DNA from: Phycisphaerae bacterium RAS1
GTDB taxonomy: Bacteria > Planctomycetota > Phycisphaerae > UBA1845 > Fen-1342
DNA: 64,000 bases
Assembly: GCA_007859745.1 (NCBI GenBank)
Contig: SMLU01000002.1
Location: 116,942-180,941 of the forward strand
Reading direction: 5' to 3'
Positions 1 to 64,000 of the stretch are shown one piece after another. Within the stretch, counting starts at the first letter, position 1. Each line of letters starts with the position of its first letter. The notes below the pieces were generated by a model, which ran no database searches, was not told where the DNA came from, and saw nothing but the letters and a program-made list of their open reading frames with translations. The position numbers and the translations under genes were made by a program.

Positions 1-744
1 CGGCTTTACGTCGCGGACATCGGCAATCGGCGGCTGTGCGAGTTCGCGCTGTCGCGCGGCGACGGGCCGCTGAAATTCGAGCCGCGCATGAGCCGCTTTG
101 TCAGGGCCATCGACCTGGCGGACGCGACGTTGATGCAGCGCGGCGAGTGCACCTGGCCTGTTGAGCCGTCGGCGATGCTGGTGACCGCGGCAGGGCTGGT
201 GTTGTTGGACGCGCGGAACGCGCGTGTGCTGACGCTGAGCCGCGAGCTTGAGCTCACGCAGGGCTGGGGCCGGCGCGGCACGGCCGTCGGCGAGCTCTGG
301 CGGCCGAGCGGCATCGCTGCGGGCCGCGACGGCGAAGCGCTGTTCATCGCCGATGGGGAGCTGGGGCGCGTCGGCGCATTTTCGACATCCGGCGAATTTC
401 TGTACGCGCTGCAAACGCCCCGCGACCGGGTTACCGGCCCAGTCCAGCCCAGCGGCGTGGCGGCCGGCGTCGATGGCTGCGTTTACGTTACTGACGCTGC
501 GACGCACCGCGTGCTGAAATTTTCGGAACGGGGTGAGTTCATAAAGCTCTGGGGGTCGCGCGGGCTGGGCGCCGGGCAGTTTTTCAAACCCGGCGGCGTG
601 GTCCAGACGGCGGAAGGCCGGGTGTACGTCGTTGATTTCGGCAATCACCGCGTGCAGTGCTTCGATGGCGAGGGGAATTTTACCGGAGTCTTCGGCGCCC
701 GGCTCTACGCGCAGGCAGCCAGACGGTCCGCAGCGCGTCCCTAA
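1..744 (+). CDS. NHL-repeat protein, 3' part (5' end outside window)
   Basis: The frame is open from the first base, so only the C-terminal ~247 residues are present. It contains recurring NHL beta-propeller blades: 'LYVADIGNRRLCEF' at the window edge, then 'LFIADGELGRVGAFS', 'VYVTDAATHRVLKFS' and 'VYVVDFGNHRVQCF', each followed by a Gly-rich 'G..G.GQF..P.GV' turn. NHL propellers bind proteins or ligands and are often secreted in planctomycetes. No substrate can be read from the sequence. An internal ATG at 88 is not the true start, because blade sequence continues upstream of it. The next gene begins about 150 bases downstream on the same strand. Confidence 0.8.
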   Translation, partial: RLYVADIGNRRLCEFALSRGDGPLKFEPRMSRFVRAIDLADATLMQRGECTWPVEPSAMLVTAAGLVLLDARNARVLTLSRELELTQGWGRRGTAVGELWRPSGIAAGRDGEALFIADGELGRVGAFSTSGEFLYALQTPRDRVTGPVQPSGVAAGVDGCVYVTDAATHRVLKFSERGEFIKLWGSRGLGAGQFFKPGGVVQTAEGRVYVVDFGNHRVQCFDGEGNFTGVFGARLYAQAARRSAARP

Positions 745-756
745 CCTCTTCTGCCG

Positions 757-785
757 CTGGCGTTTCGGACGATAGTCGGTACAAT
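757..785 (+). promoter_or_regulatory. Possible sigma-70 promoter for the esterase-like lipoprotein gene
   Basis: A TACAAT box at 780-785 lies 17 bases after a weak CTGGCG -35-like hexamer at 757-762. It sits in the gap after the NHL gene, about 115 bases before the preferred start of the next gene. The -35 match is only 3 of 6, so this is a weak call. Confidence 0.3.
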
Positions 786-898
786 CTAATAGAACGCGGT
801 TGAGAAGTGCGCCCGGGAACCGCCGGCCGGGGGGGGCCGGTCGGCGCGGCCGATGGTTCTTGCGGGAGCCCGGGTCGCTCGGAGTTCGCTTTCGAGGT

Positions 899-2296
899 GT
901 GCGTTTGCCCAGACCCACTCCGATCAGCCTGAGTTCGATTCCATTTGGCAATTTCCGATTCTCCGTGCTCGCGCTCGGGGCACTCTGCACCTTGCTGGCT
1001 TCAGCCGGGTGCGCGGTGCCGCAGCCGCGAGGCGAAGGACGGCTCACGCGCGAGGTGGAACCGTCCACCGGGCGCGGCTACTGGCGCTACCTGCCGAAGG
1101 ACTACGTCGCCGCCGACGAGTCGGTGCGGCGGTCGCGGCGCTGGCCTACGGTCGTCACATTTCACGGGATGAAGCCGTTTGATAGCGCCAAACCGCAGGC
1201 GCTGGAATGGGAACAGGAAGCCGATCGCTACGGCTTCGTGGTGGTGGCGCCCGAGCTGGACGCGCCCGACGTATTTCGTGAGTTTCCCCTCCGCAGCGCG
1301 TCCGCGGCGTTCAAGTCCGACGAGACCGCCACGCTGGCCGTGCTGAATCACCTGTTCTCAACCACCGGCGCCGATCCGAGCAACGTGCTGGCGACAAGCT
1401 GGTCTTCCGGCGGATACAGCGCGCACTACATGCTCAACATGCACCCGGACCGGTTCACGTGTCTGGCCGTGCGGCAGTCAAACTGCGCCGTGACGCTCCT
1501 GGATGAGAAGCAGGTCGCCCGTTCCCGCTATCACCCCATCCTGATCGTCTTCACCGAAAACGACTTCCGCATCTGCCGCGAGGAATCGCTGGAGGCGATC
1601 CGCTGGTACGAGGGACACGGCTACAGGAACAACGCCTGGGTCAAGATCAAGGACCTCGGCCACGAGCGTACGCCGGACATGGCGGCGTTCTTCTTCTCAC
1701 TGGCCGCGGGTGTGAAGCCCAGCCGTCCGCCGGAGGTTTTGGCGCGGCGGCAGGCGATCGACGGCAATCCGAACGGCTTGGCGGTGTTGGCGGGCAAGGT
1801 GGACGCGCTGGTTCGAGAGCCGGCCCTGGCGGATGCGTCGTCCGGGCAGACGGGGCGCCTGCCGACGCCGGCGCGCCCGACCAACATGCTGACGCGCGGC
1901 GGGCCGGCGGCCGAGCCGGTGCGGCCGGTGGCGAGCGCGCCGCCGAGCGCGGCGTCTGTTCCGCCGACAGCGGCGCGGCAGACCGGCTTGCCGGCGCGGA
2001 CGCCGCCGAAGCTCTCGCCGCTGAGCATCCGCGTGTCATCGGCGATCGGGGTGGAGCCGTTGCACGTAGGCTTCTGGGCCGAGTGCCCGAGCGACTGGCA
2101 GCGGTCGGCGGAGTTCCAGTGGATGATCGACGGGCAGCCGATCGCCAGCGGCGTGAACGGGCAAAGCACGTTCCGGGCGGCGGGGGATCACACGCTGGGG
2201 CTGCGCGTGCTGACCGCGGAGGGCGAGGAGCACCGCGCCTATCGCCAGATTCGGGTGATTGAAGCGGCCGGGGCGTCGCGGGCCGGGGGCGAATAG
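899..2296 (+). CDS. Lipoprotein with PHB-depolymerase/esterase-like alpha/beta-hydrolase domain and C-terminal PKD-like domain
   Basis: A basic/hydrophobic N-terminus ends in the lipobox-like 'LLASAGC', so a membrane-anchored lipoprotein is likely. The middle has alpha/beta-hydrolase features: 'VVTFHGM' (oxyanion strand), nucleophile elbow 'SWSSGG' with Ser, an acidic 'FTENDFR' and 'LGHERTPDM' with a candidate His. This resembles secreted poly(3-hydroxybutyrate) depolymerase/feruloyl-esterase-type enzymes; the substrate is unknown. A Pro/Ala-rich linker leads to a ~85-residue Ig/PKD-like tail ('FQWMIDGQPIASG'). GTG at 899 or TTG at 905 is preferred, since a 'gagg' lies at 894-897. The frame is open from a TTG at 800, but that would add an Arg/Gly-rich stretch before the signal peptide. 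Confidence 0.65.
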   Translation: MRLPRPTPISLSSIPFGNFRFSVLALGALCTLLASAGCAVPQPRGEGRLTREVEPSTGRGYWRYLPKDYVAADESVRRSRRWPTVVTFHGMKPFDSAKPQALEWEQEADRYGFVVVAPELDAPDVFREFPLRSASAAFKSDETATLAVLNHLFSTTGADPSNVLATSWSSGGYSAHYMLNMHPDRFTCLAVRQSNCAVTLLDEKQVARSRYHPILIVFTENDFRICREESLEAIRWYEGHGYRNNAWVKIKDLGHERTPDMAAFFFSLAAGVKPSRPPEVLARRQAIDGNPNGLAVLAGKVDALVREPALADASSGQTGRLPTPARPTNMLTRGGPAAEPVRPVASAPPSAASVPPTAARQTGLPARTPPKLSPLSIRVSSAIGVEPLHVGFWAECPSDWQRSAEFQWMIDGQPIASGVNGQSTFRAAGDHTLGLRVLTAEGEEHRAYRQIRVIEAAGASRAGGE

Positions 2297-2312
2297 GTCG
2301 CGGAGAGCCGCA

Positions 2313-2828
2313 GTGCCGGAGAGCCAGAAGAACCTCTGGGCGCCGTGGCGGATGCAGTATCTGGAGAACATCGACGCGCCGGCAGGGGGGTGTTTTCTTT
2401 GCCGCTACCGGGATGATCGGGCCGGCGATGAAGCGAACCACGTCGTGTGGCGCAGCGAGTCGCTGCTGCTGGTGCTGAATCGTTTTCCGTATAACAACGG
2501 CCACCTGCTGGTGGCGCCGACGCTGCACCAGGGGAAGCTCGAAGATCTGCCCGAAGGTGTTCTCACGCGGCTCATGCTGGCGGTGCGCGATGCACAGCGC
2601 GTGTTGGCGGCGGCGCTGAATGCGCAGGGGTTCAACATCGGCCTGAACCTGGGGCATTGCGCCGGGGCGGGCTTGCCGGACCATCTGCACTTTCACATTG
2701 TGCCGCGCTGGGGCGGGGATACGAATTTCATGCCGGTGTTGTCGGATGTGAAGGTAATTCCGGAGGCGCTGACGGCGGTGCAGCGGCGGTTTGTGGAGAC
2801 GGCGGCCAGGCTCGGGCTCTTCCCGTAG
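2313..2828 (+). CDS. HIT family nucleotide hydrolase/phosphorylase (Ap4A phosphorylase-like)
   Basis: 171 residues. It starts 'MPESQKNLWAPWRMQYLE', the conserved N-terminus of the actinobacterial/planctomycete HIT group related to Ap4A phosphorylase. A 'CFLC' pair (probable zinc site) follows, then 'LNRFPYNNGHLLVAP' and the signature H-x-H-x-H in 'LPDHLHFHIVPRW'. HIT enzymes cleave nucleoside polyphosphates or adenylates with the central His as nucleophile. GTG at 2313 is chosen because 'ggag' at 2302-2305 is well spaced and the upstream frame is just the tail of the lipoprotein gene. The gap to that gene is 16 bases, so the two are probably co-transcribed. The exact substrate cannot be told. 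Confidence 0.85.
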   Translation: MPESQKNLWAPWRMQYLENIDAPAGGCFLCRYRDDRAGDEANHVVWRSESLLLVLNRFPYNNGHLLVAPTLHQGKLEDLPEGVLTRLMLAVRDAQRVLAAALNAQGFNIGLNLGHCAGAGLPDHLHFHIVPRWGGDTNFMPVLSDVKVIPEALTAVQRRFVETAARLGLFP

Positions 2829-2887
2829 AAGGCGCCGCGGCGCGAGCCGTGGGCCTATCTGTCCGAACCCGTCGTCGGCCTGTCTGT

Positions 2888-2984
2888 CCGAACCCGCCGC
2901 GCCAAGCGGCGGGGTGACGTCCCAGGCCTGTGGGGCGCGGGTTGCTGGCGGTAGTCACCCCGCCGCTTGGCGCGGCGGGTTCGG
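2888..2984. repeat. Inverted pair of 31-bp REP-like repeats, copy 1
   Basis: Arms at 2888-2918 and 2954-2984 are perfect reverse complements, separated by a 35-bp spacer. Each arm is itself a hairpin (CCGCCGC, loop GCCAA, GCGGCGG). A decayed half-copy precedes it at ~2862. It lies between the convergent HIT and dienelactone hydrolase genes and could stop transcription from both sides (inference). Confidence 0.85.
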
Positions 2985-3074
2985 AAAAACGGCGTGGCCG
3001 ACGAATTGCGGGGCTGCTCGTCGCGGACCGGTCGCGCTGACAGTCGCTAAGCCGTATTCTCCCCCGGCGTGTTT

Positions 3075-3851
3075 TCACTTCTCCCCGAAAATCTCGCGAA
3101 AGAACTGCCTCATATCCTCCCACGACCTTCTGTCGGCTTTCTCGTCGTACTTCGCGCCGTCGATGTTCGCTGCGTTGACGCCCGGGTTTGAGAATGCGTG
3201 CACCGCGCCGCCATAGTAGACCATCTGCCAATCCGCCTTGGCGGCCTGCATGCCCCTCTGAAACGCCGCGATCGCGTCAGCCGAGATGAACGGGTCATCG
3301 GCCCCGTGCAGCACGAGGATGCGGGCTTTGATGTTCTTCATATCCTCCGGCTTGGGCGCCGTCAGGCCGCCGTGGAAGCTGACCACGCCGGCGATGTCCG
3401 CGCCGCTGTAGGCCAGCTCCAGCACGGTTGATCCGCCGAAGCAGTATCCGCTGGCGGCGATACGTTTGGCGTCGACGTGCTCGTCGGCGGCCAGCACGGC
3501 CAGCCCCGCGCGGGCTCGCTCGCGCATCAGCGGGCTGCCGTGGAACTGGCCGGAGAGTTTCTGGGCCTCTTCGCGCGTGGTGGCGACGACGCCCTTGCCA
3601 TACATGTCGAGCGCGAAGGCGACGTAGCCCATTTCAGCCAACTGCTGGGCGCGGCGCTTGGCGTAATCGTTAAGGCCCCACCACTCGTGCACGATCAGCA
3701 CGCCCGGGCGCTTGCCGGGCTGCGCATCGTCAAAGGCGAGGAAGCCTTCAAGGGCGACGTCGCCGTGCTTGTATTCCACCGGACGGGTCACGACTTTGGC
3801 CTCCGCGAGGGGGATCAGTGCGGCGAGGATGGCGAGCAGCGAGGCGCGCAT
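3075..3851 (-). CDS. Dienelactone hydrolase family protein, secreted
   Basis: 258 residues with a short signal peptide ending 'LIPLAEA'. The Cys-His-Asp triad of the DLH family is visible: nucleophile 'GYCFGG', 'LHGADDPF' with Asp, and 'GGAVHAFSNP' with His. The family motif 'VLIVHEWWGLNDYAKRRA' is also present. Family members hydrolyse dienelactones or other esters; an exported copy probably acts on periplasmic esters, but its substrate is unknown. The start is supported by an 'aaagga' box about 10 bases upstream on the minus strand. It is a single gene, convergent with the HIT gene and divergent from the glycosyltransferase. Confidence 0.85.
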   Translation of the reverse strand: MRASLLAILAALIPLAEAKVVTRPVEYKHGDVALEGFLAFDDAQPGKRPGVLIVHEWWGLNDYAKRRAQQLAEMGYVAFALDMYGKGVVATTREEAQKLSGQFHGSPLMRERARAGLAVLAADEHVDAKRIAASGYCFGGSTVLELAYSGADIAGVVSFHGGLTAPKPEDMKNIKARILVLHGADDPFISADAIAAFQRGMQAAKADWQMVYYGGAVHAFSNPGVNAANIDGAKYDEKADRRSWEDMRQFFREIFGEK

Positions 3852-4249
3852 GTTGGAAGTTCCTTTCTCTACGCTCGAGCGCGGGTGACACCGCGGCGCG
3901 AGCGAGCCGACGCCAAGGCAGCGGGATTATGGCGCGACCGCGCGCGGGAGTCACGCCGGTGGTCCGCGCCGCGCGCGCACGCGGTGCATGCGGTTTCAGG
4001 GGGCGATCCGTCCGAACCCGCCGCGCCAAGCGGCGGGTTGACGATCGTTAGCGATCGGCGCCGCACAGGCCGCGGACGTCACCCCGCCGCTTGGCGCGGC
4101 GGGTTCGGGAAAACGCCGCCAATCGCAACCTCTATCGGGATGCGTCCGAGCCACTTCCGCGGTTCGTGCGGGCCTTGACACGCCGGCGTGCCGGTCCGAA
4201 TACTACCCGTGGATCTTGAGGCACCACTTCGGAGCGCCCCGCGCATCCC
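3852..4249. other. Intergenic gap between divergent genes, holding REP-like copy 2
   Basis: No coding signal was found. Apart from the inverted repeat at 4012-4108 and a high-GC stretch at 3880-4000, I see no promoter with both boxes. Both flanking genes must be started from here. Confidence 0.5.
4012..4108. repeat. Inverted pair of 31-bp REP-like repeats, copy 2
   Basis: Arms at 4012-4042 and 4078-4108 match with one mismatch. The spacer is again 35 bp, with a sequence unrelated to that of copy 1. Confidence 0.85.
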
Positions 4250-5080
4250 ATGGAACCCGTCGCTGCGTCGGAGAGTTCGACCGGCCCCGGCGGCGCTGGG
4301 CGCCGCGCGCCGGCGCCGCCCGATGATGCGCAGCGCCCGCTGCTTTCGCTGCTCATACCGGCCTATAACGAACGTCTGACCGTGCTGGGGGTGATCGAGC
4401 GCGTCCGCGCCGTGCCCTTCCCCTGCGCGTTTGAAATCATCGTGGTGGACGACGGCTCCACCGACGGCACGACGGACATTCTGCGCGCGAAGGAGAATGG
4501 CGGACAGCCGTTTCCGCCGGCGGGCGTGCGGGTCTTCTTTCACGAGCGCAACCGCGGCAAGGGTGCTGCCGTTCAGACCGCTCTTGAGCATGTACGCGGC
4601 GAAATCGTCGTCATTCAGGACGCCGATGAAGAGCTCGACCCGACCGACATCCTGCCGCTCCTGGCCGAAGTCCGCTCGGGCCGGCCGGTGTGTTACGGCT
4701 CGCGTTTCATGCGCGACACGGCCCGCTTCCGCTTCAAGCTGATCTACTGGGCCAACCGCACGCTGACGCTGATGAGCAACCTTCTCGCCGGCCAGACGCT
4801 GACCGACATGAACACGTGCTACAAGATGATGCGCACCGACATCGCCCGCCGGCTGGCGCTTGAGAGCCGCGGCTTTACGATTGAGCCGGAGATCACGGTC
4901 AAGCTGGCGCGGCTGGGGCTGCCGATCGTCGAAGTCCCGATCCGCTACAAGCCGCGCGACCGCGCCGCCGGTAAGAAGATCCGCTCGCGCGATTTCGTAC
5001 GGTACATCGTGGCGATGCTGCGATTTCGCTTCAGCCGGTCGTTTCGCGGAAATGCCAAGAGCGGCGGGAAGCGCGGATGA
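4250..5080 (+). CDS. Family 2 glycosyltransferase (dolichol-phosphate mannosyltransferase-like)
   Basis: 276 residues with a complete GT-A fold pattern: 'LLSLLIPAYNERLTV' at the start of the domain, 'EIIVVDDGSTDGT' (nucleotide-binding Asp pair), 'NRGKGAAVQTAL', and 'VIQDADEELDP' as the metal-binding DxD region. 'TDMNTCYKMMRTDIARRL' and 'FTIEPEITVKLARLG' are typical of polyprenyl-phosphate sugar transferases of the DPM1/GtrB type. The first ~30 residues are Pro/Ala-rich and could be omitted if a later start is used. Its stop codon overlaps the ATG of the next gene by four bases, so the two products are probably translated together and act in glycan or lipid-sugar assembly at the membrane (inference). 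Confidence 0.85.
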   Translation: MEPVAASESSTGPGGAGRRAPAPPDDAQRPLLSLLIPAYNERLTVLGVIERVRAVPFPCAFEIIVVDDGSTDGTTDILRAKENGGQPFPPAGVRVFFHERNRGKGAAVQTALEHVRGEIVVIQDADEELDPTDILPLLAEVRSGRPVCYGSRFMRDTARFRFKLIYWANRTLTLMSNLLAGQTLTDMNTCYKMMRTDIARRLALESRGFTIEPEITVKLARLGLPIVEVPIRYKPRDRAAGKKIRSRDFVRYIVAMLRFRFSRSFRGNAKSGGKRG

Positions 5081-7410
5081 CGCGGCCGACGGGCGAGATT
5101 GCGGCGCCGCGACGTGGCTGGGCGCCGGCGGTCAGCCTTGCGGCCGCTCTGCTGCTTCTTCTGAGCCTCTCCTTGCAGCAGGTCTGGAACGTCGATTACG
5201 GCGTGCTGCTGCGCATTGGGCAATTCGTCTGGCAGAACCGCGCCGTGCCGGCGCACGACGTCATTTCCTACACGGTGACGGATCACCAGTGGATTGAGCT
5301 GCGCTGGCTGTTCTGTCTGCTGGTTTATGGCGCCTGGAATCTCGGCGGCGCGGCGCTGACCGTCGTTGCTGCGGCCGTCATGTTGATCACGACGTATGCG
5401 CTTCTGCTCTGGCCGTCGCGACGAGCGCTCGTCGCCTGGCCCGCGGTGGTCGCTTTGGGGATCGCGATTCTCGGGGCCGCAGGGCGATATGTCGTGCGCC
5501 CGGAGCTGGCGACGTACCTGCTCACGGCGGTGTTCCTGTTCGTTCTGGATCAGCCGCGCCTGCGACGGGGCCGCTGGCTCTGGTTGCTGCCGCTGTTGCA
5601 GGTCGTTTGGGTCAACTCCCATACCGTGTTCATCTTCGGCCCGCTGATCGCCTGGACGTACGCCGGCGCGGCGTTTCTGAAAACGGTGCTGCCGCTGCCG
5701 CGCCGTGCTCACGAGGCCGTGTCGCGCAGCTTTGGCGAGGCTCTGCGGCTGGCCGCGGCCGCGCTGGCCGTCACGGCGGCCTGCTGGGTGAATCCGTACG
5801 GTCAGCGCGGGGCGCTGCTGCCGATTCTGCTGGCGCGCGAAATCGGCGCGGGCAGCTTTCTGGGCCGCTGGATCGATGAATTCCGAAGTCCGTTTTCCGG
5901 CGGCGTCTGGTCGTGGGATCTGCGCGCCGCCGCGTTGCTGGCCGTGCTCAATCTAGCTGGGTTCCTCGCCAACTACCGGCGGTTGAGCGTGGCGCGGCTG
6001 GCGCTGTGCGCCGGATTGACCTATCTCGGCGGGCTGGCGGTGCGAAACGTCGCACTTTTCGTGCTGGTCAGCATCTGGGCGCTGCTTCGCAACGTCGCTG
6101 AAATGCTGGAGGCGCGCTCGTCCGCCGGTCGCGGCGCGCCGATGCCGTTGCCGGCGGCGCCGTGTCGTCCGAACGCGCTTGGGCATGTCGCCGTGGGGCT
6201 GCTGCTGACCGCCGGTGCGTGGTACGTTGCGACCGACCGCTACGCCATCGGCCTTGGTTCGCCGCGGCGATTCGGGCTGGGAATGGATGAGCGAAATTAC
6301 GCCAAAGCGGCGGTTGACTTTCTGATAGCCGAAAAGGCTGAAGGTCCGGTTTTCCACTCCATGCCCGATGGCTCGTACATGGCCTGGGCCGGCGCCGGGC
6401 GCTACCCGGTACACGTGGACGGACGGCTGGAGGTGTATGGCGAAGCGTTTCTGCGGAACTGGATTCGCGGTTCGAACCAGGAGTGGGAGCCGTATTTCGC
6501 CAAGTGGGGAATCAACGTCGCGATGCTGCAGCGCGAGCATTTCGGCACGCTGATCGAGGGGCTGCGGCGCTCGCCGCAGTGGGTACTGGTATACGTCGAT
6601 CACCGCGAGTTGATTCTTGTGCGCGACATCCCGCAGCACACGGACCTGATTCGCCGCTGTCGCATCGACCCGTCGCAGCCCTGGCAGCCGCGTGCACCCG
6701 AGCCGGACGCGCCGCCGGCCGGTTGGCGGCGGGCGATCGGCGCGATCGAGCGCCCGTGGTACGCATTGGGACTGGCGGAAACATGGCTGCTTCTGGGTTC
6801 GCCGGAGAACGCGGCGGCGGCGGTGCAGCGCGGATTGGAGCGATTTCCGCGGGATAGAGAGCTGGGGTTGCTGCTGGCCGGGTTGGACTACGGATTGGAG
6901 CGCGGAGCGGACGCAGCGCGGCTCATGGCCGATCTGGGACCGACGCCGGTTGAGGCGGCGGGCGCGCGACACCTGGCGGCGCGCGTGCTGGCGGGCCGCG
7001 GAAACGCCGACGCGGCGATCGCGGCGCTCGAGGAGTCTGTGCGGCTGGCGCCGGACGCCGGCGCCTACGGCGCGCTAGCGCGGCTGCTTGCCGGCGCCGG
7101 GCGCGTGATCCGGGCGCGCGAGTGCTACGAGCAGGCGACGCGCCTGTCGCCACGCCAGGTCGAACACTGGGTCGGGCTCGGCATGTGCTGCGAGCAGGCG
7201 GCCGACCCGGACGGAGCCGTGCGGGCTTACACCGAGGCGCTTCGAATCGACGGCTCGCGCGCGGAGATTCACAATCAGCTCGGCATTCTCTACGCGAAGC
7301 GCGGCGACGCGGCGGCCGCGCGGCGATGTTTCGAGCGGGCGCTGGCGGTCAAGCCGGACTATGCATCGGCGCGGGCGAATCTGCAGCGCGTGTCGCAGAT
7401 GAACCCGTAG
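5077..7410 (+). CDS. Polytopic membrane protein with C-terminal TPR domain
   Basis: 777 residues. The first ~370 hold many hydrophobic spans ('SLAAALLLLLSLSLQQVW', 'LTVVAAAVMLITTYALLLW', 'VALFVLVSIWALLR') with acidic and aromatic loops, the layout of GT-C-type or O-antigen-ligase-like membrane proteins. No certain catalytic motif is seen. A soluble region follows ('FHSMPDGSYMAWAGAGRYPV', 'VDGRLEVYGEAF'), common in planctomycete proteins of this kind. The last ~230 residues are TPR-like repeats ('AEIHNQLGILYAKRGDAAAA'). It overlaps the GT2 gene by four bases. A glycan-transfer or assembly role is inferred from that coupling. Confidence 0.7.
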   Translation: MTRPTGEIAAPRRGWAPAVSLAAALLLLLSLSLQQVWNVDYGVLLRIGQFVWQNRAVPAHDVISYTVTDHQWIELRWLFCLLVYGAWNLGGAALTVVAAAVMLITTYALLLWPSRRALVAWPAVVALGIAILGAAGRYVVRPELATYLLTAVFLFVLDQPRLRRGRWLWLLPLLQVVWVNSHTVFIFGPLIAWTYAGAAFLKTVLPLPRRAHEAVSRSFGEALRLAAAALAVTAACWVNPYGQRGALLPILLAREIGAGSFLGRWIDEFRSPFSGGVWSWDLRAAALLAVLNLAGFLANYRRLSVARLALCAGLTYLGGLAVRNVALFVLVSIWALLRNVAEMLEARSSAGRGAPMPLPAAPCRPNALGHVAVGLLLTAGAWYVATDRYAIGLGSPRRFGLGMDERNYAKAAVDFLIAEKAEGPVFHSMPDGSYMAWAGAGRYPVHVDGRLEVYGEAFLRNWIRGSNQEWEPYFAKWGINVAMLQREHFGTLIEGLRRSPQWVLVYVDHRELILVRDIPQHTDLIRRCRIDPSQPWQPRAPEPDAPPAGWRRAIGAIERPWYALGLAETWLLLGSPENAAAAVQRGLERFPRDRELGLLLAGLDYGLERGADAARLMADLGPTPVEAAGARHLAARVLAGRGNADAAIAALEESVRLAPDAGAYGALARLLAGAGRVIRARECYEQATRLSPRQVEHWVGLGMCCEQAADPDGAVRAYTEALRIDGSRAEIHNQLGILYAKRGDAAAARRCFERALAVKPDYASARANLQRVSQMNP

Positions 7411-7432
7411 CAGCCCATTGAAAAAGCGGACG

Positions 7433-7508
7433 GTAGCGTCGGCCCTCTGCGGCCGACGGAGTTTTCGCGGGGTTTCGCGCATCGTCGGTCACAGAGGGCC
7501 GACGCTAC
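7433..7508. repeat. Long inverted repeat between convergent genes, possible bidirectional terminator
   Basis: Arms GTAGCGTCGGCCCTCTG (7433-7449) and its exact complement (7492-7508) flank a 42-base loop. They lie between the stops of two convergent genes. There is no T-tract, so any termination role is inferred from position. A related 'gtagcgtcgg' segment occurs at ~54,830. Confidence 0.7.
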
Positions 7509-7514
7509 GGGCGA

Positions 7515-8624
7515 TCAGGAGAGCTTCGATTCGACCCAGTCGCAGACCGGCTCGAGTCCCTCGGCTCGCAGCGAATTGACTGTCCAAACCGGCCGGCCGT
7601 CCTCGAGATTTTCGCGAAGCTGCTTCACGGTGGTGTCGACGCCGGGCAGGTCGGATTTATTGACGACGAAGCCGGTCGCGATTTCAACCACGCCGGCCTT
7701 GGCGAACTGCACGCTGTCCCCCGCCCCCGGCATGAGCACCAGCAGCACGTCATCGGCCAGTGAGCGAATCTGGGTGTCGTTCTGGCCCGCGCCGACCGTT
7801 TCGATCAGCACGACCTCGAAGCCGACGCTCGCCAGGAGCTGGGCCACGTCGCCGGCGTGCGGGGCGAGGCCGCCGGCGTGGCCTTCCGACGAGAGGCTGC
7901 GGACGAAGAGGCCGGGGTCGCTCTCGCTGCTCATCATCCGCAGACGATCGCCCAGCACCGAGCCGCCGGTGAGTGGACTGGTGGGGTCGACGGCGACGAC
8001 GGCGACCTTGCGGCCGCGCTCGCGAAGCTGCCGAGCGAGTTTGCCGATGAACGTACTCTTGCCGACGCCCGGCGCGCCCGTGACGCCGATGCGCGCTGCA
8101 TTACGGGCCGCGCTGCCGGCCGCGGCAAGATGAGCGCCTCGGCCATCGACAATCCACGTGATCGCCCGCGCCAAACCGACCGGTGTGAGAAGATCGCGCG
8201 GCGGCCCGGCGGCGACGCGGCGCGCACGGTGCCGCTCGGAAAGCTGCCGCAGCGTGCCGATGACGGTTTCCATGGGGGTGCCGGGGTTGAAAACGCCGTC
8301 GATGCCGCGCTCGCGCAGGGCCTTTCCGTCGTCTTCGGGAATGATACCGCCGACGATCAGGGGGGTTTCACCGATGCCGGCGTCGCGCATCAGCCGCTGG
8401 AGCTCGGGCATGATGGTCATGTGGGCGGCGGAGAGCAGGCTGACGCCGACCACGTCCACGTCTTCCTGAAGGGCGGCGATGACCGTGCTGGCGGGGGTCT
8501 GCCAGAGGCCGGTGTAAATAACCTCCATCCCGGCATCGCGGAGGTTTCGCACGATGAGTTTGGCGCCGCGGTCGTGTCCGTCGAGGCCGATTTTCGAGAT
8601 GAGGATGCGTTCTGGACGGGCCAT
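7515..8624 (-). CDS. Cobalamin-binding domain fused to MeaB/ArgK-type G-protein chaperone
   Basis: 369 residues. Residues 5-130 are a B12-binding domain of the methylmalonyl-CoA mutase type: 'KIGLDGHDRG' gives D15-x-H17-x-x-G20, the lower-ligand motif, followed by 'GVSLLSAAH' and 'VGGIIPEDD'. Residues ~140-369 are a MeaB-like GTPase with Walker A 'GAPGVGKST' (183-191), 'DPTSPLTGG', 'ETVGAGQND' and 'NKSD'. MeaB proteins load and protect adenosylcobalamin in acyl-CoA mutases. The order matches the N-terminal two thirds of IcmF, but the mutase domain is absent. ATG 8624 is chosen because 'ggag' precedes it at good spacing and homology begins there; the frame is open back to 8762 through repeat sequence. 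Confidence 0.85.
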   Translation of the reverse strand: MARPERILISKIGLDGHDRGAKLIVRNLRDAGMEVIYTGLWQTPASTVIAALQEDVDVVGVSLLSAAHMTIMPELQRLMRDAGIGETPLIVGGIIPEDDGKALRERGIDGVFNPGTPMETVIGTLRQLSERHRARRVAAGPPRDLLTPVGLARAITWIVDGRGAHLAAAGSAARNAARIGVTGAPGVGKSTFIGKLARQLRERGRKVAVVAVDPTSPLTGGSVLGDRLRMMSSESDPGLFVRSLSSEGHAGGLAPHAGDVAQLLASVGFEVVLIETVGAGQNDTQIRSLADDVLLVLMPGAGDSVQFAKAGVVEIATGFVVNKSDLPGVDTTVKQLRENLEDGRPVWTVNSLRAEGLEPVCDWVESKLS

Positions 8625-9080
8625 TCGTACTCCGTCGGCAAAGGCCCTACTGTAGCGATCGGGGCATGATTGACAAGCTTCCGGCAGGGTGGGAGTGCGG
8701 GCGGGTGTGACCGTGGATTTTGGCAGGCTGGGCGGGAGTTCTGTCCGGACGCGCCGCGCCAAGCGGGAGGTTGACCATCGTAGCTGAGTGGCGTCTCGTC
8801 GGCCGGGACGTCAACCCGCCGCTTGGCGCGGCGGGTTCGGAAAAACGGCCCTGCCGAAGTGCAAAGGCCCCGCGAGAACCGCCGTTGGCCGCGGAGCGAC
8901 GACGCTACATGTTCACCCGGACAATTTATCGGGCTGGATCGCGGCGTGCGGCGCGGAAACGGGCTTACTGGGAACTCAGGAGCTGACCTTGCCGATGATT
9001 ATGTATCGCGAACCGTCGGCAGCGTGGCGGTCTGACCGCACGAGCGCCCGCGGTCGGCGAAATCCCGACGCGAGAATGCG
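8625..9080. other. Intergenic gap with REP-like copy 3
   Basis: It holds the inverted repeat at 8745-8840. The remaining ~240 bases before the GGDEF gene show no clear coding frame and no convincing promoter pair. Confidence 0.5.
8745..8840. repeat. Inverted pair of 31-bp REP-like repeats, copy 3
   Basis: Arms at 8745-8775 (several substitutions) and 8810-8840 (consensus) are separated by a 34-bp spacer. It lies between the divergent MeaB-fusion and GGDEF genes. Confidence 0.8.
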
Positions 9081-10097
9081 ATGGCCAAGACCGACGTTCA
9101 CCTCAACGTTGTGCAGGCGAGCGACAGCGACTGGTGCCACGAACTGCCAGACTCGGTAATCGAAGCCAGGCGCCTGGCGTCGCTCGACTCGTTTCTCGAT
9201 GATGCCGCGCTCGGCTTTCACTGGTCGATCCTCGACAGCCTCGAGGACGGCGTTTACATCACCGACCTGGATCGCCGAATCCGCTACTGGTCCAGGTCGG
9301 CCGAGCGGATCACAGGGTTCGCGGCGGAAGAGGTGCTGGGGCACTCCTGTTCCGACAAGATTCTGCGGCACATGAACGCGGAAGGAGTCTGTCTGTGTGA
9401 GGCCGGTTGCCCGCTGCGAGCGGTGATGGGCGACGGACGGACGCGCTCGGCCAACGTTTTTCTGCATCACAAGGCGGGGCATCGTGTCCCGGTTCACGTG
9501 TGGGGCGTCGCCATTCGCGACCTCACCGGCACGGTCATCGGCGCCTTCGAGACGTTTTCGGACACGACCGAAACGTGCGCGGCCATCGAGCGCGTCCATG
9601 CTCTCGAAAATGTCGCGTTTGTGGACGCGCTGACCGGCGTCCCCAACCGACGCAGCTTCGAGAGCGAGTTCGCCGGGCGGCTGGCGACGCTGCGGCACGG
9701 GGGGCCTGCGTTCGGCCTGGTCCTCTGCGACATTGATCATTTCAAGCGCTTCAACGATGAGCACGGCCACGACGTTGGCGATGCGGTGCTCACCATGGTG
9801 GCGCGCACCTTGCGGCACGCCTGCCGGTCCGGCGATATGATGGCGCGCTGGGGTGGCGAGGAGTTCGTCATTCTCACCGGGGACGCCGTGGGTGAGCGCG
9901 TCCGGGCGATGGCGGAGCGCTTTCGCAGCGTGGTTGAACACTCCTGGCTTGACCGCAACGGCCTGATGCTCCAGGTGACGATCTCGCTGGGCGCCACGAT
10001 CGCCGGACCGGAAGACGACCAGGGTACACTGTTCAAGCGCGTGGACGAGTTGCTCTACGCGAGCAAGCAAGCCGGTCGAAACCGCGTGACGATGTAA
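9081..10097 (+). CDS. PAS-GGDEF diguanylate cyclase
   Basis: 338 residues, no signal peptide or membrane span. Residues ~48-165 are a PAS domain ('DSLEDGVYITDLDRRIRYWS', 'AERITGFAAEEVLG') carrying a Cys cluster 'CLCEAGC' near 104-110. That cluster is common in PAS proteins of the PAS_9/NtrY-like kind and might bind a ligand. Residues ~175-338 are a GGDEF domain with 'DALTGVPNRRSFE', 'DIDHFKRFND' and an intact GGEEF at 258-262. R249-S-G-D252 sits five residues before it and matches the RxxD product-inhibition I-site. It therefore probably makes c-di-GMP from GTP in the cytoplasm, with feedback inhibition. No EAL domain and no nearby c-di-GMP effector are seen. Confidence 0.9.
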   Translation: MAKTDVHLNVVQASDSDWCHELPDSVIEARRLASLDSFLDDAALGFHWSILDSLEDGVYITDLDRRIRYWSRSAERITGFAAEEVLGHSCSDKILRHMNAEGVCLCEAGCPLRAVMGDGRTRSANVFLHHKAGHRVPVHVWGVAIRDLTGTVIGAFETFSDTTETCAAIERVHALENVAFVDALTGVPNRRSFESEFAGRLATLRHGGPAFGLVLCDIDHFKRFNDEHGHDVGDAVLTMVARTLRHACRSGDMMARWGGEEFVILTGDAVGERVRAMAERFRSVVEHSWLDRNGLMLQVTISLGATIAGPEDDQGTLFKRVDELLYASKQAGRNRVTM

Positions 10098-10124
10098 GAA
10101 CGACAGGGTTCCGAAGCGCCGCTT

Positions 10125-10189
10125 GGGTGGGACGGGCGACTCGCCCGTCCCGGCGGTATGAAGAATGGGCAAGATGCCCGTTCCACCCC
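10125..10189. repeat. Palindromic 'gacgggcga/tcgcccgtc' repeat upstream of coaE
   Basis: A 23-bp perfect palindrome at 10129-10151 is followed by a GGGC-aagat-GCCC hairpin and 'ttccaccc', which closes against 'gggtggg'. The same repeat family recurs at 37,433-37,496 and 58,225-58,289. It covers the ATG at 10165 that would otherwise be read as the coaE start. Confidence 0.7.
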
Positions 10190-10239
10190 AAAAAACAAGG
10201 TCACAACGGTTCCGCCCCGTTAGAATCTCCCAGACCCCC

Positions 10240-10905
10240 GTGCGAAGCACGAAACCCATCATCGGCATCTGCGGCGGGATCGGCTCGGGCAAGTCCGCCG
10301 TGTCCGCGGAGCTTGAGCGGCTGGGGTGCTGTGTCATTTCGTCCGACCGGCTGAACAACGAGGTGCTGGCCGAGCCGGAGGTGCTCGCACAACTTAAGGC
10401 CTGGTGGGGTGAGCGGGTTGTGCGTCCGGCCGAGGGCAGGGCAGTGGCGGGCGCCGGACCAGCCGCGGGAGCCGTCCCGGACCGGCGGCGGATTGCGGAG
10501 ATTGTCTTTTCGGATGCCACGCAAAAGCAGCGGCTGGAAAACTTGACCCACCCCTTGATTGCCCGGCGGCGCGCGTCTATTATCTCGGCTGTAGAGCAGA
10601 ATCCAGCGGTCAAGGCCATCGTTCTCGATTCCCCGCTCCTGTTCGAAAGCAACCTCGATCGGCTCTGTAACGCGATTATTTTTGTTCAGACCGCTGAGGC
10701 CCGCAGGTTGCATCGATTGCAGCAGTCCCGCAATTGGAACGAGCAGGAGGTCCGGCGGCGCGAGCACTGGCAGCTTCCGCTGGAAGAGAAACGACGGCGG
10801 TCGGGTTATCTGATTGACAACGATGGGTCGCCCGACCAGTTGCACACGCAAGTGAGCACCATCCTCGACGAAATCGTCGCCCGGCACGTCGCGCGTAGCG
10901 AATAA
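10240..10905 (+). CDS. coaE: Dephospho-CoA kinase
   Basis: 221 residues from GTG 10240. The P-loop 'GGIGSGKS' is at residues 12-19, then 'GCCVISSDRLNNEVL' (DPCK core), 'RRRIAEIVFSD', 'LENLTHPLI' and 'VLDSPLLFES', all CoaE hallmarks, with a C-terminal 'YLIDNDGSPDQL'. The enzyme phosphorylates the 3'-OH of dephospho-CoA, the last step of CoA synthesis. An upstream ATG at 10165 would lie inside a palindromic repeat, so the GTG just before the conserved N-terminus is preferred. No good ribosome binding site is visible. rho follows 84 bases downstream. Confidence 0.9.
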   Translation: MRSTKPIIGICGGIGSGKSAVSAELERLGCCVISSDRLNNEVLAEPEVLAQLKAWWGERVVRPAEGRAVAGAGPAAGAVPDRRRIAEIVFSDATQKQRLENLTHPLIARRRASIISAVEQNPAVKAIVLDSPLLFESNLDRLCNAIIFVQTAEARRLHRLQQSRNWNEQEVRRREHWQLPLEEKRRRSGYLIDNDGSPDQLHTQVSTILDEIVARHVARSE

Positions 10906-10989
10906 ACGGGTCCACCCCGGCGGACGCCCGCCGGAAGGCGTATGAGGTTTTGGGCGCGTCTGGTTCCCAGGCGCCCGGGAGTTCTTTCC

Positions 10990-12552
10990 ATGGCTAAGTC
11001 TTCGGCCCGCGGCCGATCCACCAAGAAAAAGCACGACGATTCCGAAGTCGTCGAAGAAAGCGAAGCGGTCGCCCCCGCGGCAGAAGCGATCGCAGCGCCC
11101 GAGCCGGCGGCGTCGCGATTTGTCCGATCCGAGCCCCCCGACGCGGCCCCGGAGCCGCGTCCGGCCCCGCCGTCGGCGGCGCCGATGGCGCGGGAGGAAG
11201 ACGAGGAGGACCTTCGTCCGCGCAAAGCGCGCTACGACGACGACTCCTCGCCCATCGACCGCGAAACGCACGAGAAATACGAGCGCGTCAAGCGCGGCGA
11301 GCTGCACATCACCGACCTGCAGAAGATGACCGTGCAGGAACTGCACGACGTCGCCAAAAAGGAAGGCATCGAGGAATACGTCGGCCTGCCCAAGCAGGAC
11401 CTGATCTTCCAGATTCTCAAGCGGCGCATCAACCAGAACGGCCTGCTGTATGGCGAGGGCGTGCTGGAGGTGCTGCCGGATGGCTTCGGCTTCCTGCGCA
11501 GCCCCGAATACAACTACCTGCCCTGTGCCGATGACATCTACGTCAGCCCGTCGCAGATTCGCCGCTTCGGCCTTCGCAACGGCCACGTGGTCGCCGGCCA
11601 GATTCGCCCGCCCAAGGAGAGCGAGCGCTATTTTGCTCTGCTGCGGGTCGAGGCGATCAACTTCGAGACGCCCGAGACTGTCACCGAGAAGACCAACTTC
11701 GAAGACCTGACGCCGCTGCACCCCAACCGCCGCGTGTTCCTCGAGACCGTGAAGACCGAGCTGAACATGCGCATCGTGGACATGGTGACGCCCATCGGCT
11801 TCGGCCAGCGCATGCTGATCGTCGCCCCGCCGCGCACGGGCAAGACTGTTCTTCTGCAGAAGATGGCCAACGCCGTCACGGCCAATCACCCGGACGCGTA
11901 CGTCATCATCCTGCTGATCGACGAGCGGCCGGAAGAAGTGACCGAAATGCAGCGGGCGACCAAGGCCGAGGTCATCAGCAGCACGTTTGACGAGCCGGCC
12001 AGCCGGCACGTGCAGGTCGCGGAGATGGTGATCGACAAGGCCAAGCGCCTGGTCGAATACGGCCGCGACGTGGTCATCTTCCTCGACTCGATCACCCGCC
12101 TGGCGCGCGCCTACAACACCGAAGTCCCGCATTCGGGCAAAATTCTCACCGGCGGCGTGGACGCCAACGCGCTGCAAAAGCCCAAGCGCTTCTTCGGCGC
12201 CGCCCGAAACATCGAAGAGGGCGGCAGCCTGACCATCATCGGCACCGCCCTGGTCGACACCGGCTCGAAGATGGACGAAGTCATCTTTGAAGAGTTCAAA
12301 GGCACCGGCAACAGTGAACTGCACCTCGACCGCCGTCTGGTCGACAAGCGCATCTGGCCGGCGATCAACATCTCCGCTTCCGGCACGCGCAAGGAAGAGC
12401 TGCTGCTGGATCCGAAGGAGCTGGAAAAGGTCTACATGCTCCGCCGCGTGCTGAGCGACATGAACCCGGTGGAAGCGGTGGAGCTGCTGCGCAACCGGCT
12501 GGAGAAGGTCGAACGGAACGCGATCTTCCTGATGACGATGAATCTGGCGTAG
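10990..12552 (+). CDS. rho: Transcription termination factor Rho
   Basis: 520 residues. An acidic, Ala/Pro-rich extension of ~85 residues precedes the Rho N-terminal domain ('[20 protein letters not shown]'), the cold-shock RNA-binding domain ('[20 protein letters not shown]'), and the hexameric ATPase with '[11 protein letters not shown]' (Walker A), '[15 protein letters not shown]', '[16 protein letters not shown]' (Walker B) and '[20 protein letters not shown]' (Q/R loops). It unwinds RNA to end transcription. Start at ATG 10990, with 'gggag' about 10 bases upstream; homology does not extend to the earlier in-frame ATG 10942. N-terminal insertions of this kind are known in high-GC phyla. 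Confidence 0.95.
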
Positions 12553-12572
12553 AATAGCCTTCGGAGGCGCGT

Positions 12573-13214
12573 GTGGCGGCCGCAGCGACAAATCGGATCG
12601 CTGAAACGCGGGAACTGCTCCGCAATTGGAGCCGCCCCTTTCTCATGCGAACCTATGACGCAGCCGTCGAAGACTACTTGGAAATCGCCGACGAGGATTT
12701 CAAAGTCGAGTATGCGGATGGAGAGCTGATTGTGCATTCGCCGGCCACGCTTCGGCACGAGGATATCGGCCTTTTCCTCGGAATGCTCGTGCGCGACTAC
12801 GTCAGCCGTCAGCGGCTCGGTTTTGTCTGGGGGCCGAACGCGGTGATGCAGCTTGCCCCGAGTCGGTACTTCTCGCCCGACCTGTCATTCCTCAGTAGTG
12901 CGAACGATTCGCGAATGATGAATGAGCGCGTGGTCGGGCCGATGGACTTGGCGGTCGAAATCCTCTCCAAAAGCACCCGCGCCTACGACCGCGGCGACAA
13001 GCTAAACGCCTTTCTGGCCGGTCGCGTGCCCGAGGTCTGGCTGATCGATCCAGACGAGACGACGTTTGAGGCGCGCGTGCTCCACGGCGACGTATATCGC
13101 GCTCACACGCTTCGCGAAGGCCGCTGGACGTCAAGCGTCATCCCCGGTTTTTCGCTCGACGTCGCCTGGCTGTGGCGCAAGCCGCTTCCGAGCTTGGCCG
13201 AGTGCGGCGTGTAG
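12573..13214 (+). CDS. Uma2-family (DUF820) restriction-endonuclease-fold protein
   Basis: 213 residues. It shows the Uma2 pattern: 'MRTYDAAVEDYLEIAD' then 'VEYADGELIVHSPATLRHE', 'SPDLSFL', 'AVEILSKSTRAYDRGDKLNA' and 'VPEVWLIDPDETTFEARV'. The Asp of 'SPDLSF', the Glu of 'VEILS' and the Lys of 'GDKL' are the expected PD-(D/E)xK active-site residues. The family is greatly expanded in cyanobacteria and planctomycetes, and its biological target is unknown. It starts with GTG 21 bases after the rho stop, so it may ride on the rho transcript. Confidence 0.8.
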   Translation: MAAAATNRIAETRELLRNWSRPFLMRTYDAAVEDYLEIADEDFKVEYADGELIVHSPATLRHEDIGLFLGMLVRDYVSRQRLGFVWGPNAVMQLAPSRYFSPDLSFLSSANDSRMMNERVVGPMDLAVEILSKSTRAYDRGDKLNAFLAGRVPEVWLIDPDETTFEARVLHGDVYRAHTLREGRWTSSVIPGFSLDVAWLWRKPLPSLAECGV

Positions 13215-13319
13215 GGCAGATCACAAACCACCGCGGAAGCTCCTCTTCAATCGGAGATCGCGTTTCCCGCGGCGGTTTGCGACCTGTCGTACAGCTTGAT
13301 CGGAATAGGTGGTAGCGTC

Positions 13320-13814
13320 GTGGCTGCATGGTTTTCGCGATACCTGGAGTCGCTTCTTCCGTTGTTGTCCGCTCTGTTCTTGGCCTATGTCGCCTATTGG
13401 GCTGAGAGTCGTCGGTTTCGCTTGCGGAAAATCCTGGACCTTTACGCCGAATTCGTCGGCCTTTCGGCTTCCGAGCTAAACCGGGCTCGAATGGCGGATG
13501 CGGCTCTCATCTGTAAGCCCCCGAGCAAGAATGACAAGGAAGCTCTGAAGGCGTGGTCGGATGTTTGGGCAAAGCGCGAACGTGAACGCCACGAGCTAAG
13601 GCGTAGACTGTTCCGGGTCGCAGCGCGCGTTCGCCTGTTGGAATCGAAGAAAGCGCTACGGGATGACGTCAATTGGTTGAGCGAGCAAGGGCCTTTTTTC
13701 TGGCCCGATCCGTCTGTTGAGGACTACAGAGCGCAAGAAACTGCGATCAAAGCCTACGCCGCGAAGCTCGACGCGCTGACGGATGCAGTACGCGCCCGAT
13801 ATGCGCGTCGTTGA
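13320..13814 (+). CDS. Hypothetical protein with one N-terminal membrane span
   Basis: 164 residues, not recognised. A hydrophobic span ('LLPLLSALFLAYVAYWA') is followed by a long charged, mostly helical region rich in Arg/Lys/Glu ('WAKRERERHELRRRLFRVAA'). This suggests a membrane-anchored cytoplasmic coiled coil. GTG 13320 is preferred because 'aggtgg' at 13307-13312 is well placed; a TTG at 13296 is also in frame. Its base composition is somewhat less GC-rich than its neighbours, which may hint at a different origin. Confidence 0.55.
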   Translation: MAAWFSRYLESLLPLLSALFLAYVAYWAESRRFRLRKILDLYAEFVGLSASELNRARMADAALICKPPSKNDKEALKAWSDVWAKRERERHELRRRLFRVAARVRLLESKKALRDDVNWLSEQGPFFWPDPSVEDYRAQETAIKAYAAKLDALTDAVRARYARR

Positions 13815-14029
13815 CCCCACCCAGCTCTGCGTCTTTTGCTTGTTCAGAAGTACGAGATTATCTCAAGCGCTGAGTATCATCAGGGCCGGTGGGCCGCCGC
13901 GCGCCGGACACCGCTTCGACCCGGCTGCGCTGTTCGCAGAACGGCGGTATGCGCGGAGCGTTGCTAATAGCAAGCTTGGTCCTGTGGCACGAGTGGCACC
14001 GCCCGGACACAGCTTTGATCCAGCGGTCT

Positions 14030-15238
14030 TTATTCCGCGCTCAGTCGTACCACGAACGGATTGATATCGAGAATATCCGCGTCGCCGTCGCCGTTCATGT
14101 CGGCGTTGGAGTAATCGCAGTCCGGATACTGCGCCTCATAGAGAGTGCGCGCCTGGAGCGCCAGCACGAACGGGTTGATGTCGAGGATGTTCACAGCCCC
14201 GTCGCAGTTCATGTCACCGGCGGCGAAGTTGTCTCGCACCCAAAGCAGCGCCTTTTGCAATTCTGTGCTGTACGCCCAGCCGCCCACGTCACTGAATCCA
14301 CCATCATTCCAAATGGCGTACGCGGCAGAATCAGCGAATTCCGCCGGCAAATACGCATGCAGGTCTACCCACGAGGCGGCCGACCCAGTCCAAAAACTGG
14401 CATGGGCAATCCCAGCACTATCGACAGATATCCCAACCTGCTGGCCGCCGCTAACGTCCGAAGTCCACGATGACGATGCCCCGGCGGGGTTGAGGTCGAC
14501 CCATGTTTCGGCCGAACCGCTCCAGAGACTCGCGTGCCAACTCCCAGCTATTTCAGCCCAGCCGACTTGTTGGTTGCCATCCACGCCCCACGCTTGCGAC
14601 GCAGCGGCTGCTGCCGGATGCAGGCTCACCCATGACGCAGCGGATGCGCTCCATCGACCGGCGCGCGGCGCACCGCCGAAGTGAGCCGAGCCGACCTGTT
14701 GTCCTTCGAATACGCCGTGGCAAATGGACTGAGTCGCTCCCAGGGGATGCAGGTCTATCCAGGATTCCGCGGTGCCGCTCCAAAGGCCCGCGTGCATCAC
14801 GCCACCCACAACCGCCCAGCCAACCTGTTGGCCCGCATGTACGCCCAACGCATCAGAGGTAGTCGCCGCGGCCGGATTCAGGTTTACAAATGACGCTGCT
14901 GTCCCTGTCCAGCGACTTGCATACCAGATTCCGGCGATTGCGATTGCTCCCACTTGCTCGTCATCGGATACTCCAATCGCGTCGGACGAATGCGCGACCG
15001 CCGGCGTCAGGTCAACCCACGATGCAGCGGTACCGGACCAAACGCTGGCACGGGGAACTCCGCCGACGTAGCTCTGACCCACTTGCCGGTTGCGCGATAC
15101 ACCCGCTACACGCGATTGATCCGCGCCGATCGGGTCTAGATGAATGATCGTCCACTCCTGCGCAAACGTGGTAGGTGCCGTGCAGATTTGCATAAGCAGG
15201 CAGAAAGCGGAGACTGCCGAGAGGTTCGTTCTGGACAT
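14030..15238 (-). CDS. Secreted HAF-type repeat protein with dockerin-like C-terminus
   Basis: 402 residues. The signal peptide ends at 'APTTFAQ'. Seven or so tandem units of ~43 residues follow, each with 'QVGwa..gG..hAslWsG', 'AaSWVdLnPa' and 'S.a.GV', as in the 'extracellular repeat, HAF family'. The last ~60 residues have two Asp-rich calcium-loop motifs, 'GDMNCDGAVNILDINPFV' and 'ADMNGDGDADILDINPFV', resembling dockerin/EF-hand repeats used for surface attachment in planctomycetes. A strong 'gaggag' box precedes the ATG. The function beyond an extracellular propeller-like scaffold is unknown. Confidence 0.8.
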   Translation of the reverse strand: MSRTNLSAVSAFCLLMQICTAPTTFAQEWTIIHLDPIGADQSRVAGVSRNRQVGQSYVGGVPRASVWSGTAASWVDLTPAVAHSSDAIGVSDDEQVGAIAIAGIWYASRWTGTAASFVNLNPAAATTSDALGVHAGQQVGWAVVGGVMHAGLWSGTAESWIDLHPLGATQSICHGVFEGQQVGSAHFGGAPRAGRWSASAASWVSLHPAAAAASQAWGVDGNQQVGWAEIAGSWHASLWSGSAETWVDLNPAGASSSWTSDVSGGQQVGISVDSAGIAHASFWTGSAASWVDLHAYLPAEFADSAAYAIWNDGGFSDVGGWAYSTELQKALLWVRDNFAAGDMNCDGAVNILDINPFVLALQARTLYEAQYPDCDYSNADMNGDGDADILDINPFVVRLSAE

Positions 15239-15375
15239 TGTCGCAGCCCTCCTCGGATCGGGACCGGTTCAACCCAGACAAGGCTACATCATACCGCGAG
15301 CCTGCAGGTCGGGCCATCGACCCAGAAGCGTCCGGCTGCGCCCTAGCAAACCGACCTCTCACGCATCGCCAAACA

Positions 15376-16431
15376 TCACACCAGGCACGCCGCCAGCTTC
15401 CGATCGAGCACCGACATGGGCAGGCTGCCGAACCGCGCCGGCGTCAGCCAGCGCGTGTCCACTGAGTGGTGCGTCGCATGTGCGCATACGCACCGGTAGA
15501 CACTCACGTCGAGCAGGCGATGCGTGAATTGATGACGGATTGTCGCGACGAGCGGTCCGACGCGGATCTGATAGGCCAGCCGCGAGCGAACGTGCTCGCG
15601 CAGCTCCCTTGCAGCGGCGCGTTGATTGACCTCAACCGTCGGCAACTGCCACAAACCGGCGAGCAGTCCGCGTTGTGGCCGGCGGACGAGAAGATATCGG
15701 CCGTCGCACTCGATCGCCGCGGCGGCGGCGCGGACGTGCGGGACGGCCGGCCGCGCACGTTTCACCGGCAACTCATCGGCGATGCCGCGCGCCGCGGCCA
15801 GGCAGTGGCGACGCAGGGGGCAGGCGCCGCAGCTCGGGTTTCGCGGCGTGCAGACGCGGGCGCCCAGCTCCATCATCGCCTGATTGAAGTCGCCGGGCGC
15901 TTGCGGCGCGAGCAATCGCTGAGCTTCCTCCCACAGGGCCGCGCGCGTGGCGGGCGCATCGATCGGGTTTCCGAGCGCCAACAGCCGCGCCAGCACGCGG
16001 GCCACGTTGCCGTCGAGCACGGCGACCGGCTCGCCGTACGCGATGCTCGCGATCGCGGCCGCCGTGTAGCGCCCGACACCGGGGAGCGTCTGCCAGTCCG
16101 CGGCGGAGGTCGGCAGCCTTCCGCAGCGCTGCCGGACGACGAGCGCGGCAGCCGTGTGCAGGTTCCTGGCGCGCGAGTAGTAGCCCAGGCCCTCCCACAA
16201 CTTGAGGACACGCTGCTGCGGCGCCCGCGCCAGCTCCTCAACCGTCGGAAATGCGCTGATGAATCGCTCGAAATAGGGAACGACGGTGGCCGCCTGCGTC
16301 TGCTGGAGCATGACCTCCGAGACCCAGATGCGATAGGCGTCGCCGGTGCGCCGCCACGGCAGGTCGCGGGCGCTGCGGCGATACCAGGCAAGCAACCGGC
16401 GGCGGAGGGCGCTCAGTTGTGCCTTACTCAC
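15376..16431 (-). CDS. mutY: A/G-specific adenine DNA glycosylase
   Basis: 351 residues from GTG 16431. It shows 'LLAWYRRSARDLPWRR', catalytic Glu39 in 'WVSEVMLQQTQ', the helix-hairpin-helix 'LPGVGRYTAAAI', catalytic Asp140 in 'AVLDGNVARV', and a 4Fe-4S motif C194-x6-C201-x2-C204-x5-C210. A C-terminal NUDIX-like domain ('YLLVRRPQRGLLAGLWQLPT') recognises 8-oxoG. It removes adenine mispaired with 8-oxoguanine. ATG 16485, at the edge of a REP-like repeat, is an alternative start adding 18 residues; neither start has a strong ribosome binding site. Divergent from the ilvC-like gene. Confidence 0.93.
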   Translation of the reverse strand: MSKAQLSALRRRLLAWYRRSARDLPWRRTGDAYRIWVSEVMLQQTQAATVVPYFERFISAFPTVEELARAPQQRVLKLWEGLGYYSRARNLHTAAALVVRQRCGRLPTSAADWQTLPGVGRYTAAAIASIAYGEPVAVLDGNVARVLARLLALGNPIDAPATRAALWEEAQRLLAPQAPGDFNQAMMELGARVCTPRNPSCGACPLRRHCLAAARGIADELPVKRARPAVPHVRAAAAAIECDGRYLLVRRPQRGLLAGLWQLPTVEVNQRAAARELREHVRSRLAYQIRVGPLVATIRHQFTHRLLDVSVYRCVCAHATHHSVDTRWLTPARFGSLPMSVLDRKLAACLV

Positions 16432-16490
16432 GTATTTGCCGCGGTAGTCCCGGTTCCTGTTCACTGCCAGCGCGCGGATGTGCATTTGGT

Positions 16491-16589
16491 CCGAACCTGC
16501 CGCGCCAAGCGACCGGGTGACTATCGCGTGTCGATGCCCGCCCGTACTGGGGCCGGACGTCACCCCGCCGCTTGGCGCGGCGGGTTCGG
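16491..16589. repeat. Inverted pair of 31-bp REP-like repeats, copy 4
   Basis: Arms at 16491-16521 (changed at about four positions) and 16559-16589 (consensus) flank a 37-bp spacer. It lies between the divergent mutY and ilvC-like genes. Confidence 0.8.
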
Positions 16590-16732
16590 ACAGACCAACG
16601 CGGTTCCGGCTCTGCACGCGGTCCCGGGTCTGCGACGCGGCCCGGCCCCGCACGCGTATTCGCTCTGCGCGGATACACGCCAGGGCAGAATCGGTTTGCC
16701 AGCATGCGCCGGGCGAGCCTAAATTCCGCAGC

Positions 16733-17737
16733 ATGATACCGCCGCTGCCCAACCTGGCCGCCGAGGCCCGCGTCGATTTTCTCGCCGATCGAACGGTCGC
16801 CGTGCTCGGCTTTGGAGCGCAGGGCGCCGCGCACGCCCTGAATCTGCGCGACTCGGGCGTGCGGACGATCGTCGGCCAGCGGCCCGGCGGGCCGCGACAC
16901 GCGGCGGCGGCAGCGCAGGGGTTTTCGCCGGTGTCGATTGCGGAGGCGGCGCGACAAGCCGATCTGCTGATCCTGGCGCTGCCTGACGACGCGGCGCCGG
17001 CGGTCTTTCAGTCTGAAATCCTCCCGCACCTGCACGGTGGCCAGGCACTGGGCTTCATTCATGGTTTCAATATCCACTACCAGTGCATCCAGCCGCCGGC
17101 GGAGCTTGACGTGTTGCTCGTCGCGCCGAAGGCGCAGGGGCGGGCGGTGCGGAGCGAGTTCGCGCTCGGCCGCGGCGTGATGTCGTTGATCGCCGTCGGG
17201 CAGGACGCGAGCGGTTCTGCCCGGAAGACGGCGCTGGGCTGGGCGGCGGCGCTGGGGAGCGCTCGCAGCGCGATCTTCGAGACCACATTCAAAGACGAGA
17301 CCGAGTCGGACCTGTTTGGCGAACAGGCCGTGCTGTGCGGCGGGCTGACGGCGCTGATTCAGGCGGGATTCGACACGCTCGTCGCCGCCGGCTACCCGGC
17401 CGAGTTGGCGTATTTCGAATGCTGCCACGAGGTGAAGTTGATCGCCGACCTGATACACGACATGGGCATCGAAGCCATGCGGCAGCGAATCTCGACCACG
17501 GCCCGCTACGGCGACATCACGCGCGGGCCGCGTGTGATCGACGAGCACGTGCGCGAGCAGATGCGGCGGATTCTGGACGAGATACGAAGCGGGGCGTTTG
17601 CGCGCGAGTTTCTTGCGGCCGGTGGTCGAAAGCTCGCCGCAGCAAGTGGTGGGTTTCGCTCCGCTCAACCCAACCTGCCGGATTCGGAGCTGGATCGCTG
17701 CGGGGCGCGGGTGCGCGGTTTTCTGCCGCGGGCATAG
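16733..17737 (+). CDS. ilvC: Ketol-acid reductoisomerase-like protein (class I length)
   Basis: 334 residues. Rossmann motif 'VAVLGFGAQGAAHALNLRDS' and NADP-loop 'VGQRPGG', then 'FIHGFNIHY', 'VLLVAPKAQG' and the knotted C-domain 'FKDETESDLFGEQAVLCGG' (metal-binding Asp/Glu) with 'YFECCHEVKLIADLI' and 'ISTTARYGDITRGPRVID'. KARI converts acetolactate to dihydroxyisovalerate in branched-chain amino acid synthesis. 'PKAQGRAVRSEF' departs from the usual 'PKGPGH', so this may be a divergent paralogue. After 'AREFLAAGG' the C-terminus carries a hairpin-repeat-derived segment (17,645-17,682) encoding 'FRSAQPN'. No ilvB or ilvN genes are nearby. Confidence 0.8.
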   Translation: MIPPLPNLAAEARVDFLADRTVAVLGFGAQGAAHALNLRDSGVRTIVGQRPGGPRHAAAAAQGFSPVSIAEAARQADLLILALPDDAAPAVFQSEILPHLHGGQALGFIHGFNIHYQCIQPPAELDVLLVAPKAQGRAVRSEFALGRGVMSLIAVGQDASGSARKTALGWAAALGSARSAIFETTFKDETESDLFGEQAVLCGGLTALIQAGFDTLVAAGYPAELAYFECCHEVKLIADLIHDMGIEAMRQRISTTARYGDITRGPRVIDEHVREQMRRILDEIRSGAFAREFLAAGGRKLAAASGGFRSAQPNLPDSELDRCGARVRGFLPRA

Positions 17738-17756
17738 ACGAGGCGGGATTTCATTC

Positions 17757-17808
17757 GGGGAGCATCGGCGTCTCGCCGGTGCGCACCGGCGGGACGCCGA
17801 TGCTCCCC
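17757..17808. repeat. 52-bp near-perfect palindrome between convergent genes
   Basis: Two 26-bp arms meet with no loop and differ at one position. It lies between the ilvC-like stop and the kinase stop. Related copies occur at 49,998-50,049 and 51,464-51,533. It could form a cruciform or an RNA hairpin that ends both transcripts (inference). Confidence 0.85.
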
Positions 17809-17835
17809 ATGTGAGAGCGAGAGCATGATGCACCA

Positions 17836-20163
17836 CTAGCTTGAACGGTTGCCGGCCGGTGCGGTTGCGGCCCGGCAGCGATCGAGCTCGGCCTGTAGCT
17901 CGGCGGGCACGCCAGCGTCGGCCGGCGCGAGTCGGCCGGCGCGGCGGAGTTGATCGAACCAGTCGAAGCACTCCTGGAGGCGCTCGCAGGCGGCGGACTC
18001 GTGCTGCCGACGAAGGCCGGCATCGTCCGTCTTCCCTGCGGCGGCCTGATGGCATTCAAACAGCTTGTAAAGAGCCACGCCTAACTGGCGCTCCGCGCCG
18101 GGGCTGTCGGCCGAGCGGTCGACGATTCGGCGGCTGATGTCGAGATTGGCTCCTGCCGTGCCGATGGCCGCGTCAAGCAGTCCGGCCGCAACCTGGGCCT
18201 CGCACAGTCGCGTGAGCGTCGCGGTCAGCGTAAGGCCCGCGTCCGCGTTGGCCGCATCAGCGGAGAACAGCCGCTCAAGCAATGCGCGCGAGACGCCGAG
18301 CGGTTCAATCGCCTCGAAGGGCCGCTTCGTCTCGAGCAGGAGGATGCCCAGCCACTGGTATCCGATCGCCGCATCGCGCAGCGAGACAATGTCGTCGGGC
18401 CCAGCGGCGCGCAGCCGCTCGACGATCGCGAGATACTTGCGGAAGTACTCCAGCGCGGCGGCGTGATCGCCGGCGGCGTGGTGAATCTGGGCGCGCTTCG
18501 TGTAACTCACGGCCAGGTCGCGCTGCAGTTGTGGGTCGTCCGGCCGCCGGGCGGCGCGCTCTTCGGCGAGCTGTGCGGCGCGCGTGTAGTGTGCGTCGGC
18601 CGATCCGCGGTCGCCGCGGGCGGCCATCACGTTTCCGATCCGCTCCAGCGCGTCGGCATGCAAATCAACGAGATCGTCGTCATTGGGGAAGCGGCGCCGT
18701 AGCGCCTCCGTTTGCTCAAGCGCCGACCGGCACAACACAAGCGCGGCGTCGGTGTCGCGCTGTCCGAGCAGCGCGTCGGCCAGCCGCAATCGCGCCAGCG
18801 GGAGCGCCGACGCGTGCTTGACATCGGGCTTTTCCACATCAGCGGCGCGCTCGAGGATTTCCAGCGCCTTGCGATAGCTGGCGACCGCGTCCAGCGCTTT
18901 GCCCAGGTTGGAAGAGGTCGAGTCAGCCTGAATATCGCCGATGGTCGAGTACCCGGCCGCGATCTCGCGCTGCAGAGCCGGATCGTCCGGCGCTTCGCGC
19001 GCCAGTGCGTCCAGGTAGGCCAGGCCTTTTTCCACCACGAGCCGGCGGGCTTCCGCCGACCCGGGAAGCCTGCGGATCTTCGGATCAAACTCGAAGATGA
19101 ACGAGCGCGCCAGGTCGCGCACATCCTGAAAACGCTTCTCGGCCACCATGCGCAGCCGGTTCTGTGACGCGACCATCAGCGCCAGGGCGAGCACGAGAAT
19201 CAGGACGGAGACCGCGAAGACGGCCGAGAGCACGGCGACGACGGCGTGGCGTCGCAGCAGCCTGCGAAACAGGTACGCGGCGCTGTCGCGACGAGCCTCG
19301 ATCGCCTCGCCCTCCATGTAGCGTTCGAGATCGCGCGCCAGCTCGCCCGCGGTCTGGTAGCGCCGTTCGCGCTCCTTGGCCAGCGCCTTGAGAACGATCG
19401 TCGCCAGTTCGTCGTCAATGCGCCCTCGGCCGCCGGGCCGGCGTTGCGGCGGCGTCGCGGGCGTCTCGGCGATATGCCGGATCGTCGCCAGCGTGTCGGC
19501 TTCGACCGGGTAGGGATACTCCCCGGCCAGCGCCTCGTAGAGCATCACGCCGAGCGAGTAGACATCGCTGCGAACATCGACCGCATCCGGCAGGCCGCGA
19601 GCCTGCTCGGGCGAGAGGTACGGAATGGTGCCGGCGATCTGCTCGGCGGTGGTCAGCGCGGCGGCGCCTTCGGGGGCGATGAGCCGCGCCAGGCCGAAAT
19701 CGACGACGCGCGGCTGGCCGGCACGATCAACCAGGACGTTCGAGGGCTTCAGGTCGCGGTGAATGACGCCGCGCTGGTGGGCGTATCCGACCGCGTTGCA
19801 GATCTTGACGAAGAGCGTCAGCAGGGGCCGCAGGGTCTGTCGCAGCGGCGCGGAAGGCGGGGCGCCGGCGCGCCACTGCTCCAGCCAGCGCGCCAGGCAG
19901 ACGCCTTCGACGAACTCCATCGCGAAAAACGCCCGGCCGTCGCGCGTCGTGCCGGCGTCGTACACGGTCAGCAGATTGGGATGCCGCAGCTCGGCGATCA
20001 GCTCGATTTCCCGCTGGAAACGGCGCCGCGCGGCGGGCGACGCCAGCGCGCCGTCGCGCAGGACTTTCAGCGCCGCCGGTCGCCGGGTGGCGGACTGCAC
20101 CGCTCGATAGACGACGCCCTGCCCGCCGCGCGCCAGTTCGCTCTCGATTGAATAGCCGGCCAC
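17836..20163 (-). CDS. Membrane Ser/Thr protein kinase with TPR-like sensor domain
   Basis: 775 residues from GTG 20163. The kinase domain (1-285) has the Gly loop 'ARGGQGVVYRAV', Lys33, catalytic 'HRDLKPSN' (135-142), 'DFG' (155-157) and 'SPEQARGLPDAVDVRSDVYS'. A membrane span (~308-333) is followed by ~440 residues of helical TPR-like repeats ('LALEYFRKYLAIVERL'-type), probably outside the membrane. This is the common planctomycete receptor-kinase design. The domain begins only three residues after the start, with 'agagg' 11 bases upstream. The minus frame stays open to 20,931 but translates the antisense of another gene and a tRNA, so it is not coding there. Confidence 0.85.
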   Translation of the reverse strand: MAGYSIESELARGGQGVVYRAVQSATRRPAALKVLRDGALASPAARRRFQREIELIAELRHPNLLTVYDAGTTRDGRAFFAMEFVEGVCLARWLEQWRAGAPPSAPLRQTLRPLLTLFVKICNAVGYAHQRGVIHRDLKPSNVLVDRAGQPRVVDFGLARLIAPEGAAALTTAEQIAGTIPYLSPEQARGLPDAVDVRSDVYSLGVMLYEALAGEYPYPVEADTLATIRHIAETPATPPQRRPGGRGRIDDELATIVLKALAKERERRYQTAGELARDLERYMEGEAIEARRDSAAYLFRRLLRRHAVVAVLSAVFAVSVLILVLALALMVASQNRLRMVAEKRFQDVRDLARSFIFEFDPKIRRLPGSAEARRLVVEKGLAYLDALAREAPDDPALQREIAAGYSTIGDIQADSTSSNLGKALDAVASYRKALEILERAADVEKPDVKHASALPLARLRLADALLGQRDTDAALVLCRSALEQTEALRRRFPNDDDLVDLHADALERIGNVMAARGDRGSADAHYTRAAQLAEERAARRPDDPQLQRDLAVSYTKRAQIHHAAGDHAAALEYFRKYLAIVERLRAAGPDDIVSLRDAAIGYQWLGILLLETKRPFEAIEPLGVSRALLERLFSADAANADAGLTLTATLTRLCEAQVAAGLLDAAIGTAGANLDISRRIVDRSADSPGAERQLGVALYKLFECHQAAAGKTDDAGLRRQHESAACERLQECFDWFDQLRRAGRLAPADAGVPAELQAELDRCRAATAPAGNRSS

Positions 20164-20181
20164 GGCGTCTGCAACCTCTAC

Positions 20182-20577
20182 GTGCTGCGCGACGGCGTGG
20201 ACGGCCTGTCCGGCCATCCGACGATCAGCGACATTCGTCATCGCTACGACAGCGAGAGCGACAGCCTGATCGTCCGCTGCAATGCGGCCGCGGCCGGCGG
20301 CCTGGAGCGCGTCTACCTGCTGCCGCTGTACAAGGGCGTGGAGCCATACGGGGCCGTTCCAAACGAGGAGAACCCGCTGTTCCACGAGCGCTGGGGCGGC
20401 GGCGTGAATTTCTCGACGCTGTTTTCGCCGGTCGAGGGACGGGCAGACACGTACGAGCGCGTGATCTGGCTGGATGGCAAGAGCGCATTGGTCGGCGGCG
20501 ACTTCGCCCTGCGAATCATCGCGGTCGACAAGACCGGCACGCGGACCGCGTTCCGCGACATTGTTCCGATCCCGTGA
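20182..20577 (+). pseudogene. 5'-truncated gene fragment (C-terminal part of an unknown protein)
   Basis: 131 residues from GTG 20182. The frame is closed upstream by TGA at 20149-20151. The sequence looks genuinely coding and soluble or secreted ('YDSESDSLIVRCNAAAAGGL', 'RVYLLPLYKGVEPYG', 'ALRIIAVDKTGTRTAF'), and a textbook terminator follows its stop by 40 bases. Yet it begins in mid-domain, with no leader, no ribosome binding site, and no room for a promoter beside the kinase start on the other strand. I read it as the surviving 3' end of a larger gene cut at the kinase junction. A complete small gene cannot be excluded. Confidence 0.5.
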
Positions 20578-20617
20578 CGCGCGGCGACTGATATCGACGG
20601 TCAGGACGTGCGGCAGG

Positions 20618-20648
20618 TGCCGCGGGATTGCCCCGCGGCATTTTTTTT
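20618..20648 (+). terminator. Rho-independent terminator
   Basis: A 9-bp GC stem (TGCCGCGGG/CCCGCGGCA, five-base loop) is followed directly by eight T residues. It lies 40 bases after the truncated plus-strand gene and before the tRNA. This is the clearest intrinsic terminator in the window. Confidence 0.9.
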
Positions 20649-20731
20649 CGCCGCGCCGCCGCCGCCGCCGAACCGAACCGCCGGACCGGGCAGGGCTGGC
20701 GTGAGGCGTTATCATCTCGGGATGTTGCAGG

Positions 20732-20818
20732 GGAGAGGTGTCCGAGTGGCCTAAGGAGCCGGTCTTGAAAACCGGTTTGCTCGCAAGGGCAACGTGGGTT
20801 CGAATCCCACCCTCTCCG
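20732..20818 (+). tRNA. tRNA-Ser (anticodon UGA)
   Basis: The 87-nt class II tRNA has acceptor stem GGAGAGG (20732-20738) pairing with CCTCTCC (20811-20817), discriminator G, anticodon stem CCGGT/ACCGG with loop CTTGAAA (anticodon TGA), a long variable arm, and T arm 'GTGGGTTCGAATCCCAC'. CCA is not encoded. Its 3' two thirds form the left copy of the element's attachment core, so the tRNA is rebuilt intact on integration. A TATCAT at 20710-20715 could be its -10 box, but no good -35 is visible. Confidence 0.95.
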
Positions 20819-22433
20819 TTCCAAAACCGCTGGAAATCTCTTGTTTCGTAGCGTTTCCTGTGTTGTCTGGTTCCTTCGCTTCGGCTGCGCCTTGTCCGAA
20901 ATAGTCCACCTGTTTCCGATGTTGAACGCAAAAAGTCGTAGCGCTAGACGTAGCGCGGCGCCCTGTGGCTGGACGCTCCAAAGCGCTTTCGGCGCCGGCC
21001 GCGACGGCCTGACGCTCGGCTGCGGACTGCAGGTCCGGCAGGGCGTCCAGGGCGGCGGCGAGGTCTTCATGCAGCACGTGGCTGTAGCGGTCCATGGTCA
21101 ACGTGATGGTCGAGTGGCGCGCGAGGGCCTGGGCAGTCTTCGGGTGGATCCCGCCGTTGGCAAGGTTGGTGATGAACGTGTGGCGCAGGGCGTGGAAATC
21201 GACCACGCGGCCGGCGTCGTCGCGCTTCGCAATCCCCGCGGCGTCGCAATCCTCGCGGAACATGGCGGCGGCGTCCCGGCGGTGTGGGGCAACGTGAAAC
21301 ATCTGGGCGGTCGGTGTGAGCAGTCGTGCGAACTCAGCCAGCCCCGCGGCCGTTTCGGGCCGCATTGGCAAGACGTCTTCGCGGCGGTGCTTGCTGTAAG
21401 CGGCGGCGACGGTCACGGTCGGGCTGGCGCCGGCCAGCTTGAAGCTCGCCCGCGTGAGCGTGCGAAGCTCGTTTGACCGCAGGCCGGTTTCGACGGCGAC
21501 GCGGTAGAGCCAGTAACGAGCCTCGCCGGCCATGCCGTAGCGGTCCGTGGCGGTCCGTGTCGTGTCCAGAAGTCGGCGCAGCTCTGCGGTGCTCAACGGA
21601 CGGCGGTCATTCCTGCGGTCGGTGCGGACGTTGACCCCGTCGACGCTCTCGACCGGGCTTTCAGTCGCGACGCGCGCCCGGATCGCCCAGCGGAAAAACT
21701 GCCGGACGGCGGCAAGGTAGAAATTGCTGGTCTGGGCGCTTTTCCCGCGGACGGTCAGCTTGCCGTCGGCGTCGAATCGGTCGGCGCGCAGCTCGGCAAG
21801 AAAGGCGGCGACGCGTTCCCCGTTCACGTCCGCGGCGTGCTTGGCGTGAATCCCCTCGAACACGCGGCGCGCCCTGGCGGTCACAAGGGCGGCGTGGCGG
21901 GCGGTGGTGCCGCGGGCCAGCAACGCGTCGCGCCAGTCGATGACGTGCTCGGTAAGCGTCCTTGTCGGCGCTTTCGCTGGAACCAGCCTGAGGGCTTCCA
22001 TCCGGCGGCGCAGGCGGTCAGGCAGCCCGTCTGTCCAGCGGATCAGCGTCGCGTCGGTCAGGCGACCGTTGACCTGAACATCCGCGACGACGGCAGTAAT
22101 CAGCTTGGCGGCTTCGTCGCTGGCCCTGGCGTTCGTGAAGAGGGCGACGCGGTGTCGTCGCGCGCCGCTCGGAAACTCCACGTACCAGCGGGCGGATTCC
22201 GCGGTCGCGACGATCTCGCGGCCGGCATGCTTGCCCTTGCGGGTTTGCACGATGCGGGCGCTTCGGAGCCTGCCTTTCGTGTCTCGCCAGTGGGCGAATC
22301 GCTCACTCGGCGCTGCGCTGGCGGCCACCGGGTCAAGCTCCGCGTCGGGCGGCAGCTTGGCGACGGGCATGTAGCGTCGGGCGCGGAGAAGTCTGTACCC
22401 CTTGCGGCTGGGGGCTGATGCGGGTGTTGGCAT
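20751..22433 (-). CDS. int: Tyrosine site-specific integrase (integrated, C-terminally truncated form)
   Basis: 560 residues from ATG 22433 ('aggag' nine bases upstream). N-terminal SAM-like core-binding region ~160-265; catalytic residues Arg319 ('ETGLRSNELRTL'), Lys348 ('YSKHRRED'), His414-x-x-Arg417 ('HALRHTF'), His440 and Tyr450 ('MDRYSHV'). It recombines attP with the tRNA attB. About 110 residues follow the Tyr; the last 23 ('ERVGFEPTLPLRANRFSRPAP' region) are encoded by the antisense of the tRNA, and translation stops at once in host DNA. At the right end of the element the same frame stays open for 170 more codons, so the excised circle should encode a 730-residue protein. Earlier in-frame starts at 22502 and 22547 overlap or abut the terminase end. 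Confidence 0.92.
   Translation of the reverse strand: MPTPASAPSRKGYRLLRARRYMPVAKLPPDAELDPVAASAAPSERFAHWRDTKGRLRSARIVQTRKGKHAGREIVATAESARWYVEFPSGARRHRVALFTNARASDEAAKLITAVVADVQVNGRLTDATLIRWTDGLPDRLRRRMEALRLVPAKAPTRTLTEHVIDWRDALLARGTTARHAALVTARARRVFEGIHAKHAADVNGERVAAFLAELRADRFDADGKLTVRGKSAQTSNFYLAAVRQFFRWAIRARVATESPVESVDGVNVRTDRRNDRRPLSTAELRRLLDTTRTATDRYGMAGEARYWLYRVAVETGLRSNELRTLTRASFKLAGASPTVTVAAAYSKHRREDVLPMRPETAAGLAEFARLLTPTAQMFHVAPHRRDAAAMFREDCDAAGIAKRDDAGRVVDFHALRHTFITNLANGGIHPKTAQALARHSTITLTMDRYSHVLHEDLAAALDALPDLQSAAERQAVAAGAESALERPATGRRATSSATTFCVQHRKQVDYFGQGAAEAKEPDNTGNATKQEISSGFGTERVGFEPTLPLRANRFSRPAP
20755..20820. repeat. attL core (tRNA 3' end)
   Basis: 66 bp identical to 33268-33333. 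It covers the anticodon arm, variable arm, T arm and acceptor 3' strand of tRNA-Ser plus two bases. The integrase reading frame on the minus strand runs through all of it. Confidence 0.93.
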
Positions 22434-22513
22434 GGTGGCGGTCTCCTGCTGCGCCGCACGGGCGGGGTCGCTCTTGAAACGCGGCGCAAGGTCGGGGATC
22501 ATGGGTGCTTCAC

Positions 22514-23803
22514 TCAACGACGGCCGCGCCCCGCGCGGACCACGCAAATCAGGCGGTCAAGCTGGACGTCGACCGTGCACAAGAGCGCCTGCGCCCACGC
22601 GGGCACGATGCCGCGCGGTCCGCCGCGGCGGGCCTTGGCGGTGAATACCTCGGCCTCGGGTCGGGCGACGCGTTGTTCGAACGGCTCCCCGAGCCAGCCA
22701 TTCACGAACGCAGCGAGCGAATCGGGATTCTCCTGCGCCCTCAGAAACGCGGCGGCGCCGGCGGCCCACGTAATCCAGAGCGGGTAGAGCGCTGAAACGT
22801 GCATCGCGACGCGCGTCCCGCTGAGCCAGTCGTCAATGACGACGGCGTTTGTCCCGGCCCGCGCTGCGCGGTCGGCGAAATCCGCGCCAGCGGCGACGGC
22901 CTCGGTTGCCCAGACACCGGCGCGGACGGCGGCGGCTTTCTGGCGGTCGTCGGTGCGGCCCCGGCAGTGCTGGCACTCGTACCACGCGGCGGCCTTTCCG
23001 CTGGCAATGTCGGCGGCGTTGCGGCGGCGGTCCTCGGTGGTCTTTTCCCAGCGGACCTGGGCGAAGACAAGCCGGATGAACCGGGCGCAGTGCGGGCAGG
23101 GCACGTGATAGAAAAGCTTGATTTCGCAGTCGTCATAGAGGTTCGCGACATATCCAACGCGCGTGGTCGGCGTGCTGTTGGCGATGACCTTCGAATGGCG
23201 GTAGGTCTGCGTCCGCAGCCGGGCCAGCTCGATCGGCGACGCTTCCCCGGCCCAGTCGCTGTACTTGTCCACTTCGTCCAGAATCACGACGCGCATCGGG
23301 TCGGAAGCGAGCGATGCGGCTGAGCCTGACCAGCCGAGCCGGATGCTTCCGCCGTTGCTGAGCTGGATGAATGCGGTCTGCACGTCGCGGGCGGCGGCGG
23401 TCTGGAGCTCGCGCAGGATGGGCGTGTCCTGAATGAGCGGCTTCACGCGGGTATTCATGATCCGGCGGCCGTCGGTTTCGTTGGGGAGCACGCATAGGAT
23501 CGGGTCCGCTTCTCGCTCCAGTAGATAGCCGATGACGTTCCGAAGTGCCTCGGACGCGCCGACCTGGGCGGCCTTCATGATGACCAGCTCGCGCACGTGC
23601 GGCGCCGCGGCCAGGTCCATGATCCCGGCCAGGTAGGGCGCGTTGGCGTTGCGCCACGGGCCGGCGGCGTAGCCAGACTGTTTCCGGGACAATCGGCGGT
23701 GACGCTCCGCCCATTGGCTGGGCGTCAGGCGCTCGCGCGGGCGCCACGCGGCGATTTCCGCGGGCGTCCAGTTCGGCGGCTCAGTCGGTGGGGCGGCCGT
23801 CAT
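22514..23803 (-). CDS. Phage terminase large subunit (GpA family), nuclease domain missing
   Basis: 429 residues. It keeps the GpA ATPase: Walker A-like 'MKAAQVGASEALRN' (~76-90), Walker B 'RVVILDEVDKYSDW' (~171-184), a zinc-like 'CPHCARF ... CQHCRG' pair, and the 'TPSQWAERHRRLS' start typical of the family. Family members have ~600-700 residues with a C-terminal RNase-H-like nuclease beginning near 'vDVQ.DRl'. This protein stops ~15 residues after exactly that point ('TVDVQLDRLICVVRAG'), and the integrase starts there. It can probably bind ATP and DNA but not cut concatemers. It overlaps the upstream PLD-like gene by 23 bases. Confidence 0.85.
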   Translation of the reverse strand: MTAAPPTEPPNWTPAEIAAWRPRERLTPSQWAERHRRLSRKQSGYAAGPWRNANAPYLAGIMDLAAAPHVRELVIMKAAQVGASEALRNVIGYLLEREADPILCVLPNETDGRRIMNTRVKPLIQDTPILRELQTAAARDVQTAFIQLSNGGSIRLGWSGSAASLASDPMRVVILDEVDKYSDWAGEASPIELARLRTQTYRHSKVIANSTPTTRVGYVANLYDDCEIKLFYHVPCPHCARFIRLVFAQVRWEKTTEDRRRNAADIASGKAAAWYECQHCRGRTDDRQKAAAVRAGVWATEAVAAGADFADRAARAGTNAVVIDDWLSGTRVAMHVSALYPLWITWAAGAAAFLRAQENPDSLAAFVNGWLGEPFEQRVARPEAEVFTAKARRGGPRGIVPAWAQALLCTVDVQLDRLICVVRAGRGRR

Positions 23804-24482
23804 TGGCGGTGCCTCTCTCGATGACTTCGGCTATCCAACGGCGGTGGAACTCGTACAGGTCCGCGTCGGCGACGATCGCGATTTGCTCCAGGTTGTGGGA
23901 CGATCGGAGATTCCCGCTCATCTCGAAGACGTAGCGGCGGCCGTCGCTGAGCGCGAACCCCAGCAGCTTGGTATGCACGCGGGCGGAGCGGATCGCCTGC
24001 CGGCGGGCCTGCATGCCCTTACTCAGGTGCTCGAAGATTCCGCCGTCCGTCGCGGTCCAGAACTCCGAGCAAATCATCATCGCCCGGCCGATCGCGCCCA
24101 GGTCCAGCAGCGCCAGCAGCTCGTCGGCTACGGCCTGATTCAAGCTCAGCGTGGTCAGCAGCAGCTCATCGACCTTGGCGGGCGCGACGATCGCGATCAT
24201 CGCCGGCACGCAATCCCACGGCCGGAACGTGCCGCTTACGACGATGTGCGCTGCGGTCCCCGGCTCTGGTAGCGGCGTCAAGATCGCGCTGGCGGCGGCA
24301 ATGCGGCGCGCGTCCAGCATCCGGTCGACGCGGTGCGGACGGTCAATCCGGCGGTCCCCGTCCAGCGGGATTTTCGTTCTGGGCTTGTAGCCGGCGGCCG
24401 GCGGCGTCCGGTCGAGGGCGGGGTCCATCGCCAGCAGCTCCCGCAACCCGAATTTTTCGAGTCCCGCCAGCGGGTCACTCAT
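23781..24482 (-). CDS. Phage-associated protein with PLD-like motif
   Basis: 233 residues. The C-terminal half has 'ARVHTKLLGFALSDGRRYVF' followed by 'EMSGNLRSSHNLEQI', which resembles an H-x-K ... G-S-x-N phospholipase-D-type half site. The fold may be a nuclease or a non-catalytic relative, and only one half site is seen. It lies between the small and large terminase genes, overlapping both by a few bases, so a packaging role is possible. Assignment rests on the motif alone. Confidence 0.5.
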   Translation of the reverse strand: MSDPLAGLEKFGLRELLAMDPALDRTPPAAGYKPRTKIPLDGDRRIDRPHRVDRMLDARRIAAASAILTPLPEPGTAAHIVVSGTFRPWDCVPAMIAIVAPAKVDELLLTTLSLNQAVADELLALLDLGAIGRAMMICSEFWTATDGGIFEHLSKGMQARRQAIRSARVHTKLLGFALSDGRRYVFEMSGNLRSSHNLEQIAIVADADLYEFHRRWIAEVIERGTANDGRPTD

Positions 24483-25113
24483 GGTGCTGCATCCCTTCCA
24501 TGAACGCGGCGCGGGCGAAGTCCACCTGGGCGGTTACAGCGCGCTCAATGTCGGTCGGATCAGTCAACCCGGCGACGGCGGCCACGATGGCGCGGCTGAT
24601 GTCATCGAGCGCGCGATTGACCGCACGGGCACGGCCGGCCCATTCGGCGAGCACGGTCTGACGGCGCATGTACTGACCCGAGAGAATTGCAGTCTCCAGC
24701 TCGATTTTCACGCGGCGGGCGACGATGTGCTGTAGTCGGGCTATTCGCTCCGCGCCCATCCCTGCGAATGCGGCTCCCAGATCGGGCTGGATCGCCGCGG
24801 CGGCGTCCCCGTTTTCAGCGGTGGGCTGCTCCTGGGTCGGGTCGCGCGCGTCGGATTCAGCAGCGGGCGGCGGTGGCGTCGTCGTCGGGCTTCCCTGTCC
24901 GGCGTCGATCGGCGGCGGGAGCGTCCGGCTGCGCCACGCCCTGACCTCGCGGATGCTCCACCCGTCGGCGGGCATCGCGGGCCATGGCCACGCGGGGTGG
25001 CGGCGCCATTTTCGAAAGGCTTTCTCGGTGACGCCGAGCGCGCGGGCGACGGCCCGTCCGGAATCGGTCCGATCGCTGGCGGCGGGCGACTCTGGCGGGG
25101 CGGTGACGGTCAT
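24475..25113 (-). CDS. Candidate small terminase subunit / DNA-binding packaging protein
   Basis: 212 residues. The N-terminus looks like a helix-turn-helix ('GRAVARALGVTEKAFRKWRR', then 'GWSIREVRAWRSRT'), as in Nu1-type small terminases. A Pro/Ala linker and a helical C-terminal half follow ('RIARLQHIVARRVKIELETA') that could oligomerise. Position just upstream of the large terminase fits that role. No family-level motif makes this certain. It overlaps the next gene by eight bases. Confidence 0.55.
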   Translation of the reverse strand: MTVTAPPESPAASDRTDSGRAVARALGVTEKAFRKWRRHPAWPWPAMPADGWSIREVRAWRSRTLPPPIDAGQGSPTTTPPPPAAESDARDPTQEQPTAENGDAAAAIQPDLGAAFAGMGAERIARLQHIVARRVKIELETAILSGQYMRRQTVLAEWAGRARAVNRALDDISRAIVAAVAGLTDPTDIERAVTAQVDFARAAFMEGMQHHE

Positions 25114-25192
25114 CTGTGGCTCAATTCAGACGCTGCGGACCAGTCCGCGGCCCGTGCGGACCCATGATCCTCAAGACTGAAAGCGCTCGACC

Positions 25193-25239
25193 GGTTCGAA
25201 AAAAAACCTGAACCATGGGTCCCCCTCGAAAGGGACCCA
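25193..25239 (-). terminator. Possible hairpin terminator inside the element operon
   Basis: On the minus strand a GGGTCCC/GGGACCC stem (25,217-25,239) is followed, after ten bases, by a run of eight T residues (complement of the A-run at ~25,199-25,206). It lies in the only sizeable gap (25,114-25,294) of the element operon. The T-tract is further from the stem than usual, so it may only attenuate. Confidence 0.4.
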
Positions 25240-25294
25240 AAGGCCCAGCGGCGCGACTGGCGGTCGCGACAGCGGGCGGCTAGGCGCGTCACGC

Positions 25295-26002
25295 TCACGA
25301 CGCGGACAGAATCGAATCGACCGCGGCCTGGGCGTCCCGACGGTCCTCGATCGCCCTGCGTGCGACGGCTTCGTCGACGGCTTTCCGCTCTGCCTCCCGC
25401 CTGTCGTACTCTGCGGCGCGAGCGCGGCGTCCCTCTTCAATCTCAGCGGCGGCCTTTTCATCTTCCGCCTTGCGACGGGCGGCTTGGGCCTCGTCGATCT
25501 CGCGTTGTCGTGCGGCCCTGGCGTCGGAATCGGCGCGCTCCTGCTCCATGCGGCGGCGGTTGCTGCATACGTCGCGCTCTAGGATCGCGATTGACTCATC
25601 CGAAATAAGCCCATGAACCCGCAAGCCGGTCCAGAGGATCGTCGCCAAACGGCGGCGCCACGTGCGCGTAATAAGCATCGGAAGCGCGGGGGCGGGGAGA
25701 CCCTTCTCCGTGTGTTCTTCGCAGGCGTCGCGCTGCGCGCTGCGCTCCGCGTCACGAATGGCCTGAATCACACATTGTGGCAGGCGGGCGTCGTGCCATA
25801 CTTCGCTTGACAGAACTGATCCAGGTCGAAACAACGTGAACAACCCGGCGTCATACAGCGCCATCAGCTCGCCTTCGTCATAGACGCGGATTGGCAGCGG
25901 TTCCGGTGTGGGCTGGGACTCGGCGGCGGCGGGCGGCTGCTCTTGCGGCAGCACAGGTGCAAGCTGATGGTTGGCAAGCTCGGCTTCGGTGACAACTGGC
26001 AT
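25295..26002 (-). CDS. Hypothetical phage-element protein with C-terminal coiled coil
   Basis: 235 residues from ATG 26002, preceded by 'gaggag'. The N-terminal half is mixed ('LPIRVYDEGELMALYDAGLF'); the last ~80 residues are a strongly charged Ala/Arg/Glu/Lys coiled coil ('ARRKAEDEKAAAEIEEGRRA'). It lies 40 bases after the S49 protease gene, where lambda-like phages keep decoration or scaffold proteins. No family was recognised. Confidence 0.6.
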   Translation of the reverse strand: MPVVTEAELANHQLAPVLPQEQPPAAAESQPTPEPLPIRVYDEGELMALYDAGLFTLFRPGSVLSSEVWHDARLPQCVIQAIRDAERSAQRDACEEHTEKGLPAPALPMLITRTWRRRLATILWTGLRVHGLISDESIAILERDVCSNRRRMEQERADSDARAARQREIDEAQAARRKAEDEKAAAEIEEGRRARAAEYDRREAERKAVDEAVARRAIEDRRDAQAAVDSILSAS

Positions 26003-26042
26003 TGCGGGTGTCTCCTCTTTTTTAGTGGCTGCGGCAGCCCTT

Positions 26043-27326
26043 TCACTTCGACGCGATTGCGAAAAGCTGGTCGTCGGTGAAGTTGGCATTCGCTGGATGG
26101 GCACGCAAAGCACGGAACCGCAGGAGGCGGCCGGTTGGTGTGTGGCAGACGCTGGAAGCGGCATCCCCGCGGAGCTGGTTCGGGTTCTTTTCCTCGGCCT
26201 GGCGGATGGCTGATTTCAGCTGCTCGCGTCCGACATTGGTACTCATTGGCGGCGTCTCCGTTGTTGCGGTTGACCCGCCGGCGGCGGGGGAACATCCCCC
26301 GTCGACCGGCGGTTGAGGACGAACGTCTGGAAGATAGGTGCGTCCGCCGCTGCACTGAGCCTCTTCGCGGCGGCTGAGCGGCGGGCGGCGGCGGGCTGGT
26401 GTTTCGATTGTTGCAGTGGGCGCCAGCACCTGGACGGGCGCAGCGGCGGCGGGCTGGTGCGCTGGCCACTGAGCGCGGGGCGCGGGAAGAAAATTCGTGG
26501 CGGCCGTGACGACCGCGGCGGTTTCTGCGGCGAGCACCTGGTCAAGCGTCCCAAGGCTGTCGACCAATTTCAGGCGGAGCGCTTCGCGGCCCGACCATGC
26601 CCCGCCGCTCATCACGGCGGCGGTTTCGCGGTCAGACAGCTTCCGGCCGCGCTGCACGGCTTCGCGGAACTGGTCCGCGATCTCGCCTACTTCGCGCTGC
26701 AGGTGCTCGAGCTGCTCGGGCGTGACTTCGGCGCCGATCACGCCGACAGCTTTCAGCGGCCCGCTTGCCAGCGCGTGAACCTCGACACCCATTCCGGAGT
26801 ACATGGCGGAGTAATCGGCGATCGCCCACAGCACCCCGATCGAGCCTACCCGCGCGTCCTGTTCGGCGACGATCTGCGACGCGCCCGACGCGACGTAGTA
26901 GGCGGCGCTGCACAGATTCCCGCCGCTGTGCACCGTGAGCGGCTTCACCACCGCGGCGGCGGCGACCTTGGCACAGCCCGTCACCGGCCCGCCGGCGGAG
27001 TCGATCGACAGCACGATCCGCCTTACGTCAGTGGCACCTGCGGCGCGGGCGAGCATGGAAAGTAGCTCATCCTGGCTGAACTGAGCCAGCCCCAGCAGCG
27101 CGGCCCACGGATCGACCACGCGGACCATCTCGCCGGCGGCGCGGATCAGCGCTACCCCGCTCTCGATGCTCATGTCAATGCACTCGCCTGCGGCGTCGTG
27201 CATGGCCTCGGCGGTCGGCTGCGTCGGCAGGCGGAGCGAGCGCGCGACGATTTCCCGATGGGCGTTGAATGCGGCGGGTTCCAGCGCCCACATGCGCTCG
27301 GCGGGTGCTCGTGCTCTTGTTCGCAT
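26043..27326 (-). CDS. S49 family (SppA/phage head-maturation) serine peptidase
   Basis: 427 residues from ATG 27326 ('ggag' seven bases upstream). It shows 'RRIVLSIDSAGGPVTGC', 'TVHSGGNLCSAAYYVASGA' with Ser140 as nucleophile, 'GSIGVLWAIAD', and 'ALASGPLKAVG' with Lys192 as the likely general base. The 52-residue spacing matches Ser147/Lys199 of Bacillus SppA. In phages such proteases cut the scaffold or prohead; here no portal or capsid gene is found next to it. The last ~150 residues are low-complexity Pro/Ala-rich and end in 'FTDDQLFAIASK'. Confidence 0.8.
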   Translation of the reverse strand: MRTRARAPAERMWALEPAAFNAHREIVARSLRLPTQPTAEAMHDAAGECIDMSIESGVALIRAAGEMVRVVDPWAALLGLAQFSQDELLSMLARAAGATDVRRIVLSIDSAGGPVTGCAKVAAAAVVKPLTVHSGGNLCSAAYYVASGASQIVAEQDARVGSIGVLWAIADYSAMYSGMGVEVHALASGPLKAVGVIGAEVTPEQLEHLQREVGEIADQFREAVQRGRKLSDRETAAVMSGGAWSGREALRLKLVDSLGTLDQVLAAETAAVVTAATNFLPAPRAQWPAHQPAAAAPVQVLAPTATIETPARRRPPLSRREEAQCSGGRTYLPDVRPQPPVDGGCSPAAGGSTATTETPPMSTNVGREQLKSAIRQAEEKNPNQLRGDAASSVCHTPTGRLLRFRALRAHPANANFTDDQLFAIASK

Positions 27327-27367
27327 TGCATCTCCAATTCGCGTGGCGGCGCGGTGCGTCTTGATCC

Positions 27368-28918
27368 TCACAACACGCCAAAAAACCGTATCGGAATGAA
27401 GTTGTGCGGGCCGCTCTCGGGCGTGTACTGGTCCGGGCGCAGCGTGCTGCCGCGCTGCTCGCGCATCATCGCTTCGTTGCTTTCACGGATGCGGCGCAAC
27501 TCCTGCAGCTCAGCGCCGCTGATGACGCTGCGGGGTCTCACATCCCCAATAGCACTGGCCGCGATGCTGCCAATGGCGCTGACTGCGGCGTCCATTCCCA
27601 ATTCAGTGGTGGGCTTGCCGCCGCCGGCGAACTCCCATGCCATTTGTTCGCCAAACTCCGGCCCGCCGAATCGGCGCGCGATCTGGACCCGCGTCCGACG
27701 ATCCCAGCGGCGCCAAGCGTTCATTCCGTTTTTTTCGTTGGCGCCCTCCATCGCGGCGAGCGCTGCCTGATAGTTCGCCTCGGCTTCCGCGAGTCGTTGC
27801 TCTTCGGATACGGCGCGACTTTGGACGGCGGCTTGGCGTGCGCGCTCGGCGACCGTGATTGGATCTCTGGATGATACTTCCGCGGCCCGCAGCGGCCTTC
27901 CGCCGGCGGCCTGGGCTTCGATTCCGGCCGCGGTCGTCAGCACCTGCGGATATTGTCTGACCAGCGTTGCAACATCCGCGTCGCGCAGCAGCTCCTCATA
28001 CGCTCCCGGTGCAAACGCCTGCAGTCCCGCCAGCCCCTGCAGCACCGGCTGACCGCCGAAAGTCCGCGTGACGGCGTCCCGCGGCGCGTGCTTGCCCGCT
28101 CCGCGCGGCACCTGGATGGTGGTCCCGCCCTGCAGCGCCCCGAGCAGTTTCAGCATGGCGCCCTGGGCGCGCTTGTCCTTGGTGAATCCGGCGGCGCCGC
28201 TGAGCGCCAGCGCCTCGGCGGTGCCGATGCCCTGCGGTGCGGCGGCCGGGCCCAGCGCGGCGATGCGGGCAAGGATTTCCTCGGGGCGGTCGCCCGCGGC
28301 GGCGCTGGCGGCCAGCACCTGGCTCACGAATTGCTCTTCGCTCACCCCCTGCGCCATGCCGCTGTCGCGAAAGTCGGCCAGCATCTCCATCATCTGCGCC
28401 CCGGGCGCGCCGGCGGAGGCCTGAGCGCGCGCAAAGGGCGTCACGTCCAGCTTCTTGCGGGTGGCGGTCTCGGCCAGCAGCGCCGCGGCCCCCGGCTCGA
28501 AACCGTAGCGGCTGCGCAGCTCATCCCGCAGCCCGCGGGCGGCGGTCGATCCGCTCGGGCTGCCGCCCGCGCCCGCCAGCCGCAGCGTGTCCTGGTACAT
28601 CTGCGCGACCCGCGCCGCGGCGCCGGCGGCGTTCTGTTCGGCTTCCTGCAGGGCGCGGTTAAAGAGCGCCATACCGCCGGCCAGCATGGCGCCCGGCGCC
28701 AGCAGGCTGGCGACTTGGCCGAACATCGACGACAGCCCGCCGACGCTGCGCTTGCCCTTGCCGCCGGTTTCCTCCAGCTCGCGGCCCAGCGCTTTCACCT
28801 GCTGGTTCATCTGCTTCATGGCCTGCTCGTTGTCTTTGAGCTTGGCCAGCAGCGACGCATACTCGCGGATGCTGTTGCCCATGTCGGCGTCGAATTTGAG
28901 GGTTATGTCACTGGCCAT
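27368..28918 (-). CDS. Phage-like structural protein, tape-measure-like
   Basis: 516 residues from ATG 28918 ('ggag' eight bases upstream). An N-terminal coiled coil ('LLAKLKDNEQAMKQMNQQVK') leads to a hydrophobic Gly/Ala segment ('MFGQVASLLAPGAMLAGGMA') and a long Ala-rich helical body. This layout is usual for tail tape-measure or scaffold-type proteins, but it is short for a tape measure and no other tail gene is nearby. The identification is by composition only. Confidence 0.45.
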   Translation of the reverse strand: MASDITLKFDADMGNSIREYASLLAKLKDNEQAMKQMNQQVKALGRELEETGGKGKRSVGGLSSMFGQVASLLAPGAMLAGGMALFNRALQEAEQNAAGAAARVAQMYQDTLRLAGAGGSPSGSTAARGLRDELRSRYGFEPGAAALLAETATRKKLDVTPFARAQASAGAPGAQMMEMLADFRDSGMAQGVSEEQFVSQVLAASAAAGDRPEEILARIAALGPAAAPQGIGTAEALALSGAAGFTKDKRAQGAMLKLLGALQGGTTIQVPRGAGKHAPRDAVTRTFGGQPVLQGLAGLQAFAPGAYEELLRDADVATLVRQYPQVLTTAAGIEAQAAGGRPLRAAEVSSRDPITVAERARQAAVQSRAVSEEQRLAEAEANYQAALAAMEGANEKNGMNAWRRWDRRTRVQIARRFGGPEFGEQMAWEFAGGGKPTTELGMDAAVSAIGSIAASAIGDVRPRSVISGAELQELRRIRESNEAMMREQRGSTLRPDQYTPESGPHNFIPIRFFGVL

Positions 28919-29450
28919 TCGGGTTTCTCCTCGTACAGTCAAGCACCTCTCGGCGTAGCTCTTCGGCGTCCTGCTTTTCAAACCATCCCAGCGCAAGCAT
29001 CCCCTGGACCATGGCGCGCGTCACAACCCGGCCGCTGGTGTCGGTCGGATCGGTGCGGCATCTGCGATTGATCGCGGACACCAGTACGGCCGGCAGCGTC
29101 TCGGGCCAGCCATAGATCAGCGCGCGGTCGGAAACCACGTCCACTTTTCCGAGAAATGCTAGCTCTACCAGCTGATCAAGAAAACAAGACAGGTCGGCCC
29201 CCGAAAACAGCAGCAGGTCGAAGCGCTGCAGCTCGTTTCGAGCGGCGGCGGCAGCCTCGACGGCGATACACGCGTCGGCCTGCCGTTTGGCGACCTGGGC
29301 GATGGCGGCGAGCACGTCGATTTCGTTCGCGTCCGGAAAATCCTCGTGAAACTGGCGGATGACGCGCTCACTCGCTTCTACGATTCGCTGGGCCAGCGCG
29401 TCAGAAAGCGGGCTGCGTGGCGCGGCGGCTGGGGGGGCGGTGCTGCTCAT
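28908..29450 (-). CDS. Hypothetical protein of the element
   Basis: 180 residues, not recognised. Mostly helical; contains 'NEIDVLAAIAQVAKRQADAC' and 'GRVVTRAMVQGMLALGWFEK'. It overlaps the replication loader gene by four bases (ATGA) upstream and the next gene by eleven bases, so it belongs to the same operon. Confidence 0.6.
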   Translation of the reverse strand: MSSTAPPAAAPRSPLSDALAQRIVEASERVIRQFHEDFPDANEIDVLAAIAQVAKRQADACIAVEAAAAARNELQRFDLLLFSGADLSCFLDQLVELAFLGKVDVVSDRALIYGWPETLPAVLVSAINRRCRTDPTDTSGRVVTRAMVQGMLALGWFEKQDAEELRREVLDCTRRNPNGQ

Positions 29451-30181
29451 GAGGCGGCGCCTTTCTGCCTCGCATCGGACGGCGCGGCTTCATCGGCGTC
29501 CGGCTCGGCGTCTTCCGTCGGCGGCTGAACCTCGTCGCGGAAACTCGGCCACGACTCGAAGGGGATCAGTCCGCCGCTGCCGCGGGCGCGATCGAAGAGC
29601 TGCGGAGACAGCGCCTCGATCAGGTCCGAGCGGGCGCAATTCAGGGCGATGATCGTTCGGCTGCCGGCGGCGTGGCGTTTCTCGAGCAACCAGTAGAACC
29701 GCGGCCAAAAGCGGTCCGACTGCTCGGCCATGGTGAATTCGTCAAGCGCGAGTACGTGATACGCGGACCAGCGGGCGAGCCAGCCTTTCGGGTCGCGGGC
29801 GGCGAGTGCGGCGCGACATTCGTCCAACAGCGACAGCGGATCGATCAGCCTGGCGGGACGGCCTGCCTCGATCGTGCTCAGAACGGCGACGCTCAAAGCC
29901 TGCGTCTTGCCCGTTCCCGGCGGCCCGAAGAGAACCTGCGTCCCGTTTCCGCGATCGACAAATTCGCGCACGCGGGCGATGGTGCGGGCGTAGGGTCCGC
30001 GCGGCTCGCTGATGGTCAGATTGCCCCAGGCGCTGCGGTAACGATGGGCGGCGGGGACGCCGCTGTCTGCCAGTCGCTCCGCGGTGCGGCGAGCGGTGAT
30101 ACGGGCCTCGGCGGCGCAGCATGGGCAAACGTCGGCGGTGCAAACCTCTCGGCACGTGCGGCAACGGCGGTCACCGGTCAT
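29447..30181 (-). CDS. DnaC/IstB-like AAA+ ATPase, probable helicase loader
   Basis: 244 residues from ATG 30181. An N-terminal Cys-rich ribbon ('CRTCREVCTADVCPCC') is followed by AAA+ motifs 'LFGPPGTGKTQAL' (Walker A, ~84-96) and 'YHVLALDEFTM' (Walker B), then 'RTIIALNCARSDLIEALSP' (sensor 1/arginine-finger region). This is the DnaC-type loader pattern. Together with the overlapping winged-helix gene it makes a lambda O/P-like replication module. Confidence 0.75.
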   Translation of the reverse strand: MTGDRRCRTCREVCTADVCPCCAAEARITARRTAERLADSGVPAAHRYRSAWGNLTISEPRGPYARTIARVREFVDRGNGTQVLFGPPGTGKTQALSVAVLSTIEAGRPARLIDPLSLLDECRAALAARDPKGWLARWSAYHVLALDEFTMAEQSDRFWPRFYWLLEKRHAAGSRTIIALNCARSDLIEALSPQLFDRARGSGGLIPFESWPSFRDEVQPPTEDAEPDADEAAPSDARQKGAAS

Positions 30182-31095
30182 ACGCAAACCTCCAGCGCGG
30201 CCGCCTTGTGACGTGTCCCTTTCGGCAGTGGACTGAAGCGTGTAATTGCTGATTTCCGGTCGGTGGCTGAACGCGCGCGGCGCTGCGGGCGGACGCCGCG
30301 CCGTTCGAGCTCGCGACGCAGCCACGCGGCTGGGTTTCTGACTTTGGCTCGCTGCCGAACGTAATTTGCCAACCCTTTCAACAATCCGTTCCGCGTGCGA
30401 TCAGCCGGCTTGTGGCGTGTGAGCGCGTCGGCGAAGCTAGAGTCGACGCCGCAGAGGTCGCGCGCCAGCTCGACCGCGACGCAGAGAGGCACCATCTGGA
30501 GCGGGACGCCAGGCGGCAGTCCTCGGACGACGTCCGACGCGCGGAGCGCAGCGAGCCGCGCGAGCTCGCGCCAGTCCTCAGTGCCAGGCTCCCAGTCGGC
30601 AGCGTCGGCAGCGCCCCTCCTCTCCGCCGAGATATGCAGCGCCGGTTCTACATGCGCTGGATGCGCTGCTGGATAGGCTGACATACGGTCCGGGTTGGCG
30701 GACCGTGGGTCCGGGTTGGCGGACCGTGGGTCCGGGTCTGGGTGGCGCGCGCTGTCCCTGGCCGGCCAGCGCCGCGCGATGAAGTCGACTCCGGAGCCAA
30801 TTTCAGCGGCGACGCGCGTCAGCTCAATCTCGTTTGCGGCGGTGCGCGGCCCGCGGTTCGGCGCGCGGTGGACTGTGATTTCGCCGGCCGCGGCGAGTCG
30901 CGCGAGTATCCGCCGAACTGCTCTATCGGTGAGCCTCGTTTGGCGCGCGATCGTGGGGACGCTCATCCACGTTCTGCAGAAGTTCGCGGCGGCTGGGTCA
31001 TCCCCCGCGACATCGCTCAACAGGCACAGGACGGCCTGCTCGCCGTGCGTGCTCGCCGGCCGGCCGTAGACCGCGTTCAGACACGTGACGCTCAT
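30178..31095 (-). CDS. Winged-helix replication initiator-like protein with internal iterons
   Basis: 305 residues from ATG 31095. The N-terminal ~90 residues form a winged helix-turn-helix ('MSVPTIARQTRLTDRAVRRI') like phage O-type or RepA-type initiators. A central tandem 'PDPRSAN' repeat is encoded by 21-bp palindromic DNA repeats (30,687-30,737). The C-terminal half has 'FADALTRHKPADRTRNGLLK' and a basic tail. It overlaps the AlpA-like gene and the loader gene by four bases each. A role in starting element replication at a self-contained origin is inferred. Confidence 0.65.
   Translation of the reverse strand: MSVTCLNAVYGRPASTHGEQAVLCLLSDVAGDDPAAANFCRTWMSVPTIARQTRLTDRAVRRILARLAAAGEITVHRAPNRGPRTAANEIELTRVAAEIGSGVDFIARRWPARDSARHPDPDPRSANPDPRSANPDRMSAYPAAHPAHVEPALHISAERRGAADAADWEPGTEDWRELARLAALRASDVVRGLPPGVPLQMVPLCVAVELARDLCGVDSSFADALTRHKPADRTRNGLLKGLANYVRQRAKVRNPAAWLRRELERRGVRPQRRARSATDRKSAITRFSPLPKGTRHKAAALEVCV
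30687..30737. repeat. Iteron-like 21-bp palindromic tandem repeats
   Basis: Two full copies (30687-30707 and 30708-30728) and a partial third. Each contains GGTCCG ... CGGACC, a dyad around a 'ggttgg' centre. They lie inside the initiator gene, as lambda ori lies inside O. A single related 'cggtccgggttggcgg' site is at ~32,851. Confidence 0.7.
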
Positions 31096-31346
31096 TCGGC
31101 GTTGCGCTCCCAGCAGTCCGGCCGCGGGCAGCCGTCCGCGACCCACTGCTCCAACTCCGCGCGTCGCCAGCGCGGATCACCTCCACCGATACGGATCGGC
31201 GCTGGAATCACGCCCTGGCTGAGTTTGCCATAAAAGGACGTTTTTTTAAGCCCCAGGAGCGCCGCGGCCTCGGCGGCCCGCAGCAACAAAGGCTGGGGCG
31301 GCTGTACGTCGGCGGTGGCGGCGGGCGCGGCGTTCTTCATGTGCAC
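31092..31346 (-). CDS. AlpA/excisionase-like DNA-binding protein
   Basis: 84 residues. It has the MerR/AlpA-type winged helix: 'LLLRAAEAAALLGLKKTSFY', 'GVIPAPIRIGGGDPRWRRAE' and 'LEQWVADG'. Such proteins direct excision or activate integrase expression. It overlaps the genes on both sides (4 and 10 bases). Confidence 0.8.
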   Translation of the reverse strand: MHMKNAAPAATADVQPPQPLLLRAAEAAALLGLKKTSFYGKLSQGVIPAPIRIGGGDPRWRRAELEQWVADGCPRPDCWERNAE

Positions 31347-31531
31347 GCCTGCGGGGTCTCGCGGGCGCGCCGAAGCAGAATTTCCCGCAAGAGCGCGATG
31401 TCAAAGAGAATGGCGCCGTCGGCGTCAAGGTGGGGAAGGCGCCCGGCCTTTGCTTCGCGTTCGAGCCAGGCCCGCGGAACGCGGAGCCGACGCGCGGCGA
31501 TCGTCAAGGGGAGCGGAGTCGGCGGTTTCAT
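31337..31531 (-). CDS. Second small excisionase-like helix-turn-helix protein
   Basis: 64 residues: 'LPLTIAARRLRVPRAWLERE' then 'AGRLPHLDADGAILFDIALL', the helix-turn-helix plus wing of excisionase-type proteins. Two such genes in tandem may split Xis and regulator roles (inference). Confidence 0.65.
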   Translation of the reverse strand: MKPPTPLPLTIAARRLRVPRAWLEREAKAGRLPHLDADGAILFDIALLREILLRRARETPQACT

Positions 31532-31561
31532 TTGCCGAAACGTAGCGTCTGGTGTGTGGCG

Positions 31562-32632
31562 CTACCTGTGGCTCTGTCGTGGTATTTCACGCGGCGCGAG
31601 GCGGTGCATTCCCTTGCGCTCGGATCGAATTACGACGACGCCCCACGCGGGGTGTTGTTGACGGCTACGGTCGATAGTGAGGCGGAACACGTGGTCAAGT
31701 CGCGTATTGTCTGTGTCGTTTCCTAGAATTTCAAGAATCTCCGCGTCCTGGCAATCTGGCGTCCCGACATTGAACCGCTGGTGCATGAACTGAATCGCGG
31801 ACGCTTGGCGTGGCGTGAATTGGTAGGCTGTGCCTCGGAATCTCACGCTTCTGTACATCGAGTCGATCGCGTCGAACGGATCGGCGGCGCGGGTGCTTTC
31901 GTCGGTGTCTATTGAACTTCCCGGCTTGGCAGTGGCGCGAATCCCATCGTCAGTCAGCTCGACGATGCGGCGCTTCGCTGGGCGGCGTGGGTTGTCCGCA
32001 CGGTGGTAGAGGACGACGTCGACCGGATCGTCATCTACGAAAATGGCGTGGCGCCTGCTACGGAGCGCGTCGCTGTCGTCATCGAGGGGTTTGGCGGTGA
32101 CGATTTTCCCGTTGGGCATCACCCATTCGCCTAGGTTGTGCGGCAGGACTGCGCGGTTGTCGAGAAGTCGCGTCATTCGCTGACGTGGCCTGGTCGTCAG
32201 GCGCCGTCCTCGCGGGCGGCTGCTTCCCGCGGGTGGTGCAGGGTCGATGCGAAATGCGGTGTACTCCGGGTCAAGCGGATCGCTGCGGACGATTCGGATT
32301 TCGGCTTCCCCGTAGCAGCCCGGCGTCGTGTCCCGGATCAGCTTGTGAAACTCCAGCTCCCCCATGAACTCGCTGACCTCGCGCAGCAGCCCCAGCGCGA
32401 TCAAACGTTTCATCGTGGCGGCGCACCGGTCCGCGCTCATCCCGACGGCGCGGGCGGCGGTGCGTAGCAGTCGCTCATCAATGGCGCCAATCGGCTCGGC
32501 GGGCTTTCCGGCCCGGTTCGTGAACCGGCCGAACTGGACCCCGTCGATCAGGCGCAGCAGCTCTGATTCGTCGGCGGAAAGCTCGAACTCCGGGGCGTTC
32601 GGACGCGCGGCGGCGTGCGTGCTGCTCGGCAT
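31562..32632 (-). CDS. Hypothetical first gene of the element operon
   Basis: 356 residues, not recognised. The N-terminal third has a helix-turn-helix look ('AARAVGMSADRCAATMKRLI', 'LGLLREVSEFMG'). A C-terminal segment 'YQFTPRQASAIQFMHQRFNV' may be a second DNA-binding or recruitment helix. It starts 121 bases after the predicted stop of the full-length integrase in the circular form, behind an operator-like inverted repeat. A regulator or replication role is possible. Confidence 0.6.
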   Translation of the reverse strand: MPSSTHAAARPNAPEFELSADESELLRLIDGVQFGRFTNRAGKPAEPIGAIDERLLRTAARAVGMSADRCAATMKRLIALGLLREVSEFMGELEFHKLIRDTTPGCYGEAEIRIVRSDPLDPEYTAFRIDPAPPAGSSRPRGRRLTTRPRQRMTRLLDNRAVLPHNLGEWVMPNGKIVTAKPLDDDSDALRSRRHAIFVDDDPVDVVLYHRADNPRRPAKRRIVELTDDGIRATAKPGSSIDTDESTRAADPFDAIDSMYRSVRFRGTAYQFTPRQASAIQFMHQRFNVGTPDCQDAEILEILGNDTDNTRLDHVFRLTIDRSRQQHPAWGVVVIRSERKGMHRLAPREIPRQSHR

Positions 32633-32635
32633 GTT

Positions 32636-32687
32636 CCAACATCCTTGTTGCGGGCGGGCCGCGGTCCGCGCCGCGTGGGGATGTTGG
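32636..32687. promoter_or_regulatory. Operator-like inverted repeat upstream of the element operon
   Basis: CCAACATCC (32636-32644) and GGATGTTGG (32679-32687) are exact complements 34 bases apart. The first covers part of the ribosome binding region ('aagga') of the gene starting at 32632. In the predicted circle this is the only stretch without a gene, so the main promoter and its control should be here. Confidence 0.45.
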
Positions 32688-32834
32688 TTTCCACGCGAGC
32701 ACGGACGGCGTGAGGGCGTCGGCTGGCCGGCCTTCGCCTACCCGAGTCGAATTCTACCGCGTCCGTCTCCGCGCCGCGTTCCCCGAACGGCGTTCGGGGG
32801 GTGAACCGGGTTCGGTGTTGGCGTCGCTCCCGTC

Positions 32835-32923
32835 CCGAACCCCTGACCCACGGTCCGGGTTGGCGGCGGCGCCGCGTCTGTCGTGGCGGCTCCGAACCCC
32901 TGACCTACGTTCCGTGTTTCGCG
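32835..32923. repeat. Direct repeats near attR, possible integrase arm sites
   Basis: Two imperfect copies (~32,835-32,866 and ~32,892-32,923) share 'ccgaacccctgacc', with related 3' halves, 57 bases apart. They sit ~350-430 bases from the att core, as arm-type integrase sites often do. Function is not shown. Confidence 0.4.
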
Positions 32924-33267
32924 GCGCTGCCCCTGAGCTGATCTCCTGGGAGCGTGGTTCCGTGGCGCGGCGAGCGTTGGCGGCCGCGGACGCCCGTGTC
33001 CCGGCAGCACGGACACCCGTGTCCGCTGTCGGCATTGTCGCGACGGCGGTCCTGACCAAGGCGAGCACGCCGGCGCGGATCGCCGGCGGGAGCATGGTCC
33101 AGGCGGCGGCGACTTCGGCCAGCTCGGGCGGCTGCGGTTTGTCGCTTTCCCGGAAAACGGGAAAGGCGGGGTTGCGCTCCGCGGGCGGCGGCTGCTGGCG
33201 GTCCCGGTCAGCAGAGTCGTAGCGCTGGTCGTAGCGCGTGTCGTTTGGTGCTTGTTTTTCAGGGGTC

Positions 33268-33333
33268 GGAGCCGGTCTTGAAAACCGGTTTGCTCGCAAG
33301 GGCAACGTGGGTTCGAATCCCACCCTCTCCGTT
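33268..33333. repeat. attR core
   Basis: The 66-bp duplicate of the tRNA-Ser 3' part. The 5' 23 bases of the tRNA, including the acceptor strand and D arm start, are missing here, so this is an attachment site and not a second tRNA gene. Confidence 0.93.
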
Positions 33334-33642
33334 TCTCCGGTCAACCGCGACGCTAGAGGATCGACCATTCCGGTGCCACCGCCTTCAGCCGGCGCGCGGC
33401 GCGGCCGGCCGAACTGACGTCATTCGCGGTCCGCCGCGTGGCTCCCAGCGGAAACCGAATCTGCGGCTGGAGCGATTTGTCAGCGTTGATTCGCAAGGCC
33501 GGTACGCGTGTGTCGCTGCATTGCCGAACCGTGCCAAGGGAAGATTGCGGAGCGGGCGCGTGGTGTTTATTCTCCGAGTGGTACGACCGGATGAACGCTG
33601 GCTCGAACTAGGCCACGCGCGGTGAGGAACAAACCGATCCAC
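33334..33642. other. Host sequence after attR, presumed promoter region of the ATPase/TOPRIM pair
   Basis: No protein-like frame was found and no clear promoter pair. The sequence was the original downstream flank of tRNA-Ser before integration. Confidence 0.4.
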
Positions 33643-34755
33643 ATGCTCACGCGAGTCAGAATCGAAAACTACCGCGGATTTCGGACTTACGACCTTGAGA
33701 AGATGACGGCGGTCAACCTTCTGGTCGGAAGAAACAACAGCGGCAAAACCGCGCTGTTGGAGAGCGTTCACATCCTGGCATCGGGCGGCGACCCGATGGT
33801 GCTGGTCAACGCCGCCAGCCGCCGCGGCGAGGTCGTTTCGGGAGGGCGTGAAGAGCCTCTTTTTCTCGACATCTCGCATTTCTTCCATGGTCACGAAGTT
33901 GGGGCAGGCTCGTACTTTTCGCTCGCTACCGAAAACGGCTTCGCGGCGATCACTGCAAAAATCGTGCCGCTGGAGGAGGTTGAGGCACAAAGGACGCTGT
34001 TCGACGACGCTCGCGGTGTGCGACCTGCATTCGCGCTCAAGATCGAGGGCGGCGTGCCGGACGCGCGAGGCGAGCGCTATTTTGTGCTTTCGGAAGATGG
34101 GGCCTGGCTCGTTGATCAGCGTCGCGCGCTGCGGCGTTATTTTTCGGATGAGCGCCGCGAAGGCCCGCCGATCGTCTTCATTTCGCCCGATTCTGTCGAA
34201 CCTGACTCGCTTGGAATGATGTGGAACCAGGTCCTGCGGGACAAACAGGAGGCGGGAGTTCGGACCGCGATGCAGATTCTCGAGTCGGGTCTTGAGGACA
34301 TTGTCTTTCAGACCGGCGATGCCGTGTACAGGCCATTTTCTCGTTCTTTTGGAGGGCGCTCGGGTGTTCTCGTAAGTTTCTCAGGATCGAAACGCCGTGT
34401 TCCTCTTGGCAGCATGGGTGACGGCATGCGGCGGCTTCTCGCGTTATCAATCTCGCTCATCCACGCTAGGGACGGATTCCTGATCATCGATGAAATCGAC
34501 ACGGGGCTCCACTATTCGATCATGGCGAAAATGTGGGAGTTGGTAGTCCGGACGGCCCGAGATTCGAACATCCAGGTTTTCGCCACCACGCACAGCGCGG
34601 ACTGTGTCAAGGGGCTGGGGTTGCTCTGCAAGCGCAGTCCGGACTTGCAGACGGAAGTGTCGGTGCACAAGGTTGAACGTGACCTAAAGACCGATGTGAC
34701 GTTCACCGGCGCAGAGGTGCTCAATGCAGTCGAGCAGGACATTGAGATTCGATAA
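33643..34755 (+). CDS. OLD/AAA15-type ATPase, first gene of a candidate defence pair
   Basis: 370 residues from ATG 33643 (GTG 33622 also possible). Begins 'MLTRVRIENYRGF', Walker A 'GRNNSGKT' (29-36), then a divergent middle, 'PLGSMGDGMRRLLALSISL' (ABC-like signature), Walker B 'GFLIIDEIDTGLHY' and 'VFATTHSADCV' (His switch). These are the marks of SMC/ABC-like ATPases of the OLD, GajA and AriA type. It has no TOPRIM domain of its own; the next gene supplies one and overlaps by one base (TAATG). An anti-phage or abortive-infection role is inferred from this pairing and from its place beside an integration site. Confidence 0.8.
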   Translation: MLTRVRIENYRGFRTYDLEKMTAVNLLVGRNNSGKTALLESVHILASGGDPMVLVNAASRRGEVVSGGREEPLFLDISHFFHGHEVGAGSYFSLATENGFAAITAKIVPLEEVEAQRTLFDDARGVRPAFALKIEGGVPDARGERYFVLSEDGAWLVDQRRALRRYFSDERREGPPIVFISPDSVEPDSLGMMWNQVLRDKQEAGVRTAMQILESGLEDIVFQTGDAVYRPFSRSFGGRSGVLVSFSGSKRRVPLGSMGDGMRRLLALSISLIHARDGFLIIDEIDTGLHYSIMAKMWELVVRTARDSNIQVFATTHSADCVKGLGLLCKRSPDLQTEVSVHKVERDLKTDVTFTGAEVLNAVEQDIEIR

Positions 34756-35402
34756 TGGCGGATTCCCTCGAACTGCCTGAACTCTTCGTCGAGGGGAACA
34801 CGGATCTGTACCTGATCGTTCAACTCCTGGCCCGACATGGCGTGACACTTGACAAGAACCTCGGGCCCGTGCGGCTCAAGGACGCGAAGAACGACAAGGG
34901 AGTGCTTGACGCGATGCGCACTGCGGCGCGCGCGAGCACGAACCGGGCAGTCGGGTTCGTAATTGATGCGGACAAATCAGTTGCGAGTCGATGGCAGGCC
35001 ATTTGTGATCGATTGAAGGACCTCGGTCTGGGGCTTCCTCCTTCGGCGACCGCGAGCGGTTTCATTGGCGAATCGGCTGCGCTCAAAACGCGCGTCGGCG
35101 TCTGGATCATGCCGGACAACGCGACGGACGCTGGAAATCTCGAAGACCTTGTGCAGACATTGGTAAGCGCGAACGACGGACTATTTCCACACGCGAAATC
35201 AGCCACCGACAAGGCGTTTTCGCTGGATCCGCGTTTCGTACCGCAGGACCGCTCGAAAGCCGAGCTGTATTGCTGGCTCGCCTGGCAGCGCGAGCCCGGC
35301 GTCTCGTTCGGCGAGGCCCTCAAGTTTCACTTTCTGCGTCACGACAGCGAGGTCGCACGCACGTTCGTCGCTTGGTTCAAGACCCTGTTCCAACTCAAGT
35401 AG
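34755..35402 (+). CDS. TOPRIM/DUF3226-like effector, second gene of the pair
   Basis: 215 residues. 'LPELFVEGNTDLYLIVQLLA' gives the first TOPRIM Glu; 'RAVGFVIDADKSV' gives the DxD motif. 'GVWIMPDNATDAGNLEDLVQ' and 'FVPQDRSKAELYCWLAWQ' are typical of the DUF3226/DUF4435-like branch. TOPRIM partners of OLD-type ATPases act as nucleases or toxins (known for GajA and for AriB of PARIS). Its start codon overlaps the ATPase stop, so the two are translationally coupled. Confidence 0.75.
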   Translation: MADSLELPELFVEGNTDLYLIVQLLARHGVTLDKNLGPVRLKDAKNDKGVLDAMRTAARASTNRAVGFVIDADKSVASRWQAICDRLKDLGLGLPPSATASGFIGESAALKTRVGVWIMPDNATDAGNLEDLVQTLVSANDGLFPHAKSATDKAFSLDPRFVPQDRSKAELYCWLAWQREPGVSFGEALKFHFLRHDSEVARTFVAWFKTLFQLK

Positions 35403-35448
35403 ATCGCGGGCGTGCTGTTCAGGTTCGGCCGGGTGCGACCACCCGCGC

Positions 35449-36561
35449 TCAATCCCCCATGCACGTCCCCACCGCCCGCGCCATCCCGATCAGCGGATCC
35501 TCCAGCGGCACCAGCCGCTGCTGGCCGGCGACCGATTCGATCGGGACGAACTTCACTTCGCCGTGCTGCATGACCACCACGTTGTTCCACTCACGCGTCG
35601 CGACGAGCTGGATCGCCTTATGTCCGAACGCCGTCGCCAGCACGCGGTCGTACGCCACCGGGGCGCCGCCGCGCTGCACGTGGCCGAGGATCGTGGCACG
35701 CGTCTCCAGGTGCGTTCGCTGGCTGATGGCTTCGGCCAGCACGGTGCTGACGCCGCCGAGGCGGACCTGGTCGGGGCTGTCGTGCACGATCTTGTCGATG
35801 ACCTGCTGCCCGCCGCGCGGCATGGCGCCTTCGGAGATGGCGATCAGCGTGAAGCGCTTGCCGCGCTTGCTGCGGCGGGTGCACTCGTCGCAAATGGCCT
35901 CGAGGTCGTAGGGAATCTCGGGAATGACGATGACGTCGGCGCCGCTGGCGATGCCGGCGTGCAGCGTCAGCCAGCCGGCGTTGCGGCCCATCAGCTCGAC
36001 CAGCATCACGCGGTGGTGGCTGCTGGCGGTGGAGTGAATGCGGTCGAGGCACTCGGCGGCGGTCTGTACGGCCGTGGTGAATCCGAATGTCACGTCGCTG
36101 TGCATCAGGTCGTTATCGATGGTCTTGGGCACGCCGACGCACGGGATGCCGCGCTTGATGAGGTTGCTGGAGCCACTCATCGTGCCGTCGCCGCCGATGC
36201 AGACCAAAGCGTCGATGTGCCATTCCTGGATGTGCTCGATGACGCGATTGGTGACGTCTTCCCAGATGGGCTTGCCGGCGTCGTCTTTGCCGACGGCGAA
36301 GCGGGCGGGGTCGGCCTTGTTGCTGGTGCCGAGGATGGTGCCGCCGACGGTGAGAATGTTTGAGACGTCCTCGCTCCGCAGCAGCCGCATGCGATTGCGG
36401 ATCAGGCCGAGAAAGCCGTCCTCGATGCCGACGACCTCGATGCCGAGCTTGTTGATGGCGGCCTTGGTGACGACGCGAATGACGGCGTTGAGACCGGGGC
36501 AGTCGCCGCCGCCAGTGAGGACGCCGATGCGATGGAGCTTCTTATTGACGTTGTTGGCCAC
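35449..36561 (-). CDS. pfkA: 6-phosphofructokinase
   Basis: 370 residues. 'IGVLTGGGDCPGLNAVIRVV', 'CIGGDGTMSGS', 'VPKTIDNDL' (catalytic Asp), 'VMLVELMGRNAGWLTLHAGI' and 'ILGHVQRGGAP' are PFK hallmarks. It phosphorylates fructose 6-phosphate in glycolysis. The Gly in 'GGDGT' (E. coli position 104) is ATP-type, while the Lys in 'PKTIDND' (position 124) is the residue of PPi-type enzymes. This combination is known in ATP-using group III/long PFKs such as the trypanosomal enzyme, so ATP use is more likely. Confidence 0.93.
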   Translation of the reverse strand: MANNVNKKLHRIGVLTGGGDCPGLNAVIRVVTKAAINKLGIEVVGIEDGFLGLIRNRMRLLRSEDVSNILTVGGTILGTSNKADPARFAVGKDDAGKPIWEDVTNRVIEHIQEWHIDALVCIGGDGTMSGSSNLIKRGIPCVGVPKTIDNDLMHSDVTFGFTTAVQTAAECLDRIHSTASSHHRVMLVELMGRNAGWLTLHAGIASGADVIVIPEIPYDLEAICDECTRRSKRGKRFTLIAISEGAMPRGGQQVIDKIVHDSPDQVRLGGVSTVLAEAISQRTHLETRATILGHVQRGGAPVAYDRVLATAFGHKAIQLVATREWNNVVVMQHGEVKFVPIESVAGQQRLVPLEDPLIGMARAVGTCMGD

Positions 36562-36611
36562 AGAGGTCTCCGGAGTACGATGCGATGGGGCGTAGTTTAT
36601 CGAGGGTGGAG

Positions 36612-36702
36612 AGGAAAGTAAGAAGTCAGAAGTAAGAAGTCAGAAGTGAAGGTTTGGCGCCCTCTTTACTTCTGACTTCTTACTTCTGACTTCTGACTTC
36701 GC
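36612..36702. repeat. Purine-rich microrepeat array facing its inverted copy
   Basis: A 14-bp unit (GTAAGAAGTCAGAA) repeats across 36,612-36,651; after a 12-bp GC-rich centre the complementary pyrimidine units run across 36,664-36,701. It lies between the pfkA start and the queG stop and can fold into a long hairpin. Confidence 0.85.
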
Positions 36703-37765
36703 CGTTTTCGAGCGCCACTGCCGCGTTACGGCGCCATGCGGCCCGCGGGGCGCGGGCCGCGGCTGTTCCTCGGGTCAGGCGGCGGTACTCGCCGGCGCGG
36801 AGGTTGAGCAGCGACAGCAGGTCGATGCGCTCCGGCAGTCGGTTCTCCGTGATTTCGGCGTTTGTGGCGAGCGGGGCTTTCGCGTTGAAGGGACAGACTT
36901 GCTGACAGTCGTCGCAGCCGAAAACCCAGTCGCCGACGCCGGGGGCGAGGTCCGGCGGGATGTCGCCGGGGTTTTCAATGGTCAGATAGGAGATGCAGCG
37001 CGAGGCGTCCATCTGATACGGCGCGACAAACGCGCGGGTCGGGCAGGCGTCGAGGCAGCGGGTGCAGGCGCCGCAGTGGTCGGTGGCCGGCTCGTCGCCG
37101 GGCAGGTCGAGCGTGGTGACGATTTCACCCAGGAAGAAATAGGAGCCCAGGCGGGCGCTCAGGACGCACGTGTTTTTTCCGATCCAGCCCAGCCCGGCGC
37201 GGGCCGCCAGCTCGCGTTCGATCAGCGGCCCGGTGTCAACGAATGGGCGCGCGTCAAAGGTCTCCGCGAGTTCGCGTTGCATGCGCTCGATGAGTCGCCA
37301 GAGCATGCGCTTCATGACGGAGTGGTAATCGCGTCCGCGGGCGTAGATGGCGATTTGGCCGGTTGGGGCGGCGGGCAAAGCGATGGGTTGAGCGGTGGAT
37401 GCAGCGTTGGGTTGAGCTGCGGCTGAAGCCCTGGGTGAGACGGGCGTCTCGCCCGTCCCTTCGGTGCCGGGGACGGGCGAGACGCCCGTCCCACCCCCCA
37501 AAACTGAGGGGCGCGGCGGTGTTTCGCGTTTGTAGTTGAGAGCGACGCAGATGATCGATTTGGCGCCCGCAAGGAGCTCCGCGGGCGATTCGCGCAGGTC
37601 GGCGCGGCGCGACAGGTAGGCCATGCGACCGTGGTAGTCGCGAGCGAGCCAGTCCCTATAATACGCGGCTCGCGCCAGGCGTCCGGCGTGAGTGACGCCG
37701 ACCAGATCGAAACCGATTTCGATCGCCGCGGCCTTGATCCGGTCGGCAGTCGCGAGCGGCGTCAT
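36680..37765 (-). CDS. queG: Epoxyqueuosine reductase, with in-frame repeat insertion
   Basis: 361 residues from ATG 37765 (ATG 37789 also possible). It has the corrinoid-binding N-domain ('RIKAAAIEIGFDLVGVTHAG', 'ADLRESPAELLAGAKSIICV'), 'IAIYARGRDYHSVMKRML', 'DTGPLIERELAARAGLGWIG', then two 4Fe-4S clusters ('CGACTRCLDACPTRAF' and 'CDDCQQVCPFN'). QueG reduces epoxyqueuosine in tRNA, the last step of queuosine synthesis. Between 'ALNYKRE' and 'GQIAIYA', where homologues have almost nothing, lie ~45 residues ('GGGTGVSPVPGTEGTGETPV' and a Pro/Ala run), encoded by a palindromic repeat at 37,433-37,496. Confidence 0.88.
   Translation of the reverse strand: MTPLATADRIKAAAIEIGFDLVGVTHAGRLARAAYYRDWLARDYHGRMAYLSRRADLRESPAELLAGAKSIICVALNYKRETPPRPSVLGGGTGVSPVPGTEGTGETPVSPRASAAAQPNAASTAQPIALPAAPTGQIAIYARGRDYHSVMKRMLWRLIERMQRELAETFDARPFVDTGPLIERELAARAGLGWIGKNTCVLSARLGSYFFLGEIVTTLDLPGDEPATDHCGACTRCLDACPTRAFVAPYQMDASRCISYLTIENPGDIPPDLAPGVGDWVFGCDDCQQVCPFNAKAPLATNAEITENRLPERIDLLSLLNLRAGEYRRLTRGTAAARAPRAAWRRNAAVALENGEVRSQK
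37433..37496. repeat. Palindromic repeat inserted in frame in queG
   Basis: 27-bp arms at 37,433-37,459 and 37,470-37,496 match with one mismatch around a 10-bp loop. It is of the same family as 10,125-10,189 and 58,225-58,289. Confidence 0.85.
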
Positions 37766-37804
37766 GCGGACCGATGATACCGCTGACATTCGGCTGATCC
37801 AACG

Positions 37805-38257
37805 ATGACCATCGGCCACGGCGAATCCGCCCGGAGCACGTTCATGTTCAACCACGACTGGTTTCACGGCGGCGGGCTGCGGCGGCAGGTGGAAGAGGCC
37901 AAGCGGCGCTGTGCCGATAAACGGTTTCCGGATGCGAATCAGCGTCAGGCGGGCAACGGCAGCACGGATTACGACCGCTACCGCGAAGAACTTGAGACGA
38001 GGACCATTCTCTATCTCAAGGACGGCCTGAGCTACGAAATGCGCGAGCTGGCGGACGTGGGGTCGAGCAGTGCTCTGGCGTTTGAGTGTACGCCGGTGGA
38101 TGAGAACTACCAGGTCGGCGCGTACGTGGTGGTCGTGCCGTTCGAGGATATCTCGCGGGTCGAGGTATTCGCGGTGCATCCGAGCGAGAAGCCGCAGGAG
38201 AACTTGAAGATTCCGGGATTCCGGGTCGGCGGGGGGGAGCACAGAAGTTCAGAGTAG
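37805..38257 (+). CDS. Hypothetical protein
   Basis: 150 residues, unknown. N-terminal 'FMFNHDWFHGGGLRRQVEEA' and a C-terminal 'ALAFECTPVDENYQVGAYVV' beta-rich region that suggests a small ligand-binding fold. No signal peptide. It is divergent from queG with a very short gap (15-40 bases). The last residues ('HRSSE') and the stop are encoded by the 'agttcagagtagcgag' repeat that follows. Confidence 0.6.
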   Translation: MTIGHGESARSTFMFNHDWFHGGGLRRQVEEAKRRCADKRFPDANQRQAGNGSTDYDRYREELETRTILYLKDGLSYEMRELADVGSSSALAFECTPVDENYQVGAYVVVVPFEDISRVEVFAVHPSEKPQENLKIPGFRVGGGEHRSSE

Positions 38258-38500
38258 CGAGTTCAGAGTAGCGAGTTGAAAGAACGCCTAACCGAACCCG
38301 CCACGGAAGTGGCGGGCGAGCCTGCCCCGCACTCCCGTGCGGGGTTCTGATAGGCGCTCAAGGTCGCGATTTGCGTTCGAGAACGCCGGGGCACGTGAAT
38401 CGCGCGGCGCGACGTCGCATCAGAAGTGAGAGTTAGGATTGCACAGCGGGTAGCTTCGCGTTTTCACTCGCTACTCTGAACTTGCTACTTTGAACTGCCT
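38240..38500. repeat. Repeat cluster: 'agtagcgagt' array, two hairpins, inverted array
   Basis: 'ttcagagtagcgag' units (38,246-38,275) are answered by complementary units at ~38,458-38,498. Between them are hairpins CCCGCC-acggaagt-GGCGGG (38,296-38,315) and CCCCGCAC-tccc-GTGCGGGG (38,324-38,343). No coding frame is convincing in the 38,258-38,669 gap. Confidence 0.7.
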
Positions 38501-38669
38501 GTCGAACGTAAGTCTTGCGCGTGGTGGATTTTGCTCCACCAGGCGGGAGAATTTGGTACACTGCCTGACAGGCGGCGCGGCCAACCTTGCGCAACGCCGC
38601 GTGTCTTTCGGGTGCTACGGCGACCAGTGGTGTGGTCGGCCGCCGCAGCGGGTCGAGGGAGATGACGGG

Positions 38670-39464
38670 ATGAAGCGACAAGCACTGGCCGGGCTGATGC
38701 TGGCCGCCACACTGCTGGTTGGGTGCGGGCCGGCGTTTGGTCCGAAGGCCGCCAACGGCGTCACGTTCTACTGTCCGGGGGCGGGAAACTCCGACTTCGG
38801 CGACGCCGGCGTGCGCGAGGGCCTGGAGCGGGCCGGATACGACGGTGAGGTCGCGGCGATTCTCTGGACGATTTCGTTTAACGTCGCCATCGACCAGGCG
38901 CTGAAGTTCAATGCGCACCTGGGCGGGTCAAAACTCGCCTCCTACATCCGTGAGTACAAGCGGCAGTATCCCGATGGCGCGATCAACATTGTCGGGCTGT
39001 CCGCCGGAACCGGCGTCGCGGTCTGGGCGCTGGAGGAGCTGGACGGCAAGATCAAGGTCGACAACGTTGTGCTGCTCGGGTCGAGCTTGTCACACAAATA
39101 CGACGTTAGCAAAGCGCTCCGCAGCGTCAGCGGAAAGATTTACTGTTACTACTCGCCGAACGATGCGATCCTGGCCGGACCGATGAAGGTCTTTGGCACG
39201 ATCGACGGAGTTTTTCTGACGGAAGGGGCCGGGTCGGTCGGCCTGCAGCCGCCGCCCAGCGGCAAGGATCGCGTCATCAACGTCCGCTGGCGGCCGGAGT
39301 TTCAGCAGTATGGCTACGCCGGCGGGCACACCGACAGCACCAGCGCTCCGTTTGTGCGCCAGTACCTTTCGAAGCACCTGCTTACGCCGGGTGACGGCGG
39401 ATCGCTGCGAATAGACACCGCCAACTCAGCGGGGTCAGATTCTCGGCTCGCGCATCTGGACTGA
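38670..39464 (+). CDS. Lipoprotein with alpha/beta-hydrolase-like fold
   Basis: 264 residues from ATG 38670 ('gaggga' upstream). Lipobox 'LAATLLVGC'. 'FYCPGAGNSDFGDAGVREGL' and a nucleophile-elbow-like 'INIVGLSAGTGVAVWALEEL' suggest an alpha/beta-hydrolase; 'YAGGHTDST' may hold the His. It is a common type in planctomycetes, substrate unknown. Its last 83 bases overlap the 3' end of rsmA on the opposite strand, so the C-terminal ~27 residues are doubly coded. Confidence 0.7.
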   Translation: MKRQALAGLMLAATLLVGCGPAFGPKAANGVTFYCPGAGNSDFGDAGVREGLERAGYDGEVAAILWTISFNVAIDQALKFNAHLGGSKLASYIREYKRQYPDGAINIVGLSAGTGVAVWALEELDGKIKVDNVVLLGSSLSHKYDVSKALRSVSGKIYCYYSPNDAILAGPMKVFGTIDGVFLTEGAGSVGLQPPPSGKDRVINVRWRPEFQQYGYAGGHTDSTSAPFVRQYLSKHLLTPGDGGSLRIDTANSAGSDSRLAHLD

Positions 39465-40251
39465 CCCCGGCGGCGGCAAAAATCCGCCGCGCGCTCAGCT
39501 CGTCGCGATCGGCGAGCAGGCGGCGGAGCATCTTTCGCCTTTGCTGGAACGCGCCGCGCACCAGCGCGACAAACGCCGGCACGTCATCCACTTCGATCTG
39601 ATGGTCCGGCAGGGGGCGCAGCGTGAGCATGATCGACTCGACTTCGGGCCGCGGCCAGAAAACCGTCGGCGGGAGAATCGCAATCGGCTCGATGCGGGCC
39701 AGCGACTGCACGATGACGCTGACCGGGCCGTAGGCGTCGGTGCTCGGCGCCGCGGAAAGCCGCTCACCGACCTCGCGCTGGATGGTGCAGCAGAGCCGCT
39801 CGAAACGCGGCCGGCCGTAGAGCAAGTCCATCAGCAGCGGGGTGGCGATCTGGTAAGGCAGGTTCGCAACCAGCTTGTACGCGCCGGCCCGTCCGGGCGG
39901 CTGGGCGGCGAGAATCTGTGTGATCTGCGGATTGACCCTTGTCTTGGCGGCCAGCGCGTCGCCCTGCAGAAGCGTGAAGCGCGAGTGGTCGCCGAGCCGC
40001 GCCCTCAGAATTGCCTGCAAGCCGCGGTCGATCTCGACGCTGAGAACGCGCGCCCCGCTGTCGAGCAGGAGCTCCGTCAGCGACCCGGTGCCGGGGCCGA
40101 CTTCGAGCACGACGTCGTCCGGCGACAGTTCTGCCGCCGCGACGAGTTTCCGCATAAGATTCAGGTCGATGAGGAAGTTCTGGCCGAAACGATGTTGCGG
40201 CGAAAGGCCGGCGTCGGCGAGCAGCGCGCGGATGTCGGAGAGGGTCTGCAT
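39382..40251 (-). CDS. rsmA: 16S rRNA (adenine1518-N6/adenine1519-N6)-dimethyltransferase
   Basis: 289 residues. 'HRFGQNFLIDLNLMRKLV' (KsgA N-terminal clamp), SAM motif 'VLEVGPGTGSLT', 'LSVEIDRGL', catalytic motif IV 'VANLPYQIATP' (NLPY), and 'FWPRPEVESIMLTLRP' plus a helical C-domain ('AFQQRRKMLRRLL'). It dimethylates two adenines near the 3' end of 16S rRNA. Convergent overlap of 83 bases with the lipoprotein gene. Upstream lies an 'agtagcgagt' array (40,257-40,325). Confidence 0.93.
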   Translation of the reverse strand: MQTLSDIRALLADAGLSPQHRFGQNFLIDLNLMRKLVAAAELSPDDVVLEVGPGTGSLTELLLDSGARVLSVEIDRGLQAILRARLGDHSRFTLLQGDALAAKTRVNPQITQILAAQPPGRAGAYKLVANLPYQIATPLLMDLLYGRPRFERLCCTIQREVGERLSAAPSTDAYGPVSVIVQSLARIEPIAILPPTVFWPRPEVESIMLTLRPLPDHQIEVDDVPAFVALVRGAFQQRRKMLRRLLADRDELSARRIFAAAGVSPDARAENLTPLSWRCLFAAIRRHPA

Positions 40252-40256
40252 CGGAG

Positions 40257-40325
40257 TGCAGAGTAGCGAGTAGCGAGTAGCGAGGTAAGTTCAGAGTTCC
40301 GAGCGGCGAGTTCAGCGTAGCGAGC
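40257..40325. repeat. 'agtagcgagt' microrepeat array
   Basis: Units of 'agtagcg' run from just before the rsmA start: three tight copies, then 'agttcagag' and 'agttcagcgtagcgag' variants. It is the same family as 38,246, 43,783, 46,845 and 54,800. Confidence 0.75.
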
Positions 40326-40395
40326 GGAACGGGTGTGATCAGGGTTTCTGGCAGGCGCGGCGGGCTGGCAAAAACGGCCTGACGGGCTTGTCTGT

Positions 40396-40426
40396 CCGAA
40401 CCCGCCGCGCCAAGCGGCGGGTTGAC
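40396..40426. repeat. Single REP-like 31-bp unit
   Basis: It matches the left arm of the inverted pairs (perfect inner hairpin CCGCCGC/GCGGCGG). No partner arm lies within 100 bases, so this may be a decayed or un-paired copy. Confidence 0.8.
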
Positions 40427-40472
40427 GTTGCTTGTCAGGCGCGTTGTGACTGTTGGAGAAGCGTCTGCAAGT

Positions 40473-41876
40473 TCAGCGCGTGGCTGGGGCTGAGGCGGCG
40501 GCTTCCTGGCGCTGAGCTCGGGATGGAAGCTTCTCAAGGCGGGGCTTCAAGCCGTCTTCAAAAATATCATCGATCGGCGCCATGAGCGACGCGATTCGGC
40601 GTCTGAGGTCAGAGCGGCGCGCCGCCTGTTCCGCGGGCGGCAGTTTGACCAGCGCGGCGATATCTTCGTCCAGACGCGCGAACTGCGGTCGGCGTTCCGC
40701 GAGCTTTGGCGCGGCTTGTTCCTGGCACTGCTTGAGTATGCTCATCGCCCGCTCGCGCTGGCCATCGTCGAGACGGTATCGGCGGATGAACTCCAACGTG
40801 TACCGCTCCCACTCCGATACGCAAGTGGACCAGGTTCCCAATCCGCGCGGGCGGGATGCGAGCGCGGCCGGGTCGGCGGCGTTGCGGTTCCTTACCGAAA
40901 TCTGGCGCACGTGGTCCGCGGCTTCGAGAAACTTCGGCCCCACTTGCAGTTCACCGGCGCGCATCCGGCGCGTAAACTCGGTGCCGGTCACGATCTTCTC
41001 ACCATCCCAGCGCATCATGGCGACGGTCCGGTTCGCCGCGTCGACCTGTCGAATGACCGTGCCCACGTCGATTCCGATGTCGTAGGGCGTCAGGCGCGCG
41101 GAATGCTCGGGCCGATTGAATTCAACCGAATCCACGCGAATTATCTCGGCTGGTTCCTTACCATTGCGGAAGGCCTCCTTCAGCATCTCGATCCGCTCTG
41201 GAAACCAGCCGTCGCCGTACTGCTTCAGCGCTGTCCTGCTTTCAGCGATGAGATCCCCGTTGACGAAGCTCTGCACGCGGACCGCGTTCCAGTCCTTCTC
41301 GGCGTCAATCCAGAACCGGATTTCGTAGGATTCACCGATGCAACGAACAAGATGGAGGTGTCCGTCGCGCTGCTCGGTGAACCGCACGGCATCAAGCGAG
41401 CGCTCCTGCGGATCAAACAGAACGTACGCGAGCGAGTTGGCCGGGTAGCCCGTCGTCAGGCCAAAGCAGCGCGGGTCGGCGAAGCGACCCTTCGAGTTGT
41501 CCGCCGGTCGAACATCCGCCTCAGTGCTCTGTGCTTCGTGGCGGAAGAGCTGCCCGTCGCGATACAGCGAGAGAGTCGGGCCGAGTTCTGCCGGCGCTGG
41601 GCTGCCATCCGGATGACGAGCGAATACGCCCTCGTCGTCGCCCAGGGGCGTAAGCATCAGATCGCGATCGGCAAACTGGGAGACGAAGCGCCCCCAACCC
41701 TTCCGACTGCCAAAGTTAACTGGATCAAAATGGGCCCACCGAACAACGCCGCTGACCGTCGCCGCACGCCCCTCGTGAAGCGCCTTCAATGCCGGCGGAC
41801 GGGGATCTTGCGCAAGGCTGGTGCGAATGGCGACGAGGCTCACCAGCAGCGGACCGACGTATTTCTTGGTGGAAAT
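40473..41876 (-). CDS. Secreted hypothetical protein, probable AUU start
   Basis: 467 residues if started at ATT 41876. That start gives a textbook signal peptide ('MISTKKYVGPLLVSLVAIRT', cleavage after 'SLAQ') and a strong 'gaggtgg' six bases upstream. The first ordinary start, GTG 41843, would begin in the middle of the hydrophobic core and lose the two lysines. The mature protein is mixed alpha/beta ('YDIGIDVGTVIRQVDAANRT', 'FGLTTGYPANSLAYVLF') with a charged helical end ('QQAAPKLAERRPQFARL'-like), a type frequent in planctomycetes. Function unknown. Confidence 0.75.
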   Translation of the reverse strand: MSTKKYVGPLLVSLVAIRTSLAQDPRPPALKALHEGRAATVSGVVRWAHFDPVNFGSRKGWGRFVSQFADRDLMLTPLGDDEGVFARHPDGSPAPAELGPTLSLYRDGQLFRHEAQSTEADVRPADNSKGRFADPRCFGLTTGYPANSLAYVLFDPQERSLDAVRFTEQRDGHLHLVRCIGESYEIRFWIDAEKDWNAVRVQSFVNGDLIAESRTALKQYGDGWFPERIEMLKEAFRNGKEPAEIIRVDSVEFNRPEHSARLTPYDIGIDVGTVIRQVDAANRTVAMMRWDGEKIVTGTEFTRRMRAGELQVGPKFLEAADHVRQISVRNRNAADPAALASRPRGLGTWSTCVSEWERYTLEFIRRYRLDDGQRERAMSILKQCQEQAAPKLAERRPQFARLDEDIAALVKLPPAEQAARRSDLRRRIASLMAPIDDIFEDGLKPRLEKLPSRAQRQEAAASAPATR

Positions 41877-41983
41877 CAGGCGCCACCTCGCAAACCGTTA
41901 TTCGCCCGGCTTGGTCTAACCAAGGGCAATCGCAGGCGCGGCCGCTGGGTAGACACGATCAGCGACGCGCGCAACCCGACCAG

Positions 41984-42373
41984 CTAGGGCAAGATTTCAC
42001 ATGGGACCGTGAAGACGATCTGCTTGGCGGTGTTGTAACTTTCGCCTGTCGCGCCGCCGCTGAAGTCCGGCGTGCAGATGGAGCAGGGATCTTCATCCGG
42101 ACGGCACGCATACGATTTCCAGCAGGGAATGCTGCGAAGCTCGAAATCCTCCCACTCCTCGCCAGCGACAACGGAGACCTTTATGGTACAGTCGATGAAC
42201 TGCGATGGATTGCAGACTTGACCGTTGCAGGGCCCGCATGACCCCAAGGTACAGTCGCCGCAGAGATTTCCGGCGGGCGGTCCCGGATCAAAGCACTCTT
42301 GCGAGCCCTGCGCAAACGCCGATCCGACCACGACCATGCAAAACCAAACGAGGAACACCGCTCTCGTCAACAT
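41984..42373 (-). CDS. Small secreted Cys-rich protein
   Basis: 129 residues. Signal peptide 'FLVWFCMVVVGSAFAQ', then ten or more Cys ('NLCGDCTLGSCGPCNGQVC', 'RPDEDPCSICTPDF') that should form disulfides outside the cytoplasm. Strong 'ggagg' seven bases before the ATG. Six tandem 8-bp repeats lie directly upstream of that box, so expression might vary with copy number. Not recognised otherwise. Confidence 0.7.
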   Translation of the reverse strand: MLTRAVFLVWFCMVVVGSAFAQGSQECFDPGPPAGNLCGDCTLGSCGPCNGQVCNPSQFIDCTIKVSVVAGEEWEDFELRSIPCWKSYACRPDEDPCSICTPDFSGGATGESYNTAKQIVFTVPCEILP

Positions 42374-42389
42374 GACCTGTCCTCCGATT

Positions 42390-42437
42390 GGCAGAATGGC
42401 AGAATGGCAGAATGGCAGAATGGCAGATTGGCAGATT
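42390..42437. repeat. Octamer tandem repeat (6 x 8 bp)
   Basis: GGCAGAAT four times then GGCAGATT twice, without interruption. It lies five bases upstream of the ribosome binding site of the Cys-rich gene on the minus strand. Confidence 0.95.
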
Positions 42438-42574
42438 GGACCAACCTACCAAACATACACGATAACACACTATGAGGGAAAGTAGCACAGTTTAGCTGAC
42501 TGTCAAGCAAAAAACCAGCGAAAACGACTGCCGGCCGCGTTCAAACTCGCTATTCTTATTCTCTCGGAGCTCCC

Positions 42575-43627
42575 ATGAACGACTCCCGCAAAAAGCGCCT
42601 GCTGGACTACGCCTCGTGCGCCGGCTGAGCCGGCAAGTTGCCGCAAACCGGCCTGGCGCAGGTGCTGCGACAGTTGACGCCTCAGAAACATCCCGACCTG
42701 CTTGTCGGAACCGACTCGTTCGACGATGCGGGGGTGTTTCGTCTCAGCGACGAACTGGCGCTGGTGCAGACGCTCGATTTTTTTCCGCCGCTGGTCAATG
42801 ACCCGTACGAGTTCGGCCGCATCGCCGCGGCCAACGCACTGTCCGACGTGTACGCCATGGGCGGCGAGCCGCTGACGGCGATGAACATCGTCGGCTTTCC
42901 GGACAAGGAGCTGGACTACGGCGTGCTGGTTGAGATTCTTCGCGGCGGGGCCGATGCGGTGCGCGAAGCGGGGGCGGTTCTGGTCGGCGGCCACAGCGTG
43001 CGCGATGCCGAGGTGAAGTTCGGCCTGTCGGTCACCGGCCGCGTGCATCCCGATCGCATCTGGACCAATGCGTCGGCCCGGCCGGGCGACGTGCTGGTGC
43101 TGACCAAGCCGCTGGGCAGCGGCGTGCTGTGCAGCGCCGCCAAGAGCGGAAAGATGCCGGAATCGGACCTGGCCGAGGCGATCCGTGTCATGCGCACGCT
43201 GAACCGCGCCGCGCGCGACGCGGCGGCCGGCGCCGGCGTGCACGCCTGCACGGACGTCACCGGTTTTGGGCTGGTCGGCCATGTGTTCGAGATGGCTGAG
43301 GGCAGCGACGTGACGATCACGCTGCACGCCGCGCGCGTCCCGCTTATGGCCCGAACGCTGGAGTTTGCGCGGCAGGGGGTCCTGACGCGGACGGCCAAGG
43401 CGTCGGCGGAACACGTGGGCGCAAGGCTCGTGGTTGATCCGGGCGTCGAGGAGGCGCTGGCGGGTGTGCTGATGGACGCGCAGACGTCCGGCGGTCTGCT
43501 GCTGTCGCTACCGGCGGATCGCGCCGAGGCGCTCGTGCAATCCCTTCGCGCGGTCGCGACGCCGTGTGCGGCGGTTGTCGGGGAAGTCATGCCGACGGCG
43601 GACGTGCGCGTGATCGTACGTCCCTGA
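42575..43627 (+). CDS. selD: Selenide, water dikinase (selenophosphate synthetase) with selenocysteine
   Basis: 350 residues, read through TGA 42626-42628 as selenocysteine 18. The start 'MNDSRKKRLLDYASCAGUAG' followed by Lys21 puts Sec three residues before the essential Lys, exactly where E. coli SelD has catalytic Cys17 before Lys20. Downstream are 'GTDSFDDAGVFRLSDELALV', 'GGHSVRDAEVKFGLSVTG', 'ACTDVTGFGLVGHVFEMAEG' and 'DAQTSGGLLLSL', all SelD motifs. ATG 42575 has 'ggag' upstream; the next start (TTG 42638) would lose the active site. SelD makes selenophosphate for Sec synthesis, so this genome should use Sec. A stem-loop follows the UGA. Confidence 0.93.
42626..42660 (+). promoter_or_regulatory. 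Candidate bacterial SECIS element
   Basis: Directly after the in-frame TGA, GCCGGC (42629-42634) can pair with ACCGGCC-region bases (42648-42654), leaving an apical loop of ~13 bases. Position and size fit a bacterial SECIS hairpin read by SelB. Confidence 0.65.
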
Positions 43628-43667
43628 ACTCTTTCCGAGCCGCGACCGGGGAGCGGAGGCGTGTAGC

Positions 43668-43783
43668 GTGTAGGGTCCGCTGTGCGGACCACCCGTCGCG
43701 CAGGCGGGCGATCGCCCGAGCCGGCGCGTGGTCCGCACAGCGGACCCTACACTCTTGCGTGGTCCGCACAGCGGACCCTACAC
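43668..43783. repeat. 25-bp 'gtagggtccgc' repeat: one forward, two inverted copies
   Basis: Copies at 43668-43692, 43728-43752 and 43759-43783; the latter two are the exact reverse complement of the first. Each is itself partly palindromic. They lie between the convergent selD and beta-propeller genes. The 'agtagcgag' array continues to the stop of the beta-propeller gene. Confidence 0.9.
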
Positions 43784-43802
43784 GCTCGCTACTCTGAACT
43801 CG

Positions 43803-46040
43803 CTACTCTGAACTTCCGTCCGGCTGCGGCTCGTCCTCGGCGGGTTCGGGCGGCACCACACCGTCGTCGCCGCCGCCAATGAACCCCTCGTCATCGCCGG
43901 CGCCGGGCTCAAGCACGACGCTGCTGGTCTGGGTCAGGTTCGTGAGCGGCGCCGCGCGCAGCCCGCCGGGCGTCACGGCGAACAGGTGATCCGCGATGAT
44001 CACCGCTCGTCGCCACGGCGTGTAGTAGTACTCCTGCTGATCGGGCAGGACGGACGCGAGTCTGCCGCTCGGCTCAAAGCCATCGGCGGTCACGCGATAG
44101 CAGACGATGCCGTCGAAATCGGGGCCGACGAATTCGCTGTCGCGGCCGTCGCTGTACGGGTCAAAGTCATCGGGATAGAGCTGGGCCGGAATCGCGAGCA
44201 TGCCCGTTTCTTCAAGGAATGTGAAGGCCTTGTGATCGTAGCCGGCGTCGCTGTAGCTGAAGTAGCCGCCGAGCGAGAGCTGGTCGATGAGCCGCGGCGA
44301 AGAGAGATCGCTCACGTCAAAGAGCGAGAGCTGAACGCTCTTGACGACGGTTCCGCCCCAGGGGGCCGTGTCGGTTGAGCGGCCCAGGCCGATCAGCAGG
44401 TTGTCGCCCACGGGATGGAGATACTCGCTGTAGCCGGGAACCTCGAGCTCGCCTACGACGTGCGGAGCGGTCGGGTCCGAAAGGTCGATCGCGAAGAGCG
44501 GGTCGATCTGCTCGAACGTGACCAGGAAACACCGGTTGCCGAGGAATCGGGCGGCGAACATGCGCTCGTTGGGGGCGATGCCTTCGACGCTTCCGACGAC
44601 GTTCAACTCGCCGCCGTCCTGACTCAGCACGTACACCGCGCTGGAGGCTTGCGTCGGGTCGAGCGCGATTGAGACCACGCCGTCGGGATCGCTCTCGTCG
44701 TCGCGCGCCTGCTGCGGAGGCTTGGCCGGCTCTACCTGGCCGCCTTCTGAACCTTCGCTGGCGCCCGGGCCGTCCACCGCCACGCCGCCGCCGGAGCTTC
44801 CGACGCCCACGCTGCCCTCGCCGTCGAAGACGAAGAAGGCGCTGTTGTAGGTGGCGAGGCGCAGGAAGCCGTCATGCTCGCTGAGCGCGAACTGATTCAG
44901 CAGACGGCCGGGGGCGACGCCGCTGGCGACGTATTCCGCCACGCCGTCGTCGCCGAGCGCGAATTTGTGAACGACGGTCTGCTCGCGATAGTTGTCGCTG
45001 ATGTCGAACGTCGCATCGGTGAGGTACACCGCCTCGGTCGAGGCATAGATCGTGCCCGCGTTGGCCAGGACGGCGACCGAGCCGACCTGCCGCGACACGT
45101 CGGATGCATTGAGCGTGACGACCGCGGTCATGAAGTAGCCGTCGGGGTTCGAAGGATAGAGCCAGCTCTCCCATCCGACCATGGTCTCGGCGGCGCCATC
45201 GACGGTGACCTTCGGCAGCACGTCGGTCAGATCGAGTTCGGCCATCCGCTGCGGCGTCGGATTCAGCGGCAGCTCGGGTGCGACGGAGATGATCAGGATG
45301 AGCTTGCCGTTGATGAGCCGCGACGTGGCAAGCGAGCCTTCCAGCTCCACTTCGTGAGCGATGGTCGGCGCCGCCGGGTCCGTGATGTCGATTTGCGTGA
45401 CGGTGAGCGAGTTGTTCTGGTAGTAGGGGGGCCAGATGGCGATTTCGGCTCCGCCAAAGCCGGGGTCGAGCGCGTAGTTGGCCCAGTTCTGACCGATCGC
45501 GAGCACCGTGTCGCCCAGCAGGTAGAGCGAGTCAACCCGCGCGTTCAGCTCGACCTGGCCGATTTCCGCCAGGTCGCCGGCGGGGTCGGCGTTGATGATT
45601 CTCAGCGTGCGGCCGCGGGCAAGGAAGATGTGCTCGCCGTCGTTCTTGACGACGTCGCTCTCGTCGACGCCGGCTTCCTGCAGGTTGGTCGTGCTGTAGG
45701 GCGTGCCGCTGGCGTTGTCGCCGTCGCCGCCGGTTGCAGTGCCTTCGCCGTCCCCGCCGGCGGCGGCGTCATCGCTTGCGACCGGGGGCAGCGGCCCGCC
45801 GACGCCGAACTCTTCCTGGACATTCCGGTCGCCGCCGTGCGGCGCAGCCTGCTCCCTGAAGTAGGAAAGCAACTGGTCGGGCGAATCGAACGGCTTCAGG
45901 ATTGGTTTGACGGTCGGTGGCGTGGTGTTGTCGTTGGTGTTGTCGCCCGGAGGGTTGTTCGTCTGCGGGCAGCCGGCGACCATCGCCAGCGCCACGGCCG
46001 CCAGGCACGCGAGGCGTGTGAAACGGAGAATCGATGTCAT
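43803..46040 (-). CDS. Beta-propeller domain lipoprotein (PF09826-like)
   Basis: 745 residues from ATG 46040; lipobox 'LAMVAGC'. After a low-complexity Asn/Thr linker comes 'TTNLQEAGVDESDVVKNDGE', the signature of the secreted beta-propeller family ('E.NVQVAGVDEADIVKTDG'). Many propeller strands follow ('IFLARGRTLRIINADPAGDL', 'LSLFDVSDLSSPRLIDQLSL'). Gly/Asp-rich loops are inserted. Family members are surface proteins of unknown function, sometimes with protease-related roles. The last residues and stop are encoded by the 'agttcagagtagcgag' repeat. Confidence 0.85.
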   Translation of the reverse strand: MTSILRFTRLACLAAVALAMVAGCPQTNNPPGDNTNDNTTPPTVKPILKPFDSPDQLLSYFREQAAPHGGDRNVQEEFGVGGPLPPVASDDAAAGGDGEGTATGGDGDNASGTPYSTTNLQEAGVDESDVVKNDGEHIFLARGRTLRIINADPAGDLAEIGQVELNARVDSLYLLGDTVLAIGQNWANYALDPGFGGAEIAIWPPYYQNNSLTVTQIDITDPAAPTIAHEVELEGSLATSRLINGKLILIISVAPELPLNPTPQRMAELDLTDVLPKVTVDGAAETMVGWESWLYPSNPDGYFMTAVVTLNASDVSRQVGSVAVLANAGTIYASTEAVYLTDATFDISDNYREQTVVHKFALGDDGVAEYVASGVAPGRLLNQFALSEHDGFLRLATYNSAFFVFDGEGSVGVGSSGGGVAVDGPGASEGSEGGQVEPAKPPQQARDDESDPDGVVSIALDPTQASSAVYVLSQDGGELNVVGSVEGIAPNERMFAARFLGNRCFLVTFEQIDPLFAIDLSDPTAPHVVGELEVPGYSEYLHPVGDNLLIGLGRSTDTAPWGGTVVKSVQLSLFDVSDLSSPRLIDQLSLGGYFSYSDAGYDHKAFTFLEETGMLAIPAQLYPDDFDPYSDGRDSEFVGPDFDGIVCYRVTADGFEPSGRLASVLPDQQEYYYTPWRRAVIIADHLFAVTPGGLRAAPLTNLTQTSSVVLEPGAGDDEGFIGGGDDGVVPPEPAEDEPQPDGSSE

Positions 46041-46431
46041 GGCAGGCACTCCTGCTTGGGGTGGATTCATCTTCTCAAGCGACGGCGGCGTGCTGCGCTC
46101 TCTCAATATTTCGGCAAGTCCGGGACGACGCCGTCACGGGCAGTCTGCGACTACGCCGTGGCAGGCAGGCGTTATCGCCCCCGCCGGGCACGGGCGCAGC
46201 ATCCGCATGCTGGATTGTACGATCCAATGGTCTGTCCTGCCGATTCTGGGGGAGCGATCTCTGGACGGTTTCGATGTCGCCGAGGAGGCAAAGAGCGGCC
46301 GGAGGCTGGTCCCCCGGGAATCCCCTCGGACTCCCGCAAGACTGACCCACTGCCTAATTCCGCGCGCGGCTTTACGCCGTCGCGCCGGGTCGTGATACTA
46401 AGCCGCCGTCAGACGACCGTCGGAGATTCCG
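46041..46431. other. Intergenic region between divergent lipoprotein and tssE
   Basis: No coding frame is convincing. It must hold two divergent promoters; the one for tssE is proposed separately. Confidence 0.4.
46371..46399 (+). promoter_or_regulatory. Possible sigma-70 promoter for tssE
   Basis: TTTACG (46371-46376) and GATACT (46394-46399) are 17 bases apart, four of six matches each, with the -10 box 33 bases before the tssE start. Confidence 0.4.
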
Positions 46432-46845
46432 ATGCCGGTGCAACGTACGCTGCTGGAGCGAATCCGTCGTCCCGGGCCGAGCGGGGCGCGGCAGCTCCGC
46501 GTCTCCGCGGGTGAGGTGTCGGATTCGATCCTGAAGAATCTCCAGGACATCCTGAACACGGCGCAGGGCAACTGCCTGATCGATCACAACTACGGCCTGC
46601 CGCACATGACGGCCATCCGCAGCGCCATGCCGCGCTCGATCGCCAGCTTCGAGGCGGCCATCCGGACGACCATCGAAAAGTTCGAGCCGCGGCTGAAAAA
46701 CGTGCGCGTGGTTCACGCTCCCAAGCGCAGCGACGGGATGGAGCTGCGGTTCGATATTTCGGGGGTGGTGATCGACGAAGACGGCCGGACGACAGTGCGG
46801 TTTCAGACCTTTGCGGACGAGGATGGGAAGTTAGTGGTGAAGTAG
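46432..46845 (+). CDS. tssE: Type VI secretion baseplate subunit TssE (gp25-like)
   Basis: 137 residues. 'QRTLLERIRRPGPSGARQLR', 'SILKNLQDILNTAQGNCLID' and 'NYGLPHMTAIRSA' then 'IRTTIEKFEPRLKNVRV' match the gp25/TssE lysozyme-like baseplate protein ('LL.TR.G'/'yGLpd' motif). It joins the baseplate wedge to the sheath. First of three baseplate genes in order E-F-G; the gap to tssF holds a 120-bp inverted microrepeat. Confidence 0.87.
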   Translation: MPVQRTLLERIRRPGPSGARQLRVSAGEVSDSILKNLQDILNTAQGNCLIDHNYGLPHMTAIRSAMPRSIASFEAAIRTTIEKFEPRLKNVRVVHAPKRSDGMELRFDISGVVIDEDGRTTVRFQTFADEDGKLVVK

Positions 46846-46965
46846 CGAGTAGCAAGTGAGTAGCGAGTTAAGAGTAGCGAGTAGCGAGTTGAAAGCACAC
46901 GCAATTCGGCCGCTTCGCCGCTTTTCACTCGCTACTCGCTACTCGCTGCTCTGAACTACTCCGGA
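46845..46965. repeat. 'agtagcgagt' array facing its inverted copy
   Basis: Purine-rich units from ~46,845 to 46,895 are answered by 'actcgctactcgct' units from ~46,922 to 46,958. It fills the whole tssE-tssF gap and can fold into a long hairpin. Confidence 0.85.
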
Positions 46966-46971
46966 GCAATC

Positions 46972-48729
46972 GTGTACAACACGTACTACCAGGAAGAGCT
47001 CGATTTCCTGCGCGACATGGGCCGCGAATTCGCCGCGGCGCATCCCAAGGTGGCCCACTACCTTGAGACCGCCGGCACCGACCCCGATGTCGAACGGCTC
47101 CTGCAGGGCGTGGCCTTCCTGACCGGCCGCGTTCGCCAGAAGCTCGACGACGAAATCCCCGAGCTGTTCCAGTCGATGATGTCGCTGCTCTGGCCGCACT
47201 ACCTGCGGCCCGTGCCTTCGACCGGCATCCTCCAATTCCAGCCGGCGATGGAGCAGATCAGCGAAGTCACCGTCGTGCCGCGCGGCACCGAAGTGGAGTC
47301 GGTTCCCGTCGACGGCACCGCCTGCCGCTTCCGCACCTGCTACGACACGGAGCTCTGCCCGATCGAGCTGGATCACGCCGAGATCGAGATGCCGATGGCG
47401 GCCGAGGCGCGGCTGCGCATCCGGCTGAAGTCGGCCGGCAAGGTGCCGATCGAGAAGATGAAGCTGAAGCGCGTGCGCTTCTTCCTGGCGGACGAGGTCG
47501 TCAAAGCTTCGGGGCTTTACCTCTGGTTGCGGCGCTACGGACGGCATCTGGAAGTGCGCAATCCGGACACCGACCGGTCCTACAAGGTTCCGATCGACGC
47601 CGTGCAGGTGGGCGGGTTCGGAAAGGACGAGGCGATCCTGCCCTATCCGGACCACTCGTTCGTCGGCTACCGGCTGCTGCAGGAGTACTTCACCTGTCCG
47701 TCGAAGTTCTTCTTCCTTGATTTCACCGGGCTGGAGCGCGCCGGCGTGATTCAGGCCGCGTCGCGGCTCGAGCTGGTCGTGCCCTTTTCGCGGCGGCCGG
47801 ACGATTCGCTACGGATCAACAAGGACTCGCTGCGTCTGTTCTGCTGCCCGATCGTAAACCTGTTCAAGCACGCGGCGGACGGCATTCGCGTCGACCACAC
47901 CCGCACGCAGTACCGCATCCGTCCCAGCACGGTCGGTTCGCTGCCCGAGCACTACGAAATCTACTCGGTCGACAAGGTCGTCGGCCTGATTCAGGGCGAG
48001 GCGCAGCGCCGCGTCTACCCGCCGCTGCACGCGTTTCAGCACGCGGTCGGCGCCAGCGGCGAGAACATCTACTACCAGGCGCGGCTGTACGAAGCGGTCG
48101 TGGGCGAGGGCACCGACACGTACATCTCGTTTGTGTCCGCCGATCAGAAATTCGTCGTTCCGCCGACGGAGACCATTTCGATCGACCTGACCTGCTCGAA
48201 CCGCAACCTGGCGTCGCGGCTGAAGGTGGGCGACGTGAAGGCCCCGACCGCCACGTCGCCGGAGTTCGCCAAGTTCCGCAACATCACGCCCATCGCCCGC
48301 TCGCTGCGGCCGCCCCTGGGCAAGGGGCTGCACTGGCGGCTGATCTCGCACCTGTCGCTGAATTACCTGTCGCTACGCTCAGTCGAGGCGCTGCGCGGCA
48401 TTCTTGAGCTGTACAACTACCAGGCGGTCTACGACCGGCAGGCGGCCCGCGAGAACATCCTGCGGCTGGAGGGGCTGGTGGCGATGGAATCCAAGCCGGT
48501 GGAGCGGCTGATCCGCGGCTCGCCCATCCGCGGATTGAATATTCACCTGGACATGGCCGAGGGCAACTTCGCCGGCGAAGGCGACATGTATGTATTCGCG
48601 ACGGTCTTGAACGAGTTCTTCGCCCTGTACGCGTCGATCAACGCCTTCACCGAGCTCAACGTCCGCGGGACGAAGTTCGGAGAGGTGTACAAGTGGCCGC
48701 TACGGATCGGGCAGCAGACGATCATGTAG
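46972..48729 (+). CDS. tssF: Type VI secretion baseplate subunit TssF
   Basis: 585 residues from GTG 46972. The N-terminus 'YYQEELDFLRDMGREFAAAH' with 'PKVAHYLETAGTDPDVERLL' is diagnostic for TssF, as are 'LPYPDHSFVGYRLLQEYFTC' and 'FFFLDFTGLE', and the C-terminal 'RGLNIHLDMAEGNFAGEGDM' followed by 'FFALYASINAFTEL'. TssF trimers with TssG form the baseplate core that anchors VgrG and sheath. The length is usual for the family. Confidence 0.93.
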   Translation: MYNTYYQEELDFLRDMGREFAAAHPKVAHYLETAGTDPDVERLLQGVAFLTGRVRQKLDDEIPELFQSMMSLLWPHYLRPVPSTGILQFQPAMEQISEVTVVPRGTEVESVPVDGTACRFRTCYDTELCPIELDHAEIEMPMAAEARLRIRLKSAGKVPIEKMKLKRVRFFLADEVVKASGLYLWLRRYGRHLEVRNPDTDRSYKVPIDAVQVGGFGKDEAILPYPDHSFVGYRLLQEYFTCPSKFFFLDFTGLERAGVIQAASRLELVVPFSRRPDDSLRINKDSLRLFCCPIVNLFKHAADGIRVDHTRTQYRIRPSTVGSLPEHYEIYSVDKVVGLIQGEAQRRVYPPLHAFQHAVGASGENIYYQARLYEAVVGEGTDTYISFVSADQKFVVPPTETISIDLTCSNRNLASRLKVGDVKAPTATSPEFAKFRNITPIARSLRPPLGKGLHWRLISHLSLNYLSLRSVEALRGILELYNYQAVYDRQAARENILRLEGLVAMESKPVERLIRGSPIRGLNIHLDMAEGNFAGEGDMYVFATVLNEFFALYASINAFTELNVRGTKFGEVYKWPLRIGQQTIM

Positions 48730-48778
48730 CGGCCGGCCCCCGTGCCGGCCGGAGACCGCTCGACACCGGCCGGTCTGT

Positions 48779-48874
48779 CCGAACCCGCCGCGCCAAGCGG
48801 CGGGGTGGCGTCCCGCAGTCGGCGACGTCACGAACGCCCGAAACTCACCCCGCCGCTTGGCGCGGCGGGTTCTG
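48779..48874. repeat. Inverted pair of 31-bp REP-like repeats, copy 5
   Basis: Arms at 48,779-48,809 and 48,844-48,874 flank a 34-bp spacer. It sits inside the tssF-tssG gap of a presumed operon, which it could cut into two expression units. Confidence 0.85.
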
Positions 48875-48945
48875 ACAGATCGGCGACCGAAGCGCCTCGC
48901 TGAAGGCGACTGCCTGCGACGGGCAAGACGCCCGTCGCACCCAAA

Positions 48946-49977
48946 GTGAGTGATATGAGCTGGCCCTGGAAACCCAACCACCCGCTGGCCTCGTGGGCGC
49001 TCAAGCACCCGCGCGACTTCGAGTTTTTTCAGCTCGCGCATCTGATCGAGCGCGCCCGCCCGGAGATGGCCCGGCTCGGTGAGCACGGCCCGCCGGCGGA
49101 CGAGCCGCTGAGGATGCGTCCCGCGCTGTCGCTGGGTTTTCCGGCGGCGGATATCGACGCCTCGGAGTGGCGCGAGGATCAGGACGCCGAAGGCAAGCTG
49201 CAACTGACGCTGACGTTCCTGGGCCTCTATGGCAGCAACTCGCCCTTGGCGACCCACTTCACCGAGTCCCTGCTGGATGAGCAGGATGACGACATTCGCG
49301 TGCGCGAGTTCGTCGACCTGTTTCATCATCGCGTCTACTCCCTGCTCTTTCGGGTTTGGAAGAAATATCGCTACTACATCACGTTCAACGGTTACGGCAC
49401 CGACGCCATCTCGCAGATCGTCCGCGGTTTCCTGGGCGCCGCCACCAAGGACACCGCCGAGCAGCTCACCGTCTCCCCGCTGCGGCTCTTCCGCTACATC
49501 GGGCTGATCACTCAAAGGCCGCGCTCGGCGGCGGGCCTGGCGGGATTGCTGCGAGACTTTTTCGAGAACATCCCCTTTGACGTGGAGCAGTGCGTCGGCC
49601 GCTGGCTGGTCATCGACGACGCAGACATGAACCGGATGGGCGGGCGGAACTGCTCGCTGGGCCGCGACATGCTGCTGGGCGAGCGCGTCTACGACCGCGC
49701 CGGAAAATACCGCATCAAGATCGGCCCGGTGGGGCTGGATCACTACATTCGATTCCTGCCCAACGGGGACGAACTCGACGCGCTCCGCGAAGTGGCCAGC
49801 TACTACTGCGGGGATCCGCTCCTGTTCGACGTGCAGGTAACGCTCAAGGGCGAAGAAGTGCCTGAGCTGCCGCTGGGCGGGGTGGGACAGATCGGGCGGC
49901 TGGGATGGACCGGTTGGGCCAAGACCCGGGGAATGGGCGATCAGTCGGTCATTTTCAATGTCCCCGCCAAGGGCTAG
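48946..49977 (+). CDS. tssG: Type VI secretion baseplate subunit TssG
   Basis: 343 residues from GTG 48946 (ATG 48955 is the other choice). 'RDFEFFQLAHLIERARPEMA', 'LSLGFPAADI', 'LTLTFLGLYGSNSPLATHFT' and 'REFVDLFHHRVYSLLFRVWK' are the conserved TssG N-terminal motifs; 'RIKIGPVGLDHYIRFLPNGD' is the typical C-terminal one. TssG binds the TssF dimer in the wedge. No tssK, vipA/B, clpV, hcp or vgrG lies in the window; those genes should be elsewhere or upstream of none of these. Confidence 0.93.
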   Translation: MSDMSWPWKPNHPLASWALKHPRDFEFFQLAHLIERARPEMARLGEHGPPADEPLRMRPALSLGFPAADIDASEWREDQDAEGKLQLTLTFLGLYGSNSPLATHFTESLLDEQDDDIRVREFVDLFHHRVYSLLFRVWKKYRYYITFNGYGTDAISQIVRGFLGAATKDTAEQLTVSPLRLFRYIGLITQRPRSAAGLAGLLRDFFENIPFDVEQCVGRWLVIDDADMNRMGGRNCSLGRDMLLGERVYDRAGKYRIKIGPVGLDHYIRFLPNGDELDALREVASYYCGDPLLFDVQVTLKGEEVPELPLGGVGQIGRLGWTGWAKTRGMGDQSVIFNVPAKG

Positions 49978-49997
49978 CCAGCTCTCGCGTTCGCACC

Positions 49998-50049
49998 GGG
50001 AGCATACGGCGTCCCGCCGTTGCGCACCGGCGAGACGCCGATGCTTCCC
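49998..50049. repeat. Palindromic repeat, 'gggagcat..ggcgtc' family
   Basis: An imperfect copy of the palindrome at 17,757-17,808, lying between tssG and the GspF-family gene. Confidence 0.75.
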
Positions 50050-50130
50050 GAAAACGTCAATTGCGGAGCCACTTGGGCTTGCTAATAATGTTGTACAGGT
50101 CGCGCCCGCCACGGCGCTTGGAGTCTTGCC

Positions 50131-51414
50131 ATGGCCGTATTCGCCTATGAAGCGTTAAATGCTGCTGGACAAGAAGTTAAGGCAGAGGTTGACGCGCCAA
50201 ACAAAGAAGAAGCGGTCGCCAAGGTTCGCGGCCTGGGTTACTTCCCCACCAAGGTAGTCGAGAAGAGCGATCGTAAGCGCGGCATGATGAAGGTCGGGGG
50301 CGGGCCGGCCAAGAAGAAGGCCGCCGGTACGGGTCTCGGCTGGGTGGGCATCAAGGCACTGACCTCTCTCACGCGGCAGCTCTCGACGCTTCAGGACGCC
50401 GGCCTGCCGATCCTGCGAAGCATCCGCATTCTCGAGCAGCAGCAGCGCCCCGGCATGCTGCGAAGCTGCCTCAAGCAGATTTGCGAAGACGTCGAAGGCG
50501 GTGCGACGCTTTCAGAGGCCATGGCCCGCCATCCGAAGGCGTTCAACCGGCTCTACTGCAACATGGTGGCCGCCGGCGAGGCGGGCGGCGTTCTGGACGT
50601 CATTCTGCAGCGTCTGGCCGAGTTCATGGAAAAGGCCCAGAAGCTCCGCCGCAAGATTCAAGGCGCCATGGTCTATCCGTCGGTCGTCGTCACCATCGCC
50701 ATGGCGATCGTGACGTTTATCATGGTGATGGTGGTGCCGAAGTTCCGCGAAATCTTCAAGGACTTCGAAACCACGCTGCCGCCGATCACGGAATTTCTGA
50801 TCGCGCTTTCGTCCTGGTTTGCGGGCGGCACGCCGCCCGGCTGGCTGGTCATCGCCGGCTCGCCGTTCATGGCGTTGTTGTTCTGGAAACTGGTCCGCAC
50901 GCCGCAGATGGGGCGGTACGTCGTCGATGTGATCGTGCTGCGGATTCCGGTGGTGGGGGCGATCGTGGCCAAGTCGGGCATCGCGCGTTTCACGCGCACG
51001 CTGGGCACGCTGATCTCGGCCGGCGTTCCAATTCTCGAAGCCATCAACATCACGCGCGACACCACCGGCAACGAGGTGTACGCGAAGATGCTCAACAAGG
51101 TTCACGACTCGATTCGCGAAGGCGACACGTTCGCCTCGCCGCTGCGGGCCTCCAAGACCGTAGACGCCATCGTCGTGAACATGGTCGACGTCGGCGAGGA
51201 AACCGGCGAACTCGACAAGATGCTGATGAAGGTCGCCGACAACTACGACGACGAGGTCGATACGCTGGTGGCGTCGCTGGTCAGCCTGCTCGAGCCGCTG
51301 ATGGTCGTCGTGCTGGGTCTGATCGTCGGCTTCATCGTCATCGCGCTGTTCATGCCGCTGGTCAACCTGATCCAGGGCCTGCAGGGCGGCGGTAGCAAGG
51401 ACGGCGGCGAATAG
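50131..51414 (+). CDS. Type II secretion/type IV pilus inner-membrane platform protein (GspF/PilC family)
   Basis: 427 residues. N-terminal 'MAVFAYEALNAAGQEVKAEV' with 'APNKEEAVAKVRGLGYFPTK' is the PilC/GspF start. Two T2SSF domains follow: 'LTRQLSTLQDAGLPILRSIR' and 'ARFTRTLGTLISAGVPILEA', each with the conserved Gly-x-Pro and Glu, plus three membrane spans ('VVVTIAMAIVTFIMVMVVPK', 'MVVVLGLIVGFIVIALFMPL'). It couples the assembly ATPase to pseudopilus growth. It heads a cluster of prepilin genes; the ATPase (GspE/PilB) is not in the window. Confidence 0.92.
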   Translation: MAVFAYEALNAAGQEVKAEVDAPNKEEAVAKVRGLGYFPTKVVEKSDRKRGMMKVGGGPAKKKAAGTGLGWVGIKALTSLTRQLSTLQDAGLPILRSIRILEQQQRPGMLRSCLKQICEDVEGGATLSEAMARHPKAFNRLYCNMVAAGEAGGVLDVILQRLAEFMEKAQKLRRKIQGAMVYPSVVVTIAMAIVTFIMVMVVPKFREIFKDFETTLPPITEFLIALSSWFAGGTPPGWLVIAGSPFMALLFWKLVRTPQMGRYVVDVIVLRIPVVGAIVAKSGIARFTRTLGTLISAGVPILEAINITRDTTGNEVYAKMLNKVHDSIREGDTFASPLRASKTVDAIVVNMVDVGEETGELDKMLMKVADNYDDEVDTLVASLVSLLEPLMVVVLGLIVGFIVIALFMPLVNLIQGLQGGGSKDGGE

Positions 51415-51463
51415 TTGTGCCTCGGCTGTAGCCCGGCCGACTGTAGCCCGGCCGCCCCCGGCC

Positions 51464-51533
51464 GGGGAGCATCGGCGTCTCGCCGGTGCTTGGAAACAAA
51501 TTAGGGAGCACCGGCGAGACGCCGATGCTCCCC
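51464..51533. repeat. Palindromic repeat, 'gggagcatcggcgtc' family, with spacer
   Basis: 26-bp arms separated by an ~18-bp AT-richer spacer; a further partial unit 'acggcgatgctc' follows. It lies just upstream of the first prepilin gene. Confidence 0.8.
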
Positions 51534-51570
51534 GAACGACGGCGATGCTCACTGAAAGAGGAGAGCGCCT

Positions 51571-52545
51571 GTGCGAGTCGAACATCGAAGCGCGTTCACC
51601 CTGGTCGAACTGCTGGTCGTCATCGCCATCATCGCGCTGCTGATCGGCATCCTGGTGCCGGCGGTGAACGGCGTGCGGAACCAGGCCAAGAAGTCGGTGT
51701 CGCAGACGACGATCGCGTCGGTCGAAGCGGCGCTGGAGACCTTCAAGGCCGATCAGCGCATCGGCGGGGCCTATCCGCCGTCCGGGTCCGACTGGGTCGC
51801 GCGCGGTTCGCTGCGCGTCAAGAACCCCTACAAGAACCTCGGCAGCGGCGGCCCCGATATTTCGATCACCGGGGCCGGATTGCTTTACTGGGCGCTGATC
51901 GGCGCCGACGGGCTGGGTTGCCCCGGCTTCAAGCCGACGCGCAGCGGAACGCAATTCTGGGGGCAGGACACGGACATCGACGCCGGCGGCGCCTATGAGA
52001 TCGTCGATCGCGGCGGCGGCGTGCGCGAGCCGAAGGTGGCTCGCTCCGGGCCGTACCTGAACACCAGCCGCATCAAGACCAGCGTCTTCAATAAGGACGA
52101 CGGCCATTTCGAGATTCCGGCCGAGGCCGAGGTGGAACACGCGGACCGCTGGTTCCCGGTGATTCTCGATGGCTTCGGGTTTCCGATTCTGTACTGGCGG
52201 GCGGACATCGCCGGCCAGGTCATCGCCGGCGACCAAGCGGACGGAACGACCACTCAGAATATGCGCGGCACCTATCACTGGGCAGATAACAGGGAGTTTC
52301 TGACCGGCAACGTGGCCCTGCGGCTGCGGCCGACGGCTACCGTTCATCGCCTCAATTTTGGTTCCATCGGCGACCCGCTGGGCGAAGGCGGTCTGGGCCA
52401 ATTCGAGCGGTACATTAAGGATGACCGCATCCAGGCGCGCGTCCAGGCGGTCCGGCCGGACTCGTACCTGCTCGCTTCGCCCGGACTGGATGGCATCTAC
52501 GGCTCCGGCGACGACATCGCGAACTTCAAGCATGGTGGTCGATGA
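51571..52545 (+). CDS. Type II secretion pseudopilin, GspG-like
   Basis: 324 residues from GTG 51571 ('gaggag' at good spacing). A short leader 'MRVEHRSA' is cut before 'FTLVELLVVIAIIALLIGIL', the class III prepilin signal with Glu at +5. The C-terminal domain is longer than in a typical GspG and has 'GLLYWALIGADGLG' and 'FPVILDGFGFPILYWRAD', usual for planctomycete pseudopilins. It ends with 'SPGLDGIYGSGDDIANF', the GspG-type Ca-loop-like end. It overlaps the next gene by four bases. Confidence 0.88.
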   Translation: MRVEHRSAFTLVELLVVIAIIALLIGILVPAVNGVRNQAKKSVSQTTIASVEAALETFKADQRIGGAYPPSGSDWVARGSLRVKNPYKNLGSGGPDISITGAGLLYWALIGADGLGCPGFKPTRSGTQFWGQDTDIDAGGAYEIVDRGGGVREPKVARSGPYLNTSRIKTSVFNKDDGHFEIPAEAEVEHADRWFPVILDGFGFPILYWRADIAGQVIAGDQADGTTTQNMRGTYHWADNREFLTGNVALRLRPTATVHRLNFGSIGDPLGEGGLGQFERYIKDDRIQARVQAVRPDSYLLASPGLDGIYGSGDDIANFKHGGR

Positions 52546-53663
52546 GGTTGGCGCTTCGCGAAATGTCGGTCGCGCGTGAGGGCTTCGGTGGCGGTGGACC
52601 GGTTCGCGGACCGGTTGGTGGGGGACCGGCCTCTGGCCGGTCTCGCTGCTCAGGGGGTGATCGAACTGCGTGGAGACCGGCCGGAGGCCGGTCCCCCACC
52701 GCCTTCACGCTCGTCGAGCTGCTCGTCGTCATCGTGGTCGTCGGGCTGCTGATCGCGGGACTTGTGACCATCACGGGTCACGTGGCCAGCAGCCAGAAGC
52801 GGGCCGCGACGAAGGTGCTGTTCCAGATTCTGCAGCAGGCGACCGACGAGTTCGCCGCAACCGATCCGCTGAGGCACTACTACAACACGCGGCAGCCTTC
52901 CGAACGCAAGACTCCCGGCTTTGGTTCCTATCCGCCCTACCAACTGGCCAATCCGAACAACGCGGTCGCGACCGCCGTGCACGATAAGTATCTGAGCGGC
53001 GGAAATCCGGTGGCATTCAATCCGGCGACTCTGGCGCAGCGCGTGGCGCGCGACCTGAGCGGATCGACGAATACGGCGGGTTGGGTTGATCTGGTAGGGC
53101 AGGCTGACGGAGCTAACTCGAAGTCGCACCTGGATGACGACAACCGGGCCCTTTCGCTCTACTTGCGGCTGTATGCGCCCGGTGCATTCGCGCGCATTCC
53201 GCAGGAGCGTCTGCTGCGGCTTCCACCCGGCAATCAGGCGGATTTTGTGAATCCGCGCGGCAGCGGCACGGCCCCGGGCAGCGTGGGCCTCGTCGATGTA
53301 TTCGGGATCTACGACGGCTGGGGCGTGCCGATCGACTACTTCCTCTACGCGAAGATGGAGTGGGACGCGCTGAGCGGCCTGTGGTTCGTGTCCGACCGTC
53401 AGCCGGTGTTCATGTCGCGCGGCATCTCGCGCGAGGTCTACGATGCGCAGCTCGCGCGATACAACGGCCCCGCGGACATGTCCGTCTTCGGCGAGACGAT
53501 GGGCAACTGGATTTTCAGCGTTCCGATGCCCTCGCCGGCGATTCCGGCCAGTGAAGTGACGAACACCGGCGGAATGCCGCTGAGCGGCGGGCCCGGGGGC
53601 TGGGTGCGGGTCCGCGGCGCATTTGATCCAGTCGGATATCTGCCGGCGTATGATGGCCAATAA
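52542..53663 (+). CDS. Pseudopilin with long repeat-derived leader
   Basis: 373 residues. The prepilin signal 'FTLVELLVVIVVVGLLIAGL' begins only at residue ~55. The long leader ahead ('GGGGPVRGPVGGGPASGRSR' and 'AWRPAGGRSPTA') is encoded by a 28-bp-arm inverted repeat at 52,617-52,700. Prepilin peptidase would cut after 'SPTA'. The globular part contains 'YGWGVPIDYFLYAKMEW'-like features and is specific to this group. ATG 52542 overlaps the upstream stop (ATGA). No start codon nearer the signal has a better context. Confidence 0.8.
   Translation: MRLALREMSVAREGFGGGGPVRGPVGGGPASGRSRCSGGDRTAWRPAGGRSPTAFTLVELLVVIVVVGLLIAGLVTITGHVASSQKRAATKVLFQILQQATDEFAATDPLRHYYNTRQPSERKTPGFGSYPPYQLANPNNAVATAVHDKYLSGGNPVAFNPATLAQRVARDLSGSTNTAGWVDLVGQADGANSKSHLDDDNRALSLYLRLYAPGAFARIPQERLLRLPPGNQADFVNPRGSGTAPGSVGLVDVFGIYDGWGVPIDYFLYAKMEWDALSGLWFVSDRQPVFMSRGISREVYDAQLARYNGPADMSVFGETMGNWIFSVPMPSPAIPASEVTNTGGMPLSGGPGGWVRVRGAFDPVGYLPAYDGQ
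52617..52700. repeat. Inverted repeat in the pseudopilin leader
   Basis: 28-bp arms at 52,617-52,644 and 52,673-52,700 differ at one position around a 28-bp loop. A related 'accggcc..ggaggtcggtccccc' unit is at ~58,310-58,355. Confidence 0.85.
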
Positions 53664-53686
53664 TCGCCGCATTTCGCGGCATTTCC

Positions 53687-53755
53687 GAGCCGCGACCGTG
53701 AGGGAGCGGTTCTTGGAATCCCGATTGAAGAACCGCTCCCTTACGGTCGCGGCTC
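53687..53755. repeat. Inverted repeat, 'gagccgcgaccgt' family
   Basis: 28-bp arms (53,687-53,714 and 53,728-53,755) differ at one position around a 13-bp loop. A decayed half occurs at ~43,636. It separates two pseudopilin genes and may split the operon. Confidence 0.9.
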
Positions 53756-53831
53756 TGACATACGGCGTCTCGGAAAAACGGCGCTTACGCCGGACAAGTG
53801 GGTCGGCTGTACAATAACTTGGGCACGTAAG

Positions 53832-54800
53832 GTGTCCGGGAGATACGTGTTGCGTTCGCCTGAAAGACATGGCGGTGGTATCGGCTTCCAGCCGGTCAGA
53901 CGAGTGCGCGGCGTGCGCCGCGCGTTCACACTGGTCGAGATGATCGTCGTCATCACCATCATCGCGCTGCTGCTGGCGATTGCGATCCCCGGACTGGGCA
54001 CGATGACCTCGGAGACGCGCTTCAACGAAGCGGCGCAGACCATCAGCGGCGTGCTGAACCGGGCCCATTTTGCGGCCCTGGCGGATGCCAACATGGTCGC
54101 GGTGCGTTTCATGCCGGGTCACTGGGATGCCAGCGACCCCTCGCAGCCGACCAAGCCCGGCGAGCGACAGCATCTGGCGACATACAACTACGTCGGCGCC
54201 GTCACGGGCACGGGGCAGGGCAGTGATCCGTTCGTGAACCGCGAATATTTCGAGCGGCGCAAGGGAGCCGATTCGATCATTCTTCCGGATGATGTCTGGG
54301 CGGCGCCGCTGGAAGCGCTGGATACCGGCCGCGGCCTGGTCGATGGGTTGTCGTTCGAGTTCGGGAACATCGGGGCAAATTTCGTGCTGCGGGCGACGCC
54401 GACCAACCGCGCCTTCCGCCTTGATCCGACGCGCATCCGAAACGGCGGACCGTTTCCGAACTCGGACGACTTTCTGCTGGTGTTCGACCCGCAGTCGGGC
54501 CTGCGCACCAGCCGCCCGGAAATGCACCTGCTGAAGGGATTTGTGCCGGGCAAGCTGAGCTCGAACGACCCAAGCTGCGGCGTCGACGATGATGTTCGCA
54601 ACCGCGAAGTGCTCGGGGACGGCGACGAGGAATTCCGGCGATATTCGTTTTCGGGCGTCGCGCTCTATCGCCGATCGGCGCTGCTGCAACTGGGCGCCTC
54701 GGCGACCGGAGTCAATCGTCAGGATTACCTGCGACGGGCCGGCAAGCCGTACCTGGTGCGGCGTCACGGCGGCGGGCTGGTGCTGGGAGGGGCGCAGTGA
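53832..54800 (+). CDS. Pseudopilin, GspH-like
   Basis: 322 residues from GTG 53832; GTG 53847 or TTG 53850 after 'gggag' are alternatives. Leader with 'GGGIGFQPVRRVRGVRRA', cut before 'FTLVEMIVVITIIALLLAIA'. 'ETRFNEAAQTISGVLNRAHF' just after the helix is typical of the GspH/FimT family. The DNA of the leader ('ggtatcggcttccagccggt') looks repeat-like. A TACAAT at 53,810-53,815 might be its own -10 box after the upstream inverted repeat. Confidence 0.83.
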   Translation: MSGRYVLRSPERHGGGIGFQPVRRVRGVRRAFTLVEMIVVITIIALLLAIAIPGLGTMTSETRFNEAAQTISGVLNRAHFAALADANMVAVRFMPGHWDASDPSQPTKPGERQHLATYNYVGAVTGTGQGSDPFVNREYFERRKGADSIILPDDVWAAPLEALDTGRGLVDGLSFEFGNIGANFVLRATPTNRAFRLDPTRIRNGGPFPNSDDFLLVFDPQSGLRTSRPEMHLLKGFVPGKLSSNDPSCGVDDDVRNREVLGDGDEEFRRYSFSGVALYRRSALLQLGASATGVNRQDYLRRAGKPYLVRRHGGGLVLGGAQ

Positions 54801-54921
54801 AGTAACGAGGGTCGAGTAGCGAGTGAAGTAGCGTCGGACCTCCGTGTCCGACGGTGAATGCGCTGGCGAATGCGGTGTCGAGCGCGAAAGCTCGACGCCA
54901 CGACTACGTGAGGATGGGATT
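54800..54921. repeat. Short repeat cluster between pseudopilin genes
   Basis: An 'agtagcgagtgaag' unit (~54,815-54,828), then a 'gtagcgtcggacctccgtgtccgac' hairpin (~54,829-54,853). No separate coding frame is seen. Confidence 0.6.
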
Positions 54922-56439
54922 ATGAAACCAAGCGGGGCAAATGTAGCCCGGCCGCCCTCGGCCGCGCATGTGGATCGGCCGCCCTCGGCCGATTCTCGCC
55001 GCGCCTTCAGCCTGGTCGAGATGATGATCGCGCTGGTCATTCTCGGCTTCGGGCTGCTGGTGATCGGCGCGGCGCTGCCGATCGGACTGACTTACACACG
55101 CGAGTCCGTCGACCGCGGCACCGGCGCCGCCGCCGCGGAGCACGCGCTCGACGTAATCGAGCAGCACGTGCGAACGGTCCGCTACGAGTACCCGGCCGAG
55201 CCGACGCGGCGCGATGATCTTTTCCGCCCGCGGCAGGTGATCGTCGGCTCGAATCCGTCCATGGCCGAAGTGCGGCCGAGCTACGAGCCGCTGATCAAGG
55301 TCCGCCCGTTCGCGCCGCAGGTGATCAACCGCACGCCGGGCGCCGCGAGCTGGACGATGCCGAACCTGGAGCCGGGCGCGGCGATCGAGTTGCGGGTTCA
55401 GACCTGGGTGAACAATACGGCGCTGGGCGGGCTTGAGTACGACGTGAACCGGCGGAATCCGGCGCTCTCATTCGCGTCGATGGTCTATCCGCCCCTGGAT
55501 CCGTTTCCGTTCCGAGATCCGAGCGCGTATTACACCGACGCGACCGACCAGACGCTGACGCCTTTGCCGGCCGGAGCGTCGCAGGCGCGGCAGGCGCTGG
55601 ATCGGCAGATTGTCTGCACGGCGTTTTACCGGCGCGTGTCGTACGATCATCCGATTTCGAATCCGCAGGGCATATTCAACCTGGCCAACCCGGATCTCGT
55701 GAGACGAGGAGATTCGTCGCTCTACGAAGTGATCGTGGTGGCGTCCCGGCTGCCGTCGGCGCGCCATCGTTTCCCGGTGCTCCGCGCGAATTTCAGTTCG
55801 CTCGATTCGGGCGTGAGCGCCGCGGGCGGCATCGGCGGGACGGCGACGCTCTCGCCGCCGTACGCCAACATCGACAGCCACGTGCCGATCCCCTATCTGG
55901 TGGCTTTTGACACGTCGATGCCGGGGGCTCAGGCGCTGCCGATTCCCAACGCGGTGACGAGCTATACGCAGGCCGGCTACATGGCGCCGGCGATCTCGCC
56001 GCCGTATTACGAGATTGATCGCACGCTGACGCCGGCATGGGTGGACCCGCCGACGCTGACGTTCCGCTGCACGCCGATGGTCGGCAAGCTGCTTCCGGTC
56101 GGTTCGGTGTTTATTCCGGCGGTGAATGACGACGCGCCCGCGGCAGCGACGGCCCCGCCGCCCGGGGCGCCGCCCACGCGCAACGCTGGCTTCGTTCCGC
56201 ACTCGCCGAGCACGCTGCCGATCTACGAAGTGGTGGAGCGGCCGGACGACTTCACGGTAATTACGAAAAATCCGGGGGTGTATCCGTGGGTGAAGCCGGG
56301 AAACACGGCGGCTCACTGGCCGATCTGGGTGATTCCGCCGGCGTTCGTTGAGTTGTCGGCCGGCATGCCGGTGTACGAGACGCGCTCGACGATCGTGGCC
56401 GTGTCGCGGCGTGTGATGCGTTTTCCGGAGGTGCCGTAG
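54922..56439 (+). CDS. Pseudopilin, GspI/PilV-like
   Basis: 505 residues from ATG 54922, with 'gagga' seven bases upstream. The leader holds 'ARPPSAAHVDRPPSADSRRA', encoded by two copies of a 'gccgccctcggccg' repeat. The signal peptide core is 'FSLVEMMIALVILGFGLLVI'. 'ALPIGLTYTRESVDRGTGAA' follows. The rest is a large beta-rich domain with Pro-rich loops ('APAAATAPPPGAPPTRNAG'). An earlier in-frame GTG at 54844 lies in the repeat cluster and is disfavoured. Confidence 0.83.
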   Translation: MKPSGANVARPPSAAHVDRPPSADSRRAFSLVEMMIALVILGFGLLVIGAALPIGLTYTRESVDRGTGAAAAEHALDVIEQHVRTVRYEYPAEPTRRDDLFRPRQVIVGSNPSMAEVRPSYEPLIKVRPFAPQVINRTPGAASWTMPNLEPGAAIELRVQTWVNNTALGGLEYDVNRRNPALSFASMVYPPLDPFPFRDPSAYYTDATDQTLTPLPAGASQARQALDRQIVCTAFYRRVSYDHPISNPQGIFNLANPDLVRRGDSSLYEVIVVASRLPSARHRFPVLRANFSSLDSGVSAAGGIGGTATLSPPYANIDSHVPIPYLVAFDTSMPGAQALPIPNAVTSYTQAGYMAPAISPPYYEIDRTLTPAWVDPPTLTFRCTPMVGKLLPVGSVFIPAVNDDAPAAATAPPPGAPPTRNAGFVPHSPSTLPIYEVVERPDDFTVITKNPGVYPWVKPGNTAAHWPIWVIPPAFVELSAGMPVYETRSTIVAVSRRVMRFPEVP

Positions 56440-57990
56440 GTGTTTCGGGCGCCGCTCAGTTCAGCGTCGTCAACCCCCCGCTTGGCGCGGGGGGTTCGGA
56501 CAGAGGGCGCGTGGCTGCGCCGGGCGCCACTGGCGGCTTGTCCGCCGGTGGCGGTCGCTGCACGGGCAGCAAGCTGCCCGTGGCACCCGCGCGCCTGCCA
56601 GTGCCGACCGGCGTTTACGCTGGTCGAGATGCTCATCTCGCTGGCCGTGCTGGCATTGGCGCTCAGCGTGGTCGGCGTCGTCTTCACGGTGACCACGCAG
56701 ACCGCGACGCAGGCCGCGGCGTTTTCCGAGGCGCAGAACTCGATTCGCGAGCTCGTCTCGCAGGTTGAGGAAGACCTGCGTTACGTCGATCCAGCCGGCA
56801 GCATGCTCGTGATCGTGGGCCGGACGCAGGCCGCGGCGCTGGACGAGCCGCGGCTGCAGGCGGGCGAGTTCTATCGCGTGCTGGTCGGCGATTCGGCCAG
56901 CGTCCCGGCGAATTTCGATCCGAAGCGGGCGACGAACAACATCCCCACGAACACGCAGTACAGCGACCCGCGGGCCGACGTCCTCATGTTCTTCTCGAAT
57001 CGTGCCAGCGTCTCGCAGGCGCCGCCGGAAACCGAAGGCAACAACGCCGCCCGTTCGCTGCGCAGCGGCGCCAAGCTGGCGCCGATTCAGGTGGTGTACG
57101 GGCACGCTTCTTTCGACAACGCCGTGCCGGTCGGGAACACCGGGGACTTTCAATTCGCCGGAAACCTGCGGCACATCGAGCGCGTCAACGGACAGCAGCT
57201 CATCAGCCCGATTCCGGCCTCTCGCTGGCACCTCGGGCGGCGCGTCGCCCTGATTACCGCGGCCGACCCGGCCGGCGCCGGCAGCGCGCCGCCCAGCATC
57301 AGCCAGGGATTCGTGCGCCCGGCGGGGATTCTGGAGTCTCTGACGCGCTGCGCCGGCACGACGACCGTCGCCGGCGACGTGGTGCAGTACGATCTTCCGG
57401 CGCTACTGCGGAATTTCAGTTTCGGCGGCGCGTCCGACCGCGCGACGGAGCCGCAGCAGCCCTACAGCCGCAGTCTCTGGCCGAACCGGACGATCTCAAG
57501 CACGATGTACGGCCCCGGCGGGGAGACGGTGCATCACGTTGCGACCGTGCTGGAGAACCCGCCCGCCAATCTGCGTTCGAATCTCGGCGTGCACATGCTG
57601 CCGGGCTGCGTCTGGTTCCAGGTTGAGTTCCTGATGCCCGAGGATCCGCGCAATCACCCGGAGTACGACCCGGTCCCATCCGAGCCGAACGACCCGAGTC
57701 CGGCGCAGAGCCAGCGCTTCGACCCGCCGCTCTGGACGCAGGTCCCGCCGGGCGACACGTTTGTCTTCCTGCCGGACACGCTCTCCAACCGCGGGGCGAT
57801 CACGCCGCAGACGACGCGATTCTGGGAGTTCGGCTCGATCGAACCGGACACGAGCGCGACCAAGAGCGATGCGGCGAATCGCCGCATCCGCATGTGGCCC
57901 TATGCGATTCGCATCACGATCCGGGTGGTCGATCCGAAGGGTCGGCTGCCGGAGCCTGTCGTTCGCACGATTGTGAAGCGATTTGATTGA
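56440..57990 (+). CDS. Pseudopilin, GspJ-like, with repeat-derived leader
   Basis: 516 residues. GTG 56440 follows the previous stop directly, with 'ggagg' eight bases upstream. The ~62-residue leader is encoded by a single REP-like unit (56,469-56,499) and two palindromes (56,526-56,552 and ~56,560-56,584). Cleavage would be after 'CQCRPA', before 'FTLVEMLISLAVLALALSVV'. 'QNSIRELVSQVEEDLRYVDP' is typical of GspJ-type minor pseudopilins. Confidence 0.83.
   Translation: MFRAPLSSASSTPRLARGVRTEGAWLRRAPLAACPPVAVAARAASCPWHPRACQCRPAFTLVEMLISLAVLALALSVVGVVFTVTTQTATQAAAFSEAQNSIRELVSQVEEDLRYVDPAGSMLVIVGRTQAAALDEPRLQAGEFYRVLVGDSASVPANFDPKRATNNIPTNTQYSDPRADVLMFFSNRASVSQAPPETEGNNAARSLRSGAKLAPIQVVYGHASFDNAVPVGNTGDFQFAGNLRHIERVNGQQLISPIPASRWHLGRRVALITAADPAGAGSAPPSISQGFVRPAGILESLTRCAGTTTVAGDVVQYDLPALLRNFSFGGASDRATEPQQPYSRSLWPNRTISSTMYGPGGETVHHVATVLENPPANLRSNLGVHMLPGCVWFQVEFLMPEDPRNHPEYDPVPSEPNDPSPAQSQRFDPPLWTQVPPGDTFVFLPDTLSNRGAITPQTTRFWEFGSIEPDTSATKSDAANRRIRMWPYAIRITIRVVDPKGRLPEPVVRTIVKRFD
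56469..56499. repeat. Single REP-like 31-bp unit inside a coding sequence
   Basis: It matches the right arm of the inverted pairs with a few changes (CCCCCCGC/GCGGGGGG stem). It lies in frame near the 5' end of the GspJ-like gene and encodes 'STPRLARGVRT'. Confidence 0.8.
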
Positions 57991-58395
57991 AGAAGCAGGG
58001 ATCGAGGGATCGAGGGATCGAGGGATCAAGGGCGCGGAGGCGTTTCGCGGCCCGAAGCCCAGCGCCCTTTATCCCTTTGCCCCTTTATCCCTTTTCCCGG
58101 CAGGGATTTGCGCCCGTTGGGAAACTTGGGAGTTTGACCGGTCTGGGACAATTTGAACGGACTGGGGCAGCCGCCAGAGGCCGATGCCCCAGAGTCTGAG
58201 AAAAGAAAGTCTGTGAACTTCTTTGGGTGGAACGGGCATCTTGCCCGTTTCTTATGATCGCGGGGACGGGCGAGACGGCCGTCCCACCCAAATGTTCACA
58301 AGCTCAGAGGCCGGCCAGAGACCGGCCAGTGACCGACCGGAGGTCGGTCCCCCAAAATGTGAAAACCCCGGATAGTTCCGAAAGGAACAGACCTG
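57991..58395. repeat. Repeat-filled gap before the GspK-like gene
   Basis: Four copies of an 8-bp unit (AGGGATCG/A, 57,997-58,028), then four 8-bp pyrimidine units ('ccctttat', 'ccctttgc'; ~58,066-58,097). A 'ggtggaacgggc...gcccgtcccaccc' palindrome runs across 58,225-58,289 and an 'accggcc' unit across ~58,310-58,355. No credible gene is seen here. Confidence 0.8.
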
Positions 58396-61300
58396 ATGAC
58401 GCTGCGTATCAAGACCCGCCGACGCCGAGCAACCATCCTGCTGATGGTCGTGGGGCTTCTGGCGATGCTGTTCATCATCCTCTCGACCTACATCACGCTG
58501 GCCCGCTTCGATCGGCTGACGCTGCGGCAGGTGCAGCGCGGCGAGCTGATCGACGACGTGGTCAAGAGCGTGGGCAACCTGGTGCGCACGCAGATGCGCG
58601 ATCAGTGGGTGGACGCGGCGGGCAACGTGCTGGCCGGCGGCCTGGAGACCGATCCGCAGAATCCGCTCAATCTCCGCGTTTCGGCAAACTACGCGTACGA
58701 GGACGTGCCCGGCTACCGCGGCTCGCGCTTTCTTGCGTCGACGGAGCCGGTGGTCTCGGCAGACCTGGTCTTCGGCAACCCGGCTGTCTGGGACTACGTC
58801 TACCCGGCGATCACGCAGCTCACGAAAGTTCCGGCGCGGGTCACGACCGCGTTTCCGGGTCTGACCATCGACCGCGCAACCGGCGATCCGCTGGCCATGC
58901 TCCTGCGCGTTCCGGCCAATCGCGACATCCGCGAAGTCCTCGCCGAATACTCGCGCGAACCGTACATGGACGCCGACGGCGACGGGATCATCGACACCTA
59001 TTTCCCGTCCGTCGCGGCCGCAACGGAAATCGCCAACGCCACGGCCGGCTTGCCGCTGCGGGCGCCGGATGCGCTCGACACGCGCCTGACCGTGACCAAC
59101 CCGCAGGGCGCCCGCAACGTCGCCATGATCAGCCGCTTCGACCGCAGCGCCCGCTTCTCGGTGGCGACGCGCGCGATTTCGCACGGCGGCATGGTGATGC
59201 TGACGGAAGACCCCTATGCGCGGACGTTCTCGCGGCTGATGTTCGACTGGCTGCGCCATCCGAGCGACAACACCGGCCCTCCTTCGAACAGCGCCGCCTT
59301 CGCCGAAGCCGTCGCCGACCTGTCGGCCAACGTTCCGGCGGCGGAGTCGCTCCTGCGGCGGCGCGGTGCGCTGCCCGGTCAGCGGGATGACTTCAACGAT
59401 CCGAATTCGCTTTCGCGCACGCCCGAGTCGCTGGCCTGGTTCGAGCGCAACTACGCCGGCACGTTCATGACCGCCCGCCGCTGGCAACGTTTCAGCATCG
59501 CGCCCGACGCGCGCGGCAACTACCCGGACTGGTTCAACTGGCGCAGCGGCGCGTTTTTTGAGCCGCGCCTGGCCAACGCCAATGACGCGGAGGCCAACAA
59601 GCGATACGACCGCCGCCACGACCTGACGACCACCAGCTACAGCGACGAGAGCGCCCGCATTCAGCGGCCGCTCGCGTTGAATCCGCCGCCGAATCAGGTG
59701 CAGCCTCCGGGGCTGTACCAGGGCCAGACAAAGTTCCCGCTCTGGGACCTGATTTACTACAGCCGCACGGTGCCGGCGGGGCAGCTTTCCCTGCTGCAGC
59801 GTCTGACCGGGTATTTCGCGGACATGCTGCGCGGGCACAGCGAGTGGCGCACGGCGTCCGACCTGGTCAGCACGAACCGCCCGTACACGAAGCTGTCGCG
59901 CCTCGAGCAGTCGGCCATGCTGGCGGTGAATGCCGCCGCGTTTGCCGCGCCGCGCGACACAACGCAGCGGCCGGGCTTTATTGACGTGCCGATCCTGTCC
60001 TTCGTCGACCTCCCGGAGCAGAACGCGCCGGTGTCCAAGGTCGTTGCCGGCTACACGCCGCAGCCGTACATCACGCAGGTCCTGGCGTACCGGGATGACG
60101 ACGCGGGCGACTTGGCGGACACGAGCGACATCGCGCTGGCGATCGAGCTGTACAACCCGAATGACCCGTCGCTGATGGGCGGGATCGATCAGCACGCGCT
60201 GTATCTGCCGCAGTTCGCGATCAGCCTGAACAACGACTACAACGGGCCGGTCTGGAATCCGCTGCGTATCAAGGAGCTGGCCAATTCGCCGCAGCCCAAC
60301 GACCCGACGCGGCCCGAATACACCACGGGTAACCTGGGATTTCCGCTGACCCCGCGCTTCGCCGGCCGCAGCTTTATGACCGTCGTCATCAACGACAACG
60401 CCAGCAATTCCTGGTTCGAAAAGGAGTCCCCGCTGGCCCCGGCATCGACGGGCGGCGCGCCGCCGCCGGTGATCTCGCAACTTCCGGTCACGACGCACCG
60501 CAACGCTGGCAATCGGGAAGTCATCGTCGTGAAGCTGTGGAAACGCGGCACGGCCTTGCGCCCCGGCGGAAACCAGCCGCGCTGGGTGCTGGTCGACCAG
60601 TTTGAGCTGAAGGCCCCGGACCAGCCTCCTCCGCCGAACCCGGGCGGGCCGAACCCCCCGCGCTGGACCGGCTCCTACACGAACGCCTGGCGCGACACGA
60701 ACACCGAGACCTATTTCGGGCAGTACGCCGGCATGCCGGCGCCGTTCAATGTCCCGGCTCGCTGGCGCTGCACCACGGCTTTTGAGCCGGGTGACGCCGA
60801 GTATTGCACGCTGGACGAGTCGTCCAACGGCCAGCCGCCGATCGAGCGTTTCGCCGATCCGGTGCAGGGACGGATCTTCGGGTTCGGCGCGGCCGGGCCG
60901 CTGGGGCAGAACGTGAGTTCCGGGTCGGCGGCGACGCCCTTCGGCCCGACCGTTCCGCTTCACACGATGAACGCCGGCTTTGGCGAAGCGCCGGCCAGCA
61001 CGGTGCGGATCAATGGCGTGGACCGGCCGGCGTCCTTCCCGACGGTCGGTTTCATGATGTTTGTGCCGCGCTTCGCGCACGTCGAGAAACTCTCCAACGG
61101 CGTCACGAGCCTGCGCAGCGTGTCGAGCATCTTGCGTGACCAGTGGTTTCAGGGCAGCAGCGGCATGGCCCGGTATGGCTTTGGCGGCGGGCTGCGATTG
61201 CCGCCCCCGGCCGATTTCGGCCACATGCCGCTCTTCGATAACACGCAGAACACTGAAGGCGACGGGTACTTCGACGACCAGCGGGCCGGGGCGATCCCAT

Positions 61301-62202
61301 GGGGCCAGCTCGTATTCGACTACTTCACGGTCTTGCCGCGCACGGTTGATCCGCTGCGCGTCCCCGGCCGGATCAACATTAACGCCGCGCCGTGGTTCGT
61401 GCTGGCGGGTCTGCCGATGTTCGATCCGACGCAGGCGGGTTCGGGCATGGCGCCGCTGCGCCAGGGACCGCCGGCGTTCTGGTCGGCCGACTCGGGCATG
61501 CTGCTCGGGACGGCGCAGGACGGCGTTCCGCGATTGAACACGTCGCTGTTTGAAACGGTATCGAACGTGCCGCGGCTGGGGCGGCGACTGGCTCAAAACG
61601 CGGCGTCGTATCGTGACGCGACGGCCTATGTCGCCGCCGATGCGAATTATCCGGCGCTGTCGTGGGCGGACGCGCGAAACGGCCCGCCGCCGGGCGCCAA
61701 TCCGACGCGCCAGACGCGCTATCGCCGCGAGCTTTCGACCGATACGCCTGTGAATACGCTGACGGGCGGGCCGGCGTATGGGCGCATCCGGCGGGAGAAG
61801 GACGCGCGTGGGTTCCTGAGCGTCGGCGAGCTGCTGAACGTGCGCGGGTTCGACTCGGCGTACGCGCTGGGCGCCGGCAACCTGACAAGTCCGCTGGTAC
61901 GGGGTGATTTTTTCAAGGCGGTTGGCGTCTTGGCGCTTCTGGATACACAGTTTGTGACGACGCGCAACAACACCTTTACGGTCTACACGTCGATCATGGA
62001 CAAGCAGAATCCGCAGTCCAGCATCCGCACGCAGATGACCATCGACCGCAGCAACCTGCTGCCGCGGCTGACCACGTTCACCGACGCCGGCGGAACCGGG
62101 TCAACCGGCGTCCGGCGGATCGTCCAGCAGGACCGCTCGGCACTGCCCACGATCATCTCGCAGCGCGAGATCGGTTACTTCAACGCCCAGTTTGACGACT
62201 GA
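58396..62202 (+). CDS. Very large GspK-like pseudopilus tip/secretion protein
   Basis: 1,268 residues. A basic leader 'MTLRIKTRRRRA' is followed by 'TILLMVVGLLAMLFIILSTY', which resembles GspK-type signals, but Glu at +5 is absent, as is usual for the tip pseudopilin GspK. The rest is one long extracellular region with Asp-rich 'MDADGDGIIDTYF' (Ca-binding-like) near residue 195 and 'PLRVPGRININAAPWFVLAG' near 985, which resembles the 'G.iNiNtA' helix-hairpin segment of GspK. GspK is normally ~330 residues. It closes the pseudopilin operon; no start codon with a better context is nearby. Confidence 0.75.
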   Translation: MTLRIKTRRRRATILLMVVGLLAMLFIILSTYITLARFDRLTLRQVQRGELIDDVVKSVGNLVRTQMRDQWVDAAGNVLAGGLETDPQNPLNLRVSANYAYEDVPGYRGSRFLASTEPVVSADLVFGNPAVWDYVYPAITQLTKVPARVTTAFPGLTIDRATGDPLAMLLRVPANRDIREVLAEYSREPYMDADGDGIIDTYFPSVAAATEIANATAGLPLRAPDALDTRLTVTNPQGARNVAMISRFDRSARFSVATRAISHGGMVMLTEDPYARTFSRLMFDWLRHPSDNTGPPSNSAAFAEAVADLSANVPAAESLLRRRGALPGQRDDFNDPNSLSRTPESLAWFERNYAGTFMTARRWQRFSIAPDARGNYPDWFNWRSGAFFEPRLANANDAEANKRYDRRHDLTTTSYSDESARIQRPLALNPPPNQVQPPGLYQGQTKFPLWDLIYYSRTVPAGQLSLLQRLTGYFADMLRGHSEWRTASDLVSTNRPYTKLSRLEQSAMLAVNAAAFAAPRDTTQRPGFIDVPILSFVDLPEQNAPVSKVVAGYTPQPYITQVLAYRDDDAGDLADTSDIALAIELYNPNDPSLMGGIDQHALYLPQFAISLNNDYNGPVWNPLRIKELANSPQPNDPTRPEYTTGNLGFPLTPRFAGRSFMTVVINDNASNSWFEKESPLAPASTGGAPPPVISQLPVTTHRNAGNREVIVVKLWKRGTALRPGGNQPRWVLVDQFELKAPDQPPPPNPGGPNPPRWTGSYTNAWRDTNTETYFGQYAGMPAPFNVPARWRCTTAFEPGDAEYCTLDESSNGQPPIERFADPVQGRIFGFGAAGPLGQNVSSGSAATPFGPTVPLHTMNAGFGEAPASTVRINGVDRPASFPTVGFMMFVPRFAHVEKLSNGVTSLRSVSSILRDQWFQGSSGMARYGFGGGLRLPPPADFGHMPLFDNTQNTEGDGYFDDQRAGAIPWGQLVFDYFTVLPRTVDPLRVPGRININAAPWFVLAGLPMFDPTQAGSGMAPLRQGPPAFWSADSGMLLGTAQDGVPRLNTSLFETVSNVPRLGRRLAQNAASYRDATAYVAADANYPALSWADARNGPPPGANPTRQTRYRRELSTDTPVNTLTGGPAYGRIRREKDARGFLSVGELLNVRGFDSAYALGAGNLTSPLVRGDFFKAVGVLALLDTQFVTTRNNTFTVYTSIMDKQNPQSSIRTQMTIDRSNLLPRLTTFTDAGGTGSTGVRRIVQQDRSALPTIISQREIGYFNAQFDD

Positions 62203-63754
62203 GCCTCGTCGCCAGAAGCGCCAGCAGCGCGGCGTAGAACGGCATCAGGGGAAAACGATAGCGGTTGTGATCGCCGTGCGAGAACAGAATCGTCACGGCG
62301 GCGACGTAGGCGATGTTGAAGAGCATGAACGCGACCACGGCGCGGCCGGCCGCGCCGCGCGGGCAGCGTCGAGCCGCGTCCGGCGAGTCGCGCGGTCCGG
62401 ACGGCATCGTGACGTACAGCAGCCCGAACAGCAGCGCCGCCAGCAACCCGAGCACGTTCAGCCATCCCGGCCGGGCGTAGTCGACTTGGCCGCTGAGCCA
62501 GCGGTCGCAGAAGTCAAGCGAATGCTCAAGTTTTGAAGCGTTTGAGTGGGCGCCGCGGTTGAAGGGATAGGTCTGCCAGGCGGGGACGAAATAGCGCTCC
62601 AGATTCCCCCATACGTTGTACCAATACACGCTCGGGTAATGCTCCATGACGTACTGCGCATCGCGGTTGTAGAGGTCGGCGATTCGCGGCCAGCTCTGAT
62701 GGTGCCAGTTCGCCCGGCCGCTGGCCTTGCTTTCGTTGTCGAGCAGCGGAATGCCCGTCGGCCGAAGCGGCGGCAGCCATTGCGCGTAGTCGGGCGGACG
62801 GGCGGTGTAGAAGTCGATCTTGCTGACCGGGGAAAGCCGGCCGTCGCGGAGCAGGTCGTCGTGCAGGTCGGGGCGCAGCGCGTCGGCGGTCATCATGTAC
62901 AGGTTCAACTTCCGGTAGACCTCGCCGCTGAGCGACTCGCCGAAAAGCAGGGCGTTCTTGGCGTAGAAGGCCGCGACGAGAAGCCCGGGAAGCACAGCGG
63001 CCAACAGCGTGCGGCGGACGCCGGGTGCCACTGGCGGCTTGCCCGCCAGTGCAGGAGGCAACGCCGCCCCAGGCGTCGACGGCAAGGGGCCGACGTTACG
63101 CAGCCGACGCACGACAAAGCACACGCCGACCGTCACCGCCGTAAACCACGCCGCGTGAAACGTCCCGCGCGTCAGGACCAGCGCGGCGGCCAGCGCGAAA
63201 AAGCCGAACACGTCCCGTCGGCGCCCGCGACTCAGAGAGCGATGAAGCAGCAGCGCCATGGGCGTCAGCAGGCACGCAATGGGATACTCGTACATCAGCC
63301 AGTTTTCGAGCAGCACGGTCGTTGGGTGAATCGCGAACGCGCTGGTGCAGGCGGCCGCGAGCGCCGGCGCGACGCCCAACCGCAGCATCAGCACGAAGAG
63401 CGACGCTGCCAGCAGTCCACCGCCCGCCAGCGCCAGCACCTGGCAAGCGAGCTCGAAGTGCCGCGGGAACAGCTTCAGCAGTACGCCGACGCCGAGATTG
63501 AACAAAGGCGGCTGGTCGCGCAGGTAGTAGACGCTCTCCAGCAGCCGCGTCTTGAGCAACTCCTCGTCGACAAACTGGAAGTAATCGGCCAGCGGGATCG
63601 CGTCGAATCGAACGCCGAACCAGCCGAGATAGATCAGGCGCGACGCGGAAAACGCGGCGAGCACAACCAGCAGCCAGCGGCGCTGTGCGGCGGCGGCCGG
63701 CCCGCGCGTGGGCAGAGCGCCGGAGTGCTGCAGCGGATCGGAATGCCCGCTCAT
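62180..63754 (-). CDS. Polytopic membrane protein, GT39/ArnT-like glycosyltransferase candidate
   Basis: 524 residues with ~10 hydrophobic spans. 'LIYLGWFGVRFDAIPLADYF', with an acidic first loop ('QFVDEELL'), and 'YYLRDQPPLFNLGVGVLLKL' are like the D-E and 'PPL' motifs of PMT/ArnT family enzymes that move sugars from polyprenyl phosphate. A hairpin repeat (63,029-63,051) encodes 'PPALAGKPPVAPG' in a cytoplasmic loop. Its ATG overlaps the gatB stop by four bases. It overlaps the GspK-like gene end by 23 bases in convergent orientation. Confidence 0.72.
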   Translation of the reverse strand: MSGHSDPLQHSGALPTRGPAAAAQRRWLLVVLAAFSASRLIYLGWFGVRFDAIPLADYFQFVDEELLKTRLLESVYYLRDQPPLFNLGVGVLLKLFPRHFELACQVLALAGGGLLAASLFVLMLRLGVAPALAAACTSAFAIHPTTVLLENWLMYEYPIACLLTPMALLLHRSLSRGRRRDVFGFFALAAALVLTRGTFHAAWFTAVTVGVCFVVRRLRNVGPLPSTPGAALPPALAGKPPVAPGVRRTLLAAVLPGLLVAAFYAKNALLFGESLSGEVYRKLNLYMMTADALRPDLHDDLLRDGRLSPVSKIDFYTARPPDYAQWLPPLRPTGIPLLDNESKASGRANWHHQSWPRIADLYNRDAQYVMEHYPSVYWYNVWGNLERYFVPAWQTYPFNRGAHSNASKLEHSLDFCDRWLSGQVDYARPGWLNVLGLLAALLFGLLYVTMPSGPRDSPDAARRCPRGAAGRAVVAFMLFNIAYVAAVTILFSHGDHNRYRFPLMPFYAALLALLATRLSRQTGR

Positions 63755-64000
63755 GCCCCGGCCGAGGATTGCGACGTGAGCTTCTTCTCGATCAGCACTC
63801 CGACCAGCTTCGGATCGGCCTTTCCGCCGGAGAGCTTCATCACCTGGCCGGTCAGGAAGCCGCGGGCGGCCTGCATTTTCTTTGGGTTTTCGCGCGCGTC
63901 CTGCACGGCCTTGGCGTTGGCGGACAGCGCCTGCTCGACCCAGGCGCCGATCTCGCTCTCGTCGCGGCTCTGAAGCAGACCGAGTTGCTGCGCCAGTTCG
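63751..64000 (-). CDS. gatB: Aspartyl/glutamyl-tRNA(Asn/Gln) amidotransferase subunit B, C-terminal part
   Basis: The last ~83 residues only; the rest lies beyond the window. 'ARGFLTGQVMKLSGGKADPK' followed by 'LVGVLIEKKL' matches the GatB/YqeY tail domain that binds tRNA. GatB activates Glu-tRNA(Gln) or Asp-tRNA(Asn) for amidation with GatA and GatC. Coupling to a membrane glycosyltransferase gene by a four-base overlap is unusual. Confidence 0.9.
   Translation of the reverse strand, partial: ELAQQLGLLQSRDESEIGAWVEQALSANAKAVQDARENPKKMQAARGFLTGQVMKLSGGKADPKLVGVLIEKKLTSQSSAGA

Follow-up and report, generated by a model that had tools for sequence, protein, structure and literature searches.

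In phage lambda, the coding sequence of int does not include attP. In some bacterial phages, the 3′ end of int overlaps the att core and integration can alter the last residues of the integrase; to our knowledge, no phage of this kind has a conserved C-terminal domain lying beyond attP. In the archaeal SSV-type "suicidal" integrases (SSV1/SSV2, pTN3, and pT26-2), the target is a tRNA and attP forms part of the integrase gene, which integration splits and excision restores (PMC8371274). These proteins belong to Phage_integr_3 (PF16795), the part cut off is a short N-terminal piece, and the remaining catalytic fragment is inactive in vitro; according to a 2021 review, recombinases disrupting their own gene are confined to archaea (PMC8371274). 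In mycobacteriophage BPs, attP is located in the repressor gene, and integration yields a C-terminally shorter product that has lost an ssrA-like degradation tag (PMC4557955).

The planctomycete elements studied here have in common with the SSV type an attP inside the integrase gene, a tRNA target, and a gene split by integration. They differ in losing a C-terminal accessory hairpin with the catalytic part left whole, whereas the SSV-type genes lose an N-terminal piece, and in being lambda-type enzymes of bacterial hosts (PF00589, with apparent arm sites) rather than PF16795 proteins of archaea. As in BPs, an attP within a gene results in a C-terminally shorter product (from 730 to 560 residues in our case), but the split gene encodes the integrase instead of the repressor, and where BPs sheds an ssrA-like tag, these elements shed a hairpin that is conserved and predicted to fold. 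The closest solved structure is that of lambda Int (1z1b), and apparent arm-type sites are found on both sides of the core as in lambda; unlike in lambda, the inferred attP is wholly inside the integrase gene and the protein has an extra tail of ~100 residues. In the literature that we could search, most subscription journals being beyond reach, bacterial integrases of this kind were not described.

Our starting point was a 64,000-nucleotide stretch of the genome of Phycisphaerae bacterium RAS1 (hereafter, the window), in which an exact 66-bp direct repeat bounds a 12.5-kb phage-derived element. The repeat corresponds to the 3′ part of tRNA-Ser. Its left copy (20755–20820) is located within both the integrase frame and an intact tRNA-Ser(TGA) gene (20732–20818, plus strand; ARAGORN and Rfam RF00005, 59 bits), which is the integration target and antisense to the integrase, while the right copy (33268–33333) is a displaced tRNA fragment. 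The chromosomal tyrosine integrase (20751–22433, minus strand; PF00589, E = 2e-13; phrog_1, E = 1.5e-37) is 560 residues long, and its translation contains the catalytic R, K, HALRH, RH, and RY. As the left core sits in the intact tRNA-Ser(TGA) gene, the GTERVGFEPTLPLRANRFSRPA residues represent translated antisense tRNA. The frame stops at 20751, four bases beyond the left core; at the right end of the element, the same phase (core spacing 12,513 = 3 × 4,171) is open to 32754. Computed joining of the element ends gives a single frame of 768 codons from a TTG at 22547, or a protein of 730 residues from the likely ATG start at 22433, which is preceded by AGGAG. An earlier sequence-only reading of the window had claimed this geometry, that is, an integrase entering the left core and ending four bases past it, a right core in the same phase followed by 170 open codons, a gene of 730 residues in the circle against 560 after integration, and all catalytic residues placed before the cut, and we could reproduce each of these points, the junction being a computed one. 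The tRNA-Ser identity of the core was not part of that reading.

A frame open for 170 codons is in itself little evidence, because DNA of 67% GC is full of chance ORFs; it is the comparison with relatives that shows the predicted extension (32754–33267, minus strand), cut off on integration and rejoined in frame in the circle, to be real. Using the 170-residue extension as the query against 41 related genomes, we obtained repeated matches to one stretch, approximately residues 45 to 75. This stretch is a helical hairpin, PELAEVAAAWTMLPPAIRAGVLALVRTAV (33036–33128, minus strand), recovered in alignments A1 and A6 as well as in the search of the phylum and predicted by AlphaFold2 to fold with a pLDDT of ~98. 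Three further copies of the motif are found in the source genome, each near an integrase or a tRNA target, and the genome contains four related elements in total. A 15-sequence profile placed the motif in 69 of 294 Planctomycetota genomes, at ~125 places, whereas a control phylum gave no match in 199 genomes; the related loci come mostly from Planctomycetota or Phycisphaerae. Nearly all motif places are within ORFs of 30 to 270 codons, short and located at the element end opposite the integrase. Among the large motif ORFs, L086, L090, L095, and L098 were considered as uncut chromosomal integrase genes, and none of them is an integrase. The hairpin carries an invariant W, and no known family in Pfam or PHROG fits it; a Foldseek search with it gave no meaningful match.

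The stop codon follows 0 to 24 residues past the hairpin in 94 of the 97 motif ORFs. The ~93 residues after the hairpin in the window (32754–33035, minus strand), an atypical basic tail, are the longest outlier of this set and fall outside the predicted fold. Only as far as about 33036 does the extension resemble that of the relatives. The sequence-only reading had noted protein-like helices and a basic tail in the extension; as a refinement, conservation is limited to the hairpin of ~30 residues and does not cover the 170 residues as a whole.

Could such a peptide be a by-product, encoded only because the arms must adjoin the core and the antisense tRNA happens to be open? In favor of this, the linker varies in sequence and contains the apparent arm sites, and the last 93 residues in the window appear nonfunctional. 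The hairpin itself, however, is conserved across highly diverged integrases and in three phases relative to the tRNA, it is soon followed by a stop in nearly all cases, and the ratio pN/pS was approximately 0.4 to 0.8 in 21 of the 23 close pairs listed. We consider a peptide without a role very unlikely.

The stranded ORF could also be a small gene of its own, adjoining the att site by chance; every chromosomal copy sampled has it physically apart from the integrase. We assembled 27 loci in which the motif ORF is accompanied by a same-strand integrase, with an exact repeat between the two, and rebuilt the circle for each, the reading frame not being used in the selection. The integrase, the core, and the hairpin were fused in frame in 26 of the 27 pairs: 25 were scored directly, and L081 is in frame once the true core is substituted for an arm repeat. 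The out-of-frame exception, L102, has a 1-bp deletion not shared by its sister L101, to which it is 98% identical. With a chance of one-third per pair, the probability of such a count is ~1e-11, and allowing for skewed phases, ~5e-6; the loci are related and the values serve only as a guide. All three codon phases are used (26:7:3), and the elements target tmRNA (L014 and L076) as well as tRNAs in either orientation. Means for independent translation were, moreover, mostly missing: 20 of 25 extensions, with that of the window among those lacking any start codon from core to motif, have no ATG in this interval, and only one combines a start codon with a Shine–Dalgarno-like site. Together with a phage in which the hairpin is contiguous with the integrase (see below), these data already contradict the separate-gene explanation, to which we assign almost no weight.

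The tail was ignored in a second sample of 40 loci, chosen by similarity to the integrase alone and containing 44 integrase ORFs. There, an in-frame extension of 41 to 90 codons was seen at 17 loci for which a tRNA-like core could be assigned (L192, L196–L199, L204, L206–L208, L210, L212–L215, L218, L222, and L223). Ten of these tails are the hairpin or a weaker version of it, and five are of a second type, LSPAQAAVVAWL; as some families carry this other tail, the hairpin is not universal. In five loci, a repeat was present without a long extension, and 22 of the 44 integrase ORFs had no repeat that we could find within ~19 kb, from which we infer that decay or longer elements are common.

The sequence-only reading had suggested searching for the joined gene as a continuous protein, and an uncut form was indeed found in a phage. 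Degenerate DNA patterns of the hairpin identified two overlapping IMG/VR contigs, L143 and L144, sharing 26.3 kb of identical sequence and carrying terminase and head-morphogenesis genes. A 498-residue ORF in them encodes the integrase, a tRNA-like core (AACGGAGGGAGTGGGATTCGAACC), the hairpin, and the stop without interruption, and matching paired repeats are placed inside the same ORF, one 135 bp ahead of the core and the other 38 bp beyond it. Approximately 80 strong chromosomal relatives align to the 498-residue protein only up to residues 380 to 456, and none continues into the hairpin. As read from the contigs, the uncut copy is a phage genome not integrated at that core and not a proven circle. 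We also asked whether the two contigs represent a single circle cut at different positions, and rejected this, as they extend on opposite sides and have no end repeats. The uncut gene is known from this one phage only: scans of viral contigs with single integrases gave no confirmed relative, alignments A1 and A2 were too divergent to yield search patterns, and no relatives were found among deposited phages and plasmids.

Two outcomes had been named that would refute the idea of a long integrase being swapped for a short one: junctions putting the halves out of frame, and free phages whose gene ends before the core. The first is not met in 26 of 27 pairs, and the sole phage-borne relative crosses the core to the conserved tail. 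The swap is supported by at least 26 further planctomycete elements in addition to the uncut phage copy, its functional effect being undemonstrated. At the level of sequence comparison, we regard the architecture, its conservation, and the uncut copy as established, and equally that the integrase gene loses a conserved C-terminal domain on integration while its catalytic part is kept whole.

Matching repeats of 11 to 31 bp are present on both sides of the core in 35 of 39 elements, including that of the window, often as tandem pairs of ~10-bp sites. They are mostly found 80 to 170 bp before and 30 to 75 bp after the core, and their sequence is specific to the element. In the window, the probable P-arm sites are a paired ~10-bp repeat in integrase codons (20934–20957), 113 bp from the core, and the probable P′-arm sites are inside the extension (33215–33238), 29 bp from the core; the two are identical at 22 of 24 bases. 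The repeats look like arm sites, although we have no data on integrase binding. Given that the apparent arms flank the core within the gene, the whole attP is inside the integrase gene. As a refinement of the sequence-only reading, it may be noted that a complete attP with apparent arm sites crosses the att site together with the hairpin.

The integrases of the window and L144 meet the criteria for tyrosine recombinases: both match PF00589, and the R, K, R, and Y columns are invariant in alignment A2 or A5. PF16795 (Phage_integr_3) was absent from both. The predicted structure of the L144 integrase has three strands and a helix at residues 8 to 58, and its best match in the PDB is full-length lambda Int (1z1b); the N-terminal sheet and helix and the match to lambda Int fit a role in arm binding, as far as a model can indicate. 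Having this N-terminal domain and apparent arm-type sites to either side of the core, the enzymes conform to lambda-type heterobivalent integrases as judged from sequence and model. In the full-length integrase model, the tail is disordered, and the hairpin is at the end of this disordered linker. The hairpin was modeled separately from the integrase, because tail and integrase rows combined in one alignment (A4) misplaced the tails.

On this basis, we propose a gene with a complete attP near its 3′ end, which would produce a long integrase in the circle and a short one after integration, the hairpin serving the integration step; we consider this explanation probable. In the free circle, the whole gene would encode a long integrase with arm-binding, core-binding, and catalytic domains, followed by a disordered linker, which the att core encodes in part, and then by the helical hairpin. 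Integration at the tRNA would cut the gene at the core, and the chromosome would then encode a short integrase having all catalytic residues and ending in a few host-encoded residues, with the hairpin codons stranded at the opposite end and lacking a start codon; the long gene would be restored by excision. As only the joined gene is predicted to yield a translated hairpin, the hairpin could be under selection only in the free state, most likely at the integration step. We infer that the hairpin may hold the Int–attP complex together or contact a partner, that its loss may make integration self-terminating and one-way, and that the short form may be kept for excision, perhaps with an AlpA/Xis-type factor. 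A candidate directionality factor in the window is an AlpA/excisionase-type HTH protein (31092–31346, minus strand; PF05930, 26 bits; PF12728, 31 bits), which scored 26.3 bits against TIGR01764, slightly under the cut-off. A built-in directionality switch is the likeliest meaning of the hairpin loss, although this is an inference without functional data.

The short form might alternatively be inactive, as in the archaeal integrases with attP in the gene, whose fragments do not function in vitro (PMC8371274); the hairpin would then be needed for all recombination, and the element would be stuck until a related element supplied an intact integrase. In its favor, genomes harbor several related elements at once, the source genome four. 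Nevertheless, nothing catalytic, core-binding, or arm-binding is missing from the short form, the lost portion is small and sits on a disordered linker, and the element of the window retains its excisionase-type gene; we see this lock as a real but rather unlikely possibility. We consider it less likely still that the tail is a degradation signal that would make the long integrase short-lived after infection and leave the lysogen with a stable short form. The BPs repressor sheds an ssrA-like tag upon integration in that manner (PMC4557955), but the tail here is predicted to fold as a hairpin, carries an invariant W, and does not look like a short degron, and its terminal residues vary freely between elements.

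Our preferred explanation, the loss of a hairpin serving integration, can be carried further. Bacterial self-trimming integrases may exist across the phylum, the long form integrating and the hairpin-less short form, with a Xis-type factor, only excising, so that the enzyme, a complete attP, and directionality would form a compact module movable between phages and targets; we offer this only tentatively, as it falls somewhat short of an even chance. The system described here is bacterial and widespread and shares the principle of self-disruption in another layout, with the enzyme trimmed and not destroyed. It offers a simple answer to the question of a one-way integrase, and the pair of long and short forms is directly testable; self-limiting integrases are also potentially useful for one-way genome insertion. 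The combination of hairpin, core, and arms provides a sequence marker for exact mapping of element ends in Planctomycetota, and the architecture accounts for many of the orphan ORFs that run across tRNAs in genomes of this phylum.

The element in the window looks defective. Its terminase large subunit (gpA; 22514–23803, minus strand; PF05876, E = 6e-61), directly upstream of the integrase, is cut off inside the nuclease domain, the match to PF20454 covering only positions 4 to 97 of 294, and no capsid genes were recognized in the element. The other phage-type genes, all on the minus strand, are a terminase small subunit (24475–25113; phrog_57, E = 2e-9), an S49-type head maturation protease (26043–27371; PF01343, E = 3e-34; phrog_53), and a DnaC-like helicase loader with a replication initiation protein (29447–31146; phrog_50, phrog_270, and phrog_391).

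The sole out-of-frame pair of integrase and hairpin motif was found at locus L102, where the stretch between the att core and the motif (L102:9050 region, gene orientation) is one base shorter than in the sister locus L101. This single-base loss is a natural frameshift of the proposed switch. A second type of tail was observed past the core at five loci (L196, L199, L206, L210 and L218), reading LSPAQAAVVAWLVSTPEG and likewise in frame in the circle; it looks unrelated to the hairpin tail.

At three loci, a second motif ORF begins right at the end of the integrase ORF and in a different frame (L105:12648-12960, L123:11205-11577 and L139:2238-2565), which suggests tandem elements with one att site in common. 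If tandem elements do share the site, the phase would decide whether a chimeric integrase arises. At least four motif ORFs were also seen within approximately 30 kb of a single chromosome (L091 and L092; G145:C1:2378000-2411500), and these may be the remains of decayed elements or a stacked set of them, arranged as an array. Many contigs stop a few hundred bases or less from a motif ORF (G039:C88, G039:C87, G025:C13, G037:C358, L145 and L229), a pattern that breaks in assembly at att sites would produce.

Within the window element, the terminase large-subunit gene (22514-23803) ends inside its own nuclease domain, immediately beside the integrase start, and no portal or capsid gene was recognized; the element thus has the appearance of a satellite or of a prophage that is defective. 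Its first gene (31562-32632) adjoins the cut-off integrase tail and encodes a 356-residue product for which no family was recognized.

One motif match comes from a record titled Alphaproteobacteria (L136, JANQQE010000011.1). Its placement is nearly the same as that of a match in G031, a relative of the window source from the same order, and the title may therefore be wrong.

The same hairpin motif (23 bits) forms the C-terminal end of a large non-integrase ORF that is primase-like (L090:12267-13710, plus strand), and the hairpin may thus be a wider interaction module. The hairpin (AWPxLPxAIRAG) is also similar to a catalytic stretch of the integrases themselves, PWPRLFHNLRAS, onto which MAFFT placed it in an alignment containing both tails and integrases (A4, columns 401-430); the likeness may reflect chance or mimicry.

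Follow-up and report, generated by a model that had tools for sequence, protein, structure and literature searches.

Bacterial start codons other than ATG, GTG and TTG are known from infC, the IF3 gene, which begins at AUU in E. coli and at ATC in Streptomyces (PMC5472188). In the same Streptomyces work sigR is described with a GTC start that is repressed by IF3, as shown by mutation and by IF3 dosage, and near-cognate codons are described as initiating poorly and being rejected by IF3 (PMC5472188). In Staphylococcus aureus, AUU and AUA starts have been mapped by Ribo-Ret, among them those of cvfC1 (AUU) and ccpN (AUA), and the non-canonical sites that were tested there gave about 10% of the AUG output in poor medium (PMC13009471). 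The new proteoform starts reported for Salmonella include four CUG and one AUU (PMC11005335). CUG accounts for about 0.024% of bacterial starts, and its output was 0.86% of that of AUG, according to work cited by PMC11497404. Among the literature matches listed, we found no report of near-cognate starts in Planctomycetota.

The gene described here lies in a stretch of 64,000 nucleotides from Phycisphaerae bacterium RAS1 (hereafter, the window). Like infC of E. coli and Streptomyces, it appears to have a start other than ATG, GTG or TTG with a Shine-Dalgarno sequence upstream; infC, however, is self-regulated through IF3 and its codon recurs in relatives, whereas the codon considered here is found in one gene of one genome. 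It shares with sigR a non-standard start outside infC, and with cvfC1 and ccpN an isolated near-cognate position on the chromosome with a Shine-Dalgarno match. The sigR start is backed by mutation and IF3 dosage and has a regulatory role, and those of cvfC1 and ccpN were mapped by Ribo-Ret, are conserved, were tested with reporters and carry extended Shine-Dalgarno motifs, while the present start is proposed from sequence and has no known regulatory role.

The reading frame and its start region

Direct reading shows that the frame is open on the minus strand from a TAA at 41900-41898 to the stop codon at 40475-40473. Its features are as follows.

40473..41879, minus strand: coding sequence from CTG (from ATT, to 41876), stop included, for a probably exported LolA-fold protein of 467-468 aa (open frame, 13 matches in its own genome including itself, 22-member alignment)
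41898..41900, minus strand: in-frame TAA, upstream limit of the open frame (sequence)
41884..41889, minus strand: GAGGTG, candidate Shine-Dalgarno sequence (sequence, register scoring)
41877..41879, minus strand: CTG, candidate start, slightly preferred (Shine-Dalgarno register 7, AGGAG scale)
41874..41876, minus strand: ATT, candidate start of the preliminary description (aligned with paralogue ATGs; Shine-Dalgarno register 10)
41841..41843, minus strand: GTG, earliest canonical start of the frame, within the predicted signal peptide (sequence)
41811..41879, minus strand: predicted signal peptide with STKK n-region, YVGPLLVSLVAI core and cleavage between SLA and Q (hydropathy; cleavage assigned by motif)
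41037..41807, minus strand: predicted LolA/LolB/RseB-type half-barrel domain, residues 25-281 (AlphaFold2, VIA-align 2, Foldseek)
40491..40937, minus strand: predicted C-terminal helical region, residues 315-463, the part to which most weaker relatives match (model, family matches)
41876..41956, minus strand: possible 26-codon leader ORF, from GTG 41956 to TGA 41878-41876, its stop overlapping CTGATT; probably chance

On the minus strand the order of codons is TAA (41900-41898) CGG TTT GCG AGG TGG CGC CTG (41879-41877) ATT (41876-41874), followed by TCC ACC AAG AAA TAC GTC GGT CCG CTG CTG up to GTG (41843-41841). The 7 codons that separate the TAA from ATT include no ATG, GTG or TTG, and a canonical in-frame start upstream of the putatively exported N-terminus is therefore absent. 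GAGGTGG occupies 41889-41883, six bases before ATT and three before CTG; the six bases GAGGTG are, we presume, complementary to the usual 3' tail of 16S RNA. The preliminary description had proposed ATT as the start of a secreted protein, six bases after GAGGTGG and with a stop 7 codons upstream. This geometry was confirmed on the minus strand, as were the coordinates, the complete signal peptide upstream of GTG and the lack of ATG, GTG or TTG up to the stop. It had passed over the CTG at 41879-41877, directly before ATT, and the TGA of another frame (41878-41876) that overlaps CTGATT.

The surroundings of the start gave no further signals. Between 40200 and 42600 no site resembles a promoter and a single one, on the plus strand, a terminator, which is fewer than in shuffled sequences; RNA structure around the start gave no signal (z +0.50); and the single Rfam match at gathering cut-offs in the whole window is a tRNA elsewhere. 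Inspection rules out a frameshift from an upstream ATG, because there is no ATG between the stop of the upstream gene and CTG; GTG and TTG are present there in other frames.

Two neighbouring features were also recorded. A gene for a cysteine-rich, probably secreted protein of 129 aa (42373-41984, minus strand) has just upstream a tandem array of TGGCAGAA (42389-42439, 6.4 copies, 97% matches). The plus-strand gene at 42575-43627 resembles selD and has a TGA within its frame at residue 18 (MNDSRKKRLLDYASCAGUAGKL...), probably coding for the catalytic selenocysteine; simple ORF calling puts the start of this gene at TTG 42638.

Near-cognate starts elsewhere in the genome

A census was taken over 1.2 Mb, or about 22% of the 5.5-Mb genome, which hold 764 stop-to-stop ORFs. 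Where an ORF had no canonical start with a Shine-Dalgarno sequence ahead of it, the codons upstream of its first canonical start were counted. A 5-mer Shine-Dalgarno match precedes 210 of all 10187 census codons, and since this background is about 2%, such a match alone is weak evidence. By codon, matches were found for CTG in 5/125 (the present gene included), ATT in 0/80, ATC in 1/119 and ATA in 0/44, the register window of 5-9 leaving out the ATT of our gene (register 10). The excess of CTG is not significant (5/125 vs 210/10187, P 0.12). Besides the present gene, the matched candidates are four CTG and one ATC, and the 764 ORFs give no sign that ATT or CTG generally serves as a start.

The infC gene of this genome (L057) reads TGA ACA AAG GAA GGT GTC CGA ATC CAC CAG AAT CTG CGT TGC AAC GAA. 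From the stop to the conserved N-terminus it lacks canonical codons, and by its sequence it appears to start at ATC. Non-standard starts thus do seem to occur in this genome, and the comparison with infC made in the preliminary description is apt. In 20 of the 26 infC loci of the family (L043-L068, one per genome with a match), the aligned start, or a position not more than one codon away, is occupied by ATC (18 loci) or ATT (L052 and L058), a pattern already familiar for infC. The open frame upstream is free of canonical codons in twelve of these 20 (11 ATC, 1 ATT); the remaining eight have one there, which may be the start. The tally includes L044 and L045, seen in the sequence but missed by the pattern search, and L049, one codon off; it leaves out L066 (match two codons off) and L069 (a further, incomplete infC in G004). 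In L052 an ATG lies four codons upstream of ATT, and in L047 a CTG start is possible, with canonical codons further upstream in frame. The gene at 41879 looks like an isolated case, in this genome, of a near-cognate start outside infC.

Such isolation bears on the explanation that survives best after our own, which is unlikely but not negligible: an assembled base may be wrong, or the strain may recently have lost its start by mutation, the normal codon being ATG at the ATT position or ATG, GTG or TTG at the CTG position. ATT is a single substitution away from ATG, the codon found here or in the adjoining position in the nearest paralogues (see below), and the CTG position is one change from each canonical start. 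With six such bases in each of about 5000 genes, and an assumed rate of one error per 100,000 bases, we estimate about 0.3 errors of this kind, similar to the expected count of natural rare starts. CUG starts are so rare and weak (the 0.024% and 0.86% given in PMC11497404) that a wrong base is a priori about as likely, and CTG and ATT are not in general use here. Against an error, the frame is intact across 467 codons, infC reads as expected for the IF3 gene, and stop-to-stop calling covered 86% of the 1.2 Mb, so that the assembly does not look poor, although single substitutions are outside the reach of this measure.

Export signal, homologues and predicted fold

A complete predicted export signal, STKKYVGPLLVSLVAIRTSLA followed by Q, begins upstream of GTG 41843. 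Over 10 residues, hydropathy reaches a maximum of 2.33 when translation is taken from the upstream start, against 1.32 when it is taken from GTG. In all 21 homologues of alignment A1 (22 members with the present gene), with starts chosen by hand, this maximum is 1.80 to 3.34 in 20, above that of the GTG form; the exception, L006, has 1.16. Further, the 11-codon stretch that begins with ATT and ends before GTG has a coding score of +4.08, a value reached by none of 115 windows upstream of first ATGs vs 31% of 3740 coding windows. A screen of the 764 ORFs for a charged, hydrophobic segment that begins before the first canonical start returned five, and by eye the present gene is the only one with a complete signal peptide cut by that start. 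The other four were dismissed by eye, their first canonical start lying within or at the beginning of a core that is still usable. These features suggest that the product is exported and cleaved after SLA.

The gene has 13 matches in its own genome, itself included (the best others 43% and 41% identical), and 26 of the 27 family genomes, its own among them, have a match, many of these to the C-terminal part only. The nearest paralogues, L003 and L004, are about 41% identical to it. The ATG of L003 lies at the same distance from a conserved D-RP-AL motif as our ATT and is aligned with it without a gap; that of L004 is one residue nearer and is aligned with one gap. Alignment A2, on which this rests, took in one codon before each of these ATGs, which pulls the ends together, but residue counts made without that codon agree on both positions. 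The preliminary description had asked whether homologues have ATG at the same place: L003 does exactly and L004 within one residue, while more distant relatives vary, with 17-36 residues up to a conserved leucine. With the GTG form at 19 residues and so inside this range, the argument from homologue positions rests on the nearest paralogues, compared with which the GTG form is 10-11 residues short. Both of them start at ATG and neither has a near-cognate start, so that conservation of the codon is without support.

Searches of the organism's own genome, the family genomes and further contigs found no relative closer than about 43%. The first 59 residues, searched in 61 genomes, convincingly matched the gene itself only (best other match, E 0.007), and a wider contig search added one relative, 30% identical, from a Planctomycetota MAG. 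Start positions were examined by hand in 24 loci besides this one; alignment A1 leaves out L015, L016 and L040, which have no clear start or an in-frame TGA, and the partly matched L012-L014, L018, L027 and L029-L039. L016 (G015) is a nearly full-length relative with one in-frame TGA, its frame either broken or recoded.

An AlphaFold2 model built from the 22 sequences (mean pLDDT 85.3, pTM 0.67; N-terminus of low confidence) has the half-barrel of the LolA/LolB/RseB superfamily, and this predicted mature domain starts at about residue 25, just after the predicted cleavage site. The best match in VIA-align 2 is P. gingivalis LolA3 (9tp6_A, Z 13.5, rmsd 3.9, 203 aligned), tied with the DUF1329 protein 4z48_A (Z 13.1) and 3bk5 (Z 12.5), and E. 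coli RseB (2p4b_A) follows at Z 10.1 (rmsd 3.5, 171 aligned); many LolA chains are also among the matches. Foldseek gave 2w7q_B at E 6.5e-7, with TM-scores by target length of 0.39-0.61 for the Lol rows. Lol proteins and RseB act outside the cytoplasm, and a signal peptide is therefore to be expected on a protein of this kind. Since ependymin-related proteins and VioE share the fold at Z 7-8, the fold alone is insufficient to prove export; nonetheless the mature domain is predicted to have a fold that is mostly that of exported proteins, and the earlier view of a secreted product agrees with both the signal peptide and this model.

At the level of sequence the relationship is faint. Neither Pfam nor NCBIfam gave any match for the protein, to a curated LolA/LolB/RseB model or otherwise; LolA_like was found in one of the 22 alignment members at E 0.033, and a PDB profile search gave 9tp6_A at E 0.034. 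Weak Pfam and NCBIfam matches in single relatives (PS-DH, TreZ and others), and two weak PDB matches besides 9tp6_A, were taken as chance. The likeness to LolA/LolB/RseB proteins is thus one of predicted fold over residues 25-281, while the C-terminal helical region and the lack of a curated match set the protein apart. Together with L003-L042, the gene at 40473-41879 makes up an expanded LolA-fold family with a C-terminal helical region.

Much of this evidence bears on a less probable explanation than a wrong base, namely that translation begins at GTG 41843 and the signal peptide is short or absent (MSLVAIRTSLAQ). GTG is the first canonical start, and the lack of a Shine-Dalgarno sequence before it says little, since a canonical start preceded by a 5-mer was found within the first 80 codons in only 190/764 ORFs. 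The N-terminus that it gives is matched in shortness by L021 (18 residues to the conserved leucine) and L005 (17). However, its hydropathy is below that of 20/21 homologues, with an arginine inside the core, it falls short of the nearest paralogues, and it throws away a well-formed signal peptide with coding-like codons. Taken together, the absence of a canonical start, the ATGs of the paralogues, the hydropathy, the coding score and the fold indicate that the start is probably CTG or ATT and not GTG, and we put at about two in three the probability that a LolA-type exported protein is translated from the CTG-ATT pair at 41879-41874.

Choice of codon and meaning of the start

To compare the two codons, Shine-Dalgarno registers were scaled on the first ATGs of the 1.2 Mb. 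A Shine-Dalgarno sequence lies at a distance seen for starts before both, CTG being in the commonest registers of the genome and ATT in the tail. Register 7, that of CTG (with the 6-mer GAGGTG), is found for 7/377 first ATGs vs 27/57927 background codons, and register 10, that of ATT, for 3/377 vs 49/57927; these small counts favour CTG by roughly 4:1. The alignment with the paralogues, which sets ATT and not CTG opposite ATG, is a slight point for ATT. On balance of sequence CTG seems somewhat the likelier, as a tentative choice, with ATT the less likely of the two, and both codons may be used. Of the earlier proposal, then, a start upstream of GTG at a codon other than ATG, GTG or TTG stands as probable; ATT itself is not established, as CTG adjoins it in a better register.

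A very improbable variant is that the leader ORF passes terminating ribosomes to CTG or ATT by reinitiation: its TGA overlaps CTGATT as in the common NTGA overlaps (118/377 first ATGs here), and leader genes close to start codons have been reported in bacteria including Planctomycetes (PMC4833913), but inside genes 21-24% of xTG are followed by A, so that the overlap says little, beyond about 41950 the leader frame does not resemble coding sequence, and the leader genes reported are non-overlapping, with a peak at 10-11 bp and least with UGA (PMC4833913).

Under direct initiation at the CTG-ATT pair, the initiator tRNA would read CTG or ATT a few bases after GAGGTG, placing formylmethionine at the codon chosen, and the product would carry a Sec-type signal peptide, with cleavage after SLA. 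Initiation at near-cognate codons is inefficient and IF3 discriminates against it, so we would expect, by analogy, a low output of the protein that rises when IF3 is short. A bolder and doubtful extension is that, within a paralogous LolA-fold set, a single copy has exchanged its ATG for a tandem CTG-ATT, which would bring its dosage under IF3; the sister genes nearest to it keep ordinary starts. If true, such a switch would be a natural means of tuning the expression of an envelope protein, and among the genes examined a start of this sort is otherwise convincing only in infC.

The kind of start is already known, and the instance is probably new: a gene that is ordinary apart from a rare near-cognate start. 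Should the base prove to be an assembly error, the value would be limited to an annotation note. If the start is real, the gene adds one more candidate, in Planctomycetota, to the short list of bacterial near-cognate starts outside infC. A canonical-codon start call inside a signal peptide hides the export of the protein, and export signals together with paralogues would then reveal starts that canonical-codon gene callers have misplaced in this way.
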